Origin: Ferrimonas futtsuensis DSM 18154
Lineage (GTDB): Bacteria; Pseudomonadota; Gammaproteobacteria; Enterobacterales; Shewanellaceae
Assembly (NCBI RefSeq): GCF_000422645.1
Contig: NZ_AUGL01000001.1
Location: 186,001-250,000, forward strand
Reading direction: 5' to 3'
DNA: 64,000 nucleotides
Shown here: one piece after another, positions 1 to 64,000 of the stretch
Layout: the number at the start of each line of letters is the position of its first letter
How positions within the stretch are numbered: the first letter of the stretch is position 1
Notes under the pieces: model-generated
What the model saw: the letters and a program-made list of their open reading frames with translations, nothing else
Databases searched by the model: none
Told to the model about the DNA's origin: nothing
Made by a program: the position numbers and the translations under genes

Positions 1-228
1 ACGCTGGTACAGGTACCAGGCCAGGGTAAAGAGTACCGACAGAGTCGCAAACAGCACCCATTGGTTCTCCGCCTTGATGTCACTGAGGCGAGCCACCACA
101 CTGGTGGCCATGGCCGCCCCGCCTATCCATAGCAGATAGCCCCCGGAACCGAGCAACTCCAGAGTCAGCAACACCAGCCCCAGGATCAGCCAGTAGGTGG
201 CGTTCATGGAGAGAAAGAGATCTATCAC
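1..228 (-). CDS. NfeD-like membrane protein, partial (N-terminal 76 residues)
   Basis: The reading frame opens with GTG, overlaps the stop codon of the upstream SPFH gene (GTGA), and runs off the left edge in frame. The visible part has hydrophobic helices (about residues 12-27, 30-45 and 58-74) and a Gly-rich turn ([14 protein letters not shown]) typical of the membrane part of short NfeD proteins. The C-terminal OB-fold domain would lie outside the window. NfeD proteins are commonly encoded next to SPFH/stomatin-like proteins and are thought to act with them in membrane microdomains. Overlap with qmcA implies translational coupling. Confidence 0.85.
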
Positions 229-1157
229 GACTGCTTCCTCACAGTCTCAATCAGCTGGGTAATGCCGGCAACGGAGCCCGCCAGGTTGCTGCCCTCCATG
301 GGCAGCAGCACCAGCTTACTGGAGTCGGCAGTACCGATGTTGGAGAGGGCCTCAGTGTACTTCTGGGCGATGAAGTAGTTGATGGCATTCAGGTCACCCT
401 GGGCGATGGCATTGGACACCGTGGTGGTGGCGTTGGCTTCCGCTTCGGCCTGACGTTCGCGGGCTTCCGCCTCGAGGAAGGCCGCCTGACGCTCGCCCTC
501 CGCGCGCAGTACCGCCGCCTGCTTCTCACCGTCCGCCTTGAGGATGGCCGACTGCTTCACCCCTTCCGCCTCCAGGATCTCGGCCCGCTTGGAGCGGTCC
601 GCCTTCAGTTGGGCGTTCATCGCCTCGATCAGCTCTCGCGGCGGGGCGATGTCCTTGATCTCGATACGGGTCACCTTGACACCCCAGGGCTGAGTGGCCG
701 CATCCACCACCGCCAGCAGACGATCGTTGATCTCGTCCCGGCGGGAGAGCATCTCATCCAACTCCATGGAGCCCAGCACGGTACGCAGGTTGGTCATCGC
801 CAGGTTCTGGATGGCGTTCTCCAGGTCGTTCACCTCGTAGGAGGCGCGGGCCGCATCCACCACCTGGATGAAGGTCACCCCATCCACAGTCACGTTGGCG
901 TTATCTTTGCTGATCACCACCTGACTGGGGATATCCAGCACCCGCTCCATCATGTTGACCTTATTATTAATCTGGTCGACAAAGGGGACGATCAGATGCA
1001 GGCCGGGCTTCAGGGAGGTGGTGTAGCGGCCGAAGCGCTCGACGTTCCACTCATGGCCCTGGGGCACGATCTTAACCGCGGTGAACACCGCCACCAGGGC
1101 GAAGACCACGAAGATGATGCTGGGACCCAGCAGCTCGATTAGAAGACCTATGTCCAT
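225..1157 (-). CDS. qmcA: SPFH/stomatin-like membrane protein QmcA
   Basis: 310 residues. An N-terminal membrane helix (about 8-30) is followed by the SPFH/band-7 domain (about 30-200, with the [15 protein letters not shown] start typical of the QmcA/YbbK group). A long Ala/Glu/Lys-rich heptad region (about 185-250) with repeats such as EAEGVKQ, KADGEKQ and RAEGERQ forms the coiled coil that drives oligomerisation. QmcA-type proteins build large membrane-bound assemblies; one E. coli role is suppressing loss of FtsH/HtpX. The gene is the first of a two-gene operon with nfeD and diverges from ubiD. Family identity is clear; the exact cellular role is not. Confidence 0.93.
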
Positions 1158-1205
1158 CTCTCTTCCTTATCTCAATGGGTTGAAGGCGGCGACAGCCGGT
1201 GCCTG

Positions 1206-1221
1206 GGACAGTATACTGTCC
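1206..1221. promoter_or_regulatory. Perfect 16-bp palindrome between qmcA and ubiD
   Basis: GGACAGTATACTGTCC is identical to its reverse complement. It lies in the 124-bp divergent intergenic region, 61 bp before the ubiD start and 49 bp from the qmcA start. It is probably a dimeric repressor or activator site that could serve either promoter. The half-sites point the wrong way for LexA (CTG-N10-CAG). The binding protein is unknown. Confidence 0.5.
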
Positions 1222-1281
1222 GGCAATGATGTCATGACCACTTTCGGGAATGATTGCAGTCAGTAATGTAGAGACTATCGC

Positions 1282-2748
1282 ATGAAATTCAGGGATATAC
1301 GAGAGTTCATCAACCACCTCGAACAAGAGGGGGAGCTCAAACGGGTGACCGAACAGGTGGATCCTCACCTGGAGATGACCGAGATCAGCGACCGGGTGCT
1401 GCGCAACGGCGGTCCCGCGCTGCTGTTTGAAAACGTCAAAGGCAAGCAGATGCCGGTACTGGCCAACCTGTTTGGCACGCCGAAACGGGTGGCCATGGCC
1501 CTGGGGCGGGAAGACAGCAGCGCCCTGCGGGAGGTCGGCGAGCTGCTGGCCTTCCTCAAGGAACCCGAGGTCCCCTCTGGCTTCAAGGACGCCATCTCCA
1601 AGGTGCCGATGTTCAAGCAAGCGCTGAACATGCCCCCGAAACGAGTCTCCAAGGCGCCGTGTCAGCAGGTGGTGATCAGCGGCGACGATGTGGATCTGAC
1701 CCAGCTGCCTATCCAGCATTGCTGGCCCGGCGACGTGGCACCTCTGGTCACCTGGGGCCTCACCATCACCAAGGGTCCCAACCAGAAACGCCAGAACCTG
1801 GGGATCTATCGCCAGCAGTTGCTGGGCAAGAACAAGCTGATCATGCGCTGGTTGGCCCACCGCGGCGGTGCACTGGACTACAAGGATTTCCAGGAAAAGC
1901 ACCCGGGCGAGCGCTACCCGGTGTCCGTGGCCCTGGGCTCCGATCCTGTGACCATCCTCGGGGCGGTAACCCCAGTGCCCGACGCCATGAGCGAGTATGC
2001 CTTCGCCGGGCTGCTCCGAGGCGAGCGCACCGAGGTGATCAAATCCGTCAGCAATGACCTGGACGTCCCCGCCCACAGCGAGATCATCCTCGAAGGCTAT
2101 CTGGAGCCGGGTGAGGAAGCGGATGAGGGCCCCTATGGCGACCATACGGGTTACTACAACGAGGTGGAGCGCTTCCCGGTGTTCACCGTCACCCACATCA
2201 CCATGCGCAAAGACGCCATCTACCACAGCACCTATACCGGCCGTCCGCCGGATGAGCCCGCCATGCTGGGGGTCGCCCTGAACGAGGTGTTTGTGCCCAT
2301 TCTCAAGAAGCAGTACCCGGAGATTGAGGATTTCTACCTCCCTCCCGAGGGGTGCAGCTACCGGATGGCGGTGATCACCATTAAGAAACAGTATCCTGGC
2401 CACGCCAAGCGGGTGATGATGGGAGCCTGGAGCTTCCTGCGCCAGTTTATGTACACCAAGTTCATCATCATCTGCGACGACGACGTCAATGCCCGGGATT
2501 GGAACGACGTCATCTGGGCACTGACCACCCGAGTGGATCCCACCCGGGATACCCTGGTGGTGGACAACACCCCCATCGACTATCTGGATTTTGCCTCGCC
2601 GGTGGCAGGACTCGGCTCCAAGATGGGCATCGATGCCACCAACAAGTGGCCGGGAGAAACCGACCGTGAATGGGGCGAGCCCATTGTCATGGACGAAGAG
2701 ATCAAGCGCCGGGTGGATGAGCGCTGGTCAGCTCTGGGTATCGATTAG
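1282..2748 (+). CDS. ubiD: 4-hydroxy-3-polyprenylbenzoate decarboxylase UbiD
   Basis: 488 residues, close to E. coli UbiD (497). It removes the ring carboxylate of 4-hydroxy-3-polyprenylbenzoate in ubiquinone biosynthesis, using prenylated FMN made by UbiX, at the inner face of the membrane. UbiD-family landmarks include [14 protein letters not shown] (about 65-78), the [13 protein letters not shown] block (about 170-182) and the [12 protein letters not shown] active-site loop (about 280-291). The next gene is fre, the same pairing as in E. coli. Confidence 0.97.
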
Positions 2749-2849
2749 CCCCATCGGAAATATCCTGCTGCCGCCCTGGGGCATGACTGGCCCCAGGGTT
2801 GGCGTTCGCGCTACAATGCGGCGCAAACCGGAATAAGAATGAGAACTCA

Positions 2850-3545
2850 ATGCAAAGGATCAGCTGTAACATCGCCTCGGTGACCCCCCTGTGCGATACC
2901 GTTTTCAAGGTCATTCTCACCCCAGAACATCCTGTCCAATTCCAGGCCGGTCAGTACCTGACTGTGGTCATGGGCGAAGAGGACAAGCGCCCCTTCTCCA
3001 TCGCGTCCAGCCCGGTGGACGGCAGTCAGCTGGAGCTGCACATCGGCGCTTCGGTCGCCGAGAGCTACGCCATGCAGGTGATCGAGCGCCTCAATGAGAG
3101 CGACAGCATCGATGTCGAACTGCCCTTTGGCGACGCTTACCTGCGTCAGGAGAGTGACCGCCCCCGCCTGCTGGTGGCCGGCGGTACCGGTTTCTCCTAC
3201 ATCAACGCCATCATGGACACCCTGATTGCCAAGGGTGACACCACCACCACCTTCCTCTACTGGGGGTGTCGTGACCGGCAGGCCATGTACCTGGAAGACA
3301 AAGCCAGCGCCTGGGCAAAGCAGCTGCCCCACCTCACTTTCGTGCCTGTGTTTGACCAAGCCCAAGAGGGCGCGCGTCAGGGTACGGTGATCGACGCCAT
3401 CTGCAGTGACTTTATCGGGTTGGGCGAGTACGACATCTACATCGCCGGCCGCTTCGAGATGGCCGGGGCCGCCCGGGAGGCGTTCCGCCAGCATGGGGTG
3501 GATGAAGCCCACCTCTATGGCGATGCCTACGCCTTTATGAAGTAG
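2850..3545 (+). CDS. fre: NAD(P)H-flavin reductase Fre
   Basis: 231 residues, starting at the ATG that gives MQRISCNIAS, like the E. coli Fre N-terminus; an upstream in-frame extension has no family support. It reduces free riboflavin, FMN or FAD with NAD(P)H. The flavin-binding motif RPFSIASSP is at about 47-55 and the pyridine-nucleotide motif VAGGTGFSYI at about 109-118, as in the ferredoxin-NADP reductase fold. It lies 101 bp after ubiD and is followed by a strong hairpin terminator. It may supply reduced flavin for prenyl-FMN chemistry, which is inference from the neighbourhood. Confidence 0.95.
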   Translation: MQRISCNIASVTPLCDTVFKVILTPEHPVQFQAGQYLTVVMGEEDKRPFSIASSPVDGSQLELHIGASVAESYAMQVIERLNESDSIDVELPFGDAYLRQESDRPRLLVAGGTGFSYINAIMDTLIAKGDTTTTFLYWGCRDRQAMYLEDKASAWAKQLPHLTFVPVFDQAQEGARQGTVIDAICSDFIGLGEYDIYIAGRFEMAGAAREAFRQHGVDEAHLYGDAYAFMK

Positions 3546-3564
3546 TGCTTTGCACCACTAACCA

Positions 3565-3597
3565 TAAAAAAACACCGCCAACTGGCGGTGTTTTGTT
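3565..3597. terminator. Bidirectional intrinsic terminator between fre and ubiA
   Basis: The stem ACACCGCCA/TGGCGGTGT (3572-3580 and 3583-3591) is flanked by an A-run on the left and TTTTGTT on the right. It can stop fre on the plus strand and ubiA on the minus strand. Confidence 0.9.
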
Positions 3598-3617
3598 ATG
3601 GGACAGAGCGTCCGCCA

Positions 3618-4529
3618 TCAGCTGATGGCGTAACTGGCGACCACACCGGTAAACAGCGCCAGCCCCGCCCAGTTGTTATTGAGAAACGCCTTGAAGCACA
3701 GCGCCCGATCCCGATGGCGAATCAGCCTCTGCTGATAGAGGAAGAGCGACGCCATGGCGACCATGCCGACATAGTATGGCCAGGCCAGTCCCAGGCGAAC
3801 ACCCAGGCTGATCAGCAGGCCAAGACAGACCATCTGCAGCAGGGCGATGATGCGCTTGTCCCAACGGCCGAACCAGATGGCGGTGGAGCGAATGCCCACC
3901 TTGAGGTCATCCTCCTTATCCACCATGCCATACATGGTGTCGTAGGCCACAGTCCAGCACCAGTGGGCCAGGAACATGATCCAGGCTTCCACAGGCACGG
4001 CACCGGTCTGGGCGGCGAAGGCCATGGGAATGGACCAGCTCCACACCACCCCCAGCACCATCTGGGGGCCGGGGAAAAAACGCTTGGTGAAGGGGTAGAT
4101 CACCGTCAGGGCGATCCCCACAAAGCTCATCATGATGGTGAGGGTATTGAGGGTCAGCACCAGGGAGAAACAGATAAGTCCCAGCACCACAAAGAGTGCC
4201 AGTGCCTCCCAGGCTTGCAACTCACCACTGGCCAGGGGGCGCCCCTTGGTGCGCTCCACATGCCCGTCGAGATCCCGATCGGCGTAATCGTTAATGATGC
4301 AGCCGTTGGCGCGGGTCAGCCAGACACCGATGAAGAACACCAGCAGGACCCGGGTTTCCGGCGCGCCGTCGTGGGCCGCCAGCCAGATGGCTGACAGGGT
4401 GGGCCAAAGCAGCAGGAAGGTTCCTATAGGGCGATCCAGCCGGGCCAACCTCACATAGGGGCCCAGGCGATCACGCATAACAGCTAGCATCATCCGTGCA
4501 CGGTCTCTTAAGAGTTCAACTGCGGCCAT
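3618..4529 (-). CDS. ubiA: 4-hydroxybenzoate polyprenyltransferase UbiA
   Basis: An integral membrane enzyme that attaches the polyprenyl chain to 4-hydroxybenzoate, the first membrane step of ubiquinone synthesis. Both Asp-rich motifs are present: [11 protein letters not shown] (about 80-90) and [13 protein letters not shown] (about 205), with about eight or nine hydrophobic helices between and after them. The frame gives 303 residues against 290 in E. coli. The in-frame ATG 51 bp further in (residue 18, just before the conserved domain) is a plausible alternative start. Confidence 0.95.
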
Positions 4530-4564
4530 TATGCGTGATCCAGATCAGATTTTACAGTGGCTTG

Positions 4565-6196
4565 CTAACCGCTGAAGCTGAATCTCTGCAGTTGATTCTG
4601 CAAGGATGCGGCGTGGTCCAACAGGGCCTGACTCTGTCTGGCCACCTGCTGAGCCTGCATCTCTACCTCACTGCCCGACTCGTTGGCGCGAATCAGATTC
4701 TGGTTGATCTCTTCGGCCACGGCGCTCTGCTGTTCGGAGGCCGTGGCAATCTGGCCAGCACGATCATTGGCATCTCGGATGCGGCTCACCACCTGCTGCA
4801 GTTCCAGGGCCATCGCCTTGCTTTCAGCCGCACTGTCGCTGGCCAGGGTAGTACAGCTGCCCATGGCTTCCACAGACACCATGGCGCCCCTCTGCAGGGT
4901 TTCGATGGTGCTCTGCACCTGGGAGGTGGACTCCCGGGTTCGGGCTGCCAGGCCGCGCACCTCGTCGGCCACCACGGCGAAGCCCCGGCCCTGCTCTCCG
5001 GCCCGGGCCGCCTCGATGGCGGCATTAAGGGCCAGCAAGTTGGTCTGTTCGGAGATGCCGTTGATCACATCGGTGATCTCGCCGATCGCCTGCACCCCCT
5101 GGTGCAGTTCGCGGATGCGATCGGCACTGGCACTCACACTGGCCGCCAGTTCATTGATCCGCTCCTCGGCCTGATGCATCCGCTGCTGACCCTGTTCACT
5201 GCTGTCGCTGGCGGCATGAGTGGTGGTGGCGGTCTGTTCGGCATTGTTGGCCACGTCGCCAATGGTGTGGCTCATCTCATTGACCGCGGTAGCCACCTGC
5301 TGCAGCTGAGACTGTTGCTCGGTAATGGAGTGACGGCTGGCCTGGGCTGAGTCGGCCAGGGCCAGGGCCTGCTTCTGAGCATCGGTGGCAGTGCGCTTCA
5401 CTTCGGAGAGCACGGTCACCAGGGACTGGCGCATCTTACCCAGGGCCTGGGCCAGATGACCCAGCTCGTCCCTGCGATCATGCAGATGGCTGTCTTTGTC
5501 CCCCAGATCGCCGTCGGCCATGGCATCACAGGCCACCTCCAGCTCATGGATGGCGGTCGCAATGTCCCGCCGGACGAAGTGGCTCACCAACTGGGTGACG
5601 GCTGTGGCGATCAGCGACACCCAGATCAGTCTGATCACCAGGTCCCAGAACAACGCCTGACCATTGGCGTGCTCGATGCCGGCACCGATCACCCAGTTCC
5701 AATCATCATCCCGCACAACGTAGCCGGTTTTCTCCACCGGCTTACCGTCGCTGCCCTTGAGGTAGTAGGTCAGGAAGCCCTGTCCCTGGCTTCGACCCAG
5801 GTTGACCATCTCCTGCCAGAAGGGGGACCCATTGAGGTCGGTCTCACCGGTGATGTCCTGACCCAGAGCGTCGGTCTTATAGGGGTGGGCCAACAATTTG
5901 CCATCGGTACCCAGCACCCAGAAATAGTGCTTACCCTCAAACCTGAGCTGGGTCAGGGCCGCCAGCGCCTGAGCCTTGGCCTGTTCCTCTCCCAGGGTTG
6001 CCGCCTGACTCTGGTAGAAGGTCACCAGAGAGTGCGCCTGATCCAGGTGCCCCCTGAGGGCCTGATCCGTAGCATCGTTGATGCGACTTTTAAGGAGGTT
6101 GGCGGAAAAGATAAGCAGCCACAGGGTGGCAATAATGGAGAGGATGACCAGAAGCCACAGCTTCTTGCTGATAGAAATTCGCTTCAGTAACAGCAC
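4565..6196 (-). CDS. Methyl-accepting chemotaxis protein with periplasmic Cache domain
   Basis: 543 residues. Membrane helix 1 (about 13-34) leads to a periplasmic region (about 35-185) resembling a single Cache_2 domain ([20 protein letters not shown], later [17 protein letters not shown]). Membrane helix 2 (about 187-207) is followed by a HAMP segment and the cytoplasmic signalling domain, which has the hairpin signature [20 protein letters not shown] and [13 protein letters not shown]. The receptor should sense a small ligand directly in the periplasm, often an organic acid or amino acid in this Cache class. The ligand cannot be read from the sequence. Confidence 0.94.
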
Positions 6197-6346
6197 TTTA
6201 ACTTCTTCCTTGAGAGACGTGTAACCGCAAAATACACGCTTCTCAAGGTGGGGTACTGATCTGGATCACGACTGTAACAACTTCGACGAGATCCCCGCCC
6301 CCAGTTCACTATCCATCGGGCTCAGCAGAGCAAGTAATCCGCTCGC

Positions 6347-6850
6347 CTACAGCCAGCGCCGCTGGCCATAATCCAGAGTCGGCTGCACACTGAAGCGACC
6401 ATGGCGGTCTTTGCGCATCACCTTGTCAAAACCCTGCTTGTCCAACTGCACCAGCAACTGATGATCCCCGGCCTCGAAGTAGACCCTGTCCTGATCCGAC
6501 AGGGCATCATCCACCACCACCGGCAGGTTGTAGGCCTGACCTAGGGCCGGCAGGGCACCGAACTGGCAATCGGGGAAGCTGCGAGCCGCTTCCACCTCCT
6601 CCATCAGACTGAACTCCCGCTCCATGAGCTCTCCCAGGCGCTTGAGGCGAATGCGGCGATCGGCGGGGAGCACCGCCATCAAGTGGCGTCCCTCATGATC
6701 TTCCAGCATCACTGCCTTGGCCACCTGCTGCTTGGGAATGCCGGCGCTGATGGCGGACTGCAGGGCTGACTCGGTGTAGGGGTGTGACACCACCTTGAAA
6801 GGGATGCCGTTCTGATTCAGGTATTCACTGACGCTGATAGCAATGCCCAT
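6347..6850 (-). CDS. YbaK/ProX-type aminoacyl-tRNA deacylase
   Basis: 167 residues, one YbaK/EbsC editing domain. It shows an N-terminal region around VVSHPYTESA, then the conserved AKAVMLEDHEGRHLMAVLPADRRI block carrying the family Lys, and a C-terminal VYFEAGDHQLLVQL strand. Proteins of this family hydrolyse mischarged tRNAs in trans. Here the domain stands alone. The exact mischarged substrate is not predictable by eye. It lies between the chemoreceptor and uvrD with no sign of an operon. Confidence 0.85.
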   Translation of the reverse strand: MGIAISVSEYLNQNGIPFKVVSHPYTESALQSAISAGIPKQQVAKAVMLEDHEGRHLMAVLPADRRIRLKRLGELMEREFSLMEEVEAARSFPDCQFGALPALGQAYNLPVVVDDALSDQDRVYFEAGDHQLLVQLDKQGFDKVMRKDRHGRFSVQPTLDYGQRRWL

Positions 6851-6996
6851 TTCCCATCCTCCTCACCAAGAAAGAGCCTCAGTTTAAGTGTAGGGGGTGT
6901 GGGCCCTGAGGGCGCAGTTTTGCGCCCACTTTGTGTGGATTGGCGGCGCGGTCGCCGGCTTGGGTCGTCGGTTCGGGCACCGACCCCGAAGAACCA

Positions 6997-9171
6997 TTAG
7001 ACGGGTTGCAGCCTGGCGTAAGCCACCACCAGCCATTTGATCCCCTGGCCATCGAACGCCACCTGCACCCGACTCTGAGGACCGGTCCCTTCATAGTTGA
7101 TGATCACCCCGTCGCCGAACTTGGGGTGCTTGACCCGTTGCCCCAGTTTTAATCCGGTGTTGTCGAAGCTCTCCTGGGTACGGCTGAAGCGATTGACCGC
7201 CTTGGCCTGAGTCACCTGAGTCTGAGGGCGGATCTGCTCCAGATACTGCTCCGGGATCTCACTGAGGAAGCGGGACGCCTTGGCAAAGGTCTCCCGACCA
7301 TAGATACGACGGCTTTCTGCATAGGTAAGGTAGAGTTTCTCCATGGCCCGGGTCATGCCGACGTAGCAGAGGCGACGCTCCTCTTCGAGGCGGTCCCCCT
7401 CCTCTACGGCCTTCTGGCTGGGGAACATCCCCTCTTCGACACCGCAGATGAACACCAGGGGAAACTCCAGACCCTTGGCGGAGTGCAGGGTCATCATCTG
7501 CACCGCATCCTCACTGTCGCTGGCCTGATTCTCCCCCGCCTCCAGGGCGGCATGGGCCAGGAAGGCGTTGAGATCGCTCATCTCATCCGCTTCCTCCGGT
7601 TTCTCGAAGGTGCCGGCGGCGGTCACCAGTTCCTGCAAGTTTTCCACCCGGGCCTGCCCCTTCTCCCCCTTCTCCTGCTCATACATGCTCTTCAGTCCGG
7701 AGTGCTGAATCACATGATCGGTCGCCAATTTCAGGCTGAGATCGTCGGTCTCATCCTCCAGCTCCTCCACCAGAGACATGAAGCCACGAACCGCGTTGGC
7801 TGCCCGCCCGGAGAGGGCTTTTTCGTTGAGCAGCTGCTGACAGGCGCGCCACAGGGAGAGTCCGTGCTGACGGGCGGTGGTTCGGAGTATGTCCAGGGTG
7901 CGATCGCCAATGCCTCGCGCCGGAGTATTGACCACCCGCTCGAAGGCGGCATCATCCCCCCGGTTGGCCACCAGACGCATATAGGCCAGGGCGTCCTTGA
8001 TCTCCTGACGCTCGAAGAAGCGCAGCCCGCCGTAGATACGGTAGGCCACCTGCTGATGCAGCAGTGCCTCCTCCAGTACCCGCGACTGGGCGTTGGAACG
8101 ATAGAGCACGGCACAATCGGAGAGGGCCCCGCCCTGCTCCAGGTGCTGACGGATGCGACTGACAATAAAGCGCGCTTCCTCCAGCTCATTGAACGCCTGG
8201 AACACCGAGATCAGATCGCCGTCCCGCCCTTCGGTCCACAACTCCTTGCCCATGCGCTCGGCGTTGTTGGCGATCAAAGTGTTGGAAGCCGACAGGATGT
8301 TGGCGGTAGAGCGGTAGTTCTGCTCCAGGCGGATCACCTGGGAGCCGGGGAAGTCATCCAGAAACTTGGATAGGTTCTCCACCTTAGCGCCTCGCCAACC
8401 GTAGATGGACTGGTCGTCGTCGCCGACGATCATCACGTTGGTGGTGTTGCCGGCCAACAGGCGAATCCAGGCGTACTGAATGGCGTTGGTGTCCTGGAAC
8501 TCATCCACCAGCAGATGACGGAAACGCCCCTGGTAGTGCGCCAGGATATGGGGGTGGTTCAGCCACAACTCATGGGCTCGCAGCAACAGCTCGGCAAAAT
8601 CCACCAGGCCGGCCCGATCGCAGGCGTCCTGATAAGTGGTATAGATGCGCAGCAGGGTCTGCTCCATGGGGTGATGGCTGGCATCGATGTGCCTGGGACG
8701 CAGCCCCTCATCCTTCTTGGCGTTGATGTAGCCCATCGCCTGGCGGGGCGGCCAACGCTTCTCATCCAGGTCCAGGCTTTTGAGAATGCGGCGGATCATC
8801 CGGTACTGGTCATCGGCGTCCAGAATCTGGAACCCTTCCGGCAACCCGGCTTCCTGATGATGGGCCCTGAGCAGTCGATGGGCCAGGCCGTGGAAGGTGC
8901 CAATCCACATGCGGTTCATGGGCCCCCCCACCAGGGACTCAATCCGGCCGCGCATCTCCGCCGCCGCCTTGTTGGTGAAGGTCACCGCCAGGATGGCGAA
9001 GGGGCTCTCGCCCTGATCATTGAGTAACCAGGCGATGCGGTGGGTCAGAACCCGGGTTTTACCGCTTCCGGCCCCAGCCAGCACCAACAGGGAGCCCGGC
9101 GCCGACTCCACCGCCGCCCGCTGCTTATCATTGAGCGAATCGAGGAGGGGGTGAGAGTGTGCTGCAGTCAT
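6997..9171 (-). CDS. uvrD: DNA helicase II UvrD
   Basis: 724 residues (E. coli 720). A superfamily 1A 3'-to-5' helicase for nucleotide-excision and mismatch repair. Walker A LAGAGSGKTR is at 31-40; motif II LLVDEFQDTN at about 219-228; GDDDQSIYGWRGA follows; motif IV-VI blocks include VMTLHSAKGLEFPLVF-type residues near 560-575 and VGMTRAMEKLYL near 605. The C-terminal VKHPKFGDGVI tail typical of UvrD/PcrA is present. It is downstream of yigB, with a LexA box in the gap. Confidence 0.98.
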   Translation of the reverse strand: MTAAHSHPLLDSLNDKQRAAVESAPGSLLVLAGAGSGKTRVLTHRIAWLLNDQGESPFAILAVTFTNKAAAEMRGRIESLVGGPMNRMWIGTFHGLAHRLLRAHHQEAGLPEGFQILDADDQYRMIRRILKSLDLDEKRWPPRQAMGYINAKKDEGLRPRHIDASHHPMEQTLLRIYTTYQDACDRAGLVDFAELLLRAHELWLNHPHILAHYQGRFRHLLVDEFQDTNAIQYAWIRLLAGNTTNVMIVGDDDQSIYGWRGAKVENLSKFLDDFPGSQVIRLEQNYRSTANILSASNTLIANNAERMGKELWTEGRDGDLISVFQAFNELEEARFIVSRIRQHLEQGGALSDCAVLYRSNAQSRVLEEALLHQQVAYRIYGGLRFFERQEIKDALAYMRLVANRGDDAAFERVVNTPARGIGDRTLDILRTTARQHGLSLWRACQQLLNEKALSGRAANAVRGFMSLVEELEDETDDLSLKLATDHVIQHSGLKSMYEQEKGEKGQARVENLQELVTAAGTFEKPEEADEMSDLNAFLAHAALEAGENQASDSEDAVQMMTLHSAKGLEFPLVFICGVEEGMFPSQKAVEEGDRLEEERRLCYVGMTRAMEKLYLTYAESRRIYGRETFAKASRFLSEIPEQYLEQIRPQTQVTQAKAVNRFSRTQESFDNTGLKLGQRVKHPKFGDGVIINYEGTGPQSRVQVAFDGQGIKWLVVAYARLQPV

Positions 9172-9211
9172 GATGGGGCTCCGGGGACAAAAAAGGCACT
9201 ATACCAAAAAA

Positions 9212-9231
9212 CACTGAATATTTAACCAGTA
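9212..9231 (-). promoter_or_regulatory. LexA (SOS) box upstream of uvrD
   Basis: CACTGAATATTTAACCAGTA contains CTG-N10-CAG with an AT-rich core and matches the gammaproteobacterial LexA consensus well. It sits in the 61-bp gap between yigB and uvrD, so uvrD can be damage-induced separately from yigB, as in E. coli. Confidence 0.8.
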
Positions 9232-9232
9232 C

Positions 9233-9946
9233 TCAAAGGGGCAATTGCAACAGCTGCTCCAGTTGGCTGAAGCTGAAGGTCGGCAGACTGCGCCCCATGG
9301 GCCTGGGCGCTTGACCATAGGGAGGCGTCAGCCAGCCACTCTGACACCCAACCCGGTTTGCGCCCTGAATGTCCGCCCTGGGGTGATCGCCGATGTGCAG
9401 CAGAGCGGCAGGCTCGATATCCAGGCGCGCCAGGCTGGTTAGGAACAGCTCTTTGTCCGGTTTCATGCGGCCATCGGGGCCGGCATGGACGCTGAACTGA
9501 AACGGCGCATCCGGCCAGAAGCGCGCCAGGCTGGCGTTGCCATTGGTGATGGCCACCAGAGGGCGGCGCTGGGCCAGAGTCGCCAATGTCCGCTTAACCT
9601 CCGGCGCCAAGGCGATCTCGGAGCGCCACTCCAGGAAGTTGGCCATGGCCCCATCCGCCAGTTCCTCGGCTTCGCACTGCTGAGCCCCCAGGGCCTTGAG
9701 CCCCGTTTCCAGGGTGCGATGCCGCAACTTGGTGGTGTCATGCCTCAATTCTGGCGCCTCGATCAGCATCAGGCGCTTCTGTTCACGCCACCAAGCGCTA
9801 TCTTCCGCCTTCGCATGGAAATGGTGTCCCAGCCAGGCCATCAGCCGGGATTCCGCCGCCAGCAGAACCGGCTTGTTGTTATACAGGGTGTCATCCAGAT
9901 CAAAACTCAAGGCTTCGATGGGACAGAGGCGGCGATAAAACTTCAT
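9233..9946 (-). CDS. yigB: HAD-family phosphatase YigB
   Basis: 237 residues. HAD motif I FDLDDTLYNN (nucleophile Asp16, Asp18), motif II ITNGN, motif III Lys in RMKPDKELF and motif IV HIGDHPRADIQGA are all present, with a C1-type cap domain between I and II. E. coli YigB dephosphorylates the riboflavin precursor 5-amino-6-(5-phosphoribitylamino)uracil and FMN. In many gammaproteobacteria it follows xerC and precedes uvrD. Here uvrD still follows, but xerC lies 49 kb away on the other strand. Confidence 0.93.
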   Translation of the reverse strand: MKFYRRLCPIEALSFDLDDTLYNNKPVLLAAESRLMAWLGHHFHAKAEDSAWWREQKRLMLIEAPELRHDTTKLRHRTLETGLKALGAQQCEAEELADGAMANFLEWRSEIALAPEVKRTLATLAQRRPLVAITNGNASLARFWPDAPFQFSVHAGPDGRMKPDKELFLTSLARLDIEPAALLHIGDHPRADIQGANRVGCQSGWLTPPYGQAPRPMGRSLPTFSFSQLEQLLQLPL

Positions 9947-10088
9947 GAGACTCCAGCGGCTGAACGGACTCGAGGCACCAGAATACTCCGGCCCAGCCGG
10001 CGGCCCAACAGAAAAAAATGCGGAAACCGTGAAATGTCCAGGTCCCCTGCTCGGTCTTATAGGGTGACTGTCCTTTCAGTTTCATCAT
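9900..10088 (-). CDS. Possible small hydrophobic protein upstream of yigB
   Basis: A 62-codon frame starts at tandem ATGs (10088/10085) after AAGGA and overlaps the yigB start by 47 bp. It has one candidate membrane helix (FRIFFCWAAGWAGVFWCLES). I do not recognise it. It may be a coupled small protein or a chance frame in the yigB leader; the ribosome-binding site is the main argument for it. Confidence 0.3.
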   Translation of the reverse strand: MMKLKGQSPYKTEQGTWTFHGFRIFFCWAAGWAGVFWCLESVQPLESHEVLSPPLSHRSLEF

Positions 10089-10335
10089 TTCATCCTTAGC
10101 CGGGGTGCCTTCGGGCCCCCGTTTTTTTTGACCCTGAGACAAAAGGTCAGTCACATCGTCCATACTGGGACATTATGTCCACGAAGCGCTGTCATTTTAG
10201 GTCATCCATTTCCTTTTGGGGCATTTGGTGTTGATCCAACTCTAAGAGCAAAGAGGGCGCGATTGAAAAACCGTGAACCCGGCTGAAAAAATAAGCCAAT
10301 TCGGTCTCGCTTCTCTTGTCAGGAATCCACTCACT
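9947..10335. other. Intergenic region between yigB and the TonB receptor
   Basis: This 389-bp stretch holds the possible 62-codon ORF (minus strand), an orphan plus-strand terminator at 10100-10129 and the promoter region of the receptor operon. A TGGGACATTATGTCCA inverted repeat lies at 10166-10181. I could not match the 5' leader of the receptor (10240-10335) to a known riboswitch. Confidence 0.6.
10100..10129 (+). terminator. Orphan plus-strand intrinsic terminator
   Basis: CGGGGTGCC-TTCG-GGCCCCCG followed by eight T residues: a GC-rich stem with a UUCG tetraloop and a clean U-tract only in the plus direction. The plus strand upstream is antisense to yigB-uvrD and contains no gene, so the transcript it ends is unexplained. 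Confidence 0.75.
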
Positions 10336-12390
10336 ATGCGGTTACAACCCCTGTCCTGGGCCATCGCCCTTGGCCTGTGCTCCCCTCTCGCCACGGCTCA
10401 GTCTGATCAGTTCTTCAATGTCCAGGAGGTGATCGTTGTCTCCGGTGATGCCCCGGCTCCTCAGCAACTGGCCACCACCAGTTTCAGCATTGATCAGCAA
10501 CAGTTACTGAATCAGGGGGTGATAACCCTGGATCAGGCCCTGGCGACCCTGCCTGGCGTCTACGTCCGCACCGGCGGCGAAGGGCGGCCCAGGGTGGATA
10601 TGCGCGGCTTCAAGACCCGTCATGTGCTGCTGTTGGTCAATGGTGTACCGGCCAACTCCAGCTATGACGGCCAGTTTGATCCCAGCTTGATCCCGGCCGA
10701 CCGCATCCAGGAGATCCAGGTTTCCATGGGCGCCGGCTCCCTGCTGTATGGCACCGGCGGCAACGCCGGGGTTATCAATGTGATCACCCGTACCGGTGGC
10801 GATCAGCAAGCCCTCTCCGCTCAGGCAGGTCTGGGCAATGATGACCGTTGGCAGGCGGGGGCCGCGGTGGCCACAGAGGGCAAACAGGGTGATCTGCTGC
10901 TCTCCTATTCGGGTCACGGTCAGGACGGCTTTCCACTGCCCGATGACTTTCAGCCTGCACCAGCAGAGGAGGGTGGCCTGAGAGACAACAGCGACAATCG
11001 CAGTAACAGCCTCTACGGCAGTGGCCACTGGCAGCTAAGCGATGATACCCGCCTCGGCCTGACCGCCGAATATGAAGAGGCCGAGTGGGGCAAGCCTGCC
11101 CGCATCGGTCGATTGGCGGACAGCAAGGTGAAGTATGAGCGGGTGGACGATCTGGAGAAGGGTGGAGTCCAGTTGACCTTCTCCCATCGCCTGGGTGTGA
11201 TGGGCGGCCTTCGTGGCTTCGCTTACTACAACTGGCAGGATAAGCTGGAGAATCGCTTTAACGACGCCGACTATCAGGATCTGAAGCAGACCAGTGATTC
11301 CAAGGCGGTCAACCAGGGGGTCAACCTGCAGTGGCTGCTGCAGGGCGACCACCACTTGCTGACCACTGCGGCCATTCTGGAGAACCAGCAGTACCAAGGC
11401 ACGGTCACCAAACTGGCCAGCTCCGCAAGCAGCAACAAGAGCGCGCCCGCCCTGGCTGGCGGGAATGGCTCAGGTGGCGGTACTGGTGGCGGTACCGGTG
11501 GCGGTACTGGTGGCGATACTGGCGGTGGCACTGGCGGCGGCACTGGCGGCGGCAGCGTTCAACCCAGCATCACCCAATTGGACGAAAGCCAGAACCTCAC
11601 CAGCCTGGTGATGGAGTACCAGTGGCTGGCCGACGGCAACTACGGCGCCACCCTTTCCGCCGGCTGGCATCGCAGCGATCTGGAGGAGAAGAACCGCTAC
11701 TCCGCCCTGGCCTCCGGTTACTACCTGATTGATCAGGACACCAGGCTGTTCGGTTCCGCCAATAGAAAAGTGCGCTTCCCCACCCTGCGTAACCTCTACG
11801 AAGGCAGCGGTGCCAACCCGGATCTGACCCCGGAGACCACGGTTCAGTTTGAGGTGGGCATCAGCCAGCAATTGACCGCCGCCACCAGTTGGCAGCTCTC
11901 CCTCTATCACACCGATGTGGACGACTACATCGAGAAAGATATGGAGGATGTGTATCGCAACTATGCCGAATACCGCTTCCGCGGTGCCGATCTGCTGCTG
12001 AGCAACCGCAGCCTGGATGACCTGGATATCGATCTCAGCTACAGCTACCTGGACGCGGAAAACCGCGGCGAAGACGACCAGAACCGAGAGCAGTTGCAGA
12101 ACCGTCCGTCTCACATGGTCAAGGTCAGCTTGCTGGCGAGGCTGCCCTGGGCATTCAAGGCGCGTCTGGACGCCCAGCGGGTGATGGATCAGGTCTACTA
12201 CGACACCAATGGCCCCGTGGACGTCGAGGACTACAGCCTGGTGGATCTCAGCCTGAGTCAGCCCCTTCCCTGGGATGGGCTCTCCTGGCAACTGACCGCC
12301 ACCAACCTGCTGGACCAGGAGTATGAGCAGAGCGAAGATCTGCCGGCGGCGGGTCGTCAATGGATGATCAGCCTGAGGGGCAGCTTCTGA
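10336..12390 (+). CDS. TonB-dependent outer-membrane receptor (ECF-linked)
   Basis: 684 residues from the ATG preceded by AGGA, giving a signal peptide (MRLQPLSWAIALGLCSPLATAQ). A plug domain follows (about 40-155, with VRTGGEGRPRVDMRGF and GAGSLLYGTGGNAGVINVITR), then a 22-strand barrel whose late region ends in a terminal Phe (MISLRGSF). A stretch of GGGT repeats at about 375-410 lies in a predicted extracellular loop. It overlaps the start of the ECF ATPase gene by 31 bp. The operon argues for import of a small molecule across the outer membrane followed by ECF uptake. The substrate is unknown. Confidence 0.92.
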   Translation: MRLQPLSWAIALGLCSPLATAQSDQFFNVQEVIVVSGDAPAPQQLATTSFSIDQQQLLNQGVITLDQALATLPGVYVRTGGEGRPRVDMRGFKTRHVLLLVNGVPANSSYDGQFDPSLIPADRIQEIQVSMGAGSLLYGTGGNAGVINVITRTGGDQQALSAQAGLGNDDRWQAGAAVATEGKQGDLLLSYSGHGQDGFPLPDDFQPAPAEEGGLRDNSDNRSNSLYGSGHWQLSDDTRLGLTAEYEEAEWGKPARIGRLADSKVKYERVDDLEKGGVQLTFSHRLGVMGGLRGFAYYNWQDKLENRFNDADYQDLKQTSDSKAVNQGVNLQWLLQGDHHLLTTAAILENQQYQGTVTKLASSASSNKSAPALAGGNGSGGGTGGGTGGGTGGDTGGGTGGGTGGGSVQPSITQLDESQNLTSLVMEYQWLADGNYGATLSAGWHRSDLEEKNRYSALASGYYLIDQDTRLFGSANRKVRFPTLRNLYEGSGANPDLTPETTVQFEVGISQQLTAATSWQLSLYHTDVDDYIEKDMEDVYRNYAEYRFRGADLLLSNRSLDDLDIDLSYSYLDAENRGEDDQNREQLQNRPSHMVKVSLLARLPWAFKARLDAQRVMDQVYYDTNGPVDVEDYSLVDLSLSQPLPWDGLSWQLTATNLLDQEYEQSEDLPAAGRQWMISLRGSF
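11473..11557 (+). repeat. 12-bp tandem repeat coding for Gly-Gly-Gly-Thr
   Basis: About seven imperfect copies of GGTGGCGGTACT inside the receptor gene encode a GGGT tract. The unit is a multiple of three, so copy changes would lengthen or shorten the loop without shifting the frame. Confidence 0.85.
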
Positions 12391-13658
12391 CCCAGGCCCT
12401 TCTGACCCTGTCCGGGGTCACCCTGAAACGCATGGGGGTACCGCTCTGGCCCCCCCTGGATCTGTGCCTCGCCCCCGGTGAGGCACTGCTGATCCGGGGG
12501 GATACCGGCATCGGTAAGAGCAGCCTGCTGCAGTTGATGGCCGGGCTGCTGCCGGCGGATACCGGCCAGATCAGGATGGAAGGCAGAGCCGCCCTGGTGA
12601 TGCAGGACCCTGACCTGCAGCTGGTGCGGGAGATGATCGGCCCGGAGGTGGCTCTGTGGCTGGAAACCCTGGGCATGGCACCTGATGCCATGGCGGCCAG
12701 GGTCCGTCAGGCACTGGACAAGGTCGGTCTTAACCTGCCCTTCACGCACCCTTGCCGAGCCCTCTCCCAGGGCCAGCAGTATCGGCTGCTGCTGGCCTGT
12801 CAGCTGGTGGCTCATCCGCAACTGTTGCTGCTGGACGAACCCTGGGGGCAACTGGATGAGCAGGGCTTTCGCTCTCTCAAGCCTCTGCTGCTGGACCTCA
12901 AACGACGGGGGGTGGCCCTGGTGATCTGCGACCACTGCCACGCTCCCTACGAGGATCTGTGTGACCGTACTCTGACCCTGGCCCGAGAGGGATTGAGCTC
13001 TGCTCCTGTAGCCCATTCCTCGATACCGCCCTGGCCCAGCCAGGCACCGGGGCAGTGGCGCCTGCGCCTCAAGGGCTCTCTGCCCCTGGCCGAGCGCCGG
13101 CTGTCGCTCTCCGACCTCTCTCTGGCACAGGGAGAAGCGGCGATCATCAGCGGGGCCAACGGCACAGGCAAAACCACCCTGGCTCGGGCCATTGTCGGCC
13201 TGGGCGGCGCCCGCCCCGACGCCATAGAGGTGCGCAGCAATTGCCGGCTGGCACTGGTGTGTCAGTCTCCCTCCCATCAACTCAGCGCCCGGACCGTGAT
13301 TGACGAACTGGCTCTGGGCCTCAGCCTTCAGGGCCTGACCGAGGCGCAGGCGAATCTGCGCATCCAGTCCGAGTTGGAGCAACTGGGGCTGGATCATCTG
13401 TCCCAGCGCTCTCCCCAGACCCTCTCCTACGGCCAGCAGCACCTGGTGGCCATCGCCGCGCAACTCTGCCTGGAACCGGACTTGTTGATCCTGGATGACC
13501 CCTTCGCCGGCCTGGATGACGACAGCCGCCAACGTCTGTGGTTGGCGCTGCAGCGACGGGTCGCGGCCGGAGGGAGTGCGGTCATCACCAGTCATCACCC
13601 CCTTGAGACTGACGTTCACCAGTGGCAGATCCAGGAGAACCGGCTTGTTGCTCTCTGA
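12360..13658 (+). CDS. ECF transporter ATPase, two fused ABC domains (EcfA-EcfA')
   Basis: 432 residues holding two ABC ATPase units. Unit 1 has Walker A GDTGIGKSS (about 45-53), signature LSQGQQYR and Walker B LLLLDEPWGQLD. Unit 2 has Walker A GANGTGKTT (about 265), signature LSYGQQHL and Walker B LLILDDPFAGLD, in which the catalytic Glu is replaced by Asp. The fusion replaces the usual EcfA/EcfA' heterodimer that powers vitamin and metal ECF importers. The start overlaps the receptor gene by 31 bp; the end overlaps ecfT. Confidence 0.93.
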   Translation: MDDQPEGQLLTQALLTLSGVTLKRMGVPLWPPLDLCLAPGEALLIRGDTGIGKSSLLQLMAGLLPADTGQIRMEGRAALVMQDPDLQLVREMIGPEVALWLETLGMAPDAMAARVRQALDKVGLNLPFTHPCRALSQGQQYRLLLACQLVAHPQLLLLDEPWGQLDEQGFRSLKPLLLDLKRRGVALVICDHCHAPYEDLCDRTLTLAREGLSSAPVAHSSIPPWPSQAPGQWRLRLKGSLPLAERRLSLSDLSLAQGEAAIISGANGTGKTTLARAIVGLGGARPDAIEVRSNCRLALVCQSPSHQLSARTVIDELALGLSLQGLTEAQANLRIQSELEQLGLDHLSQRSPQTLSYGQQHLVAIAAQLCLEPDLLILDDPFAGLDDDSRQRLWLALQRRVAAGGSAVITSHHPLETDVHQWQIQENRLVAL

Positions 13659-14340
13659 CCCCGTCGCCCAGACCCGCTTCAAGCTGGTGGTGACCCCCCT
13701 GGCCACCTCACTGGTGCTGCTGGGGCCGCCTGGGTTACTGCTCCCCATGACGTTACTGCTTCTCTGGGCCATAGTGCGATGCCCTGGCGGCAGTGGCGCC
13801 TTGTGGCAACTCAGATACCTCGCCCTGATTCAGGGGACGGTGATCGGTCTGCTCTATCTGCTCAGGTTTGGCCCCTCGGGGTTGACGGCCGCCGGCCTGA
13901 TCTGGGGCCGAATGATGCTGATGCTGCTGCCCGGACTGTGGTTTTTCCTCAGCACCCAGTCTCATCAGGTCGTCCGCGGCTTGAGGGGTATCCTGGGCAG
14001 CCATCAGGCACTCATCCTCTCCACCACCCTGAGCCTGCTGCCCAGGCTGACCCGTGAGGCCAGAGAACTCTATCAACTGCAGCGACTGCGAGGACACCCC
14101 CTGGCCCCAAATCAGTTCTGGCACCCCAAGGCCTGGCAGGCGCTGATCAAGCTGGTGCTGCTGCCTCTGCTGATTCGCATGATTCGCCTCTCTCAGCAGC
14201 AGGCGACCGCCCTTCAGGCCCGGGGTTATCGCCCGGATGCCCCCCTGACCCACTTCCCGATGGAGACACACCATGACCAAACTGCCCCTGGCCGACGCCA
14301 TACTTCTCGGTGCCCTGGCACTGCTGATGGTGGGCCTTAA
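13645..14340 (+). CDS. ECF transporter transmembrane subunit EcfT
   Basis: About 231 residues with several hydrophobic helices. The start is TTG (13645 or 13648) after AGGAGAA at 13633; the first ATG in frame lies inside the membrane region. The C-terminal cytoplasmic part carries the family coupling motifs, LQRLRGHPL and LQARGY, which bind the two ATPase domains. It overlaps the ATPase gene by 14 bp and the next gene by 68 bp, so the operon is translationally coupled. Confidence 0.88.
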   Translation: MLLSDPVAQTRFKLVVTPLATSLVLLGPPGLLLPMTLLLLWAIVRCPGGSGALWQLRYLALIQGTVIGLLYLLRFGPSGLTAAGLIWGRMMLMLLPGLWFFLSTQSHQVVRGLRGILGSHQALILSTTLSLLPRLTREARELYQLQRLRGHPLAPNQFWHPKAWQALIKLVLLPLLIRMIRLSQQQATALQARGYRPDAPLTHFPMETHHDQTAPGRRHTSRCPGTADGGP

Positions 14341-14812
14341 GTCCCTGCTGCGTCTGAAGCTGGGGTTGGCCGGCCACTCCATGTTTCTGCTGGTGCTGAC
14401 CCTGCTTCTGGCCCGGGGGCTGGTGCCGGTCAGGGGCAGTGTTCTCTACTGTGGCCTGATGGCCGGCCTGCTGGCCCTGGTGTTGGGCGTCGGCAAAGGG
14501 GGCCCCCTGGTGGTGCTGAAATTTGCCCTGCCCGCCCTGGCCATGGAAGCTGCGCTGCTGTTGCTTCCCAGGGCCCCCTGGTTTCGTATCCAGGCGCTGC
14601 TGGTGGCCCTTGCCGGTCTGACCGCCTGGTTGCTCAAGGGCGGCGTGGAACTCTATCTCGCCGGCGCCGATGCCTCGGTGATCGCCGCCCAGTTGGCCTG
14701 GAAGGGGCTGGGGGGCTGCTTGTTCAGCCTGCTTGGCGCCCTGGCGGTGCCCCCGCTGATGTCGCTGCTGGCGCACCATCAACTGCTCTCACCCAGGAGA
14801 CACCCACAATGA
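14273..14812 (+). CDS. Putative ECF S component (substrate-binding membrane subunit)
   Basis: 179 residues, almost entirely hydrophobic, with about five or six membrane helices. This is the size and topology of ECF substrate-capture (S) subunits. It sits directly after ecfT and before the DDTD gene (ATGA overlap). It does not look like BioY, ThiT, RibU, CbiM or other S components I know by sequence, so the ligand is open. The assignment rests mainly on topology and operon position. Confidence 0.72.
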   Translation: MTKLPLADAILLGALALLMVGLKSLLRLKLGLAGHSMFLLVLTLLLARGLVPVRGSVLYCGLMAGLLALVLGVGKGGPLVVLKFALPALAMEAALLLLPRAPWFRIQALLVALAGLTAWLLKGGVELYLAGADASVIAAQLAWKGLGGCLFSLLGALAVPPLMSLLAHHQLLSPRRHPQ

Positions 14813-15534
14813 CCCTCTATCTTTGCATCGACGACACAGACCAGATCGGCACCAAGGGTACCGGCGAACTGGCAGAGGAACTGGCCACCCGCATCCAGCA
14901 ACTGGGGCTGGGGGAGTGCAGCGCCGTCACCCGCCATCAACTCTATGTTCACGAGTCAATCCCCTACACCTCCCACAACAGCGCCATGTGCTTTTCCATC
15001 AGTCAGCCCGGCCCCCTGGCGGCCATTCGGGAGCTGGCCATCGATCATCTGAACCGGGAGTCGGCGGCCGGTTCCGACCCCGGCCTCTGCCTGTTTCAGG
15101 GGGAAGACGGTGCCTGCCGTCGGGCCCTGGTCGACTTTGGTTGCCGGGCCAAACGCGAGGTCCTCACCAAGGAACAGGCTTATGAGATGGCCGAACGCTG
15201 TGGCGCCCTGCTGTCCGAACATGGGGGAACCGGCGACGGCATCATCGGTGCCCTGGCTGGGCTCGGGCTCAGACTCGGCGGCAGCGACGGCCGCTTCAAG
15301 GGGCAGTTCGAGGCTCCGGGAGAGGGGGAGCGCTTTACCGTAGCCCAACTGCTCAGGGAGACCTCGCTGGATCAGGTGCTGTCTCTCAGCCACGAGCCTC
15401 TGTCCCCAACAGAGCAGGTGAATCTGGAGGGCAAGCTCAAGGCGGTACTGCTCAATCACCGCATGACCCTGCTGGTGTCCCGTGATGATCAGCGGTGGGT
15501 CAACGCCCAGAAGCGTCACCTACACAGTTACTGA
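14809..15534 (+). CDS. TiaS-like DDTD-domain protein, unknown function
   Basis: 241 residues. The N-terminus MTLYLCIDDTDQIGTKGTG carries the DDTD motif (8-11) of the phosphotransferase domain of archaeal TiaS, the enzyme that makes agmatidine in tRNA-Ile2. The IPYTSHNSAMCFSI block resembles the TiaS IPWKTRGNGA region. The tRNA-binding OB and zinc domains of TiaS are absent. The gene is coupled to the S component by ATGA. A role in phosphorylating or otherwise modifying the imported compound is inference; this is not expected to be a tRNA enzyme in a bacterium. Confidence 0.7.
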   Translation: MTLYLCIDDTDQIGTKGTGELAEELATRIQQLGLGECSAVTRHQLYVHESIPYTSHNSAMCFSISQPGPLAAIRELAIDHLNRESAAGSDPGLCLFQGEDGACRRALVDFGCRAKREVLTKEQAYEMAERCGALLSEHGGTGDGIIGALAGLGLRLGGSDGRFKGQFEAPGEGERFTVAQLLRETSLDQVLSLSHEPLSPTEQVNLEGKLKAVLLNHRMTLLVSRDDQRWVNAQKRHLHSY

Positions 15535-15546
15535 GGAACCCACACT

Positions 15547-15750
15547 ATGAAATTGGAGAAGAGCCGATTCAGGGCGCGGCAATGCCAGAGATTTCACCCG
15601 GACGATGAGGATGAGCAGGTGGATGACCAGCTTCGCTCCTGCGTCAATTGTGCCTACCGCCGCTGGCTGCCCAGCGGTTACCTGTGCCGTCACCCGGACA
15701 CATCGACGAACCAAGTACCCGACCAAAACAGTAAGACATTATTCTCCTGA
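15547..15750 (+). CDS. Small Cys-rich protein, probably zinc-binding
   Basis: 67 residues, after GAGGAA 7 bp upstream of the ATG. Four Cys (13, 32, 35, 47) include CVNC and a following GYLC, arranged like a small zinc ribbon, with an acidic segment HPDDEDEQ before it. It is 12 bp after the DDTD gene and so probably the last gene of the TonB-ECF operon. I do not recognise the family. Confidence 0.6.
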   Translation: MKLEKSRFRARQCQRFHPDDEDEQVDDQLRSCVNCAYRRWLPSGYLCRHPDTSTNQVPDQNSKTLFS

Positions 15751-15839
15751 ACTTTTTTATGGTTTTTTCCTGTCGAGGCGAACCAAGCTCAACTACCTTT
15801 TAGGAGCACCTCCCTATAAGGACAAAAAGGAGAGTAATG

Positions 15840-18038
15840 ATGAGCAGTTGGAATCGCTTGGGACTCGCCCTGCTGGTGGGTTCTTCCTTGATGCTGGGCG
15901 CCTGTGATGGCGACGATGGCGCAGACGGTGCCCCAGGACCAGAAGGTCCTCCCGGTCCTCCCGGGGATCCTGGGCTACCCAGTGACGGCTTCACCCGGGG
16001 CGCTGAACTGGCTTCCGATGTCACCCTGACCCTGGAAAGCATCACCGTCACCGGCGCCGACCCCTTTGCCCTGGCCTTTTCCGCCTCCGGCAAGAACGAG
16101 CGTGGTGAATCCGTGCCCCTGGTGGGCCTGTCCCGCATCGCCCTCTATGTGATGAATCAGGCCGGCAACAGCAGCGACAGCGGCGCGCCGGTGCAGTGGA
16201 TCAGCCATACCCAGGCCAACGAGTTTGGCAGCTCCATGTTCTGTACTCCAACCGGCACCGCAACCTCCAGGGGTAACGAGGTCAATGCCTGTACCCTTGT
16301 GGAAGATCCGGACAATCCGGGTCGCTACACCGGCAGCTGGAGCCACGATGGCAACGCCCCGGTGATCCTGGCCGATGGCGACGCCAACGCCCTGCATCGG
16401 GTGGTGATCCGCGCCTATGACCTGGTGGACAGCAACGGTGAAGGGGTCGAGGACAAGGTGATGTCCGAGCCCAAGGACTTCATTCCCGCCACCGGGGAAG
16501 ACGCCATTTCGGTCAAGGACAGCGTCGCCAACGCCGCCTGCATCCAGTGTCATGGCGCCCTGGAGGGGTATCCGGAAGGGGACGAACGATTCGCCTATGT
16601 GTCACGCCACGGCAACTACCAGAAGGTGGAGCAGTGCGTCGCCTGCCATACCCCGGCTCTGGGTGGTGCCGACTTTGCCCCGATGATTCACGGCATCCAT
16701 GCGGGCGCCCTGGAAGGGTTTGACACCGTCGGCTACCCGGCAGAGCTGTTCCAGTGTCAGCACTGTCACGGTGAGATGGACAGCTGGCAGGCCAATATCT
16801 GGGGACAGGCGTGCCAGGCCTGTCACACCAGTGAAGCGGCCGCCAACCACATCACCGCCGTCGGCACTGATCGGGGATGCGATACCTGTCATGGGGCCGA
16901 CGCGCCTCCTGCCGGGCCGGGTCTGCCTGGCACAGTGGCGGACAGCCATATGCCGATGCGCCGTGCCATGATGGCGGCCACCCCGGGGATGGCGTTTGAG
17001 TTCACCTCTGCCACGGTCAGCGACAACGGCGTGGACGATGGCCTGAGCACCCTGACGGTCACCGCCAACCTCAGCTTCAATGGCGCCCCGGCCGCAGACG
17101 GCTTCGACTTTACCCCCTATATGACCAACACCGGCCGAGGCATTCTTCTGGGCAATGTGGCCAGCGACGGCGTGGTCACCCGCAACACCACCCTGGATAT
17201 CCATGGTGACCGGGTGAGCCTGACCGGGGGCGTGCTGACGGTAGCCAGGGATCTGGCCGACACCTCTCTTGTCGGAACCGTCTATGTGACCGCCGAAGTG
17301 CAGTTCTGTGGGGAGGCAGGCATGGCCATGCCTTGTGAGGCGGACGGCACCGGCTACGCCAACCTGGCGCCTGTGGCCTACTTCAATCTGGATGGCGGCG
17401 ATCCTACCCTGGCTCGCCACAGCCAGCCCGAACGGGTCACGGTCACCGAGGCCAACTGCAATACCTGCCACGAAAACCTGACCCATGTGAAAGGTACCCA
17501 CGGCGCCACCGAGTTCACCCAGTGCATGCATTGCCACAACAGCACCTGGGCCGGCTCTTTCCACCCTGGGGTTAACCTGATCAACGACGATGGCAGCTTC
17601 AGCGCCGTGCCTGGACTGACTTATGCCAACCGGGATCTGGTGACCGTGGTACACCGTTACCACAGCGGCGCCTGGGACAACGAAGAGGCCCACGGTGTCT
17701 ACCTCGATGGCGATGTGGAACTGCAAGGTTATCCCAGCGCCATCAACGACTGCGGTGCCTGCCATACACCCGGCCAGCCGCTGTTTGCCGCCGACGGTGG
17801 CCTGACCTCAGGCAAACGCGCCATCGCCATCGGCGCCGACCAGTACATCACACCGGTTGCAGCCAGTTGCCGCAGTTGCCATGCCCACGCGGATGAAGCC
17901 GCCATGGCTCACTTCGAGAGTATGGGAGCCACAGTGGACAGCAATCCGGACTCCAGCCCCAACCTGCCGGTAGAAAGCTGCGCCACCTGCCACGCAGAGG
18001 GCAAGACCGTTGGCATCGACATGGTCCACGGTCACTAA
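15840..18038 (+). CDS. OmcA/MtrC-family decaheme c-type cytochrome, surface lipoprotein
   Basis: 732 residues, counted from the second of two tandem ATGs, which is better spaced from AGGAG. A lipoprotein signal ends at SLMLGAC. A short collagen-like linker (GAPGPEGPPGPPGDPG) follows, then a beta-rich domain (about 55-215). Ten CXXCH heme sites come in two groups of five: CIQCH, CVACH, CQHCH, CQACH, CDTCH, and CNTCH, CMHCH, CGACH, CRSCH, CATCH, separated by a second beta domain. This is the domain plan of extracellular metal- and electron-acceptor reductases. No mtrA/mtrB partner is in the window. Confidence 0.95.
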   Translation: MSSWNRLGLALLVGSSLMLGACDGDDGADGAPGPEGPPGPPGDPGLPSDGFTRGAELASDVTLTLESITVTGADPFALAFSASGKNERGESVPLVGLSRIALYVMNQAGNSSDSGAPVQWISHTQANEFGSSMFCTPTGTATSRGNEVNACTLVEDPDNPGRYTGSWSHDGNAPVILADGDANALHRVVIRAYDLVDSNGEGVEDKVMSEPKDFIPATGEDAISVKDSVANAACIQCHGALEGYPEGDERFAYVSRHGNYQKVEQCVACHTPALGGADFAPMIHGIHAGALEGFDTVGYPAELFQCQHCHGEMDSWQANIWGQACQACHTSEAAANHITAVGTDRGCDTCHGADAPPAGPGLPGTVADSHMPMRRAMMAATPGMAFEFTSATVSDNGVDDGLSTLTVTANLSFNGAPAADGFDFTPYMTNTGRGILLGNVASDGVVTRNTTLDIHGDRVSLTGGVLTVARDLADTSLVGTVYVTAEVQFCGEAGMAMPCEADGTGYANLAPVAYFNLDGGDPTLARHSQPERVTVTEANCNTCHENLTHVKGTHGATEFTQCMHCHNSTWAGSFHPGVNLINDDGSFSAVPGLTYANRDLVTVVHRYHSGAWDNEEAHGVYLDGDVELQGYPSAINDCGACHTPGQPLFAADGGLTSGKRAIAIGADQYITPVAASCRSCHAHADEAAMAHFESMGATVDSNPDSSPNLPVESCATCHAEGKTVGIDMVHGH

Positions 18039-18053
18039 CCTGGACCTCACCCC

Positions 18054-18083
18054 ACAGGGCCCCGGTTGGGGCCCTGTTTCTTT
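18054..18083 (+). terminator. Terminator of the decaheme cytochrome gene
   Basis: Stem ACAGGGCCCC/GGGGCCCTGT with loop GGTT, followed by a T-rich tail (TTCTTTG). Confidence 0.85.
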
Positions 18084-18133
18084 GTCCCGCTGGCAAGGTT
18101 ACACTGCCCTTCCAGCATCACGACAGAGTTCCC

Positions 18134-18466
18134 ATGAGCAAGAAAGATCAACACACCCCCTCTCCCCAGGTGGTGGCGGAAGCAGAGAAGATCGCCCGGG
18201 CCACCCAGAAGCCGGGACAGACCAAAGAGCAGACCCGACTCATCGCCAAGGGGATCGAGAAGGGGATCGCCGAGTACAAGAAACGCGAGAAGGCCAAAGC
18301 CCGCGAGCGGGACAAGCTGAAGAAGAAGCAGGTCAGGGCCAAGGCCGACGCCGAACCACAAACGGTGGCGCAAACTGGGTCCGCTGACGCCAGCTCACCG
18401 AGCCTGCCCTGGATTCTGCTGGGGCTCAGCTGGGCCGGATTCCTCGCCTACCTGCTGATGGTCTGA
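18134..18466 (+). CDS. DUF2956-family tail-anchored protein
   Basis: 110 residues. The N-terminal part (to about 75) is highly charged and helical, with the conserved QKPGQTKEQTRLIAKGIEKG block of DUF2956; the C-terminus is a single membrane helix (PWILLGLSWAGFLAYLLMV). This suggests a cytoplasmic Lys-rich domain anchored to the inner membrane. No function is known for the family. Confidence 0.82.
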   Translation: MSKKDQHTPSPQVVAEAEKIARATQKPGQTKEQTRLIAKGIEKGIAEYKKREKAKARERDKLKKKQVRAKADAEPQTVAQTGSADASSPSLPWILLGLSWAGFLAYLLMV

Positions 18467-18495
18467 TTCTGTGGCGTTGAAATATCGTTGCAATT

Positions 18496-18531
18496 ACGAA
18501 ATATGGTGACACCTGCATCACCATATTTCGT
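18496..18531. promoter_or_regulatory. Perfect inverted repeat, likely activator UAS for the porin gene
   Basis: Arms ACGAAATATGGTGA (18496-18509) and TCACCATATTTCGT (18518-18531) are exact reverse complements, 8 bp apart. The site lies 54 bp upstream of the -24 element. The right arm recurs exactly at 23810-23823 upstream of the flavoprotein gene, so this is probably the enhancer bound by the sigma54 activator encoded at 19906-21441. Confidence 0.8.
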
Positions 18532-18584
18532 CAATTCCTTTCATAATTCAAACAATCCCATCCCTAAACGGGTATTTTCTCTCT

Positions 18585-18600
18585 TGGCACGCCCCCTGCT
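18585..18600 (+). promoter_or_regulatory. Sigma54 (-24/-12) promoter of the porin gene
   Basis: TGGCACGCCCCCTGCT: the GG and GC dinucleotides have the exact sigma54 spacing of TGGCAC-N5-TTGCW, with one mismatch. It lies 39 bp before the porin start codon. Confidence 0.85.
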
Positions 18601-18638
18601 CTCTATTTACCACAACAAAAAACACTCTATAGGTAAAT

Positions 18639-19775
18639 ATGATGATGCCCATGCGTTTGACCCAATCCGCCTTGGTGATCTCCGCTCTGTTCTCCTCCAT
18701 GTTCGCGATGAATGCCGCGGCAGAAGATGGAATGAATATCGGTGGTTCCGTTCGCGTTAATTACGGCCTTCGTTTTTACGATGACCAGCAAAAAGACAAG
18801 GGCGGCGATTTTAATTTCGACGTTCTGACCCTGAAATTTGACGGCACTCACGGAAAGTGGGGCCTCTCCAGCGAATATCGCTTCGCCTCCGGCAAGCACT
18901 TCATCAAGTGGGGCTACGGCTACTACCAGATGAACGACGACCTGCAGTTCCAGCTGGGTGTGAACAAGACCCCCTTCGGTAACCCCGGTTTCATCTCCAA
19001 CAGCTGGTGGTTCGGCCTGCCCTACTACCTGGGCTTCGAGGATGAATTCGATGTGGGCGCCAAGGCGATTCACCACAGCGGTAACCTGACCACAGAGTTT
19101 GGTTTCTACAAGAATGGCGAGTACAACTCCGGTGACAACAAGGCCTACGCTCCCGACATCTACAACGGCGTAGTCAACGGCACCGAGTACAACAACCAGG
19201 AAACCAACCAGCTGAACCTGCGCCAGGTGTACAAGCACAGCAGCGGCGAGCTGACCGTCAAAGCCGGTTACTCCCTGGAGTACGGCCAGATCTACAACAC
19301 CAAGACCGAGAAGAACGGCGACCGCTACGCCGTGGCCCTGCACATGGACGCCAGCTACCAGGGCTGGAACCTGCAGCTTCAGGCGATGCAGTATGAGTTC
19401 GATGCCGAGAACCCAGAAGGCATGGACAACAACAAGATTGGTCTGGGTGGCGCTGGCTGGCAGTACGAAGTGGCGTCCAAGGCCCAGATCTACTCCTTCA
19501 ACATCGCCAAGACCATCCCCACCAGCTTCGGCAGCATCAAGTTCTACAACGACTTCGGCATGCTGACCCCGGATACCGACGACGCCAGCTTCGACGACAG
19601 CTTCCAGAACGTCACCGGTGCCGCCATCTCCGCCGGTCCTGTCTACATCATGGCCGACTTCATCCAAGGTAAGAACATGACCTTCTCCACCAAGATGGAT
19701 GACCACGTAGGCCTGCCTCAGGCCGGCGATGGCTGGGACCAGCGTATCAACATCAACTTCGGTTACTACTTCTAA
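18639..19775 (+). CDS. OprO/OprP-type outer-membrane porin
   Basis: 378 residues. Three tandem ATGs precede a signal peptide ending near FAMNAAAE. The mature part is built of alternating beta strands rich in aromatic and Gly residues and ends in Phe (INFGYYF), typical of a 16-strand porin. Details such as LTLKFDGTHGKWGLSSEYRF and the WWFGLPYYLGFEDEFDVGAKA block resemble the phosphate/selective porin O/P group. A sigma54 promoter and a matching operator tie it to the lyase-flavoprotein cluster, so it probably admits that pathway's substrate. Confidence 0.88.
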   Translation: MMMPMRLTQSALVISALFSSMFAMNAAAEDGMNIGGSVRVNYGLRFYDDQQKDKGGDFNFDVLTLKFDGTHGKWGLSSEYRFASGKHFIKWGYGYYQMNDDLQFQLGVNKTPFGNPGFISNSWWFGLPYYLGFEDEFDVGAKAIHHSGNLTTEFGFYKNGEYNSGDNKAYAPDIYNGVVNGTEYNNQETNQLNLRQVYKHSSGELTVKAGYSLEYGQIYNTKTEKNGDRYAVALHMDASYQGWNLQLQAMQYEFDAENPEGMDNNKIGLGGAGWQYEVASKAQIYSFNIAKTIPTSFGSIKFYNDFGMLTPDTDDASFDDSFQNVTGAAISAGPVYIMADFIQGKNMTFSTKMDDHVGLPQAGDGWDQRININFGYYF

Positions 19776-19811
19776 CCCGTTCTCCCCTGTTCAATTTTTC
19801 CTGACCCTTTT

Positions 19812-19838
19812 GCCACCGCGTCGCGCGGTGGCTTTTTT
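19812..19838 (+). terminator. Terminator of the porin gene
   Basis: Stem GCCACCGCG/CGCGGTGGC with loop TCG, followed by six T residues. Confidence 0.92.
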
Positions 19839-19862
19839 ATGGAATCCACAAACGGGTCGCAT

Positions 19863-19891
19863 AAAAAAGCCGGGCAACTGCCCGGCTTTTT
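19863..19891. terminator. Bidirectional terminator between porin and activator
   Basis: Stem AGCCGGGCA/TGCCCGGCT with an A-run before and T-run after; it ends the activator transcript on the minus strand and backs up the porin terminator on the plus strand. Confidence 0.9.
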
Positions 19892-19905
19892 CCGTTTCTG
19901 ATTCT

Positions 19906-21441
19906 CTACATCAATCCCAGCTTCTTCATCCTGCTGCGCAGGGTATTGGGGTGGACCTCCAGCCGCTCGGCGGCGCCCCCCGGCCCGTGAATCTTACCCC
20001 CGGTCAGGCGCAGGGCATGCTCGATGTACTTGGCGGTCATGGTGTCCAGCGGCACCAGGTGATCCCCGGCGCGGCTGGGATCGATCACCACGGTCTCGCC
20101 ACCAGAGGCGATGGGCACCTGGTCATGCTTGCCCGGCGCCAGAAAATCGAACTGCAGTGGCCCGCCCCTGGACTGGATCATCGCCCGCTCCACCGCATTC
20201 ACCAGCTCTCGCACATTGCCCGGCCAGTCGTAGTTCTGCAGCCGCGACAACTGCTCGGGCGCAATGCTGGGGAGCCGCTCCAGCTTGAAGCGCACCCGAA
20301 ACTGCTCCAGCAGATGATGCACCAACAGCGGCACATCACCCCGGCGCTGACGCAAGGCAGGGATGGCGATGGGGAACACATTGAGTCGGTACCAGAGATC
20401 TTCCCGGAAGCCACCGGCCCTGACCATCTGTTGCAGATCCCTGTGGGTAGCGGCCACCACCCGGATATCCAGCTCCACCGGCTCCACCCCGCCAACCCGG
20501 ACTATGGTGCGACTCTGCAGCACCCTCAGCAGGCGAACCTGGGCAGACAGGGGCAGTTCACCCAGCTCATCCAGGAAGATGGTGCCGCCATTGGCCTGCT
20601 CGAAGTAACCCTGCTTGCGCTTCTCGGCGCCAGTAAAGGCGCCCTTCTCATAACCAAAGAGTTCGGAATCGATCAGGCTGTCGGGGATGGCACCACAGTT
20701 GACCTTCACAAAGGGGCGTCCCGCCCGGGCCGAGCGTACGTGGATGGCGTTGGCAATCACCTCTTTGCCACTGCCGGTCTCCCCCTGAATCAGCACGGTG
20801 CTGTCCAGCGGCGCAATCGCCTCCACCTGCTCCATCACCTGTTTGAGTCCGGCGTGGGCGCCGATCACCTCATCCCGGCTGTCCATGGTGCGGCGCAGGC
20901 TGCGATTCTCCGCCTCCAGCTGCGCCTTCTCCGCCAGCAGGTTACGTCCCTGCAGGTTGAAGGCGGTGACCATGGCAAAGGGCTGATGCAGCGACTGCAG
21001 CAGATCCCCATGTCGAGGTCGGAAGCTGTGCTCCTCCCTGGAGTAGAGACCCACCACCCCGAGGTGAAAATCGTCGCAGCGCATCCGCAGCAACATCACC
21101 GATTTGGCATCCGGAATCAGCTGAGACAACACATGATGGGTCACGCTGTCCTGCTCGATGGCGTTGAGGATGCGGATGGGCGGACGCTCCCGATTCGTCA
21201 GTCCCTCACACATCTCGGGTGTCAGGGCGATGCGCCGATCCAGCAATTGTCCGCCGCCGGCATTGGCGTGAGCCAGCATCTGAATCTCCTGGCTCTCCGC
21301 CACAAAGATGTTGATGTAGATGCCATCCACCGGGATGTGGTCCGCCAGGTACTCCAGGCAGGATTGGAGGGAGCACTCCAGCTGAAGGCTGCCAGACAGC
21401 CGCTGGGTCACCTCATAGAAAAAGCGCAGTTCGGAAGACAT
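19906..21441 (-). CDS. Sigma54-dependent enhancer-binding activator (GAF-AAA+-HTH)
   Basis: 511 residues. An N-terminal GAF-like sensor (about 15-165), then the AAA+ domain with Walker A GETGSGKE, the sigma54-contacting GAFTGA loop, Walker B GGTIFLDELGEL and the Arg-rich WPGNVREL region; a Fis-type HTH closes the protein (about 465-511, EVHPNTLRSRMKKLGL). No receiver domain is present, so a small ligand bound by the GAF domain is the likely signal. It lies inside the cluster and has a TTACGA/TCGTAA palindrome just upstream of its own start, suggesting autoregulation. Confidence 0.93.
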   Translation of the reverse strand: MSSELRFFYEVTQRLSGSLQLECSLQSCLEYLADHIPVDGIYINIFVAESQEIQMLAHANAGGGQLLDRRIALTPEMCEGLTNRERPPIRILNAIEQDSVTHHVLSQLIPDAKSVMLLRMRCDDFHLGVVGLYSREEHSFRPRHGDLLQSLHQPFAMVTAFNLQGRNLLAEKAQLEAENRSLRRTMDSRDEVIGAHAGLKQVMEQVEAIAPLDSTVLIQGETGSGKEVIANAIHVRSARAGRPFVKVNCGAIPDSLIDSELFGYEKGAFTGAEKRKQGYFEQANGGTIFLDELGELPLSAQVRLLRVLQSRTIVRVGGVEPVELDIRVVAATHRDLQQMVRAGGFREDLWYRLNVFPIAIPALRQRRGDVPLLVHHLLEQFRVRFKLERLPSIAPEQLSRLQNYDWPGNVRELVNAVERAMIQSRGGPLQFDFLAPGKHDQVPIASGGETVVIDPSRAGDHLVPLDTMTAKYIEHALRLTGGKIHGPGGAAERLEVHPNTLRSRMKKLGLM

Positions 21442-21457
21442 GGAAACGCTCAGGCAG

Positions 21458-21473
21458 TTACGAAGTCTCGTAA
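21458..21473. promoter_or_regulatory. Operator palindrome at the activator gene
   Basis: TTACGAAGTCTCGTAA: TTACGA and TCGTAA half-sites around a 4-bp centre, 17 bp upstream of the activator start codon. The half-sites match those at the porin and flavoprotein promoters. Confidence 0.65.
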
Positions 21474-21802
21474 TGGTAAGTCACAGCCTCAGGGCAAACC
21501 GGGGGTCAGGTCATGTATTTATATTTAGCTATATAGGGAATTTTAAAAAATGAAGCCCCGCTATCATTTTTATAATCTCTTAATTAAGCATCGGCTTAAT
21601 TTCCATTTTATACACCGCTATTTTTTGCATTTATTATCTTATTAACCCAGTTTAAAATACGCTTTAGATCACAATTTCTTTTTTCTGGGCCTGAGCCCAC
21701 AAAGTACGATTTTTTTGATATTGTTCACATCCTTAGACCGAGACAGCTTATTCCTTTAGTGTGACGATGCCACACTCTCAACCCAAAGAAGCCCTTGGTT
21801 AG

Positions 21803-21852
21803 ATTTCGTAGATAACCACGATATCCAGTAAATGAATGTACGATATATCGTA
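21803..21852. promoter_or_regulatory. Operator cluster upstream of the lyase homologue
   Basis: ATTTCGTA at 21803-21810 and the perfect 14-bp palindrome TACGATATATCGTA at 21839-21852, which ends 52 bp before the -24 element. The half-sites match the TTTCGTA/TACGAAA elements at the two other promoters of the cluster. Confidence 0.65.
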
Positions 21853-21904
21853 GCTTGGAGCCGCCGATCATAGTTCTGCGGCCAAACCCCCCCTTTGGCA
21901 CGGC

Positions 21905-21920
21905 TGGCACACTAGCTGCA
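21905..21920 (+). promoter_or_regulatory. Sigma54 promoter of the lyase homologue
   Basis: TGGCACACTAGCTGCA matches TGGCAC-N5-TTGCA at every position but one, with exact -24/-12 spacing, 72 bp before the GTG start. Confidence 0.88.
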
Positions 21921-21992
21921 ACCACAGGGCAAGAGACGAGGGAAACCCCCTGTCCTTCGCAGACTAACAATAGATAAGCTGGAGATAGTGAA

Positions 21993-23639
21993 GTGAAAGC
22001 TGTAACGAGTAAAGTCGCACTTGCCCTTGCCCTTAGCCTGAGCGCCGGCAGCGCCCTGGCCAAGGATACCATCGCCCTGAACGGTTTCGACATGACCCTT
22101 GATCAGGCGTGGGCCATCGCCAAAGGCGACGCCAACGTGGACATCGCCAAGAAAGCCCACAAGCGTCTGGACAAAGCCTTCGACACCCTGATGACCGCCG
22201 CACGCCTGGGCAAGCCCGTTTACGGTCTGACCGTAGGTGTGGGCCTGAACAAGGACCACAAGCTGTTTGACGCTTCCGGCGAAATGACCGAAGAAGCTCT
22301 GAAGGCATCTCGTGAATTCCAGTACAACGCCCTGCGCGCCCACTCCGCCGCCCTAGGTGAGCCCATGCCGGCCGAGCTGGTTCGCCTGGGCATGGTGGTC
22401 CGCCTGAACACCCTGCTGCACGGTCAGACCGGCGTACAACCTGTGGTTGCCGATCTCTATGAAGCCTACCTGGATAACGACATCGTTCCCGTGGTTCCCT
22501 CCAAGGGCACCGTTGGCGAAGCGGACATCCTGATGGCCTCTCACGTAGGCCTGGCGATGCTGGGTGAGTGGGACGTGTACTACAAGGGCGAGCGCATGAG
22601 CTCCTCCAAGGCGATGAAGAAGGCGGGCATCGAGCCTCTGTCCCCCATCGGTAAGGACGCCCTTTCCATCCTGTCCAACAACTCATTCGCAACCGCCTAC
22701 GCCATGCAGGCCCTGAAGGACTCCGAGCAGGTTCTGGACGTGGCACCCACCCTGTTTGGTCTGTCTCTGGAAGGTCTGAACGGTAACGTTGCCCCCTTCC
22801 TGCCTCAGACCAACGACGTGCGTCCTTTCCCCTATGTTCAGGCCACTGCCGACACCATCCTGAACACGCTGGACGGTTCCTACCTGTGGGAGCTGAACAA
22901 GGATCGCCCTCTGCAGGATCCGCTCTCCTTCCGTACCTCCGGCTACACCTTTGCCATGGCGGAAAAGGCGGCAGACGAGCTGGAGAAGATGCTGAGCATT
23001 CACATCAACGCCTCCGACGATAACCCTGCCGTGGTTCTGAACCCAGGCAAGGAGTACGTCAACAAGCCTCAGGTGGCCAAGTACCTGATCGACGGCAAGG
23101 GCGGTGTGTTCCCCACCACCAACTTCAACCCTCTGCCCGTCGCCATGGCGGTACAGCAGCTAAGTGTGGCCATGACCCAGGTGTCTCACAACTCGGTGAT
23201 GCGCACCACCCGACTGTCTGACGACCACTTCACCCACCTGCCCCGCTTCCTGACTGCGCCAGGTAACATGGGTCACGCCTTCGGTGCGGTCCAGAAGGCA
23301 TACGTGGATCTGCACGTACGCAACAAACAACTGGCTCAGCCTGTCAGCTTCGAAGGTGTGGCCATCGCCGGTAACATCGAAGACACCTTCACCAACCTGA
23401 AGCTGGCGTCCGACAATCTGATTCAGATTGCCGACAACATGAGCTACATCTTCGGCCTTGAGCTGTTCCACTCTGCCCAGGCCATTGACCTGCGTAAGAT
23501 GGGTAACCCCAAGCTGAAGCTGGGTAAAGACACCGGCAAGATGTACAAGGAGTACCGCAAGCTGGTTAAGTTCGTGGATAAGGATCGCCCTTACACTCCT
23601 GACTTCCAGGCCTCGTCCGAGTTTGTGAAAGCCTACTAA
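21993..23639 (+). CDS. Exported ammonia-lyase-superfamily protein lacking the MIO triad
   Basis: 548 residues from a GTG 8 bp after GGAG. A Sec signal peptide (cleavage near Ala23) is followed by a full histidine/phenylalanine ammonia-lyase fold. Family landmarks are retained: YGLTVGVG (Tyr77, equivalent of HAL YGxNTGFG), QDPLSFR (308-314), NASDDNPAV (339-347) and NIED (461-464). However, the MIO-forming segment GSVGASGDLAPLAH of HAL is replaced here by GTVGEADILMASH (172-184): Ala-Ser-Gly is gone and the loop is one residue shorter. Classical MIO chemistry therefore cannot form in the usual way. With a periplasmic flavoprotein and cytochrome downstream, it probably acts in the same pathway. 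The reaction is unknown. Confidence 0.88.
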   Translation: MKAVTSKVALALALSLSAGSALAKDTIALNGFDMTLDQAWAIAKGDANVDIAKKAHKRLDKAFDTLMTAARLGKPVYGLTVGVGLNKDHKLFDASGEMTEEALKASREFQYNALRAHSAALGEPMPAELVRLGMVVRLNTLLHGQTGVQPVVADLYEAYLDNDIVPVVPSKGTVGEADILMASHVGLAMLGEWDVYYKGERMSSSKAMKKAGIEPLSPIGKDALSILSNNSFATAYAMQALKDSEQVLDVAPTLFGLSLEGLNGNVAPFLPQTNDVRPFPYVQATADTILNTLDGSYLWELNKDRPLQDPLSFRTSGYTFAMAEKAADELEKMLSIHINASDDNPAVVLNPGKEYVNKPQVAKYLIDGKGGVFPTTNFNPLPVAMAVQQLSVAMTQVSHNSVMRTTRLSDDHFTHLPRFLTAPGNMGHAFGAVQKAYVDLHVRNKQLAQPVSFEGVAIAGNIEDTFTNLKLASDNLIQIADNMSYIFGLELFHSAQAIDLRKMGNPKLKLGKDTGKMYKEYRKLVKFVDKDRPYTPDFQASSEFVKAY

Positions 23640-23656
23640 GGGTTGTCTCACCCTTG

Positions 23657-23682
23657 AAAAGCCGGCCCCAGGGCCGGCTTTT
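23657..23682 (+). terminator. Terminator after the lyase homologue
   Basis: Stem GCCGGCCC/GGGCCGGC with an A-run before and TTTT after. It separates the lyase homologue from the flavoprotein gene, which has its own sigma54 promoter. Confidence 0.85.
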
Positions 23683-23958
23683 GCGCACCCCGCATTTACC
23701 AAATGTCGTAATCTGCAGACCGCCATCGCAAACGACCGCCCGCAATAGAAAAGAAACCTTCCCGTTTTGCCCATGCCTTACGAAAATCACTCCAATAACT
23801 CGTAACGAATCACCATATTTCGTAACTGGTCAAGCCGACATTTCGTGCTTTTGTGGGGCGGCTCATGAATCCGGGCCTTTTCCCCGCTCCAGGCCAGGGT
23901 GGCACGGCCGCTGCAGTGTTCAGGCATCACTATGCCAAGGTGCACTGGAGAATTAACT
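23683..23958. promoter_or_regulatory. Regulatory region of the flavoprotein-cytochrome operon
   Basis: TTACGAAA (23778-23785), TAACGAA (23803-23809) and TCACCATATTTCGTAA (23810-23825) form an operator array; TCACCATATTTCGT is identical to the right arm of the porin operator. ATTTCGTG at 23840-23847 may be a further half-site. The sigma54 promoter lies 75 bp downstream of the array. Confidence 0.75.
23900..23915 (+). promoter_or_regulatory. Sigma54 promoter of the flavoprotein gene
   Basis: TGGCACGGCCGCTGCA fits TGGCAC-N5-TTGCA with one mismatch and exact spacing. It rules out the in-frame GTG at 23899 as a start, since that codon lies within the promoter. Confidence 0.88.
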
Positions 23959-25515
23959 ATGAGTCACCAACACAACACCAACCCCTCCCGCCGGGCGCTG
24001 CTGAAGCAGGGTGCCGCCCTGGCCGCCGGCGTGGGCGGTATGATGATTGCCGGCCCCAGCGCCGCCGCCACCCCCTCCCCCAGCCCCAAGTTCGACGAGA
24101 TCTTCGACATCATCGTGGTCGGTTCCGGCTTTGCCGGCATGTCTGCCGCCGTCCAGGCCGCCGAAGAGGGTGCCAAGGTGCTGGTCATCGATAAGATGCC
24201 GGTGTTTGGCGGCAACTCCACCATCAACGGTGGTGCCATGGCCGTCGCTGGCTCCGGCCTCCAGGCCAAATCCGGCATCGAAGACAGCGTGGAGCTGATG
24301 GTGTCCGACATGCTCAAGTCCGGTCGCGGCATGAACGATGCCGAGATGCTGAAACTGGTGTGCGACGGTACCGCCGAATCCGCCCGCTGGCTGGAGAGCT
24401 ACGGCACCGTGTGGAAACCCTTCGTCCAGCACTTCGGTGGTCACTCCGTCCCGCGGGTGCTGCAGACCAGGGAGAGCTCCGGTGCCGGCATCATTCGTCC
24501 CCTTATCGCCGCGGCGAAGAAGGCGGGCGTGACCATGTACAAGCAGAGCAAGCTGATCGCCTTCGTCCAGGATGAGCAGCACCGGGTGATCGGGGTGAAG
24601 GTCAAGAGCGGTTACTTTTTCCCCAAGGAGCGCACCGGCAATGACAAACTGCTGGGCGCCCGCCAAGGGGTGATCATGGCCACCGGTGGTTTCGGCCGGG
24701 ACATCCCCTTCCGCCAGATGCAGCAGCCCAGGCTCACCTCGGAGCTGGACTCCACCAACCACCCTGGTGCCAACGCCGACGCCCTCAAGCAGATGATGCT
24801 GATCGGTGCCAACCCCATCCACCTGGACCAGATCCAGCTGGGCCCCTGGTCTTCACCCGATGAGAAGGGCTTCGGTACCGCTTCCCAGTTCAATACCGCC
24901 GCCACCTACCAGAACGGTATTGTGGTGGACGTTCGCACCGGCGAGCGCTTTTTCAATGAACTGGCCGACCGTAAGGCCCGGGCGGAAGCGATCATGACCC
25001 GCCGTGACCAGCAGGGTCAGCCGGTCTACCCCGTCGGTTTTACCAATGAGAAGGGCGCGGCCAAGGCTCAGACCCTGGAGTGGGGCCTGAAATACGATGT
25101 GATCAAGAAGGCGGATACCCTGGATGAACTGGCTGGCCTCTACGGCATCCCGGCGGAGAAACTGAAAGCCCAGGTGGCTCAGTGGAACCAGTATGTGCGC
25201 GACGGCGAGGACAAGCAGTTTGGCCGTCCCTTGATGAAGGCGTTCGAGCTGACCGAAGGTCCCTGGTACGCGGTGCGCATGTGGCCCAAGGTGCACTACT
25301 GCATGGGCGGCGTCCGGGTAAACACCCACTCTCAGGTGCTGCACCTGATCTCTGACAAGCCGATTCCTGGCCTGTTCGCCGCCGGTGAAGCCACCGGTGG
25401 CATCCACGGTGCCTCCCGACTGGGTGCCTGCGCCGTTGCCGAAGGGGTGGTCACCGGCCGTAATGCCGCCCGCAGCGCCGTCAAGGCAGACGCCGTTTCC
25501 CTGAAGCTGGCCTGA
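23959..25515 (+). CDS. Tat-exported FAD reductase of the fumarate/urocanate reductase family
   Basis: 518 residues from the ATG after TGGAG. A Tat signal (SRRALLKQG, 10-18) is followed by an FAD-binding GSGFAGMSAA (55-64). The family proton-relay Arg (FNELADRKAR, Arg338), His446 (VHYCMGG) and Arg487 (HGASRLG) are conserved. In place of the fumarate-binding His of flavocytochrome c3 it has Gly295 in IQLGPW, and the segment carrying Thr377/Glu378 is different and longer. The substrate is thus probably not fumarate but another enoic acid, such as urocanate or an arylacrylate. There is no FMN-binding or heme domain; electrons should come from the tetraheme protein encoded 14 bp downstream. Confidence 0.9.
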   Translation: MSHQHNTNPSRRALLKQGAALAAGVGGMMIAGPSAAATPSPSPKFDEIFDIIVVGSGFAGMSAAVQAAEEGAKVLVIDKMPVFGGNSTINGGAMAVAGSGLQAKSGIEDSVELMVSDMLKSGRGMNDAEMLKLVCDGTAESARWLESYGTVWKPFVQHFGGHSVPRVLQTRESSGAGIIRPLIAAAKKAGVTMYKQSKLIAFVQDEQHRVIGVKVKSGYFFPKERTGNDKLLGARQGVIMATGGFGRDIPFRQMQQPRLTSELDSTNHPGANADALKQMMLIGANPIHLDQIQLGPWSSPDEKGFGTASQFNTAATYQNGIVVDVRTGERFFNELADRKARAEAIMTRRDQQGQPVYPVGFTNEKGAAKAQTLEWGLKYDVIKKADTLDELAGLYGIPAEKLKAQVAQWNQYVRDGEDKQFGRPLMKAFELTEGPWYAVRMWPKVHYCMGGVRVNTHSQVLHLISDKPIPGLFAAGEATGGIHGASRLGACAVAEGVVTGRNAARSAVKADAVSLKLA

Positions 25516-25529
25516 GGAGCATCCAATCC

Positions 25530-25943
25530 ATGAAAACAGCAACCATGATCAAAGCCATCCCCTCCCTGGCCGCCCTGTTGATGGCCGCCACCGTCGGCCT
25601 GTCACTGCCCGCCATGGCCGCCAAGATGCCGCTGAAGTCCTATCACAAGGAGATCTTCAGCGACGACAAAGGCAACGTGGAGTGCAGCAGTTGCCACGGT
25701 GACAGCAAGCCCTACACCATCCCGGATGAGGACGCCTGCCTCACCTGCCACGGCAGCAAAGAAGACCTTGCCGAGGAGACCGAACGCCCGGGTCACGGCG
25801 CCGCCTACGAACCCAATCCCCATGACAGCCTGCACTATGGTCAGGATCTGAGCTGTGTCTACTGCCACGCCCAGCACAAGAAGACCGAGGTGTACTGTAA
25901 CAACTGCCACGAGTTCAAATACCCCGAGCTCAAGCGCAAGTAA
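25530..25943 (+). CDS. Periplasmic tetraheme cytochrome c (reductase electron donor)
   Basis: 137 residues after GAGGAG. A signal peptide ends near AMAAK. Four heme motifs, CSSCH, CLTCH, CVYCH and CNNCH, with the spacing of the Shewanella small tetraheme and flavocytochrome c3 heme domain. It is cotranscribed with the flavoprotein and probably receives electrons from a membrane quinol dehydrogenase of the CymA type, which is not in this window. Confidence 0.93.
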   Translation: MKTATMIKAIPSLAALLMAATVGLSLPAMAAKMPLKSYHKEIFSDDKGNVECSSCHGDSKPYTIPDEDACLTCHGSKEDLAEETERPGHGAAYEPNPHDSLHYGQDLSCVYCHAQHKKTEVYCNNCHEFKYPELKRK

Positions 25944-25989
25944 CCCCGGGGCAGGATGCCCCCTCAGGTTTCATCATCATCTCACCGCC

Positions 25990-26016
25990 AATGCCCACCT
26001 GTGTGGGCATTTTTTA
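25990..26016 (+). terminator. Terminator of the flavoprotein-cytochrome operon
   Basis: Stem ATGCCCAC/GTGGGCAT with loop CTGT and six T residues. Confidence 0.92.
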
Positions 26017-26172
26017 TCAGTTGAGGGAATTTTGGCCGATTCCGGCAACCGGGCGCTCCATAACCAGCAGATCCGGCCACTAAAGGCAAGGGAGAGGGGC
26101 GAAATACCGTGATCAGTGCCCCGGGCACTGCTAGAATCGGACTCTGTTCAACCCCTTATGCAGTAAAGTCTT

Positions 26173-26433
26173 ATGAGCTTAGATCTATTAGATAAATTGG
26201 AGTCTCGCGTCCAGAGTGCGCTTGAGACCATTGAACTTCAGCAGATGGAGCTGGAGGAGGAGCGCGCCCGTGCCCAGGAGATGGCAGAGAAGGCAGCAGA
26301 GTTGGAAGCACGCAACCGCGAACTGGAGCAGCAGTTGCAAACCTGGAACAGCAAGGCAGAAGGCCTGTTGAATCGCCTGTCCCAGGCCGATGACAGCAAT
26401 CAGCCCGCTCCGGGACTGAGCGAGCTGGCTTAG
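26173..26433 (+). CDS. zapB: Cell division protein ZapB
   Basis: 86 residues, almost entirely coiled coil (ELQQMELEEERARAQEM and LEARNRELEQQLQTW), starting MSLDLLDKLESRVQ as in E. coli ZapB. It stabilises the Z-ring and links it to MatP through ZapA. The C-terminal 15 residues are a Pro/Ser-rich tail beyond the usual end. Confidence 0.92.
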   Translation: MSLDLLDKLESRVQSALETIELQQMELEEERARAQEMAEKAAELEARNRELEQQLQTWNSKAEGLLNRLSQADDSNQPAPGLSELA

Positions 26434-26452
26434 AACATCGCGCCCTAAGCCC

Positions 26453-26659
26453 CTATCCGGCTGCTGCGGGTTCTGGCTGCAGCAGTCCGTTCAATTCGTT
26501 GATCACATCTCTCACCTTAGGCAGCGAGTGTCTGGGCATGATGAACCGCCCCGCTTTAAACTCCAGCCGACCTATGTGCTTCACCAGCACCACTCCATCC
26601 CTGAACACCCTGGCATGCTTAGCGATCATCCTTGGTGCGTAGATTGGGAAAATTCTCAC
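26453..26659 (-). CDS. ytfK: DUF1107 protein YtfK
   Basis: About 67 residues. The GTG at 26659 has AAGGA at the right distance and gives VRIFPIYAPRMIAKHARVF, aligning with E. coli YtfK (MKIFQRYNPLQVAKYVKIL); the earlier in-frame TTG is less likely. The HIGRLEFKAGRFIMP core matches the family. In E. coli YtfK helps SpoT switch to alarmone synthesis during phosphate and fatty-acid starvation. It converges on zapB. Confidence 0.83.
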   Translation of the reverse strand: MRIFPIYAPRMIAKHARVFRDGVVLVKHIGRLEFKAGRFIMPRHSLPKVRDVINELNGLLQPEPAAAG

Positions 26660-26787
26660 CGTCAAATTCCTTGTTATATTCTGACTGACGCAAACTATCA
26701 GACCGCGGCAATTGTATTTGGTTTTATACGCAATACAACGTACTGCGATCAGATTAGCCCAAAGGGATCCGTAGCGATAATTTGACG

Positions 26788-26948
26788 GTTACGCATTTGG
26801 CAAGATGTTGCAACTTTGTTACCTTGCTTGACGCAGTGTTCCTAACCGCGGACACCGGCAGTCAGTACTGCACCTCGAGGGGTATGGGGCTGAGAGGTCG
26901 TGGGGTCGGTTCCGCCTTTTAGATCGGTGATTCACCGATCTTTTTTTT
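26788..26948 (+). ncRNA. Candidate structured small RNA with intrinsic terminator
   Basis: There is no ORF support on the plus strand, but strong RNA features. A closing stem pairs GCGGACACCG (26848-26857) with CGGTTCCGC (26907-26915) with one bulge. Inside it is the hairpin GCAGT-CAGT-ACTGC (26858-26871), then a G-rich segment. The terminator AGATCGGTG/CACCGATCT plus eight T residues ends at 26948. The 5' end is uncertain: a GATAAT at 26776-26781 would place it near 26788, or the RNA may start near 26840. It is not Spot 42, 6S or SRP RNA by sequence. Confidence 0.6.
26921..26948 (+). terminator. Terminator of the candidate small RNA
   Basis: Stem AGATCGGTG/CACCGATCT with loop ATT and an eight-T tail; no plus-strand gene precedes it closely (ytfK is on the minus strand). 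Confidence 0.88.
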
Positions 26949-26990
26949 GTTATCGATATGTGTATACATTATGCAGTAGCACCCGTTAAC

Positions 26991-27014
26991 AAAAAGGGCA
27001 CCCTAAGGCGCCCC
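26991..27014 (-). terminator. Terminator of the dsbA transcript
   Basis: On the minus strand GGGCGCC-TTAG-GGTGCCC (one G-U pair) is followed by a run of five T residues. Confidence 0.75.
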
Positions 27015-27036
27015 CTCAAACCGGTCAGGCTGGGAC

Positions 27037-27648
27037 TCAGTCCTGCAACTTGGCCAGGTAGTTAACCAGCTCGCTGAGCTGCTCGGCACTCTCCAGACTG
27101 CCCATCTCAACCTGATACTTGCCGTTGACGATCAACGCAGGCACACCACGGATACCGGAGTCGATCTGCTCCTTCTTCCACTTCTTCACCTTGGCGTTCA
27201 CCATAAAGCTGTTCATCGCTTTATCGTACTTGTCGCCATCAACGCCGTTGTCCACAAACAACTGCTTCACATCGGCACCGGTGGAAAACTGCTTACGGGC
27301 ATCGTGAATGGCGGAGAACAGGGGAGTCTTCACCTGGTCCCCCACCTTGAGGGTCTGCATTACCGCCAGCGCCTTGGTCATCTCCACCCCCATGGGGCCG
27401 CCGATGAAATCGACGTGCTTCTGCTCAAACTTGATCCCCTCATCCAACCCCTTCTTCAGGTTGGGCAGGTGCACCTTCTCGAAGGTGAAACAGTGGGGGC
27501 AGTAGAAGGAGAAAAACTCGGTCACCGTAGGCTGGCCCTGTACCTTGGCCTGGCTGACCACCTTGTAGTGGGTCCCCTCTTCAAACTGGGCGGCCATGGC
27601 CATGGGGGCCAGCACCAGGGCGAAGAGGATAGCGAATAGTTTCTTCAT
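27037..27648 (-). CDS. dsbA: Thiol:disulfide interchange protein DsbA
   Basis: 203 residues. A signal peptide (MKKLFAILFALVLAPMAMA) leads to a thioredoxin fold with active site CPHC in FFSFYCPHCFTFE and the conserved cis-Pro region (IRGVPALIVNGKY). It is the periplasmic dithiol oxidase that introduces disulfides; in this cytochrome-rich organism it also affects heme-protein maturation (general knowledge). It is the last gene of the selO-DUF3630-srkA-dsbA operon, 60 bp after srkA, as in E. coli srkA-dsbA. Confidence 0.97.
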   Translation of the reverse strand: MKKLFAILFALVLAPMAMAAQFEEGTHYKVVSQAKVQGQPTVTEFFSFYCPHCFTFEKVHLPNLKKGLDEGIKFEQKHVDFIGGPMGVEMTKALAVMQTLKVGDQVKTPLFSAIHDARKQFSTGADVKQLFVDNGVDGDKYDKAMNSFMVNAKVKKWKKEQIDSGIRGVPALIVNGKYQVEMGSLESAEQLSELVNYLAKLQD

Positions 27649-27708
27649 AATCTCTACTCTGAATCAAAGGGTTAAATTGGCAACTACTGTGCCACAGCCC
27701 AGGGCAAA

Positions 27709-28695
27709 CTAATAGCCCGGAGTCAGTGACAGCGCCGGCTCCTGCAGGGCCGCCAGCTGCTCCTTGAGCGCCAGCACCTGCTCCTCCCAGAATCGGCCGG
27801 TGCCGAACCAGGGAAAATTGCGGGGGAAGGCCGGATCGCTCCATCTCAGGGTTAACCAGGAGAGGTAGTGGATCATCCTCAGCGCCCGCAGTGGCTCCAC
27901 CAGCTGTAACTCTGAGTGGTTGAAGTCGCAAAAAGTTTCGTATCCCTCCAGCAAAATGTCCAACTGCATCACCCTTTGACTGCGCTCGCCTGAGAGCATC
28001 ATCCACAGGTCCTGTACCGCCGGACCGGTTCGGGCATCATCCAGGTCCACAAAGCCCGGGCCATCGGGGGTCCAAAGAATGTTGCCAGGGTGCATGTCCC
28101 CATGAAGCCGCTGCTGAGCCTGGTCCCAGGGGGCCTGGGTTACCTGTTCCAGCACCTGATCCAGCACGGTAAAGAAGGCGGTCTCGATGTGAGCCGGCAG
28201 CTGCGCCTGGTTCTCCAGCACCTGACGAGGCTGATGGCCATGGGTGTCGATGTTCAGTGGCGCCCTGTGGGCAAACTTGCCCCCCCTGGCCACTTGGTGC
28301 AACCGGCCAAGAAACTGTCCCACCTGCTCCAGTTGCTCCAGGTTGTCCACCTCAAACTCCCGGCCACCTATGCTGTCCCACAGGGCAAAGCGGTACCCCT
28401 GATGCTCGAACAGGGTCTCGCCATCGATGCGCAATGGGGCGGCCACCGGCACCTCGGCCTCGGCCAGCTCATGGGAAAAAGCGTGCTCCTCCAGGATCGC
28501 CGCCTGGGTCCAGCGCTGAGGCCGATAGAACTTGACCACGTAACGACGACCATCCTCCGCCCGGAACTGGTAGACCCGGTTCTCATAGCTGTTCAGCGGC
28601 AGCAAGCCGGTCTCGGGGTAGATCCCCATGGATTCCACCGCATTGAGGATGCAGTCCGGTCCCAGGGAGTGAAAATCAAATTGGGCTTGGGTCAT
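27709..28695 (-). CDS. srkA: Stress response kinase SrkA (YihE/RdoA)
   Basis: 328 residues from the ATG that overlaps the previous stop (ATGA), exactly the E. coli length. An aminoglycoside-phosphotransferase-like kinase fold: Lys in YVVKFYRPQRW, the catalytic RLHGDMHPGNILW and the metal-binding FVDLDDAR. In E. coli the enzyme counters MazEF toxicity and is controlled by Cpx together with dsbA. Confidence 0.95.
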   Translation of the reverse strand: MTQAQFDFHSLGPDCILNAVESMGIYPETGLLPLNSYENRVYQFRAEDGRRYVVKFYRPQRWTQAAILEEHAFSHELAEAEVPVAAPLRIDGETLFEHQGYRFALWDSIGGREFEVDNLEQLEQVGQFLGRLHQVARGGKFAHRAPLNIDTHGHQPRQVLENQAQLPAHIETAFFTVLDQVLEQVTQAPWDQAQQRLHGDMHPGNILWTPDGPGFVDLDDARTGPAVQDLWMMLSGERSQRVMQLDILLEGYETFCDFNHSELQLVEPLRALRMIHYLSWLTLRWSDPAFPRNFPWFGTGRFWEEQVLALKEQLAALQEPALSLTPGY

Positions 28696-29009
28696 TGTTG
28701 ATTCCAAAGTTGCGCCAGGAAGGCGACGACATCCGCCTCTTCAGGGCGTTCCGCCTCCAACCAGAGACTGTCGCACAAGACCTCATACTGAAGCCGTAGC
28801 CGGGCCCCTTCAAACTCCAGGGACCAGCAGTGACGATCCGCCCCCCACTGATGATCGCCGAGGCGACAATCCAGGGCCCGTGCCAACTGCGCGACCAGCT
28901 CAGTCAGGCCCGACTCGGCCAGGCTGGTCTGCCAGCTCAGTTGCCCCGCGCCGGCATCGAAGTGAGCGCGGCCTAACTGGAGCAGGAGAGGGTGATGCTG
29001 CTGGCCCAT
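28692..29009 (-). CDS. Small conserved protein, DUF3630-like
   Basis: 105 residues, acidic, with no signal peptide or membrane helix. The start has GAGGA 8 bp upstream and overlaps selO by 37 bp; the end overlaps srkA by 4 bp. The HCWSLEFEGARLRLQYE core and C-terminal EEADVVAFLAQLW resemble DUF3630 proteins of Shewanella. The function is unknown; tight coupling suggests a role tied to SelO or SrkA expression. Confidence 0.65.
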   Translation of the reverse strand: MGQQHHPLLLQLGRAHFDAGAGQLSWQTSLAESGLTELVAQLARALDCRLGDHQWGADRHCWSLEFEGARLRLQYEVLCDSLWLEAERPEEADVVAFLAQLWNQQ

Positions 29010-30391
29010 GAAGGGGGATCCTCGGTGTAGTGGGGCGTCTCGGGATGGTCATCATAGGGATGACACAGGGCCCGATGCAACTCCATTAACGGCCCGGCGT
29101 CATTCCGCTCGGCCGCCTCGATCGCCTGTTGAGCCAGGTGGGTGCGCAACACCACCGCCGGGTTGGCTGCGGCTCGGCCCTGTTGCCAGGCCTCGAGCCC
29201 ACCGAAGGAGAGGGCTTGCTGGTACTGCTGCCACCATGGCTGCCAGGAGCCATCGGCGCCAAGGCGGGCCTGCAATTCGCCCCCCTCTCGCTGGGGATCC
29301 AGTCGGGCAAACAGCCTCAGGGTGGTGTGGTAATCCACCCCACTCCTTTGCATCATCCCCACCAGGCCAGCAATCCTGTCCAGTCTGGGCTGAAGATCAC
29401 CGTCGCCCTCCAGCCCCAGCCTGGTTTCCATACGCCACAGGTAACGGGCCGTCAGCCGGTTCTGATACAGCTCCAGAGCCAGTGTCATCACCTCGCTGTC
29501 CAGGTGGTCACTCAGGGCCAGAGCCAGGCGCTGCAGATTCCACCAGCCGATGCCTGGCTGCTGGTCGAAGGCGTAACGGCCATAATGATCCGAATGGTTG
29601 CAGACGAAGCCGGGATCGCAACGGTCCATAAAGGCAAAGGGGCCATAATCGAAGGTCTCCCCGAGCAGGGACATATTATCGCTGTTCAGCACTCCGTGGG
29701 CAAAACCCGCCGCCTGCCAGTCGGCGATGGTTTCGGCGGTTCGGCCGGTGACCTCGAGAAACAGGGCTGCCACGGGATCCTGCTGCTGGCGGCACCGAGG
29801 GAAGTAGCGCCCCAGAGCGTAATCGAGCAGCGCCTGAAGCTGTTTAGGCTGCTGACTGTGACGGAAGTACTCGAAGTGCCCGAACCGCAAATGGCTGGGC
29901 GTGACCCTGACGGTAATGGCCCCCCGCTCCGGCTGCTCGCGGAACACCGGCGTATCTGAGGCCAGCACCGCCAGGGCCCGGGAGGTGGCGATCCCCAGGT
30001 GGTGCAGGGCTTCACTGGCGAGAAACTCCCGCACCGCCGAGCGGATCACCGCTCTCCCGTCCCCTCCCCTTGAATAGGGGGTGGGGCCACTGCCCTTGAG
30101 GAACAGCTCCCAGCCATTGAGTTCCCCAAGGTGGCAACCCCGGCCATCCCCCAGTCTTGGGGTGTAGCCACCAAACTGATGGCCGGAATAGACCTGGGCG
30201 GTAGGCGCCAACGGAAAAGGCCCCTCGCCATTGAGCTGTCGCAACAGTGACTCGCTGCATTCGCCCAGCCCCAGGGTGGTTGCCATCGGCTCACTCCATC
30301 CGAGCAAGGTCGGGTTTGCCAAGGGAACCGGCTGGACCTCCTCGGCCAGTCCCGCCACCGCCTGATTGATTCCCGGTGTTAGCTTCAGCAC
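28973..30391 (-). CDS. selO: Protein adenylyltransferase SelO
   Basis: 472 residues. A pseudokinase-fold enzyme that transfers AMP to Ser/Thr/Tyr of target proteins. Landmarks: YSGHQFGGYTPRLGDGR (about 68-84), LKGSGPTPYSRGGDGRA (about 98-114), the HGVLNSDNMSLLGETFDYGPF catalytic loop (about 230-250), and a C-terminal LSCSS with the redox Cys found in bacterial homologues in place of vertebrate selenocysteine. Confidence 0.96.
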   Translation of the reverse strand: MLKLTPGINQAVAGLAEEVQPVPLANPTLLGWSEPMATTLGLGECSESLLRQLNGEGPFPLAPTAQVYSGHQFGGYTPRLGDGRGCHLGELNGWELFLKGSGPTPYSRGGDGRAVIRSAVREFLASEALHHLGIATSRALAVLASDTPVFREQPERGAITVRVTPSHLRFGHFEYFRHSQQPKQLQALLDYALGRYFPRCRQQQDPVAALFLEVTGRTAETIADWQAAGFAHGVLNSDNMSLLGETFDYGPFAFMDRCDPGFVCNHSDHYGRYAFDQQPGIGWWNLQRLALALSDHLDSEVMTLALELYQNRLTARYLWRMETRLGLEGDGDLQPRLDRIAGLVGMMQRSGVDYHTTLRLFARLDPQREGGELQARLGADGSWQPWWQQYQQALSFGGLEAWQQGRAAANPAVVLRTHLAQQAIEAAERNDAGPLMELHRALCHPYDDHPETPHYTEDPPSWASSITLSCSS

Positions 30392-30450
30392 ACTTTCTCC
30401 CTTATCCCTCTGTCACAATAGCGAGATCTGTTTTCCCAACTGGAATGATC

Positions 30451-30810
30451 ATGACCTCTATCCTGATGGTGGCCCACGACAGCCCCTACGGCTCCGAAAA
30501 ACTCTACAACGCCCTGCGCATCGCCCTGGCCCTGCAGGAACACGCCGACACCCCGATTCAACAACGCCTGTTCCTGATGTCCGACGCCGTGGGCGCCGCC
30601 CTGTCTGGCCAGAACACCCCGGATCTCAGCTACCACATCGGGCAGATGCTGGAGCTGCTGATGGCCCAGGGCGTACCGGTCAGCCTGTGCAAAACCTGCG
30701 TCGAAGCCCGTGGCATCTCCGAAGAGCGACTGATACCCGGGGTGAAGATCGCCACCCTGGTGGAGCTGAGCCAGTGGACCCTGGACAGCGACAAGGTGAT
30801 CCATATTTGA
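30451..30810 (+). CDS. DsrE/DsrF-like sulfur-relay family protein
   Basis: 119 residues from ATGACC (TGGA 8 bp upstream); a start 2 codons earlier is possible. The DsrE fold is recognisable from ILMVAHDSPYGSEKLYNALRIA and VSLCKTCVEARGI, where Cys in the CKTC segment is the likely persulfide site, as in YchN. Its role may be small cytoplasmic sulfur transfer; no tus partners lie alongside. Confidence 0.82.
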   Translation: MTSILMVAHDSPYGSEKLYNALRIALALQEHADTPIQQRLFLMSDAVGAALSGQNTPDLSYHIGQMLELLMAQGVPVSLCKTCVEARGISEERLIPGVKIATLVELSQWTLDSDKVIHI

Positions 30811-30847
30811 TCCCCTTCGCAAATCTGACCCAAGGCTGTAGAGGCAT

Positions 30848-30862
30848 TGTCGATGCTTTTTT
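30848..30862 (+). promoter_or_regulatory. Possible NsrR half-site upstream of ygbA
   Basis: TCGATGCTTTT matches nine of eleven positions of the NsrR half-site AAGATGCYTTT, about 45 bp before the ygbA start. E. coli ygbA is NO-induced through NsrR. No nsrR gene is visible. Confidence 0.4.
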
Positions 30863-30901
30863 AAGATACCACCATACCTGAGCAATGAACCGGGGTATTG
30901 G

Positions 30902-31300
30902 ATGAAAAGCGAGTTTCTGACCGGGCGGCTGGCCCGTGAATACCAGACCATGGCCAAGATGACCCGCCTCTATTGCCGGCGCAACTGCAGCGACAGCTCG
31001 CCGCAATCCGGCCTGTGTCCCGAGTGCGGCGAGCTGCTGGCCTACGCCGAAAAGAAACTGGACCGCTGTCCCTATGGCGCAGAAAAGCCCACCTGTGGTC
31101 ACTGCCCCATCCACTGCTACAAGCCCGCCCAACGCCAGCAGGCCAGGGTGATCATGCGCTACGCCGGCCCGCGGATGATCCTGCGCCACCCGGTGGCCGC
31201 CATCCAGCACATTGCCGACAGCCGCCGGCCCGTGCCTGAGCGGCCCCCCATGCAAGCCAACCGCCGTCGACGCAGTCGCCCCAGGCCGCTGCAGCCATGA
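30902..31300 (+). CDS. ygbA: YgbA-type nitric/nitrous-oxide-responsive protein
   Basis: 132 residues. Six or more conserved Cys in the family pattern CRRNC, CPECGELLAYA, RCPYG and CGHCPIHCYKP, suggesting a metal or Fe-S site. The C-terminus is Arg/Pro-rich. The family is named for NO-stimulated expression in enterobacteria; its biochemical role is unknown. The hairpin at 31305-31330 terminates it. Confidence 0.87.
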   Translation: MKSEFLTGRLAREYQTMAKMTRLYCRRNCSDSSPQSGLCPECGELLAYAEKKLDRCPYGAEKPTCGHCPIHCYKPAQRQQARVIMRYAGPRMILRHPVAAIQHIADSRRPVPERPPMQANRRRRSRPRPLQP

Positions 31301-31304
31301 TACG

Positions 31305-31330
31305 AAAAGGGCGCCACACGGCGCCTTTTT
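31305..31330 (+). terminator. Terminator of ygbA
   Basis: GGCGCC-ACAC-GGCGCC followed by five T residues. Confidence 0.85.
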
Positions 31331-31526
31331 GCCCAAAGCACCCAGCCCGCTGCCGAGCACTGATCGGCGTCATCAACCCAACGTGAATGCATCAGCCTTT
31401 CACCGGGGCACGCATAGGGTCGCCCTGACTCTTTAATCCTTAAGCAAAAATCCCCCTGTCGCCCCTACTCTGAGGCGACAGATTTGGGTAAGCTCAACGG
31501 CAACAATCACAACAAGGACACGACCC

Positions 31527-33572
31527 ATGAAGAGAGGATGGCTCCCCGCGGCAATCGCGGCGGCCCTGTTTGCCCAACCCGCCCTGGCCGAGCGTCACCA
31601 CGACATCACCCTGGACGACTTTTTCACCATCGACGGCATGAGCCAGGTGCAGCTGAGTGCCGATGGCAAGCAGGCGGTCTGGGTCCAGAGCTACTGGGAC
31701 GAAGCGGCCGACAAAAGCCTCAACGACCTGTGGCGGGTGCAGCTGGGCAGCCAGATGCCCGAGCGCCTCACCTTCACTCCCGAGCGCGAGTCTCAGCCGC
31801 GGATCGACGCAGCCGGCAAGTACCTCTACTTCCTGAGGGCGGAGAAACGCGGCGAGGGTAAGCAACCTCCCTACAACGGTAAGTCCCAGGTGTTCCGCAT
31901 GCCTCTGGCCGGTGGCGAAGCGGTCCCTCTGACCCGCGAAGTCAAGGGCGTGCGCCACTTCGAACTGGCGGGCGGCCAGCTGTGGTTCACCGGAGTTCGT
32001 GACCATACCGAACAGGACGCCTTCACCGCGCACCGCAGTGCCAATAAGGGACCGGACTACGGCCACGGCACCGTCAAGGTAAACCCTCTCTACAAGCTGG
32101 ACCTGCAGAATTTCCGCCAGGAACTGGTGCTGGACGACGATAAGGTGGTGTGGGACTTCGACATCAGCGCCGACGGCAAGCGTCTGGCCCGGGTCACCAC
32201 CACAGACAACGAGCTGATCTTCCTCGAGGGCTGGTCCAGCGTAGAAGTGTATGACATCGCCAAGGGCAGCAACGTTGTCCTGGAGGACAGCGCCTGGCGT
32301 GAGCAGGCTCCCTCTCCATACGGCTGGCTAATGCACCCCAAGTGGAGCCCGGATGGTGACAAGCTGGCCTGGCGCATCGACTTCGATGGCCACCCGGGTC
32401 AGATGTTCATCGCCCAGCTGGATGATGAGATGAAAGTGGAGTGGCAGCTGGACATGAAGCGGCCCGGCAAAGCCACCCTCAACGGCAGCGACAGCCAGTG
32501 GCTGCCCGGATCCGACGAGCTGTGCTACCGCGGGGCCGAACAGGGCTCGGTCAAGCTGTTCTGTACCGACATCGACGACGGCAAACAGGGCAAGACCCGC
32601 ACCCTGACCAGGGGTGACTATGTGGTTGGCAGCTACGCCTTCGATGGCCGCGGCAAGACCATGGTGATGAGCAACAACGCCCTGGACCACTTCTATGACC
32701 TGTACCAGGGCAAAGTGGGCAAGACCCCGCACCGGGTGACCAACATCAACCCCCAGGCCGACGACTGGAAGCTGCCTCAGATCAGCCGCTACCAGTGGAC
32801 CGCCCCCGATGGCAGCACCGTCGAGGGGATTCTGGAGCTGCCTCCGGGCTACAAAAAAGCTGACGGCCCTCTGCCTCTGGTGGTGCAGATCCACGGCGGC
32901 CCGACCGCCGCTACCCCCTACGCCCTGGCGCACCGCTCCTACGGGCGCGCCACCTTCGCAGCCAAGGGCTGGGCACTGCTCTCACCCAATTACCGAGGCT
33001 CCACCGGCTACGGTGACAAGTTCCTGGTGGATCTTATCGGCAACGAGCACGACATCGAAGTGAAAGACATCGAGGCCGGTGTGGACGCCCTGATCAAAGA
33101 GGGGATCGCCGACGGTGACAAACTGGCGGTAATGGGCTGGAGTAATGGCGGCTACCTGACCAACGCCCTGATCAGCACCAACACCCGCTACAAGGCGGCC
33201 AGCTCCGGTGCCGGCGTATTCGATCAGCGCCTGCAGTGGTTGCTGGAGGACACCCCGGGCCACGTGCTCAACTACATGGAAGGGCTGCCCTGGGAGAAGC
33301 CTGACGCCTACACCCATGGTTCCAGCCTGAGCCACGCCGGCAACATCCGCACGCCCACCCTGATCCACATGGGTGAGAACGACGAACGGGTGCCCGCGCC
33401 TCACGCTAAAGGTCTGTACCGCACCCTGCGCCATTACCTGAATGTGCCCACCGAGCTGGTGATCTACCCAGGTGAAGGCCACGGCCTGAGCAAGTACTCC
33501 CACCGCAAGACCAAGATGAGTTGGGATCTGGCCTGGTTCGAGCACCATGTGCTGGGCAAAGAGCAGAAATAA
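31527..33572 (+). CDS. Exported S9-family prolyl oligopeptidase-type peptidase
   Basis: 681 residues. A signal peptide (cleavage near ALAE, residue 22) is followed by a beta-propeller region (about 30-420, with SADGKQAVWVQS-type blades). A C-terminal alpha/beta hydrolase domain carries the nucleophile Ser539 in GWSNGGY, an Asp in GENDERVPAPH and His in YPGEGHGLSK. It is probably a periplasmic dipeptidyl/acylaminoacyl-peptidase that clips short peptides. It is a single gene with its own terminator. Confidence 0.95.
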   Translation: MKRGWLPAAIAAALFAQPALAERHHDITLDDFFTIDGMSQVQLSADGKQAVWVQSYWDEAADKSLNDLWRVQLGSQMPERLTFTPERESQPRIDAAGKYLYFLRAEKRGEGKQPPYNGKSQVFRMPLAGGEAVPLTREVKGVRHFELAGGQLWFTGVRDHTEQDAFTAHRSANKGPDYGHGTVKVNPLYKLDLQNFRQELVLDDDKVVWDFDISADGKRLARVTTTDNELIFLEGWSSVEVYDIAKGSNVVLEDSAWREQAPSPYGWLMHPKWSPDGDKLAWRIDFDGHPGQMFIAQLDDEMKVEWQLDMKRPGKATLNGSDSQWLPGSDELCYRGAEQGSVKLFCTDIDDGKQGKTRTLTRGDYVVGSYAFDGRGKTMVMSNNALDHFYDLYQGKVGKTPHRVTNINPQADDWKLPQISRYQWTAPDGSTVEGILELPPGYKKADGPLPLVVQIHGGPTAATPYALAHRSYGRATFAAKGWALLSPNYRGSTGYGDKFLVDLIGNEHDIEVKDIEAGVDALIKEGIADGDKLAVMGWSNGGYLTNALISTNTRYKAASSGAGVFDQRLQWLLEDTPGHVLNYMEGLPWEKPDAYTHGSSLSHAGNIRTPTLIHMGENDERVPAPHAKGLYRTLRHYLNVPTELVIYPGEGHGLSKYSHRKTKMSWDLAWFEHHVLGKEQK

Positions 33573-33589
33573 CTGATCTTTTAAAAACT

Positions 33590-33615
33590 GGGGAGCCTGT
33601 TGGCTCCCCTTTTTT
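33590..33615 (+). terminator. Terminator of the S9 peptidase gene
   Basis: GGGGAGCC-TGTT-GGCTCCCC followed by six T residues. Confidence 0.93.
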
Positions 33616-33776
33616 GTACTCTGAATCTCGGATTGACGCAGCAGAACGCTGTGCACTCATCCGCCGCTGGCCGGTTGAGGCCAGACAGTCCCGGCAGGCC
33701 ACTGCATCTGGAGACCGCCCGATGTGAGCTGGTCAGAGGCGAAAAGGCTCAGACGTCGCCAACCGGGCATTCCGTT

Positions 33777-34823
33777 TCAGGTATTGGGGATGAGGTGACG
33801 GCTGACCGCCAGGGTCTCGGAGGGGGTTTTACCCAGGGTGTATCGCCCGGCCACGGCAAATTGCTGATTGTATCTGGCCAGCCACTCATCCAGCTTCTGC
33901 TGGAGCGGCACCAGCTCTTCATACCTCTGCGCCTTGAACAGGGGCTCGTAAAGCTCATTCCAGATCAAGGTATGGAATCGGGCACCCAGGCCGTTAACGA
34001 CAGGGCCGTTGTAGGCTCGCATATGGATGTGGTTGCACCCCAGTTCGGCGATCGCCTCCTGGTAAGGCACACTTTTGCCGCCGAAAAACTCAGCGCCCTT
34101 GTCGGTCAACAGGTTGGTAATGGGCAGGCTGTGCTGGCGATACCAAGGGGCCACCCGATTCAGCAGGAAGTCGCTGGCGGCGGCGGAGTCGTTGCTGGTG
34201 CTGATCCAGGCATGAGCATACTGGCTGTAGGCATCGATGAAGCTGTGCTGATACAGCATGCCCAGACCACCAATCTCCCCCAGCTTGAAGGTATCCTGTA
34301 CGCACACTTCCCCCGGGTAGCGGCACTCCCCCCCCATCTGATCCTGCTTCAGCTCATCGAGCGCTTCCGCTTTACGGCGAGCGTCGGAGTCCAGCTCTTT
34401 GCGCTGGTCCAGGGCGTTCTGCAAAGCCAGCAGCCGATTCTTCTTGGTTTCCAGGTTGTGGCGGACCCAGATGGCACGTACCCCAGACGGGGAGATGGTG
34501 CATCCCCGGGCGGTGAGCAGTTCAGCGGCCCTGGCCTGACCATAATTGGGGTAATCCAGTGCAATATCAATCACCTGGGACTCCACTTCCGGGGAGACCC
34601 GGTTCTTCATTGCCGGCTTCTTTCGGGAAAGGTTTTTGAGACCCTGCTCTCCCGCCTTCTCATACTGACGCTTAAAGCGGTAGTAACTGTCCCGGCTGTA
34701 ACCCATGATGTCACAGGCACGGCTGATGCTGCCCAGTTCCTTCGCAAGCTGCAGCAGAGCCAGCTTGCTTCGAATGTCGCCACTGCTTTTTCTGGTCACG
34801 GAAGTGCCACTGATTTGTTGCAA
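33777..34823 (-). pseudogene. IS481-type transposase, probably catalytically dead
   Basis: 348 residues with an uninterrupted frame: an N-terminal HTH (SISRACDIMGYSRDSYYRF) and an rve/DDE integrase core. The first two acids are Asp177 (CVQDTF) and Asp241 (LLTDKGAEFF). The third, normally Glu in the NGxxERF motif, is Ala281 (NGLGARF, codon GCC). Without it the enzyme should not catalyse strand transfer. I found no convincing terminal inverted repeats or target duplication, so the element's ends are undefined. Confidence 0.75.
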
Positions 34824-34909
34824 GTGAGTTCGAGGTTACCAGAAAACGCCATTGGGAGTGTAGCCCAACCATTTGAACCAGGTTTCTCCGAGTAACACAC
34901 TGTTAATTC

Positions 34910-35014
34910 AGCCGATCATCAGCATGGTGAAGCCAAATTTAAAGGTATCGGACAGGCTGTAGTGATCGGTGGAATAGAGCAGCAGTGCCGGCTTGCTGTT
35001 GGAGAGGAAACGCA
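34910..35014 (-). pseudogene. C-terminal remnant of a membrane transporter, possibly DASS family
   Basis: A 34-codon piece from ATG to TGA (MRFLSNSKPALLLYSTDHYS and on) resembles the very end of divalent anion:sodium symporters (Y-x-Y-x-D-x-x-KxG pattern). An in-frame stop 36 bp upstream shows that no full gene exists. It lies between the dead transposase and argO, a scar-like setting. Family assignment is tentative. Confidence 0.35.
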
Positions 35015-35105
35015 TAGATATGCTCCAACAACCCGCTTTCCCCCTTTGATGATGTCAGGTCGCCATTGCACCCTTCTGGGTGCATTTTCCCGATGGGTCT
35101 CCACC

Positions 35106-35708
35106 TCAGGAGCCCAATAGCAGCTTCACCGCAATGGACCACATCAGCGCCCACACCAACAGGTCGATGACACGCCACACCTTGGGGGAGGAGAGCACCG
35201 GTGCCAGCTTGGCCGCTCCTAGGCTGAGGCCCACAAACCACAGGGTGGAAGCGGTCACCGTGCCCGCATAGAAGGACCAGCGAGCCTCACCAAACTGGGC
35301 ACCGATGGAGCCGAGCAGCACCAGAGCATCCAGGTAGACATGGGGGTTAAGCAGGGTCACCGCCAGGGTGGTGCCCAGGACTTTACGGCGACTGGCCAGG
35401 GCCTCACCGGCCTGCATCCCCTGCTGGCCGCTGAGGGCACGGCGCAAAGAGCAAAAACCAAACCACAGCAGGAAGAGCGCACCGCCATACTGGGTCAGTG
35501 CCATCAGCTGTGGGGTATCGGTGATCAGCGCACCAACACCGGCCACCCCCAGACCGATAAGCACCACATCCAGCAGGGTGCAGGTCAGGGCCACCATCAG
35601 ATGATACTGACGCTTCAACGCCTGACTGAGCACAAAGGCGCCCTGGGCACCGATGGCCATGATCAACCCTGCCCCAACTCCCAAACCATTGATGTATGCC
35701 GATACCAT
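35106..35708 (-). CDS. argO: LysE/ArgO-type amino-acid exporter
   Basis: 200 residues from the ATG after GGAAAGTGGAAG, with six hydrophobic helices and the family start GLGVGAGLIMAIGAQGAFVLSQ (LysE motif GAQNxFVL). An inner-membrane exporter of basic amino acids such as arginine or lysine. It is divergent from an ArgP/LysG-like regulator, the classic arrangement for this exporter. ArgO rather than LysE is a best guess. Confidence 0.9.
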   Translation of the reverse strand: MVSAYINGLGVGAGLIMAIGAQGAFVLSQALKRQYHLMVALTCTLLDVVLIGLGVAGVGALITDTPQLMALTQYGGALFLLWFGFCSLRRALSGQQGMQAGEALASRRKVLGTTLAVTLLNPHVYLDALVLLGSIGAQFGEARWSFYAGTVTASTLWFVGLSLGAAKLAPVLSSPKVWRVIDLLVWALMWSIAVKLLLGS

Positions 35709-35817
35709 CTTCCACTTTCCTGAACTGCTTGTGACTCGTTGGCTGGGATTGTAGGCTGGAGAGATAATTAACAAAAATTAATAGTGCTAATCAAATATTA
35801 GCGGAGCTAATTAACAA
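35709..35817. promoter_or_regulatory. Divergent argO/argP control region with GCTAAT palindrome
   Basis: GCTAAT-CAAAT-ATTAGC (35786-35802) is a perfect inverted repeat in an AT-rich 109-bp gap, directly upstream of the regulator start and followed by a further GCTAATTAAC. It fits a T-N11-A LysR site for the adjacent regulator. Confidence 0.7.
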
Positions 35818-36705
35818 ATGCTGGATTACAAACTGCTGGAAGCGATGGCGTCGGTCGCCCGCCTGGGAAGCTTTGATCATGCCGCCAAGGAGTTGGGCCT
35901 GACCCAGTCAGCGGTCTCTCAGCGGGTCAAGCTGCTGGAACAGCGCCTGGGTCAACCCTTACTGGTGCGGGCCCACCCCATACGCCCCACGCAAGCTGGC
36001 CTGGCACTGATGCGCCATCAACAGCAGGTTGTGATGATGGAGTCCACTTTGGCCGCCAGCCTGACCGAGGAGCAGGATGACAGTCACACCCCGGTTCGCC
36101 TGGCAGTCAATGCCGACAGCTTGGCCACCTGGCTGACCCCGGCATTGGCGCAGCTGTACCAGAAGCATGGCGTACTCGCCCAACTGACGGTGGAGGATGA
36201 GGAACTGACTCTGGAGCGCTTGCGTGGCGGCGAGGTGGCGGGCTGTATCGCCTCCCACGCCCGAGCCGTACAGGGGTGTCGCTCTCACCGACTGGGGGCC
36301 CTGCGTTATCGGTTGATGGCGACGCCCGCCTTCGCCGAAACGCATTTCACCGAAGGTGTCACCGAAGAGGCTCTGATCGCCTGTCCAACCCTCACCTACG
36401 GCCGGGACGATGAACTGCTTAACCGCTTCTTCGCCCGCCACCACCCCCAGGTCGCTGGCCGACCTCCCCATCACCAGCTTCCCTCCTCTCAGGGGTTTGT
36501 GGATGCGGTGCTGCTTCATATGGGGTATGCGTTATTGCCAGAGCTTCAGGTCGAGGAAGCGCTGTCACGGGGAAAGCTCCGGCTGTTGTCCGATGCCCAC
36601 ATTGATGTCCCCCTCTACTGGCACAGCTGGCGTCTGCAGAGCCCGGTGATGGAGACCGTGGGTCAGGTTCTCAGCGCAGTGGGGAAACAGCGGCTGATTC
36701 AATAG
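35818..36705 (+). CDS. argP: LysR-family regulator, ArgP/LysG type
   Basis: 295 residues. A winged HTH (GSFDHAAKELGLTQSAVSQR, about 17-36) is followed by a LysR substrate-binding domain. The MLDYKLLEAMASVARLGSFD start and RAHPIRPTQAG hinge match ArgP/IciA. It should activate the divergent exporter in response to arginine or lysine. Confidence 0.9.
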   Translation: MLDYKLLEAMASVARLGSFDHAAKELGLTQSAVSQRVKLLEQRLGQPLLVRAHPIRPTQAGLALMRHQQQVVMMESTLAASLTEEQDDSHTPVRLAVNADSLATWLTPALAQLYQKHGVLAQLTVEDEELTLERLRGGEVAGCIASHARAVQGCRSHRLGALRYRLMATPAFAETHFTEGVTEEALIACPTLTYGRDDELLNRFFARHHPQVAGRPPHHQLPSSQGFVDAVLLHMGYALLPELQVEEALSRGKLRLLSDAHIDVPLYWHSWRLQSPVMETVGQVLSAVGKQRLIQ

Positions 36706-36727
36706 ACACCAAAACCGACAGCAGACA

Positions 36728-36752
36728 TAAAAAAAGGGGCCTTCAGGCCCCC
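36728..36752 (-). terminator. Terminator of fadL
   Basis: On the minus strand GGGGCC-TGAA-GGCCCC is followed by seven or more T residues. The plus-strand argP transcript can also read into the hairpin. Confidence 0.85.
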
Positions 36753-36773
36753 ATTGTCTCGGTGTCAATCCGC

Positions 36774-38042
36774 TTAGAAGCGGTAGGTGGCCTGCACACC
36801 GGCCAGCCATACGTCACCGGAGATCTCTCCTTCGTAGACGGCAACCGCCTGCTCGCTCAGGGCTACGCTCTCGGTGATGGGGGCATCGCCATGAGACTTG
36901 ATGTAGGTCAGAGACATATCCAGGGTCAGATCCTTGGACGCCTGATAGCCGGCGCCAAAGGAGAACCACAGACGATCGGAGTCCGGGATGCTCAGGGTGC
37001 GGTGCTCGTCGTCTACCGCAGTCTTATCCAGGGCAACACCGCCACGCACCAGCCATTGGCTGTCCAGCTGGTAGGTGGCCCCCAGGGCAACACGCCAATT
37101 GTCCTTGAAGTTCTCCTCCTTCAGCAGATTGGACGGCTCACCCGGGAAATCCACCACCAACTCTTCGAAGGCGCTCCAATCGGTCCAGTTGATGGAGCCG
37201 TGAACGGACAGGGCTTCGGTCAGCTGATGCACGCTGGACAGCTCGGCGAAGGCGGGCAGAGGCAGCTTGAGGCTGCCCTCTTTGCTCTGGCCGGGCATCA
37301 TCCCGAAGGCCAGGCCCTCGGCGTCGCCCTCCAGCTTGAGTTCCACCTCTGAGTGGTAAGCCAGGCCGATGCGATGACCCTTGGCCGGCTCCCAGGTCAT
37401 GCCCAGCTGGTAGCCCCAGTCGACACCGTCACCCTCAACGGATTTCAGCTTGGCCCCGGCGGGCAGGCCGAAGTTAGGGCCCCAGTTCGGCACCGTACCT
37501 TCAACTTTGCCGTCACCGTAGACGATGCGCAGGCCCAGGCCCACGGCCAGGGTATCGCTCAGCTTGTACGCCACGTTGGGCGCCAGCTCCACCGTGGTGA
37601 TCTGGGTGTCAGAACCAAAGATCGCCGCTTCATGGGTGTCGGGCAGTTCGGTGGCAAAACCGTAGTTGGAGGTCAGGGCCAGGCCGATGGCCCAGTCATC
37701 ACTGAGACGGTTGCTGTAGTAGAAGTTGGGGACCCACTGTGCCGGCGCAACATCATCGGCGTTGGCTGAGGTGGAGAAGCCCGCGGCCGGAATGGAGGTG
37801 GTACCTTCCACATCGATATTGGGATCCACATAGATGAGACCTGCGGAGACCTGCTGACCCTCCAGCTGCATCAGCAGGGCGGCATTGCGCCCCTGGGCGG
37901 AGGCGTTGTCGGCGATGGCGGCTTCGCCGGCGAAAGCACGACCCAGGCCAGTGGCGGAATACTCAGCCAATTGGAAACCGGCGGCATGAACCTGGCCGGC
38001 GAGGGCGCCAGCCACCAGGGCAGCAACTACACGAATCTTCAT
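36774..38042 (-). CDS. fadL: FadL-family outer-membrane long-chain fatty acid transporter
   Basis: 422 residues from the ATG preceded by GGGGAAAG; signal peptide MKIRVVAALVAGALAGQVHA. The mature N-terminus GFQLAEYSATGLGRAFAGEAA is the hallmark hatch segment of FadL/OmpP1/TodX. The C-terminus ends in Phe (VQATYRF). It takes long-chain fatty acids or other hydrophobic compounds across the outer membrane by lateral diffusion. Confidence 0.95.
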   Translation of the reverse strand: MKIRVVAALVAGALAGQVHAAGFQLAEYSATGLGRAFAGEAAIADNASAQGRNAALLMQLEGQQVSAGLIYVDPNIDVEGTTSIPAAGFSTSANADDVAPAQWVPNFYYSNRLSDDWAIGLALTSNYGFATELPDTHEAAIFGSDTQITTVELAPNVAYKLSDTLAVGLGLRIVYGDGKVEGTVPNWGPNFGLPAGAKLKSVEGDGVDWGYQLGMTWEPAKGHRIGLAYHSEVELKLEGDAEGLAFGMMPGQSKEGSLKLPLPAFAELSSVHQLTEALSVHGSINWTDWSAFEELVVDFPGEPSNLLKEENFKDNWRVALGATYQLDSQWLVRGGVALDKTAVDDEHRTLSIPDSDRLWFSFGAGYQASKDLTLDMSLTYIKSHGDAPITESVALSEQAVAVYEGEISGDVWLAGVQATYRF

Positions 38043-38320
38043 ACTTTCCCCAAAATCTTCGGTGTGGATATTATTAGTCGCCGCCATATTAGGGGGAGGA
38101 AAAAATAGTGCAATTACTCCAGTGAGAAAAGCATAAAAACCCTGGTTCACTGGCAAAACGCGGATGATCAATCGAGACAACACCCTGCCATTCGGGACTT
38201 TCGGCGCACAGGGGTATACAGCTGTACCCTAACTCAGATGAAAAACCCGATCGCCGAAACAAATAAAATCATTAATATCAGTCACATAAACACCAATGAA
38301 AAGTTTGGCCATGCAGGCTC
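38043..38320. other. Intergenic region upstream of fadL
   Basis: AT-richer than its neighbours and presumably the fadL promoter (minus strand). I saw no gene, and no convincing FadR or CRP site. Confidence 0.5.
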
Positions 38321-38366
38321 AAAAAAACAAAGTCAGCCAGTGGATCTCACTGGCAGACTTTGAACC
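38321..38366 (-). terminator. Terminator of the leuABCD operon
   Basis: On the minus strand a 15-bp arm AAAGTCTGCCAGTGA pairs with CACTGGCTGACTTT (one internal mismatch), followed by GTTTTTTT. It lies about 90 bp after leuD. Confidence 0.75.
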
Positions 38367-38453
38367 ATTAGGCTCGCCCATTTAACTCATTGACAAAAAA
38401 GGATTTACACTGGTCGGAGCTGTTAAAAGTCACCATTTTCAGCGTACAACCGA

Positions 38454-39047
38454 TCACTGTCTCCAGGCGGGCAGGTGGGCTTCATGGTCGGCAATGGCCC
38501 CATCATGGGCCAGCGTCAGGCCAATGGCGTCCAGACCATTGAGCAGGTTGTGCCTGGCATCGGCGTCGATCTCAAAGCTGAAGCGGTGCTCACCACAGCA
38601 GACCTGACACGCCTCCAAATCGATCGTCACCGGATGCTCTGAACAGGCCTCCATCAACGCCTCCACCTGCGGTTGAGGCAGGGTGATGGGCAGCAAGCCA
38701 TTGTTGATGGCGTTCTGATAGAAGATGTCCGCGAAGCTGGGGGCGATGATCGCCCTCAGCCCAAAGTCCGCCAGTGCCCAGGGAGCGTGTTCCCGGCTGG
38801 AGCCGCAGCCGAAGTTCTCTCCCGCCAGCAGCACACTGGCACCACTGCCCGGCTGCCGATTCAGTACGAACTCCGGGTTGGGCTGGGTGCCCTCATGGTC
38901 CAGATAGCGCCAGTCATGAAACAGGTGGACGCCGAATCCTTCGCGAGTCACCTTGGCCAGGAACTGCTTAGGGATGATCTGGTCGGTATCGATGTTGGCA
39001 CGATTGAGTACCGCGGCCACCCCAGAGTGTTGAGTAAATGCTTGCAT
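38454..39047 (-). CDS. leuD: 3-isopropylmalate dehydratase small subunit LeuD
   Basis: 197 residues (E. coli 201). It carries the swivelling domain that completes the aconitase-type active site with LeuC. Motifs: [13 protein letters not shown] (about 18-30) and [17 protein letters not shown] (about 76-92). It lies 9 bp after leuC at the end of the operon. Confidence 0.97.
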
Positions 39048-39056
39048 GGGCTTCTC

Positions 39057-40454
39057 CTAGAGGTCGCGGATGTCGACGAAATGACCGGCGACCGCCGCGG
39101 CGGCGGCCATGGCCGGGCTGACCAGGTGGGTACGACTGCCTCTGCCCTGGCGACCCTCGAAGTTACGGTTGGAGGTGGAAGCGCAGCGATCCCCCTGCTC
39201 CAGCCTGTCATCATTCATTCCCAGGCACATGGAGCAACCCGGCAGGCGCCACTCGAACCCGGCCGCAACGAAGACCTTATCCAGGCCTTCCGCCTCAGCC
39301 TGCGCCTTCACCAGGCCGGAGCCTGGCACCACGATGGCATCCACACCAGAGGCCACCCGCTTTCCCTCGACCATGGCGGCGGCCGCACGCAGGTCCTCGA
39401 TGCGGGAGTTGGTGCAGGAACCGATGAACACCTTGTTGATCGCCACCTGGGTCAACGGAGTGCCGGGCTGCAGGTCCATGTAGGCCAATGCCTTCTCGGC
39501 GGCGGAGCGACTGACCAACTCATCGAAGCTGTCCGGTGCGGGCACCGGCTGATCGATGGCGATCACCTGACCCGGATTGGTGCCCCAGGTGACCTGGGGA
39601 GCGATCTCATTGGCCTGCAACACCACCTCGGCATCGAAGCGGGCGCCGGCATCGCTGTGCAGGCTTTGCCAAAACGCCACCGCCTGCTCCCAGGCCTCTC
39701 CCTGAGGCGCCATGGGGCGCCCCTCAAGATAATCGAAGGTCGTCTGGTCCGGGGCCACCAGCCCCGCCTTGGCCCCCAATTCGATGGCCATGTTGCACAC
39801 GGTCATCCGCCCCTCCATGGAGAGATCGCGAATCGCCTCACCACAGAACTCCACCACATAGCCGGTGCCGCCACCATGGCCAACCCGACCGATGATCGCC
39901 AGTACGATGTCCTTGGCGGTAATACCCGCCGCCACCTTGCCCCGCACCTCGATGCGCATGGTTTTGGCCCGACGCTGCCTCAGGGTCTGGGTGGCCAGCA
40001 CATGCTCCACCTCAGAGGTGCCGATGCCGAAGGCCAGGGCACCAAAGGCGCCATGGGTGGCGGTGTGGGAGTCGCCGCAAACGATGGTGGTGCCCGGCAG
40101 GGTAAAGCCCTGCTCCGGCCCCATCACATGGACAATCCCCTGATTTTGATGGTGAATGTCATACAGAGTGATGCCGAACTCTTGGCAGTTTCGCTGCAGA
40201 GTTTCCACCTGAGTGCGCGCCAGAGGGGGCAGAGCCTCGATGGAACGGGTGCGGGTGGAGGTATTGTGATCCATGGTGGCCAGGGTACGGCCGACCGCCC
40301 TGACCTTGCGCCCCGCCTGTCGCAGGCCGTCGAAGGCCTGGGGTGAGGTCACCTCATGGACCAGGTGGCGATCGATGTAGAGCAGCGGCGTCTCTTCGGC
40401 CGGCACCTCGATGGTGTGACTGTGCCAGATCTTGTCATAGAGGGTCTGTGCCAT
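39057..40454 (-). CDS. leuC: 3-isopropylmalate dehydratase large subunit LeuC
   Basis: 465 residues. The three [4Fe-4S] ligand Cys are seen in the [13 protein letters not shown] motif (about 345-357) and GCSMCLGMN (about 407-415); [14 protein letters not shown] is also present. With LeuD it isomerises 2- to 3-isopropylmalate. Confidence 0.97.
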
Positions 40455-40463
40455 GTCGTCTCC

Positions 40464-43102
<2,639 letters not shown>

Positions 43103-43139
43103 ATTGCCTCCATGACGACCTGGCCCTGAGCGCGGGCAT

Positions 43140-43168
43140 AAAAAAACCCGCGCATACAGCGCGGGTTC
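43140..43168 (-). terminator. Transcription attenuator of the leu operon
   Basis: On the minus strand CCCGCGC-TGTAT-GCGCGGG is followed by seven T residues, 23 bp after the leader peptide stop codon and before leuA. An 11-bp complementarity between the leader start (TTTTCAGTCCA) and its end (TGGACTGAAAA) could form the competing structure. Confidence 0.9.
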
Positions 43169-43190
43169 TAATGCTCGAGTCGTACCGTTT

Positions 43191-43271
43191 TCAGTCCACG
43201 ACCAAGCCGCCCGCGCAGCGTCCTGCTAGGGTTAGGCTAATTAGTAGGTTGGACTGAAAAACGTTGTACAT
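43191..43271 (-). CDS. leuL: leu operon leader peptide LeuL
   Basis: A 26-codon frame from ATG to TGA. Residues 9, 10, 13 and 15 are Leu, all encoded by the rare codon CTA, and residue 23 is Leu (TTG). When charged leucyl-tRNA is scarce the ribosome would stall there and prevent the attenuator hairpin. The CTA run and position before the terminator are the evidence; the ribosome-binding site is weak. Confidence 0.88.
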
Positions 43272-43487
43272 AAATGGATTCTTTTTTCGTGGTTACGAAG
43301 TGACCTAACTATGACCGCAACCCGGAGGGGATGTCAACCCCTGAATACACAATCACTCCAAGGTGATTTTTATGCAGTCAGCAGTGGTTATTGTGCGACC
43401 TGGATCAGCCTCTATCTTGCTTCTCCTTTACCCCGCCTTAACAGAGGTCTTATCCTATACCCCTTCTGACCCCAAGATACTGGCCTG
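43272..43487. other. Divergent promoter region leu operon / TPR gene
   Basis: 216 bp containing the leu promoter (minus strand) and the promoter of the TPR gene (plus strand). The AT content is higher around 43261-43300. No further gene was seen. Confidence 0.5.
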
Positions 43488-45248
43488 ATGCCCGCACTGT
43501 TAAGGATAACCCTCTGGCTGCTGCTGATTTTGAACTGCCCTCAGGCAGCAGCCTATGACCTCAGCCAACGCCTCGATGAACTGACTCTCGAGGTGCAACT
43601 ATCTACGCCTGGGGCCTACGCCAAACTGGACAGACTGGGCGCGCGAGTTCTCACTGCAACCCCACTGCAACAGATGCGCTGGCATGTATTGAGGTGCGAA
43701 GCCGCCATCAGTAATCAATCTCTGTCTGAAGCTCAACAGGCGATAAACAGCGGACTCGCGGTTGCCGAGAAACTCAAGAAACCTCAGTTGATTGCTTACA
43801 TGAATGCCTGTGAAGCCAATAACCTGATGATGCTGGGTAAATACGATCAAGCCCTGGAAACCATCAACAAGGCTATCCACGGTGCAGGGGCTGGCCATGC
43901 CATGGGCCTCAGCCTGATGAGGCGGGCCGACATCTACGCTGACCAAGGGGATCTGGAAGCCGCCTTGGATGACCTCCATCAAGCATTGACGTGGATGGAG
44001 AGCACTCACGACAGGATGCCTATCTATCAACCCCATCCTGCCCTTATCTCCTACTCTCTAGCTCGAACCTACTACTATCTGGGTGACTCACTGAGAAGCG
44101 ACGCCCTGTTTGAACAAGCCATACAACAAGCTCCTCAGGGCTCAACCTTGAGCTGGATCATTCAGGTAAACCATACGTTCACTCTGATGCAGCAAGAGCG
44201 ATATCAGGATGCCAGAGCACGAATGGAGCAGCTGGAAAAACTGGTCCCGACTATGGATGAGTTGGCCCAAGCCAGATTCAACCTGCTCTTTTCCAAGCTC
44301 TCCCTGAAATTGGAGCGTTACTCCGACGCCTATAACTACGCCAACCTGGCACTGGGCATGTTCAGTGACCTGGCCATGGATGAACGCCAGGCCAGAGCAC
44401 GTTCTTTCCTTGCCGAAGCAGCTTTTCATCTAGAGAGATTTGAAGAAGCTAACTACCAACTGAAACTTGCCAGAGAGCGCTTCACACTGGAGCAGGATGC
44501 CAGAGTCTTGACCGAACTCGACTGGATCGAGTCTCAGGGAGAGGCTCTACAGGGCAATTATCAACGTGCCTATAAGCTTCAACTCAGGTATCACGACGCC
44601 TATGCAGATCAACAGGAAAATCTGCGCAAAGAAGCTCTGCTCCAGCAAAAAGTACAATTAGATCAAAAGATCGATCGCAACCGGGCACAGCTGGCCACCC
44701 AGTCCTCATCCTACTTCAAACTGCACAACCAGCTGATGGTGTGGCAGGTGGTGGCCTCCCTCAGCCTGCTGCTATGGCTTATCTGGCTGCTGTTCCGACT
44801 CACCAGCAGCAAGCAGATCCCCTCCCTGCCTGACAACGATGACCACCTGGATTGGCGCACCCGACTGGAGCGGGCACTGGCCAGTACCGACAGGACTCTC
44901 CCGGTGGTGAAATTTGTCTGGGAGGGCAGTGGGCTTAGCGACAAGCTGCGCAAACGAATCCGAAACAAGGACATTAGAATCAACGACTTGATGATTGAGT
45001 GTGGCGATCGACAGCTGCTGATTCTGCTGGTGGACGCCAACGAGGCGGAAGCGGAAAGACTCAGATACCGTCTCAGCCGCAACCTGGCGGAAGCGGGTCA
45101 CAGCAACATCTCTACCGGGGTGGCCCGGACCCACCCTCTGGATCAGGCGGACTCACTGCTGGCCAGACTGGAGTGCAATCAGATTCAGCACAGCCTGATG
45201 CTGTCGGAAAACGTCATTCGTCCAGATAAGCCACAATGGCGTCGATGA
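43488..45248 (+). CDS. TPR signalling protein with degenerate GGDEF domain
   Basis: 586 residues. Signal peptide (to about AAAYD, residue 24), a periplasmic solenoid of TPR-like helical pairs (about 30-385), a membrane helix ([18 protein letters not shown], about 424-441) and a cytoplasmic tail of about 145 residues. The tail follows a GGDEF outline ([10 protein letters not shown], then [17 protein letters not shown] and the closing STGVAR) but the signature position reads ECGDRQL, so cyclase activity is not expected. It ends 35 bp inside the convergent recQ 3' end. Confidence 0.75.
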
Positions 45249-47043
45249 AGGCCTCACCATAACGCTCCAGCTTCTTGGCCCCCACACCGTTGACCCTCAA
45301 TAACGCCCACTCGGTGGTGGGCATTTCGCTGGCCATCTCGGCCAGGGTCGCGTCTGAGAAAACCTGGTAGGGCGGGATGCCGGCCTCGTCGGCCAACTCC
45401 CTTCGCAAGGTTTTCAGCCTGGCAAACAACCGCCTGTCGTAGTTCTGTGGCAGCAGACGACTGCGTCCCCGCTTGGGCTTGGCCAGCACCACTCTAGGCT
45501 CCGCCAACTCCAGGCTCTGCTCGCCCTTGAGCACCGCCCGGGCAGCCGCATTCAGCGTCAAGGCCATGGAGCGGGTGATGTCCTGATTCACCAGCCCGTG
45601 GTGAACCAGTTGCCGCAGCACCGACAACCAGTGATCACTGGACCGCTCTGAGCCGATTCCCCAGGTTGAGAGCTTATCGTGCCCCCGCTCCACCACCGCA
45701 TGGCCCTTGCTGCCCCTGAGTACCTCGATCACATGCCCCATGCCAAACCTCTGATTGACCCGATAGATGCAACTCAGGGCCTTACGGGCTTCCTCGGTGG
45801 CATCGTAGCGTTTGGGCGGATCCAGGCAGATATCACAGTTGCCACAGGCCTGATGAGCGGGCTCGTCAAAGTAGTTGAGCAGAACCTGGCGGCGGCAGGT
45901 CTGCGCCTCAGCAAAGGCGGCCATGGCGTTGAGTTTGTGGATCTCCACCGGGTTGGGTTCCCGCTCTCCGCTCTCCAGCAGCTGGCGCACCCGGGCGATG
46001 TCGCCCGGATCAAACAGCATCAGGGCTTCCGCCTCCAGGCCATCCCGGCCGGCACGGCCTGTCTCCTGATAGTAGCTCTCGATCGATTTCGGCAGATCCC
46101 AGTGCACCACGAATCGCACATTGGATTTGTTGATCCCCATGCCAAAGGCCACGGTGGCCACCACGATGTCGATCTTCTCCCTCAGGAAAGCGTCCTGCAC
46201 CTGGTGACGCAGCCCGGACTCCAAACCCGCGTGGTAGGCCTCGGCGGCCACCCCTTCCTTGCGCAGCTTGTCGGCCACCTCCTCCACCCGGCGACGGCTG
46301 CCGCAATAGATGATGCCAGCATTGCCCTTCTGCTGTTGCAGAAAGGTTTTCAGCTGGGAGAAGGGGCTCAGTTTATCCATCACGCTGTAACGGATATTGG
46401 GTCGGTCGAAGCTGGCCAGATGCTGATGAGGCTGAGTGAGGCCGAGCTGTCGCAGGATGTCCCTGCGGGTGGCTTGGTCGGCGGTGGCGGTCAGGGCTAC
46501 CATGGGCACCGAAGGGAAGCCGGATTTCACCTCGCCCAGGCGGGCGTACTCGGGACGAAAATCATGCCCCCACTGGCTGATGCAGTGAGCTTCATCCACA
46601 GCAATCAGTGACAGGGGCCATTCCCGCAGCCTGGCCATCATATCCGGCGCCAACAGGCGTTCTGGGGAGAGATAGACCAGCTTGATCTGGCCATCACGAA
46701 TCGCGGCCAGGCTGGCCAGCCACTCCTCCCGACTCAGGCTGGAGTTCAGGGCAACCGCCCCGACACCCAACTGGCGCAGCGCATCCACCTGGTCTTTCAT
46801 CAGTGACAGCAGGGGAGAGATCACCACGGTCACACCGGGAAGTAACAGCGCCGGCAGTTGGTAACAGAGGCTCTTTCCACCGCCGGTGGGCATGATCACC
46901 AGGGCATCCCGGCCAGCACAGAGCTGCTCCACCACCTGCTGCTGGCCCGGGCGAAACCCACGGTACCCAAACACCTGTTGCAGCAACTGCAAGGCAGGCG
47001 CGGCGCTGACGTCGCGATCTTCTGGGCTCAGGGTGATGTCCAT
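45214..47043 (-). CDS. recQ: ATP-dependent DNA helicase RecQ
   Basis: 609 residues from the ATG giving MDITLSPED, equal to E. coli RecQ; an in-frame extension upstream is not conserved. Walker [21 protein letters not shown] box [19 protein letters not shown], motif [12 protein letters not shown], the zinc-binding RQC Cys ([10 protein letters not shown]...CGNCDIC) and a C-terminal HRDC domain are present. It diverges from yigI, as in E. coli. Confidence 0.97.
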
Positions 47044-47194
47044 GGGGCTCGGCACGGGATAAAAGGGCCGCCATTGTAATGCAACTGGCGCCCTCTGTCT
47101 GCCACCCACTGGCAGTTGTGTCTGTCAACAGATGGTGCTTTGATAACCGAGCAGGAATTATAGGGCGTGTTCAGGAAGAGCAGGAGAAATCAAC

Positions 47195-47656
47195 ATGGAA
47201 CTGACCCAGGCCCAGGCGCTGGAGTATCTCAGGGATCTGTTTGCCAACCGGTTACCCTTCCATCAGCTGATGGGCATCGAACTGCATCAGCAACGGGACG
47301 GCGCCATCGAGCTGCAGCTGCCGATGCGACCCGAACTGGTGGGTAACCCGGCCCAGCAGATCCTCCACGGGGGCGTGACCGCCACCCTGTTGGACGTAGT
47401 TGGCGGGCTGACGGCGTTCAGTGCCGTCCTCAAGACCCGAGACAGCTGGCCCGAGGAGCTTCTGGCCAGGAGGCTGAAAAACCTGGGCACCATCGATCTT
47501 CGCGTGGATTATCTTCGCCCCGGCCGGGGCGCACTTTTTGTGGCCTCAGGCACGGTCATTCGTGCGGGCAACAAGGTGGCCGTGGCCCGGATGGAGCTGC
47601 ACAATGAAAAGGGCAGCCATATCGCCTTCGGCACCGGAACCTATCTTGTGGGTTAG
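47195..47656 (+). CDS. yigI: YigI-type hotdog thioesterase
   Basis: 153 residues, a single hotdog fold with the PaaI-like ILHGGVTATLLDVVGGL segment (about 66-82), where the catalytic Asp lies. Short acyl-CoA thioesterase activity is likely. Gene order recQ-yigI-rarD matches E. coli, apart from the missing pldA. Confidence 0.9.
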   Translation: MELTQAQALEYLRDLFANRLPFHQLMGIELHQQRDGAIELQLPMRPELVGNPAQQILHGGVTATLLDVVGGLTAFSAVLKTRDSWPEELLARRLKNLGTIDLRVDYLRPGRGALFVASGTVIRAGNKVAVARMELHNEKGSHIAFGTGTYLVG

Positions 47657-47721
47657 GGCTTGATGGGTGCATAATATCGCCCCGCTTTGGGGATTCACCC
47701 TTTTCCAGATTCAGGTCCGCC

Positions 47722-48615
47722 ATGCAAAACCAGGAAATGCGTCAGGGCGTCATCTTCGCCCTGATGGCCTACTCCATGTGGGGATTCGCCCCGCTCTACT
47801 TCAAAGCCATTGCCGCGGTTCCCGCCACGGAGATCCTGATGCACCGGGTGATCTGGTCCTTCGCCCTGATGGCTTTACTGGTGGCCTTCACCGGACAGTT
47901 GGGTGCGGTCCGACAACTTCTGCGCAACCCCAAGCAACTCTGGACCCTGGTGGCCACCGCCATACTGGTGGCGGGAAACTGGCTGATCTTCATTTGGGCG
48001 GTGAACTCCGGACGCATGCTGGAGGCCAGCCTGGGCTACTTCATCAACCCTCTGGTCAATGTGGGTCTGGGGATGCTGTTCCTGGGAGAGCGCCTTCCCA
48101 AGATGCAGTTAGCCGCTGTTGGCCTGGCCGTCATCGGGGTGGCGGTGGAACTGATTCAGTTTGGCTCCCTACCCTGGATCTCTCTGGCTCTGGCCGTCAG
48201 CTTCGGCCTGTACGGGTTGCTGCGCAAGAAGGTGGCACTTCAGTCGGTGACCGGCCTGTTTGTGGAAACCAGCCTGATGCTGCCGGTGGCACTGCTGTTC
48301 TGGTGGCAACTGGACAGCCCCACCGCCGATCTGACCAGCAACGGTCTGCATCTGAACCTGCTGATCCTGGCCGCCGGGGTGGTCACTACCTTGCCGCTGC
48401 TGGCCTTTGCCGCCGCCGCAGTGAGAATTCCCTTCTATATGCTTGGCCTGTTCCAGTACATCGGCCCCAGCCTGATGTTCGTTCTGGCCACCACCCTCTA
48501 TGGGGAAACCCTGGAACCGGCGATGCTGACCACCTTCTGCTTTATCTGGGCAGCCCTGCTGATGTTCACCCTGGATCTCTGGCGCCGCTCCCGCGCCAAA
48601 GCGGTTACCGCCTGA
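47722..48615 (+). CDS. rarD: RarD, EamA-family permease
   Basis: 297 residues (E. coli 296) with ten hydrophobic helices in two EamA halves. Characteristic start GVIFALMAYSMWGFAPLYFK and ESSLGYFINPLVNVGLG-like ASLGYFINPLVNVGLGML. An inner-membrane drug/metabolite transporter of unknown substrate. Confidence 0.94.
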   Translation: MQNQEMRQGVIFALMAYSMWGFAPLYFKAIAAVPATEILMHRVIWSFALMALLVAFTGQLGAVRQLLRNPKQLWTLVATAILVAGNWLIFIWAVNSGRMLEASLGYFINPLVNVGLGMLFLGERLPKMQLAAVGLAVIGVAVELIQFGSLPWISLALAVSFGLYGLLRKKVALQSVTGLFVETSLMLPVALLFWWQLDSPTADLTSNGLHLNLLILAAGVVTTLPLLAFAAAAVRIPFYMLGLFQYIGPSLMFVLATTLYGETLEPAMLTTFCFIWAALLMFTLDLWRRSRAKAVTA

Positions 48616-48616
48616 T

Positions 48617-48653
48617 CAAAGAAAAGCCCGCAGAATGCGGGCTTTTCTTTGAT
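48617..48653. terminator. Bidirectional terminator between rarD and hemY
   Basis: AAGCCCGCA-GAA-TGCGGGCTT lies within a longer AAAGAAAA/TTTTCTTT symmetry, usable from both strands. Confidence 0.92.
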
Positions 48654-48672
48654 TTATGGATGGTTGCCAAGT

Positions 48673-49842
48673 CTAGACCAGCTCGGGATCCGCCAGTTTG
48701 CGATAGCTCTCCAGCGCCCCCCGGTGTTCGCCCAGCTGCTCCTGCAGCTCGGCCAACTGCGAGTAGCGATAGCGGGTGGGCGCCAGCTCAATCGCTTTGC
48801 GCTGATACAGCTTCGCCTGCTTGTACTGACGGCTCTGACGACTCAGGTTGGCCAGACAATCCCAATAGTCCGGCATCTGTGGGGCACTGTAGTCGCGCTC
48901 CAGCAGGTGCACCAGCGACTCGCCGGCATCCTCACTGCACAGGGGCAACAGCTCCAGAAGGGTCGCCTGAGGCGCCTTCTTGTTCAATTGCGTCAGCAGC
49001 GCCTTGCGCGCCTCGGTAGGCTGCTGGAAACGAATCAGTCCCTGAACATAACTCTCCACCAGGGGATCCTGACGGCGTCGCCGCTTGGGCAGTTGTTGCC
49101 AGCGCTCATTGAGCGCCTCCAGGGTATGGCAGGCCTCCAGAGCGCCGCTCTCGATCTGTACCGGCAGTTGCTCCAGGGTCTCCGCGTCCAGCACCTTATG
49201 TTTGGTCAGTGCCGGGGCGATTCTGGCCACGGCATCCCAGTCCCGCTGACGCAGGAACAGCTCATGAGCCAGCTTCAGCACCGTGGGCCTGTTTCTCAGA
49301 CTGGCAGAGAGTGACTCCAGACATTGCCTTGCACTGGCCAGCTCCCCGTCCTGAATCAGGTAGCGGATGCGCGCGATATTCACCGCGGCTTCACTGCCGG
49401 CAAAGCTCTGTGCCTGGGAGAGGAAGGCTTCCACCTGCTCACTGTGTCCCTGGTGATGGGCGGCCCGGGCGGCGGCCAGGTAGTTCACCAGAGGCAATTC
49501 GCCCGCATCGGCCCCCTTGGCCATGGTCTGCTCCGCCTTGGACCAGTTCTCCTCGGCCAGGGCCAGCGCCCCCTCCAGGGTAAACTTACGAGACTTACGC
49601 TGACGCCAGCGTCTGGGCAGAGAGCGGGTCAGGCCGGCGGTTCGAAGCAGCTTAACCAGCAACCATTCGATCAGTTGCAGCAGGGCAAACCCCACCAGCA
49701 GCAGCAATACCGCCGCCACCACAGAGGTCTCGATAGTGTATTCGCCGATGGCAACCAGCAGATACCCTTTGTTCTCAACCAGCTTGGGGCCGGCGATGGC
49801 GCCGGCGAGAACGATCAGGGTATAGATCAGCAGCCTAATCAT
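48673..49842 (-). CDS. hemY: HemY, heme biosynthesis-associated TPR membrane protein
   Basis: 389 residues. Two N-terminal membrane helices (about 3-20 and 40-62) and the HemY_N motif EGALALAEENWSKAEQTMAKG, then TPR repeats in the cytoplasm or periplasm (about 110-385). Last gene of hemCDXY; the start overlaps hemX by 4 bp. It modulates heme biosynthesis and is not the HemY protoporphyrinogen oxidase of Bacillus. Confidence 0.94.
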   Translation of the reverse strand: MIRLLIYTLIVLAGAIAGPKLVENKGYLLVAIGEYTIETSVVAAVLLLLVGFALLQLIEWLLVKLLRTAGLTRSLPRRWRQRKSRKFTLEGALALAEENWSKAEQTMAKGADAGELPLVNYLAAARAAHHQGHSEQVEAFLSQAQSFAGSEAAVNIARIRYLIQDGELASARQCLESLSASLRNRPTVLKLAHELFLRQRDWDAVARIAPALTKHKVLDAETLEQLPVQIESGALEACHTLEALNERWQQLPKRRRRQDPLVESYVQGLIRFQQPTEARKALLTQLNKKAPQATLLELLPLCSEDAGESLVHLLERDYSAPQMPDYWDCLANLSRQSRQYKQAKLYQRKAIELAPTRYRYSQLAELQEQLGEHRGALESYRKLADPELV

Positions 49843-51167
49843 CCCTTGTTCTCCCGCCCCAGCCTGTCCTGAACCAGAGCCTCCAGCAACGGCTGGCTCG
49901 CCAGGGAGTCGGGCAGACGACTGCCCAGTTCCGTGCGCTGCAACTCACCCAGGCTGGTGAGCGCCGCTTCGATGGTGGCGTCATCCCGCTTGAAGTAGGT
50001 CTCCACCCAATCCGCCGCAGTGGACAACGCCTTGCGATAGGCATCGGTGTGGCCGTGGTAGAGCGCCAGTTGGGCCTGCATCAGCTTGCCTTTGAGGTGC
50101 TCCCTCAGGTACCACTCCTGCTCTGGCGCCAACAGAGGCTGCAGCTCGCCCTGACGGCGACGAATGGTGATGAAATCATCCACCAGGGCGTTCCAGCTCT
50201 TGGCCAGGTTGCTTTTCCAGTCGCTCACTGAGTCACTGGGGGAATCGCTCACCTCGGTCTGGGCCAGATCCGGCAGCTCAACCCGGTTCAGCAGCCAGCG
50301 ATCCACAGAGGTAATCAGAGATTCGATGGTCAGCGCGACCCCGGCCAGATCCTGCCTGGGCAGTCCCTGCAGTGCGGTGATGTCATCCCGCAGTGCCTGG
50401 CGCACCGGGGTCAGGGCTTCATCCCTCATCAGGTTCAGGCGCCGGTCGGCATCTTTGAGCAGGGCGACGGCGGTGGCCACATCCTGTTCGAGCCATAACT
50501 TTCGGGCCGCCATCTGCACCAGATAGTCGGACTCGGCCAACAACCAGTCTCTGGGCTGACGCTCCCTGGCTTTGGCCAGTTCGCCCTGAAGCCCGGTGAC
50601 CTGCTTCACCAGCTCCTGCTGCTGTCGGTCCTGCTCCACCAGGCGCTGCTCCAACTGGTTTCGCTCCGCCCCCATTCGGCTGCGCAACTCATCCAGCTTG
50701 CCCGACAGAGATTGAGACTGCATCAATTGGGTCTGACGCTGCTGCCCCTGCCATACGGTGTATCCCACGGCGGCGGCAGCAATCAGCAACGCCACAACGG
50801 CCACCATCAACGCCGGGCCCTGGCCTCCACTCTCACGGGGACGCTCTTCTGAAGGAGATGAAACAGCTTGCACCGCCTTGGTCTCAGGCTGAGTTTTCGG
50901 CTTAGGTTTGGGATTGGCCTGGGATTTCGTCTCGGGCTTGGACTCTACCGAGTCTGTCTCTACCTTGGTCGCAGAGGCCGGGCTCTCGGCGGGCGCCTTG
51001 GCCGGTGCCTTGGCGGCACGGCCACGGCCCTTGGTCGCAGCACGGGCTGCGGGCTTGTCCACCGGCTCTTTGTCGGCCTCAACGGAAGTGGGCTCATTGA
51101 GAGTGGATGGATCCTGTTCGGCAGGTTGGGCGCTGGGAGAGCGAGGATCTTTGGGCTTCTTATCCAT
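49839..51167 (-). CDS. hemX: HemX, membrane protein of the hem operon
   Basis: 442 residues. A long low-complexity N-terminus rich in Lys, Ala, Pro and Glu (about 1-115) precedes one membrane helix (ALMVAVVALLIAAAAVGYTVW) and a periplasmic coiled-coil domain (ERNQLEQRLVEQDRQQQELV). It is often mis-named uroporphyrinogen methyltransferase; no methyltransferase motif is seen. It touches hemD by one base. Confidence 0.92.
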   Translation of the reverse strand: MDKKPKDPRSPSAQPAEQDPSTLNEPTSVEADKEPVDKPAARAATKGRGRAAKAPAKAPAESPASATKVETDSVESKPETKSQANPKPKPKTQPETKAVQAVSSPSEERPRESGGQGPALMVAVVALLIAAAAVGYTVWQGQQRQTQLMQSQSLSGKLDELRSRMGAERNQLEQRLVEQDRQQQELVKQVTGLQGELAKARERQPRDWLLAESDYLVQMAARKLWLEQDVATAVALLKDADRRLNLMRDEALTPVRQALRDDITALQGLPRQDLAGVALTIESLITSVDRWLLNRVELPDLAQTEVSDSPSDSVSDWKSNLAKSWNALVDDFITIRRRQGELQPLLAPEQEWYLREHLKGKLMQAQLALYHGHTDAYRKALSTAADWVETYFKRDDATIEAALTSLGELQRTELGSRLPDSLASQPLLEALVQDRLGRENKG

Positions 51168-51892
51168 TACTGACGGTTCTTCCAGTTGGCTATCGACTCA
51201 AGGATAGCGTCATCTCCTGCACCGCCGGTGACCAGGGTATGATGACAACCCAGTTTTCGGGCCGCATCGGCCACCCGTTCCACGGGCACCAGCCACAACT
51301 GCTGGGTCAACCAGCCATGCTGGTGTTCCGGCAGCAGGGTAAAGAGGTTATGCAGAATTTCGACACTGGTAGCCAGTATGGCGTTTACGCCGTCCCGTTG
51401 CCAGCTTTGCGCAAGATCTAATCCATTTAATTTAGGCAGTTGTCGACGATAAACCTGCCAGTAGCACACCTGTGCCCCCTCTCGATTCAACCGGTTAGCC
51501 ATCGCCTCCCGTCCGCCATTGCCCCGCACGATAACGAAGCGCTTCCCGGCAACCTGCGCCATCACAGGCAGGGTCCAGATCCCTTCGGTGGTTTCGTTGT
51601 CGGCGGGAGCGGTGAGCGGGGCCAGCCCCTGGGCACGCAGGGCGGCGGCGGTGGCGCCACCAACGGCCAGATAGGTGATCTTCGGCCAGGAGCCCACCAG
51701 AGGAGCGGCGTGATTCACCGCATTGGCGGAGACAAAGAACGCGGCGTCGGCACAAGCCAGGGGAGAGGGTTGCGGCGAAGGTTCGGCAACAATCTCCACC
51801 ATGGGGCAGCAGCTGGCCTGCCACCCCACCGCCGCCAGCTTCCCTGCCAGCGGCTCGTTGCGACCCGCTGGGCGGGTCAGCAATATGTGCAT
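51167..51892 (-). CDS. hemD: Uroporphyrinogen-III synthase HemD
   Basis: 241 residues. Two-domain HemD fold with the poorly conserved family pattern: LLTRPAGRNEPLAGKLAAVG start, FVSANAVNHA, and the late AILATSVEILHNL. It closes the linear tetrapyrrole made by HemC into uroporphyrinogen III. Start and end touch hemC and hemX by one base each. Confidence 0.93.
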   Translation of the reverse strand: MHILLTRPAGRNEPLAGKLAAVGWQASCCPMVEIVAEPSPQPSPLACADAAFFVSANAVNHAAPLVGSWPKITYLAVGGATAAALRAQGLAPLTAPADNETTEGIWTLPVMAQVAGKRFVIVRGNGGREAMANRLNREGAQVCYWQVYRRQLPKLNGLDLAQSWQRDGVNAILATSVEILHNLFTLLPEHQHGWLTQQLWLVPVERVADAARKLGCHHTLVTGGAGDDAILESIANWKNRQ

Positions 51893-52824
51893 CAGGCCTC
51901 CCCGTACACCTCTTTCAGGATGACGCCGGCACCGGCATCCAGCAGCTTGTCTGCCAGTTCGATGCCCAGGGCCTCGGCGTTCTCCTTGTTGCCGCGAACT
52001 TCGTCGCGCAGCAGCAGGCTGCCGTCAGGCTTGCCGACCAGGCCACGGAGCCAAAGCTCATCGCCTTCGAGCTCGGCATAGGCACCGATCGGCACCTGGC
52101 AGCCGCCTTCCAGACGAGTGTTCATCGCACGCTCGGCAATGACCCGGGCGCGGGTTTGGGGGTGCTCCAGTACGGACAGCAGCTCCAGCAGCTCGGCATC
52201 TCCCAGGCGGGCTTCGATGCCCACGGCACCCTGACCATTGGCAGGCAGAGACTGCTCGCTCTCGATGAAGCCGGTGATGCGGTGTTCGAACTCAAGACGC
52301 TTCAGACCAGCAGCCGCCAGGATGATGGCGTCATAGTCACCGGCGTCCAGCTTGGACAGTCGGGTGTTGACGTTGCCACGCAGGTCGCGAATCTCCAGGT
52401 CCGGACGCAGTTCACGCAGTTGGCACTGACGACGCAGGCTGGAGGTACCGACAACGGCCCCCTGAGGCAGCTCTTCCAGGCTCTGGTAGTTGTTTGATAC
52501 GAAGGCATCGCGAGGATCTTCACGCTCGCAGATGGTGGTCAGGCCCAGGCCCTCAGGGAAGTCGACGGGCACGTCCTTCATGGAGTGAACGGCGATGTCG
52601 GCGCGTCCTTCCAACATGGCCACCTCCAGCTCCTTGACGAACAGACCCTTGCCGCCAACCTTGGCCAGGGGAGTGTCGAGAATCTTGTCACCCTTGGTGG
52701 ACATCGGCAGCAGGATCACCTCCAGCCCGGGGTGTGCTTTCTCCAGCTCAGCCTTAACAAACTCCGCCTGCCACATGGCCAGGGGACTCTTGCGGGTGGC
52801 GATACGAATCTCTTTGCGTGCCAT
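51892..52824 (-). CDS. hemC: Porphobilinogen deaminase HemC
   Basis: 310 residues from the ATG giving [20 protein letters not shown]. It polymerises four porphobilinogens on a dipyrromethane cofactor. The cofactor-binding Cys lies in [11 protein letters not shown] (about 240-250), and [11 protein letters not shown] and [12 protein letters not shown] are conserved. It is divergent from cyaA, the common gammaproteobacterial arrangement. Confidence 0.97.
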
Positions 52825-53005
52825 AACTCTCGGTATCCTCAAACTAATCACCGGCTCAGCAACGGGCCGAAACCGTCAAAAATTGCGCTCATGTTGCCAG
52901 CATTTCGCCGGGCATAAAAGCTACTGCGCCTGTCAGACCTCTATTTCCCCGCCGGAGTTCCGGAAAATTGATCCTTTTCACGGTTTCTCCTCCTTGCCCA
53001 CAAAG

Positions 53006-53021
53006 TGTTATCATGATCACA
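53006..53021. promoter_or_regulatory. CRP site in the hemC-cyaA intergenic region
   Basis: TGTTATCATGATCACA matches TGTGA-N6-TCACA with one mismatch, 26 bp upstream of the cyaA start. CRP represses cyaA in E. coli from a similarly placed site. Confidence 0.7.
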
Positions 53022-53047
53022 GTTTTGTGATTTTCTGTGAGAGCCGA

Positions 53048-55393
53048 TTGAACGCCTACGACTCCGATCTTGCCCTGAGCAACGCCCTTAACCAGTCCAG
53101 ATTGAGCCAGTTTCTTGGCTGGCTGACCCTGCCCCAACGTCAGGTGCTGGACAAGGTGGTTCAGGCACTGCAGGACGGCGGACCCGAGGGGTGTCCCGAT
53201 GCGGCCGAGGGCTTCGTCACCCCCCCCATGGGCTCACTGCCTTCAGGCCAACCCGGCCCCCTGCTTGGACTCTATGCCATGGGCAGTTGTGGCAGCCTGG
53301 GTCAGACCCGCAGCTCCGACGTCGACCTGTGGCTCATCCATGACAGCAATATGCCCAAGGAGGAGGTGGCCACCCTGCAGCGCAAAGCAGACTGGTTGAG
53401 CCGCTGGGCCACGGAACAGGGGCTGGAAACCCACCTGTTTGTGATCAACCCCTGTCAGTTTGGCATCCCCTGTCAACGCTGCCTGGACAAGGAGCACAGC
53501 GGCAGTGCCCAGCATTGGCTGCTGCTTGAGGAGTTCTACCGGACCCAGGTGCGCCTGGCGGGGTTACCCATCGCCTGGTGGCCCGGGGCGCCGCAAAACG
53601 ATCCGGGCCTGCTGAGCCTGGGCGAGATCCAGCACCTGCCTGCGGCCGAATTCTTCGGTGCCGCCCTGTGGCAGCTGTTCAAAGGGATCTCCCGCCCCCA
53701 TAAATCGGTTCTCAAGGTGCTGCTGCTGGAGGCCTATGTGGCCGACTACCCGGATCAGCGCATCCTGAGGGATCAACTCTGGTATCGACTGAAAGCTGGC
53801 CAGACGCCTCAGCAAGCAGACCCCTATCTGATGCTCTACGAGCGCATCGAGGGATTCCTCAAGCGCCAACAGGAGACCAGCAGACTCTCCCTGGCTCAGC
53901 GCTGCTTCTACCTGAAGTGCCACGACCCGAGACTGACCGATCAGTGGCGCGGCGAGTTGATGAACAACCTCACCCGGGATTGGCAATGGACGCCTCTGCT
54001 GATCGAATCGCTTGATCAGGCGGAACATTGGCATGCCGGTCAGGTACGCTGGTTCAACCATCAGCTGCAACAGCTGATGTTAACCAGCTATCAGCGCCTG
54101 ACCGCGTTCGCCAGCCGCCAGCGCCTGCCACGGCAGCTGCAGATTCAGGACATGGGCATTCTCACCCGCAAACTCTATACCCAGTTCGAGTCTGAACCGG
54201 ACAAATTGATTCGCCTCAACCCCCTGTGGAGCCACTCCCTGGCGGAGCAGAATCTGACCCTACTACAGGTGGACTCCGATGACGCCCAGGGCGGCACCTG
54301 GTATCTGTATCGTCAGCCGGCGGACAAACGCCAGCTGTTTGGCGAGAGCCCCCTGTTCCACCACAGAAGCAGACTGGCCTGCATCGCCTGGGCTGCCGCC
54401 AACGGGATGGTGGAAGAGCACACCAGGGTGCACCGCTTCCACCTTGGCGAGGGCAGTGTCGACAAGACCCTGACCAGGCTGGCGCGCCGGCTCACCCCGG
54501 CCCTGCATCGTCCTGAACGGGCGGACCTGGACGCCCTGCAACAACCCTGGCACCTGGATGAGGTTACCCTGGTGGTCAATCTGGAACAGGATCCCAGCAG
54601 CCGCTGGCACGGCTCTGAGCTGATGCTGGACCTGCGTGGTAACCGGGTGCTCTCCACCGGCCGCCCCCGCCGCTCCCTGGCGGGCTCTCTGGAGCTGATA
54701 ACGCGCAACAGCTGGGGAGAGCTGCACTACCACCAGTTTGACGGAGAGGGGGGGCTGCTGCGGATGCTGGAGCAGCTGCTGACCGGCATCTCCAATGAAC
54801 ACCTTCCCGAGATTCGAGTGATCTCTGTGGGACAGCGTGCCAATGCGCAACTGGAAGACAGGCTCAGTTTCCTGGTGCACCAGTGTTGCCGTCTGCGCCA
54901 GCAGAGCCGGGCCGAAGCCCTTCAGGTGCTGCCGCTGACTCTGGGAGAGAAGAGGTTCGGACTGCTGTTCTCCAGCCATGGCATGCACTGGCGTCCCGCC
55001 GACGAACTGCCGACACTGCCGGCTCCACTGGTGGATGGCGAACTTCAGACGCTGCCCCAACCAGACCTGGGAGAAGACCCCTATGCCAGCGCACCGGAGA
55101 TTCTCCGTCAACACGCCCGTAAGGGGATGCGCCAGTACTTCGTCCGCGAGCGGGAGCAGGGCCTGGATGTCTACCTGCTCGACGAAAACAACGTGTTGCA
55201 ACGCTTTTTCCACTCCGTTGGCCAGCTCAGTGCCCTCATCGACAGCATCAGCGAGCTCTACGTGTTCAAGCGCGAGGGTCGCTTCGGAGGAGGCAGTTTC
55301 AACCTGCCTCAGTTCTATCGGCTGAAACGTTGCCAGGGAGAACTGACGGTATTGCCCCTGGCGGAGTCTGAGCTGGTCCACAACCAGGAGTGA
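53048..55393 (+). CDS. cyaA: Class I adenylate cyclase CyaA
   Basis: 781 residues, counted from TTG (TTG-AAC-GCC-TAC-GAC), since the conserved N-terminus NAYDSDLALSNALNQ begins there; E. coli cyaA also uses a UUG start that limits expression. The nucleotidyltransferase site is MGSCGSLGQTRSSDVDLWL (about 78-96, GS and DxD). The C-terminal regulatory region is shorter than in E. coli (848 residues). A long in-frame stretch upstream crosses hemC and the CRP site and is not coding. Confidence 0.95.
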   Translation: MNAYDSDLALSNALNQSRLSQFLGWLTLPQRQVLDKVVQALQDGGPEGCPDAAEGFVTPPMGSLPSGQPGPLLGLYAMGSCGSLGQTRSSDVDLWLIHDSNMPKEEVATLQRKADWLSRWATEQGLETHLFVINPCQFGIPCQRCLDKEHSGSAQHWLLLEEFYRTQVRLAGLPIAWWPGAPQNDPGLLSLGEIQHLPAAEFFGAALWQLFKGISRPHKSVLKVLLLEAYVADYPDQRILRDQLWYRLKAGQTPQQADPYLMLYERIEGFLKRQQETSRLSLAQRCFYLKCHDPRLTDQWRGELMNNLTRDWQWTPLLIESLDQAEHWHAGQVRWFNHQLQQLMLTSYQRLTAFASRQRLPRQLQIQDMGILTRKLYTQFESEPDKLIRLNPLWSHSLAEQNLTLLQVDSDDAQGGTWYLYRQPADKRQLFGESPLFHHRSRLACIAWAAANGMVEEHTRVHRFHLGEGSVDKTLTRLARRLTPALHRPERADLDALQQPWHLDEVTLVVNLEQDPSSRWHGSELMLDLRGNRVLSTGRPRRSLAGSLELITRNSWGELHYHQFDGEGGLLRMLEQLLTGISNEHLPEIRVISVGQRANAQLEDRLSFLVHQCCRLRQQSRAEALQVLPLTLGEKRFGLLFSSHGMHWRPADELPTLPAPLVDGELQTLPQPDLGEDPYASAPEILRQHARKGMRQYFVREREQGLDVYLLDENNVLQRFFHSVGQLSALIDSISELYVFKREGRFGGGSFNLPQFYRLKRCQGELTVLPLAESELVHNQE

Positions 55394-55447
55394 TCTGAAA
55401 GGTGACGGGCGCCGTAAAGAGGGGGGGTAACCCACCGGAGGTCGCCC

Positions 55448-56089
55448 ATGCTTTCACGAATTGACGAAACCACCCTGGAGAAGATGACTCAGCGCTACCG
55501 GGCCCAGTTCGTCAACAGCCTGTCCGGCTATAAGAGTGCCAACCTGATCGGCAGTATCAGCCCCCAAGAACTGACCAACCTGGCCATCGTCAGCTCGCTG
55601 TTTCACCTGGGAGCAAACCCGCCGCTGATGGGGCTGATCTTGCGGCCCCACTCCGCTCCCCGGCACAGCCTGGAGAACATTCAGGCGACCGGGTGTTTCA
55701 CCATCAACCAGGTGCATAAAAACATTCATCGTCAGGCTCACCAGAGCTCCGCCCGCTACCCCAGGGAGCAGTCCGAGTTCGACGCCGTGGGGCTGACCCC
55801 AAGGTTCGGGGATCGACTGATCGCCCCCTATGTGGCGGAAAGCCGGCTGAGCATGGGGATGGAGTTGGTCAGGGTGAGGCACCTCGAAGAGAATGACACC
55901 CTGATGATCTCGGCGCGAGTCGTGGAAGTCTGGCTGGACAAGGCAGCCCTGGCCGACGATGGTCATCTGCACCTGGAGCGCCTGGACACCGTGGCGGTCA
56001 GTGGCCTGGACCACTACCACAAAGGAGAAAGTCTCGGACGGCTGGCCTACGCAAAAACTGGCCAGCCGCCGTTGTCTCTAGAGAGTTAG
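55448..56089 (+). CDS. Flavin reductase-like FMN-binding protein
   Basis: 213 residues after GGAGG. The split-barrel flavin reductase-like fold is suggested by SGYKSANLIGS, NLAIVSSLFHLGANPPLMGLILRP and the TGCFTINQV segment. These proteins bind FMN and often act as oxidoreductases or flavin donors. There is no partner oxygenase nearby. It converges with cyaY. Confidence 0.82.
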   Translation: MLSRIDETTLEKMTQRYRAQFVNSLSGYKSANLIGSISPQELTNLAIVSSLFHLGANPPLMGLILRPHSAPRHSLENIQATGCFTINQVHKNIHRQAHQSSARYPREQSEFDAVGLTPRFGDRLIAPYVAESRLSMGMELVRVRHLEENDTLMISARVVEVWLDKAALADDGHLHLERLDTVAVSGLDHYHKGESLGRLAYAKTGQPPLSLES

Positions 56090-56403
56090 AAGCGGATCTG
56101 CTCGTCACCCTGCTTGGCCACGGCGTCACTGAGGAAGGTCAGCAGCTCCTGACCGCCTCGCTCCTCGATCCAGTCCCCTTCGCGGAAATCGAAACGGTAG
56201 CCGCCAAATTTGGTGGCCAGCCACAGCTGAGACATCGCTTCCTGTTTATTCAGGACGATGTGACTGCCATCGATGCACTCGAGATCGAGCACGTTGCCGG
56301 CCTGCTCATAATCCAGCTCCAGCTCGGAGTCGTCGATGCGCTCCACAATGTGTTCCAGAATCTCGTCAGCCAGCTCGTGGAAGCGACTTTGGTCCATAGC
56401 CAT
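56086..56403 (-). CDS. cyaY: Frataxin homologue CyaY
   Basis: 105 residues (E. coli 106), starting at the ATG after GAGAACGAG or two codons later. Acidic N-terminal helix (FHELADEILEHIVERIDD), then the beta sheet with VLNKQEAMSQLWLATKFGGYRFDF. Iron-binding modulator of Fe-S cluster assembly on IscS. It converges with the flavin reductase gene (4-bp overlap) and diverges from lptM. Confidence 0.95.
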   Translation of the reverse strand: MAMDQSRFHELADEILEHIVERIDDSELELDYEQAGNVLDLECIDGSHIVLNKQEAMSQLWLATKFGGYRFDFREGDWIEERGGQELLTFLSDAVAKQGDEQIRF

Positions 56404-56483
56404 AATCTCGTTCTCTATTCGGTTGCATTTGGCACATGGGATGCGATTATAGATGGCTAACTCAACAAGGTCATTTGTTTTCC

Positions 56484-56633
56484 ATGTCTCGACTCTCCAC
56501 CGCACTGATACTGGGAATGCTGCTCTGTGCCTGTGGCCAGAAAGGCCCCCTCGAGCTGCCCCAGCAGGAGCAGGTCAACCCGCCACCGGCTGACACTCAA
56601 CAGCAGCCGTCGCAGGCGACACAGGAACAGTAA
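56484..56633 (+). CDS. lptM: LPS-assembly lipoprotein LptM (YifL)
   Basis: 49 residues. Lipobox ILGMLLCAC with the signature CGQKGPLELP of LptM after the lipidated Cys, and a Pro/Gln-rich tail. LptM helps LptD oxidative maturation at the outer membrane. It lies 9 bp before lysA, in the standard cyaY/lptM/lysA/dapF order. Confidence 0.9.
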   Translation: MSRLSTALILGMLLCACGQKGPLELPQQEQVNPPPADTQQQPSQATQEQ

Positions 56634-56642
56634 GGGCACATC

Positions 56643-57887
56643 ATGGACCACTTCAGTTATCAACAGGGAACCCTGATGGCTGAAGCCGTCTCGGTCGCGG
56701 AACTGGCCGGGCGCATCGGTACCCCCTTCTACCTCTACTCACGGGCCACCCTGGAGCGGCACTGGCATGCCTTCGATCGGGCCGTGGGAGCACACCCTCA
56801 CCTGATCTGCTACGCGGTCAAGGCCAACTCCAACCTGGCGGTACTCAACCTGCTGGCCCGCCTCGGCAGCGGTTTCGACATCGTTTCCGGCGGCGAGCTT
56901 GCCCGGGTGTTGGAAGCCGGGGGCGACCCCGCCAAGGTGGTGTTTTCTGGGGTGGGTAAGTCCGCCGATGAGATGCGCCAGGCACTGTCGGTGGGGATCC
57001 ACTGTTTCAACGTCGAATCGGAGGCTGAGCTGGAGCGGCTCAACCTGGTGGCCCGGGAGATGGACGTGATCGCCCCCATCTCCCTGAGGATCAACCCGGA
57101 TGTGGACGCCAATACCCATCCCTACATCTCCACCGGCCTGAAAGAGAACAAATTCGGCATCCCCATGGCCCGCGCCCTGGCAAGCTATCGCCACGCCGCC
57201 AGCCTCTCCCATGTGGAGATCAAGGGGCTGGACTGCCACATCGGCTCGCAGCTCACCAGCCTGCCCCCCTTTCTGGCCGCCCTGGAACGCCTGCTGGGGC
57301 TGATTGAACAACTGGAACAGCAGGGAATCCACCTTCAGCATCTGGATGTGGGCGGAGGCCTGGGTGTCACCTATGACGATGAGACGCCGCCCCACCCGGA
57401 CCAGTATGCCCAGGCGCTGCTGCAGTGCCTGAAGGGGCGCCGACTGACCCTGATCTTCGAACCCGGCCGGGCCATCATGGCCAACGCCGGCATCCTGGTC
57501 ACCCGCATCGAGTATCTGAAGCAGGGTGAGGAGCGGGACTTCGCCGTGGTGGATGCCGCCATGAACGATTTGCTGCGTCCCAGCCTCTACAGTGCCTGGC
57601 AGAAGATCATCCCGGTCACCCCCAGGGAGGGGGAACCCCGCCACTACGATGTGGTGGGCCCGGTGTGTGAAACCGGGGATTTCCTGGGCAAGGAGCGCCA
57701 GCTGACGGTGGAACAGGGAGATCTGCTGGCGGTGCGCAGTGCCGGCGCCTACGGATTTACCATGGCCTCCAACTACAACAGTCGGCCCCGCATCGCCGAG
57801 GTGATGGCCGATGGTGACCAGACTCATCTGATTCGGGAGCGAGAAACCCTGAATCAATTGTGGCAAGGTGAGCATCTGCTGCCGTAA
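56643..57887 (+). CDS. lysA: Diaminopimelate decarboxylase LysA
   Basis: 414 residues. A PLP fold-III enzyme making lysine from meso-diaminopimelate. PLP Lys in YAVKANSNL (about 58-66), GGGLGVTYDDE, the substrate motif EPGRAIMANAG, and GPVCETGDFLG carrying the active-site Cys. It is 35 bp before dapF, so the two last steps of lysine synthesis are cotranscribed. Confidence 0.97.
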   Translation: MDHFSYQQGTLMAEAVSVAELAGRIGTPFYLYSRATLERHWHAFDRAVGAHPHLICYAVKANSNLAVLNLLARLGSGFDIVSGGELARVLEAGGDPAKVVFSGVGKSADEMRQALSVGIHCFNVESEAELERLNLVAREMDVIAPISLRINPDVDANTHPYISTGLKENKFGIPMARALASYRHAASLSHVEIKGLDCHIGSQLTSLPPFLAALERLLGLIEQLEQQGIHLQHLDVGGGLGVTYDDETPPHPDQYAQALLQCLKGRRLTLIFEPGRAIMANAGILVTRIEYLKQGEERDFAVVDAAMNDLLRPSLYSAWQKIIPVTPREGEPRHYDVVGPVCETGDFLGKERQLTVEQGDLLAVRSAGAYGFTMASNYNSRPRIAEVMADGDQTHLIRERETLNQLWQGEHLLP

Positions 57888-57922
57888 ACTAGTCAAAATT
57901 CAGATTCAACAGGGGTAGCCTC

Positions 57923-58750
57923 TTGATTCACTTCTCCAAAATGCAGGGGTTGGGCAACGACTTCATGGTGATCGATGCGGTCACCCAGAACCTCTATCTC
58001 TCGCCGGAACAGATCCGCCGTCTGGGAGACAGGCATTTTGGCGTGGGTTTCGATCAACTGCTGCTGGTGGAACCCCCCTATGATCCCGAGCAGGATTTCC
58101 ACTACCGCATCTTCAACGCCGACGGCAGTGAAGTGGAAAACTGCGGCAACGGCGCCCGCTGTTTCGCCCGCTTCGTAAAGATGAAGGGACTGACCAACAA
58201 GGATCAGATCGGGGTCAGCACCAAGGCGGGCTCTCTGGCGCTGCGCCTGGGTCAGGAGAATCAGGTGACGGTCAACATGGGCACCCCCAACTTCGAACCC
58301 GGCTCTCTGCCCTTCAGGGCCAACAAGGTGGAGAAAACCTACCTGCTGCAGACCGATGATGCGGTACACCTCTGCGGTGCAGTTTCCATGGGCAACCCCC
58401 ACTGCGTCCTCAAAGTGGATGACCTGGATACGGCCGACGTCGAGGGCATCGGCCGCAGCCTCAGCAGTCATGAACGCTTTGCCAAGGGGGTCAATGTCGG
58501 CTTCATGCAGGTTCTTTCGGAGCGCCACATCCGCCTGCGGGTGTATGAGCGTGGCGCAGGCGAAACCCTGGCCTGTGGCACCGGTGCTTGTGCCGCCGCC
58601 GTTATAGGCCAGCACCAGGGGTTGCTGGGAGAGAAGGTGCGCGTAGACCTTCCAGGTGGTACCTTACACATTGAGTGGCCAGGCCAGGGTAAGGCAGTGG
58701 AGATGACCGGGCCAGCCGTACACGTCTACGATGGTCAAATTGGATTATGA
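57923..58750 (+). CDS. dapF: Diaminopimelate epimerase DapF
   Basis: 275 residues. The start is TTG after AGGGG and gives (M)[15 protein letters not shown], aligning with E. coli [15 protein letters not shown]. The catalytic Cys pair is in [13 protein letters not shown] and ACGTGACAAA. It converts LL- to meso-diaminopimelate for lysine and peptidoglycan. Overlaps DUF484 by 4 bp. Confidence 0.97.
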
Positions 58751-59409
58751 AGCACGACTACAGTGACAGCCTGAAAGCCTTGAGTACCGACATGGTCAAA
58801 GAGTACCTGTTGGAGAACTCGGACTTCTTCATCCGTCATCCAGAGCTGCTGCTCAGCCTGCGCATCCCTCATACCGAGCGGGGCACCGTCTCCCTGATTG
58901 AGCATCAGCAGCAAAACCTGCGCTCACGGGTCTCCCAACTGGAGGAGGAGATCACCTCCCTGCTCTCCGTGGCCTCCCGCAACGAAGATATCTACCGCTT
59001 CTACAATCAGCTGTTTTTCGATCTGCTGGAGACGGAAAGTCTGGAGGAGATCAACCGGGTTCTGGTGGACAGTTTCAAGAGCCGCTTCCGATTTGCCAAG
59101 GTGCGCCTGGCAGTCACTGACAGTACCGGTCAGTTCGATCAGCCTGAGCTGAATCTGATCCTGCGCCGACGCCTCAACGAGCACGGCTACTACCTGGGGC
59201 GACTGCCCGCCCAGGAGCAGAACCCGCTGGTGGCCCAGGACAACGGTTCTGTGGCTCTGGTGTGCATCGGCGACCGCGGCACTCCGGTGGCCCTGCTGGC
59301 CATCGCCTCCAACGATCCCAGCCACTTCTCCCCGGACATGGACACCATGATGCTGGATCAGATCCGTCAGTTGCTGGCCTATAAGATCCCCCAGCTGCGC
59401 CATGGCTGA
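58747..59409 (+). CDS. DUF484 family protein (YigA-like)
   Basis: 220 residues. An N-terminal helix-coil segment with FLLRHPELL-like [17 protein letters not shown] precedes a GAF-like domain (about 90-215). It sits between dapF and xerC, as in other gammaproteobacteria, and overlaps each by 4 to 8 bp. Function unknown. Confidence 0.93.
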
Positions 59410-60289
59410 CACCGTCGCCCGCTTCGAGCGCTATCTGCGCAGCGAGCGCCAGTACTCTCCCCACACCTGCCGCAACTATTTGCGGGAACTCCGCCGCTGC
59501 CAGCCCCTGCTCCAACAGCTGGGGATGGTGCAGTGGCATCAGGTCACCCTGGAGCAACTGCAGGCCCTGCTGGCCAAGCTGCACCGCCAGGGACTCTCTC
59601 CGCGCTCCCTGGCCCTGACCCTATCCGCCCTGCGTCAGCTGGGGGAGTTTATGGTGCTCTGTGGCGAGCTGGACCACAATCCTGCCAAGCATCTCTCCGC
59701 GCCCAAGCAGGGCAAACCCCTGCCGAAGAATCTGGATGTGGACCAGATGGACCAGCTGCTCAGTCTGGAGGGCCAGGATCCTCTGGTGGTTCGCGACCTG
59801 GCGATGATGGAACTGCTCTACTCCAGCGGCCTGCGGCTGGCTGAGCTGGTCTCCCTGGACCTGGGGGATCTGGATGTTAAGGAGAAGCAGGTGCGGGTGA
59901 CGGGTAAAGGGGGCAAAACCCGGCTGCTGCCGGTCACGGCCACGGCCATCGCCAGCCTGGAGGCGTGGCTGAACGTTCGCCCCCAGCCCACCGACGCCGA
60001 GGGTCAGGCGCTGTTTCTCTCCAGCCGGGGCCGGCGCATCAGCCACCGTTCGGTGCAGGCGAGGCTGTCGAAATGGGGTATGGAGCAAACGGTGGGTGCC
60101 AGGGTCCACCCTCACAAACTGCGACACGCCTTCGCCACCCACATGCTGGAGTCCTCCGGCGATCTGAGGGCGGTACAGGAGCTGCTCGGCCACGCCAACC
60201 TCAGCACCACCCAGGTCTACACCCACCTGGATTTCCAACACCTGGCCGAGGTCTACGACCAGGCGCACCCCAGGGCCAAGAAGCGCTGA
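59402..60289 (+). CDS. xerC: Tyrosine recombinase XerC
   Basis: 295 residues (E. coli 298). An N-terminal SAM-like DNA-binding domain, then the catalytic domain with Arg in [15 protein letters not shown], the [14 protein letters not shown] box, [13 protein letters not shown] with the nucleophile Tyr. With XerD it resolves chromosome dimers at dif. The usual downstream neighbour yigB is missing here; a DUF1496 gene converges instead. Confidence 0.97.
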
Positions 60290-60310
60290 CTCGCCGCCAG
60301 ACGGGGACGG

Positions 60311-60613
60311 CTATCCCTTATTGATGGTGATCTTGCTGTCGGGGCGGGGCGGCTCGGGATAGATGGGGCTGCCCTGCTCATCCAATGACAGCCACACCAG
60401 GGGGCCATCGGGCATATAGGGGTCCCTGGGTCCACAGAGCACCCTCTTACCCACCATCTCGATGCGGGCACCTTGGGAATACTCGCGCCCCTCAAACCAG
60501 CAAACCGACTGCAGTTGCTGAGGCTGAGCAATGACGACCGGGTCTGCCTGGGCAGAAACGCCGGTAGCAATAAGGATCAAAGGGAGAAAAACTGCGGGGG
60601 ATTTCAAAGACAT
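60311..60613 (-). CDS. DUF1496 family exported protein
   Basis: 100 residues. Signal peptide (cleavage near SAQA, residue 22), then the DUF1496 core VCWFEGREYSQGARIEMVGKRVLC with two conserved Cys that may form a disulfide, and a Pro-rich tail. Function unknown. It converges with xerC. Confidence 0.78.
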   Translation of the reverse strand: MSLKSPAVFLPLILIATGVSAQADPVVIAQPQQLQSVCWFEGREYSQGARIEMVGKRVLCGPRDPYMPDGPLVWLSLDEQGSPIYPEPPRPDSKITINKG

Positions 60614-60682
60614 TGTCCTGGCTCCAGGGAGGCTTCCATGCTCCTCAGACTATCGAACCGGGACCGGGAATCAAGAGGGGAA

Positions 60683-60793
60683 TCAGACCAGATTGCCGGA
60701 GATCATCATAAAGGCATTGATCACGAAAGGGGTCAGTGCCAACAGCACACCGAAGATCAGCACATAAAGATGAGGTAAGCGAGCCTGTCGCAT
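60683..60793 (-). CDS. Small membrane protein, 36 residues
   Basis: ATG to TGA with GGAG 6 bp upstream. After MRQARLPH it is one long hydrophobic helix (LYVLIFGVLLALTPFVINAF). A perfect FNR box lies 88-101 bp upstream. I do not recognise the family; size and ribosome-binding site support it as real. Confidence 0.5.
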   Translation of the reverse strand: MRQARLPHLYVLIFGVLLALTPFVINAFMMISGNLV

Positions 60794-61426
60794 GTCGCAC
60801 TCCACTGGGTTCACAAAAAGAATCATGTTCGGGAACAAAAATTCAGCGTGAGCAGAGTAGCGAATCTGTGAGAAACCCCATTGATCGAGATCAATGAAAG
60901 CCCCATTAGTTGAAAACCGTCACACTTTTAAAAGCATTTCGGCCCCTGTCACTGTTTTTGCTTATAGCGCCTTAGTTTTCGAGACTCAAGACTCAAAAGT
61001 GATGCAAAAACGGTAAAAGCCAATTTTAACAACCCTGTTACGACCGAGAGTCTGCCAGGCTGACATAGAAAAACAGGCTGATCACTAAACAATCCACCAC
61101 AGGGACAAACTGTCCCAACACGCAGTAATTAAGGGGGCTTTCAGTGACAAAGCTCAACAAAGCATTAGGCAAAATGCTTATTTGTTTCAATTTTCGGTCA
61201 TGATTCCGTGAAACCACTGTTAAAGCAGGCTTAACAAGACGATTCAGGTCAAATAACCGTTCGATTTCTCTCTCCCCCTCCGAGGAAACCCGTTTCAGTT
61301 CACGTTTTTCCCCGGGTTCTCCATGGACAATCCGGCCAGCCATTTAGATGGCCTTAACTCGCCCTACAAACAACTGTTTAAAAAAGGCACTACGCCCTTT
61401 TGTCACACCAGATTCGAGAGAAGACG
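60794..61426. other. 633-bp intergenic region before the formate dehydrogenase genes
   Basis: Carries the FNR box at 60881-60894. Further right, a weak hairpin AAGCATT-AGGCAA-AATGCTT (61160-61179) with a T-rich tail may be a terminator for an unseen plus-strand transcript. The minus-strand frame at 61038-61343 has no support. The region is AT-rich around 60900-61060. The fdh promoter must lie here but was not located with confidence. Confidence 0.5.
60881..60894. promoter_or_regulatory. Perfect FNR-type box
   Basis: TTGATCGAGATCAA matches TTGAT-N4-ATCAA exactly. Its centre is about 94 bp from the start of the 36-residue ORF (minus strand) and about 540 bp from the fdh operon (plus strand). 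Anaerobic or CRP/FNR-family control of one of these is likely. Confidence 0.8.
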
Positions 61427-61618
61427 ATGACACAAGATCACGCCAAGTCGACCCGACGCGGTCTGCTCAAGGCCCTGGCCATGGCTCCCGCCGCCGCCGG
61501 CCTCGCCACCGTTGCTGCCCCCTCCAAGGCAGAGACCGGTCGCCCCCAGGAAGCTGTCCAAGGCTACCAGGAAACCGATCATATCCGCCGCTACTACGCC
61601 AGCCTGCGCGGCCAGTAA
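61427..61618 (+). CDS. Formate dehydrogenase-region Tat-signal small protein
   Basis: 63 residues from the ATG after GAGAAGACG. A twin-Arg signal (STRRGLLKALAMAPAAAGLA) and a short mature tail (ETDHIRRYYASLRGQ). Such proteins are encoded directly before catalytic subunits of periplasmic formate dehydrogenases in Shewanella-like bacteria; the role is thought to be structural or in assembly. 18 bp before the large subunit. Confidence 0.88.
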   Translation: MTQDHAKSTRRGLLKALAMAPAAAGLATVAAPSKAETGRPQEAVQGYQETDHIRRYYASLRGQ

Positions 61619-61636
61619 TCCAGGAGAGTTTCTCTG

Positions 61637-64000
61637 ATGCAACTTACCCGCACCTCTGCCAAGGTTAAGGCAGAAGCCAACAAAGGACTGGGCCTCGACC
61701 GCCGTCAGTTCCTGAAGAACGCCGGTGTCACCACCGGTGGTATCGCCGCCGCCTCCATGCTGGGCACCGGCATGATCCGCAAGGCCAGCGCCTCTGACCA
61801 TCACGTCGATCCCAGCGCCCCCATCGAAGTGAAGCGCACCATCTGCTCCGCCTGTGCCGTGGGCTGTGGTGTCTACGCCGAAGTTCAGAACGGTGTCTGG
61901 ACCGGCCAGGAGCCAGCCTTCGATCACCCCTTCAACCGTGGCGGTCACTGCGCCAAGGGGGCCGCACTGCGCGAGCACGGCCACTCCAAGCTGCGGGTGA
62001 AATACCCCATGAAGCTGGAAGGCGGCAAGTGGAAAAAGCTCTCCTGGGAGCAGGCCATCGAAGAGGTGGGCAGCCAGATGCTGAAGATCCGCGCCGAATC
62101 CGGTCCGGACTCCATCTACTTTATGGGCAGTGCCAAGTTCTCCAACGAAGGCTGTTACATGTACCGCAAATTTGCGGCCATGTGGGGCACCAACAACGTT
62201 GACCACTCCGCCCGTATCTGTCACTCCACCACAGTAGCCGGTGTTGCCAACACCTGGGGCTACGGTGCGATGACCAACTCCTTCAATGACATCCGTCACG
62301 CGAACGCCATCTTCTTTATCGGTGCCAACCCTGCAGAAGCCCACCCGGTTTCCATGCAGCACATCCTCACCGCCAAAGAACGCAACAACGCCAAAATCAT
62401 CGTTGTTGACCCACGTTTCTCCCGTACGGCTGCCCATTCTGATCTGCACGTTGGCATCCGCCCCGGTACCGACATCCCCTTCATCTACGGCATGCTGAAC
62501 GTCATCTTTGACAACGGCTGGCAGGATCAGACCTTCATCGACCAGCGCGTCTGGGGCATGGAAGACATCCGTAAGGAAGCCGCCAAGTGGCCCCTGGAAG
62601 AGGTGGCCCGCGTCTGTGGCATCGACGGTGATCTGGTGTACCAGGCCGCCAAACTGATGGCGGAAAACCGTCCCGGCTCCGTGGTCTGGTGTATGGGTGG
62701 TACCCAGCACACCGTGGGTAACGCCAACACCCGTGCCTACTGCCTGCTGCAGCTGGCCCTGGGCAACATGGGCAAAACCGGCGGCGGCACCAACATCTTC
62801 CGTGGCCACGACAACGTGCAGGGCGCCACCGATCTGGGCCTGCTGTTCGACACCCTGCCCGGCTACTATGGCCTGTCCACCGGTGCCTGGAAGCACTGGA
62901 GCCATGTGTGGGATCTGGAGTTTGACTGGGTGAAAGGCCGCTTCGACCAGGGCGAGTACCTGGGCAAGGTGCCCATGACCACCCCTGGCATGCCCTGCTC
63001 CCGCTGGCACGACGGCGTTCTGGAAGACAAGAACAAGCTGGGCCAGAAAGACAACATCCGCATGGCCTTCTTCTGGGGTCAGTCCGTCAACACCGAAACC
63101 CGTGGCCGCGAAGTGCGTGATGCCCTGGATAAGATGGACACCGTCGTTGTGGTCGACCCCTACCCAACCATGGCCGGTGTGATGCACCGCCGTAAGGATG
63201 GCGTTTACCTGCTGCCCGCCTGCTCTCAGTTCGAGACCGAAGGCTCCCTGTCCAACTCCGGCCGCTCCGTACAGTGGCGTCAGCAGGTGGTCGAGCCCCT
63301 GTTTGAGTCCAAGCCTGACCTGGAGATCATGTACCGTCTGGCCAAGAAACTGGGCTTCGCCGAGCAGTTCACCAAGCGCATGCAGGTGAAGAATGACATG
63401 CCGGTGATCGAGGACGTGACCCGCGAGATCAACCGCGGCATGCTGACCATCGGTATGTCCGGCCAGTCTCCCGAGCGCATCAAGCAGCACACCAACAACT
63501 GGGGCACCTTCTCCCACGAGAACCTGCAAGCCCTGGGTGGCCCAGCCAAGGGTGAAACCTATGGCCTGCCATGGCCTTGCTGGGGTACCCCAGAGCAGAA
63601 GCACCCTGGTACCCACATCCTGTACGACACCTCCAAGCACGTGCTGCAGGGCGGCGGTAACTTCCGTGCCCGTTTCGGCGTCTCCTACGAGGGTGAAAAC
63701 CTGCTGGCCGAAGGCTCCGCCTCCCTGGGCTGTGACCTGGGCGACGGTTACCCCGAGTTCACCGACAAGATGCTCAAGCAACTGGGTTGGTGGGACGAGC
63801 TGACCGCCGAAGAGAAAGCGGAAGCAGAAGGCCGTAACTGGAAGACCGATCTGTCCGGCGGTATCCACCGGGTGGCGATGAAGCACGGCTGCATCCCCTT
63901 CGGTAACGCCAAGGCCCGCTGTAAAGTGTGGACCTTCCCCGACCCGATGCCGGTACACCGTGAGCCCCTGTATACCCCTCGCCGGGACCTGATCGCTCAG
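61637..64000 (+). CDS. fdhA: Formate dehydrogenase catalytic subunit, partial (788 residues visible)
   Basis: Starts at ATG after AGGAGAG and is open at the right window edge. Tat signal LDRRQFLKNAG (20-30), [4Fe-4S] ligands Cys70, Cys73, Cys77 and Cys105, then molybdopterin domains. The Mo/W ligand position is Cys195 (ARICHSTTVAG, codon TGT), not selenocysteine, followed by the conserved His. With the Tat-signal protein it starts a periplasmic quinone-linked fdh operon; the electron-transfer and cytochrome b subunits are expected beyond the edge. Confidence 0.95.
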   Translation, partial: MQLTRTSAKVKAEANKGLGLDRRQFLKNAGVTTGGIAAASMLGTGMIRKASASDHHVDPSAPIEVKRTICSACAVGCGVYAEVQNGVWTGQEPAFDHPFNRGGHCAKGAALREHGHSKLRVKYPMKLEGGKWKKLSWEQAIEEVGSQMLKIRAESGPDSIYFMGSAKFSNEGCYMYRKFAAMWGTNNVDHSARICHSTTVAGVANTWGYGAMTNSFNDIRHANAIFFIGANPAEAHPVSMQHILTAKERNNAKIIVVDPRFSRTAAHSDLHVGIRPGTDIPFIYGMLNVIFDNGWQDQTFIDQRVWGMEDIRKEAAKWPLEEVARVCGIDGDLVYQAAKLMAENRPGSVVWCMGGTQHTVGNANTRAYCLLQLALGNMGKTGGGTNIFRGHDNVQGATDLGLLFDTLPGYYGLSTGAWKHWSHVWDLEFDWVKGRFDQGEYLGKVPMTTPGMPCSRWHDGVLEDKNKLGQKDNIRMAFFWGQSVNTETRGREVRDALDKMDTVVVVDPYPTMAGVMHRRKDGVYLLPACSQFETEGSLSNSGRSVQWRQQVVEPLFESKPDLEIMYRLAKKLGFAEQFTKRMQVKNDMPVIEDVTREINRGMLTIGMSGQSPERIKQHTNNWGTFSHENLQALGGPAKGETYGLPWPCWGTPEQKHPGTHILYDTSKHVLQGGGNFRARFGVSYEGENLLAEGSASLGCDLGDGYPEFTDKMLKQLGWWDELTAEEKAEAEGRNWKTDLSGGIHRVAMKHGCIPFGNAKARCKVWTFPDPMPVHREPLYTPRRDLIAQ

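Follow-up and report, generated by a model that had tools for sequence, protein, structure and literature searches.

A TonB receptor and ECF importer operon of Ferrimonas futtsuensis with a genomic link to tungsten and molybdenum

Which nutrient is served by an operon that joins an outer-membrane receptor and an inner-membrane importer to a kinase-like protein? The question is raised by a 64,000-nucleotide stretch of the Ferrimonas futtsuensis DSM 18154 genome (the window), in which six genes, all on the + strand, form one tight operon at 10336-15750. A first-pass annotation called this locus an unassigned uptake and modification operon. Based on regulatory elements, gene neighborhoods and co-occurrence, we propose, with a probability of roughly 0.75, that the operon is a tungsten/molybdenum (W/Mo)-responsive system that takes up a W or Mo complex under cofactor shortage and processes it in the cytoplasm.

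The operon begins with a TonB-dependent receptor (TBDR) of 684 amino acids (10336..12390), assigned from Pfam, NCBIfam and PDB sequences, with both plug and barrel matched (Pfam E-values of 8e-22 and 5e-25). It is followed by a fused double ECF ATPase, EcfAA' (12360..13658; 432 amino acids), in which Pfam places two ABC_tran stretches in one chain, and by the membrane component EcfT (13645..14340; PF02361 CbiQ, E 1e-10), with a TTG start near 13645. An S component of 179 amino acids (14273..14812), a 241-amino-acid protein with a DDTD motif (14809..15534) and a 67-amino-acid protein with four cysteines (15547..15750), recognized from its homologues and their alignment, complete the set. Adjoining frames overlap at TBDR/EcfA, EcfA/EcfT, EcfT/S and S/DDTD, and together with the Pfam matches this bears out the architecture originally read from the sequence. 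Because a single operon encodes EcfT, a pair of ECF-type ATPase domains and a small S component made of helices, the system qualifies as an ECF transporter. The gene set is retained in Ferrimonas and Shewanella and occurs, rearranged, in Geobacteraceae, ruling out a chance assembly.

Sequence searches of Pfam, NCBIfam and the PDB gave no match for the S component. Its AlphaFold model, built from 34 sequences, is a six-helix bundle (pLDDT 92) with a single significant PDB fold match, 5EDL (E 3e-4), the YkoE S component; ThiT, PanT and RibU follow. A distant relationship (81% hhalign probability) connects it to the PF09819 S component of a second ECF set found after the DDTD-FecCD loci L070 and L079. 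Pfam does not place the Ferrimonas protein in PF09819, and its relation to YkoE (thiamine/HMP) is one of fold and hhalign only. The description of this S component as unrecognized therefore applies to its sequence only; in fold it resembles YkoE. The system shares the six-helix S fold, a CbiQ-type T component and two ABC ATPases with YkoE and other ECF importers, but differs from them in having no family-level S match, in including a TonB receptor and in the absence of a TPP riboswitch.

The nearest characterized relative of the receptor is BtuB, although the score is far under the family cut-off (144.6 against 599.7 for TIGR01779); the heme receptor model TIGR01785 likewise gave 149.6 against a cut-off of 316.9. 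For none of the components is the score as high as the cut-off of a characterized vitamin transporter. Uptake of cobalamin, heme or thiamine/HMP is accordingly very unlikely. It would account for a receptor closest to BtuB and heme receptors, for the BtuC-like permease of related operons (below) and for the YkoE-like S fold, but all scores are far under the family cut-offs, and among the 29 loci scanned with Rfam we detected no cobalamin or TPP riboswitch, whereas the Moco/Tuco RNA (RF01055) is recurrent. The operon resembles BtuB-BtuCD, in which a TonB receptor and an ATP-driven inner-membrane importer carry a large metal compound, but it is W/Mo- rather than cobalamin-regulated and includes the DDTD and four-Cys proteins.

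Of the 29 scanned loci, 12, from Geobacteraceae, Firmicutes and kin, have RF01055 immediately upstream of the DDTD operon. These comprise operons with a FecCD-type importer (L072, L075, L079, L082, L084 and L085), Geobacteraceae operons with the same TBDR, ECF, DDTD and Cys set (L078, L081, L083 and L087, with a second copy before the ECF genes in L078 and L087), and L092 and L095. The P3 stem is absent from 17/17 RF01055 alignments compared, namely the 12 before DDTD operons and five before neighboring operons (the tup genes in L073 and L091, and a triple array in L092); four matches in L078 and L087 fall outside this set. Regulski et al. (2008; PMC2408646) showed that Moco RNAs lacking P3 are associated with use of the tungsten cofactor by the organism.

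Rfam detected no riboswitch in the window or in the scanned Ferrimonas and Shewanella loci. In these genera we identified a shared palindrome. The first-pass annotation was right to propose a search for a riboswitch or metal-regulator site. In the window the site, GGACATTATGTCC (10168..10180, no strand), lies 168 bp before the TBDR start. The pattern GGACA-N3-TGTCC stands some 160-170 bp ahead of most TBDR genes; it was matched at 9/10 positions or better, at about -157 to -198, in 34/50 related upstream regions, compared with 4/1000 shuffles. The core GACA-N3-TGTC also precedes tupA in 11/11 Shewanella tup regions fetched and in L096, but in only 2/9 Ferrimonas regions, and the tupA of the window genome has no such site. 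A second copy in the window, GGACAAACTGTCC (61103..61115, no strand), precedes a formate dehydrogenase operon and is retained in another genome, G011 (L146). That operon is headed by a small twin-arginine-signal protein, FdhX-like by its translation (61427..61618, +), followed by the alpha subunit (61637..64000, +; PF00384/PF04879, TIGR01591 E 8e-129), which has Cys at the metal-ligand position and whose gene runs past the window end.

To define the operator regulon, we combined a pattern search in six genomes with reading of the neighborhoods. The palindrome was found between fdhD and divergent formate dehydrogenase accessory genes, and also upstream of genes for ModA (L140), a second TupA-like protein (L148) and a second TBDR (L141). 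Genome-wide it is only modestly more frequent than a reversed control (12 versus 8 in G000), and single unplaced sites therefore mean little; the weight lies in the conserved positions. We set aside palindromes inside genes (L142 3356, L143 3036 and L147 2642), which we attribute to coincidence in coding sequence. A candidate for the regulator acting at the palindrome is the product of the gene following fdhD, a protein with HTH_17 and PBP_like domains.

Relatives of the DDTD protein occur in Ferrimonas, Shewanella, Oceanospirillum, Geobacteraceae, Desulfobacterota and Firmicutes. A search of plasmids gave only partial matches, in Pimelobacter and haloarchaea, and the surroundings of one of these carried no annotation. 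The DDTD and Cys genes stay paired, with homologues of the four-Cys protein present in 78/95 loci, while the importer varies among lineages. Ferrimonas and Shewanella have the TBDR and ECF genes beside DDTD. In Geobacteraceae, DDTD and the Cys protein are accompanied by an ECF ATPase, EcfT and an S component, and further by a TonB gene, a gene for a lipoprotein and one for a TBDR that belongs to the same family. Firmicutes and some Desulfobacterota have a FecCD permease, an ATPase and a Peripla_BP_2 protein, often headed by a secreted Big_5 or PF00174 (molybdopterin-binding-fold) protein; the nearest named relative of this permease is BtuC, again far below the cut-off. TupABC adjoins DDTD in L073, L087 and L091 and lies ~13 kb from the operon in many Shewanella. 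In L151 (G415, Firmicutes), a mini-DDTD-FecBCD cluster is next to the molybdate transporter MOT1, TupABC, a ModE-like gene and an HTH_17-PBP gene.

The DDTD gene co-occurs with genes for TupA-like proteins. It is present in 94/153 genomes of the Ferrimonas/Shewanella family, of which 94/94 encode a TupA-like protein (so named because the matches are below the curated cut-off), and in 0/16 genomes of that family that lack TupA (p 6e-8, a statistic that ignores kinship). AOR genes are enriched with DDTD (31/35), though absent from the window genome. Among the Bacillota sampled, TupA-like proteins were found in 17/21 genomes with DDTD and 132/278 others (p 0.003, likewise ignoring kinship). Shewanella oneidensis MR-1, where the operon lies around SO4712, offers weak support for the W/Mo link: a single table of genes lowered in a SO2426 mutant (PMC2535785) includes SO4712, which encodes an ABC ATPase, together with SO4719 and SO4504/SO4505. 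Taken together, the riboswitches, the shared operator, synteny and co-occurrence tie the operon to tungsten/molybdenum, and it need no longer be called unassigned. The suggestion made from the sequence alone, of a dedicated route across both membranes for a scarce, metal-related nutrient, is supported.

The AlphaFold model of the DDTD protein (pLDDT 94) matches TiaS with an E-value of 1e-10 by fold (Foldseek) and 1e-6 by profile, in the kinase-like TCKD domain only; the protein consists of this domain, standing alone, and a different C-terminal part. Across 49 aligned relatives, D8, D9, T10, D11 and T18 are invariant, and T18 aligns to the first Thr of the TiaS CTT motif, the residue that is autophosphorylated in that enzyme. 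TiaS, the tRNA(Ile2) agmatidine synthetase (PF22641; PDB 3AMT, 3AMU and 5XOB), is among the closest known systems, sharing the fold, the DDTD motif, Thr18 and the GNG/SHNS and PG motifs of a recognizable TiaS kinase domain. It could be argued from this fold and these motifs that the protein is a tRNA-modifying TiaS and that the operon links uptake to agmatidine or a similar tRNA base. We regard this as most improbable because the rest of TiaS is missing: the full-length model NF040849 gives 33 bits against 600, with model positions 1-154 aligned, and no more than about the first 156 of the 422 TiaS positions are matched. Furthermore, the DDTD protein is bacterial, is encoded beside importers and is under tungsten-cofactor control by the Moco/Tuco RNA. 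The C-terminal half of methanogenesis marker protein 11 (TIGR03280), which is archaeal and has an extra N-terminal part, also matches the DDTD domain (E 5e-8); we found nothing on function in the literature on this marker. Foldseek matches to the pterin kinase HPPK were weak (E 0.01 and above) and were not used.

The four-Cys protein has cysteines at positions 13, 32, 35 and 47 in the motif C-x2-F-x2-DDEDE...SC-x-NC-x-YRRW...C, of which the Cys, acidic and YRRW elements are retained in the alignment. Of the designation "uptake and modification operon", the first half is supported and the second is putative: the DDTD protein has a TiaS kinase domain without the rest of TiaS. As DDTD also occurs beside TupABC or MOT1, and sometimes alone with the riboswitch (L092 and L095), the protein may have a broader role in the handling of W/Mo that is not tied to a single ligand.

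The metal may be carried as a metallophore complex, as a metal-pterin or as the free oxyanion. TonB receptors classically carry metal chelates, and a metallophore complex of W or Mo, such as a catecholate, from which the DDTD and four-Cys proteins would free or activate the metal, is a tentative but credible choice. The W-linked regulation, the operator in common with a second TBDR and the FecCD importers, which are of the siderophore/B12 type, agree with it, but we saw no metallophore biosynthesis genes in the neighborhoods, and kinase chemistry offers no obvious release step. Alternatively, and as a special case of the reading that we favor, the cargo may be a W/Mo-pterin cofactor or molybdopterin, with DDTD as the salvage kinase for re-phosphorylation or activation of the pterin after import. 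The kinase fold, the YkoE-like S fold, the PF00174 lipoproteins of Firmicutes operons and the kinship of receptor and FecCD permease with cobalamin transporters, carriers of a large cofactor, are all consistent with this. We nevertheless consider it doubtful, given that nearly all carriers make their own molybdopterin, which weakens pure salvage. MoaA is present in 29/29 carriers and 19/21 Bacillota carriers, with no visible reliance on scavenging; no obligate Moco scavenger (DDTD without moaA) was found among the 29 genomes. The two Bacillota without a MoaA match (G475 and G489; 2/21) are uninformative, as their DDTD matches, and possibly the genomes, are incomplete. MoaE (PF02391), as a second marker, misses most Bacillota. 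The occurrence of DDTD beside the oxyanion transporters TupABC and MOT1, or with the riboswitch and no importer, also argues against salvage. Finally, regulation tells when an operon is made and not what it imports, and the cargo might be something else, for instance a nutrient that bypasses a tungsten enzyme under metal shortage. This is unlikely, considering that the W/Mo importers TupABC, ModA and MOT1 fall in the same regulatory class and neighborhoods.

For uptake of a W/Mo complex, the reading we prefer, we envisage the following route. The TonB receptor would admit a complex containing W or Mo through the outer membrane, and the ECF module, made up of the YkoE-like S component, EcfT and EcfAA', would take this complex through the inner one. 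Cytoplasmic processing may then fall to the DDTD protein, whose TiaS-type kinase domain is predicted to use ATP, and to the four-Cys protein, after which the W or Mo would reach the pterin cofactor of, for example, formate dehydrogenase. Expression would track W/Mo status, so that the operon is made when the W/Mo cofactor is short; Ferrimonas and Shewanella would probably use a palindrome-binding regulator for this, and Geobacteraceae and Firmicutes a Tuco-type riboswitch.

None of the parts is new in kind: TBDR, ECF, FecCD, the TiaS kinase fold and the Moco RNA are all known. To our knowledge, W and Mo enter bacteria as free oxyanions via ABC transporters or MOT1. TupABC, ModABC, MolBCA (also a FecCD-family importer) and MOT1 share the operator or riboswitch class and the neighborhood with the operon, but lack an outer-membrane receptor, an ECF module and a DDTD enzyme. 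In a literature search that left most subscription journals outside, we came across no TonB/ECF system that had already been connected with W/Mo, and no description of the combination, of its W/Mo assignment or of the DDTD and four-Cys families. If our proposal is correct, many anaerobes would also import complexed W/Mo, by a TonB/ECF route with a kinase-like enzyme. It would further give a function to three uncharacterized families, the S component, the DDTD kinase and the four-Cys protein, which are spread over Shewanella, Ferrimonas, Geobacteraceae, Desulfobacterota and Firmicutes. In Syntrophomonas, Regulski et al. (2008; PMC2408646) found P3-lacking riboswitches upstream of 'sulphite oxidase' genes, and the proposal may explain these as well.

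The TonB-dependent receptor that opens the operon (window 10336-12390, plus strand) contains, at residues ~374-407 inside the barrel region, a glycine-rich repeat of the type GGGTGGGTGG, which is perhaps an extracellular loop of variable length. A second TonB receptor is encoded in a Shewanella genome (L141, 805-2901, minus strand) and has a perfect copy of the GGACA-N3-TGTCC palindrome immediately upstream; the palindrome regulon may thus include two TonB receptors.

The product of the next gene downstream of the operon (window 15837-18038) is a multihaem c-type cytochrome whose lipoprotein signal is followed by a collagen-like, Gly-Pro-rich stretch, similar in style to outer-membrane metal-reductase cytochromes.

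Syntrophomonas-type genomes carry, directly after the intact gene for the DDTD protein (the stand-alone TiaS-type kinase domain), an extra degenerate copy with DDSRQLD in place of DDTD (L080, 8957-9706; L152, 4645-5550). Haloarchaeal plasmids encode proteins related to the DDTD protein over its first 138 residues, for example at 8001-8417 of L153, from a Natribaculum longum plasmid, where the surrounding sequence carries no annotation.

At four loci (L070, L079, L085 and L089), the operons that combine a FecCD importer with the DDTD protein are headed by lipoproteins of the sulfite-oxidase fold (PF00174). These may be the ‘sulphite oxidase’ exceptions of Syntrophomonas wolfei among the tungsten-type Moco RNAs (PMC2408646).

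Among the Bacillota sampled (21 genomes with the DDTD protein and 278 others), 17 genomes encode a MoaE-like protein of divergent sequence, matched at E 1e-6 to 1e-10, and nine of these genomes carry the DDTD protein (p 1e-7, from genome counts that ignore phylogeny). The divergent protein is possibly a tungsten-lineage molybdopterin synthase.
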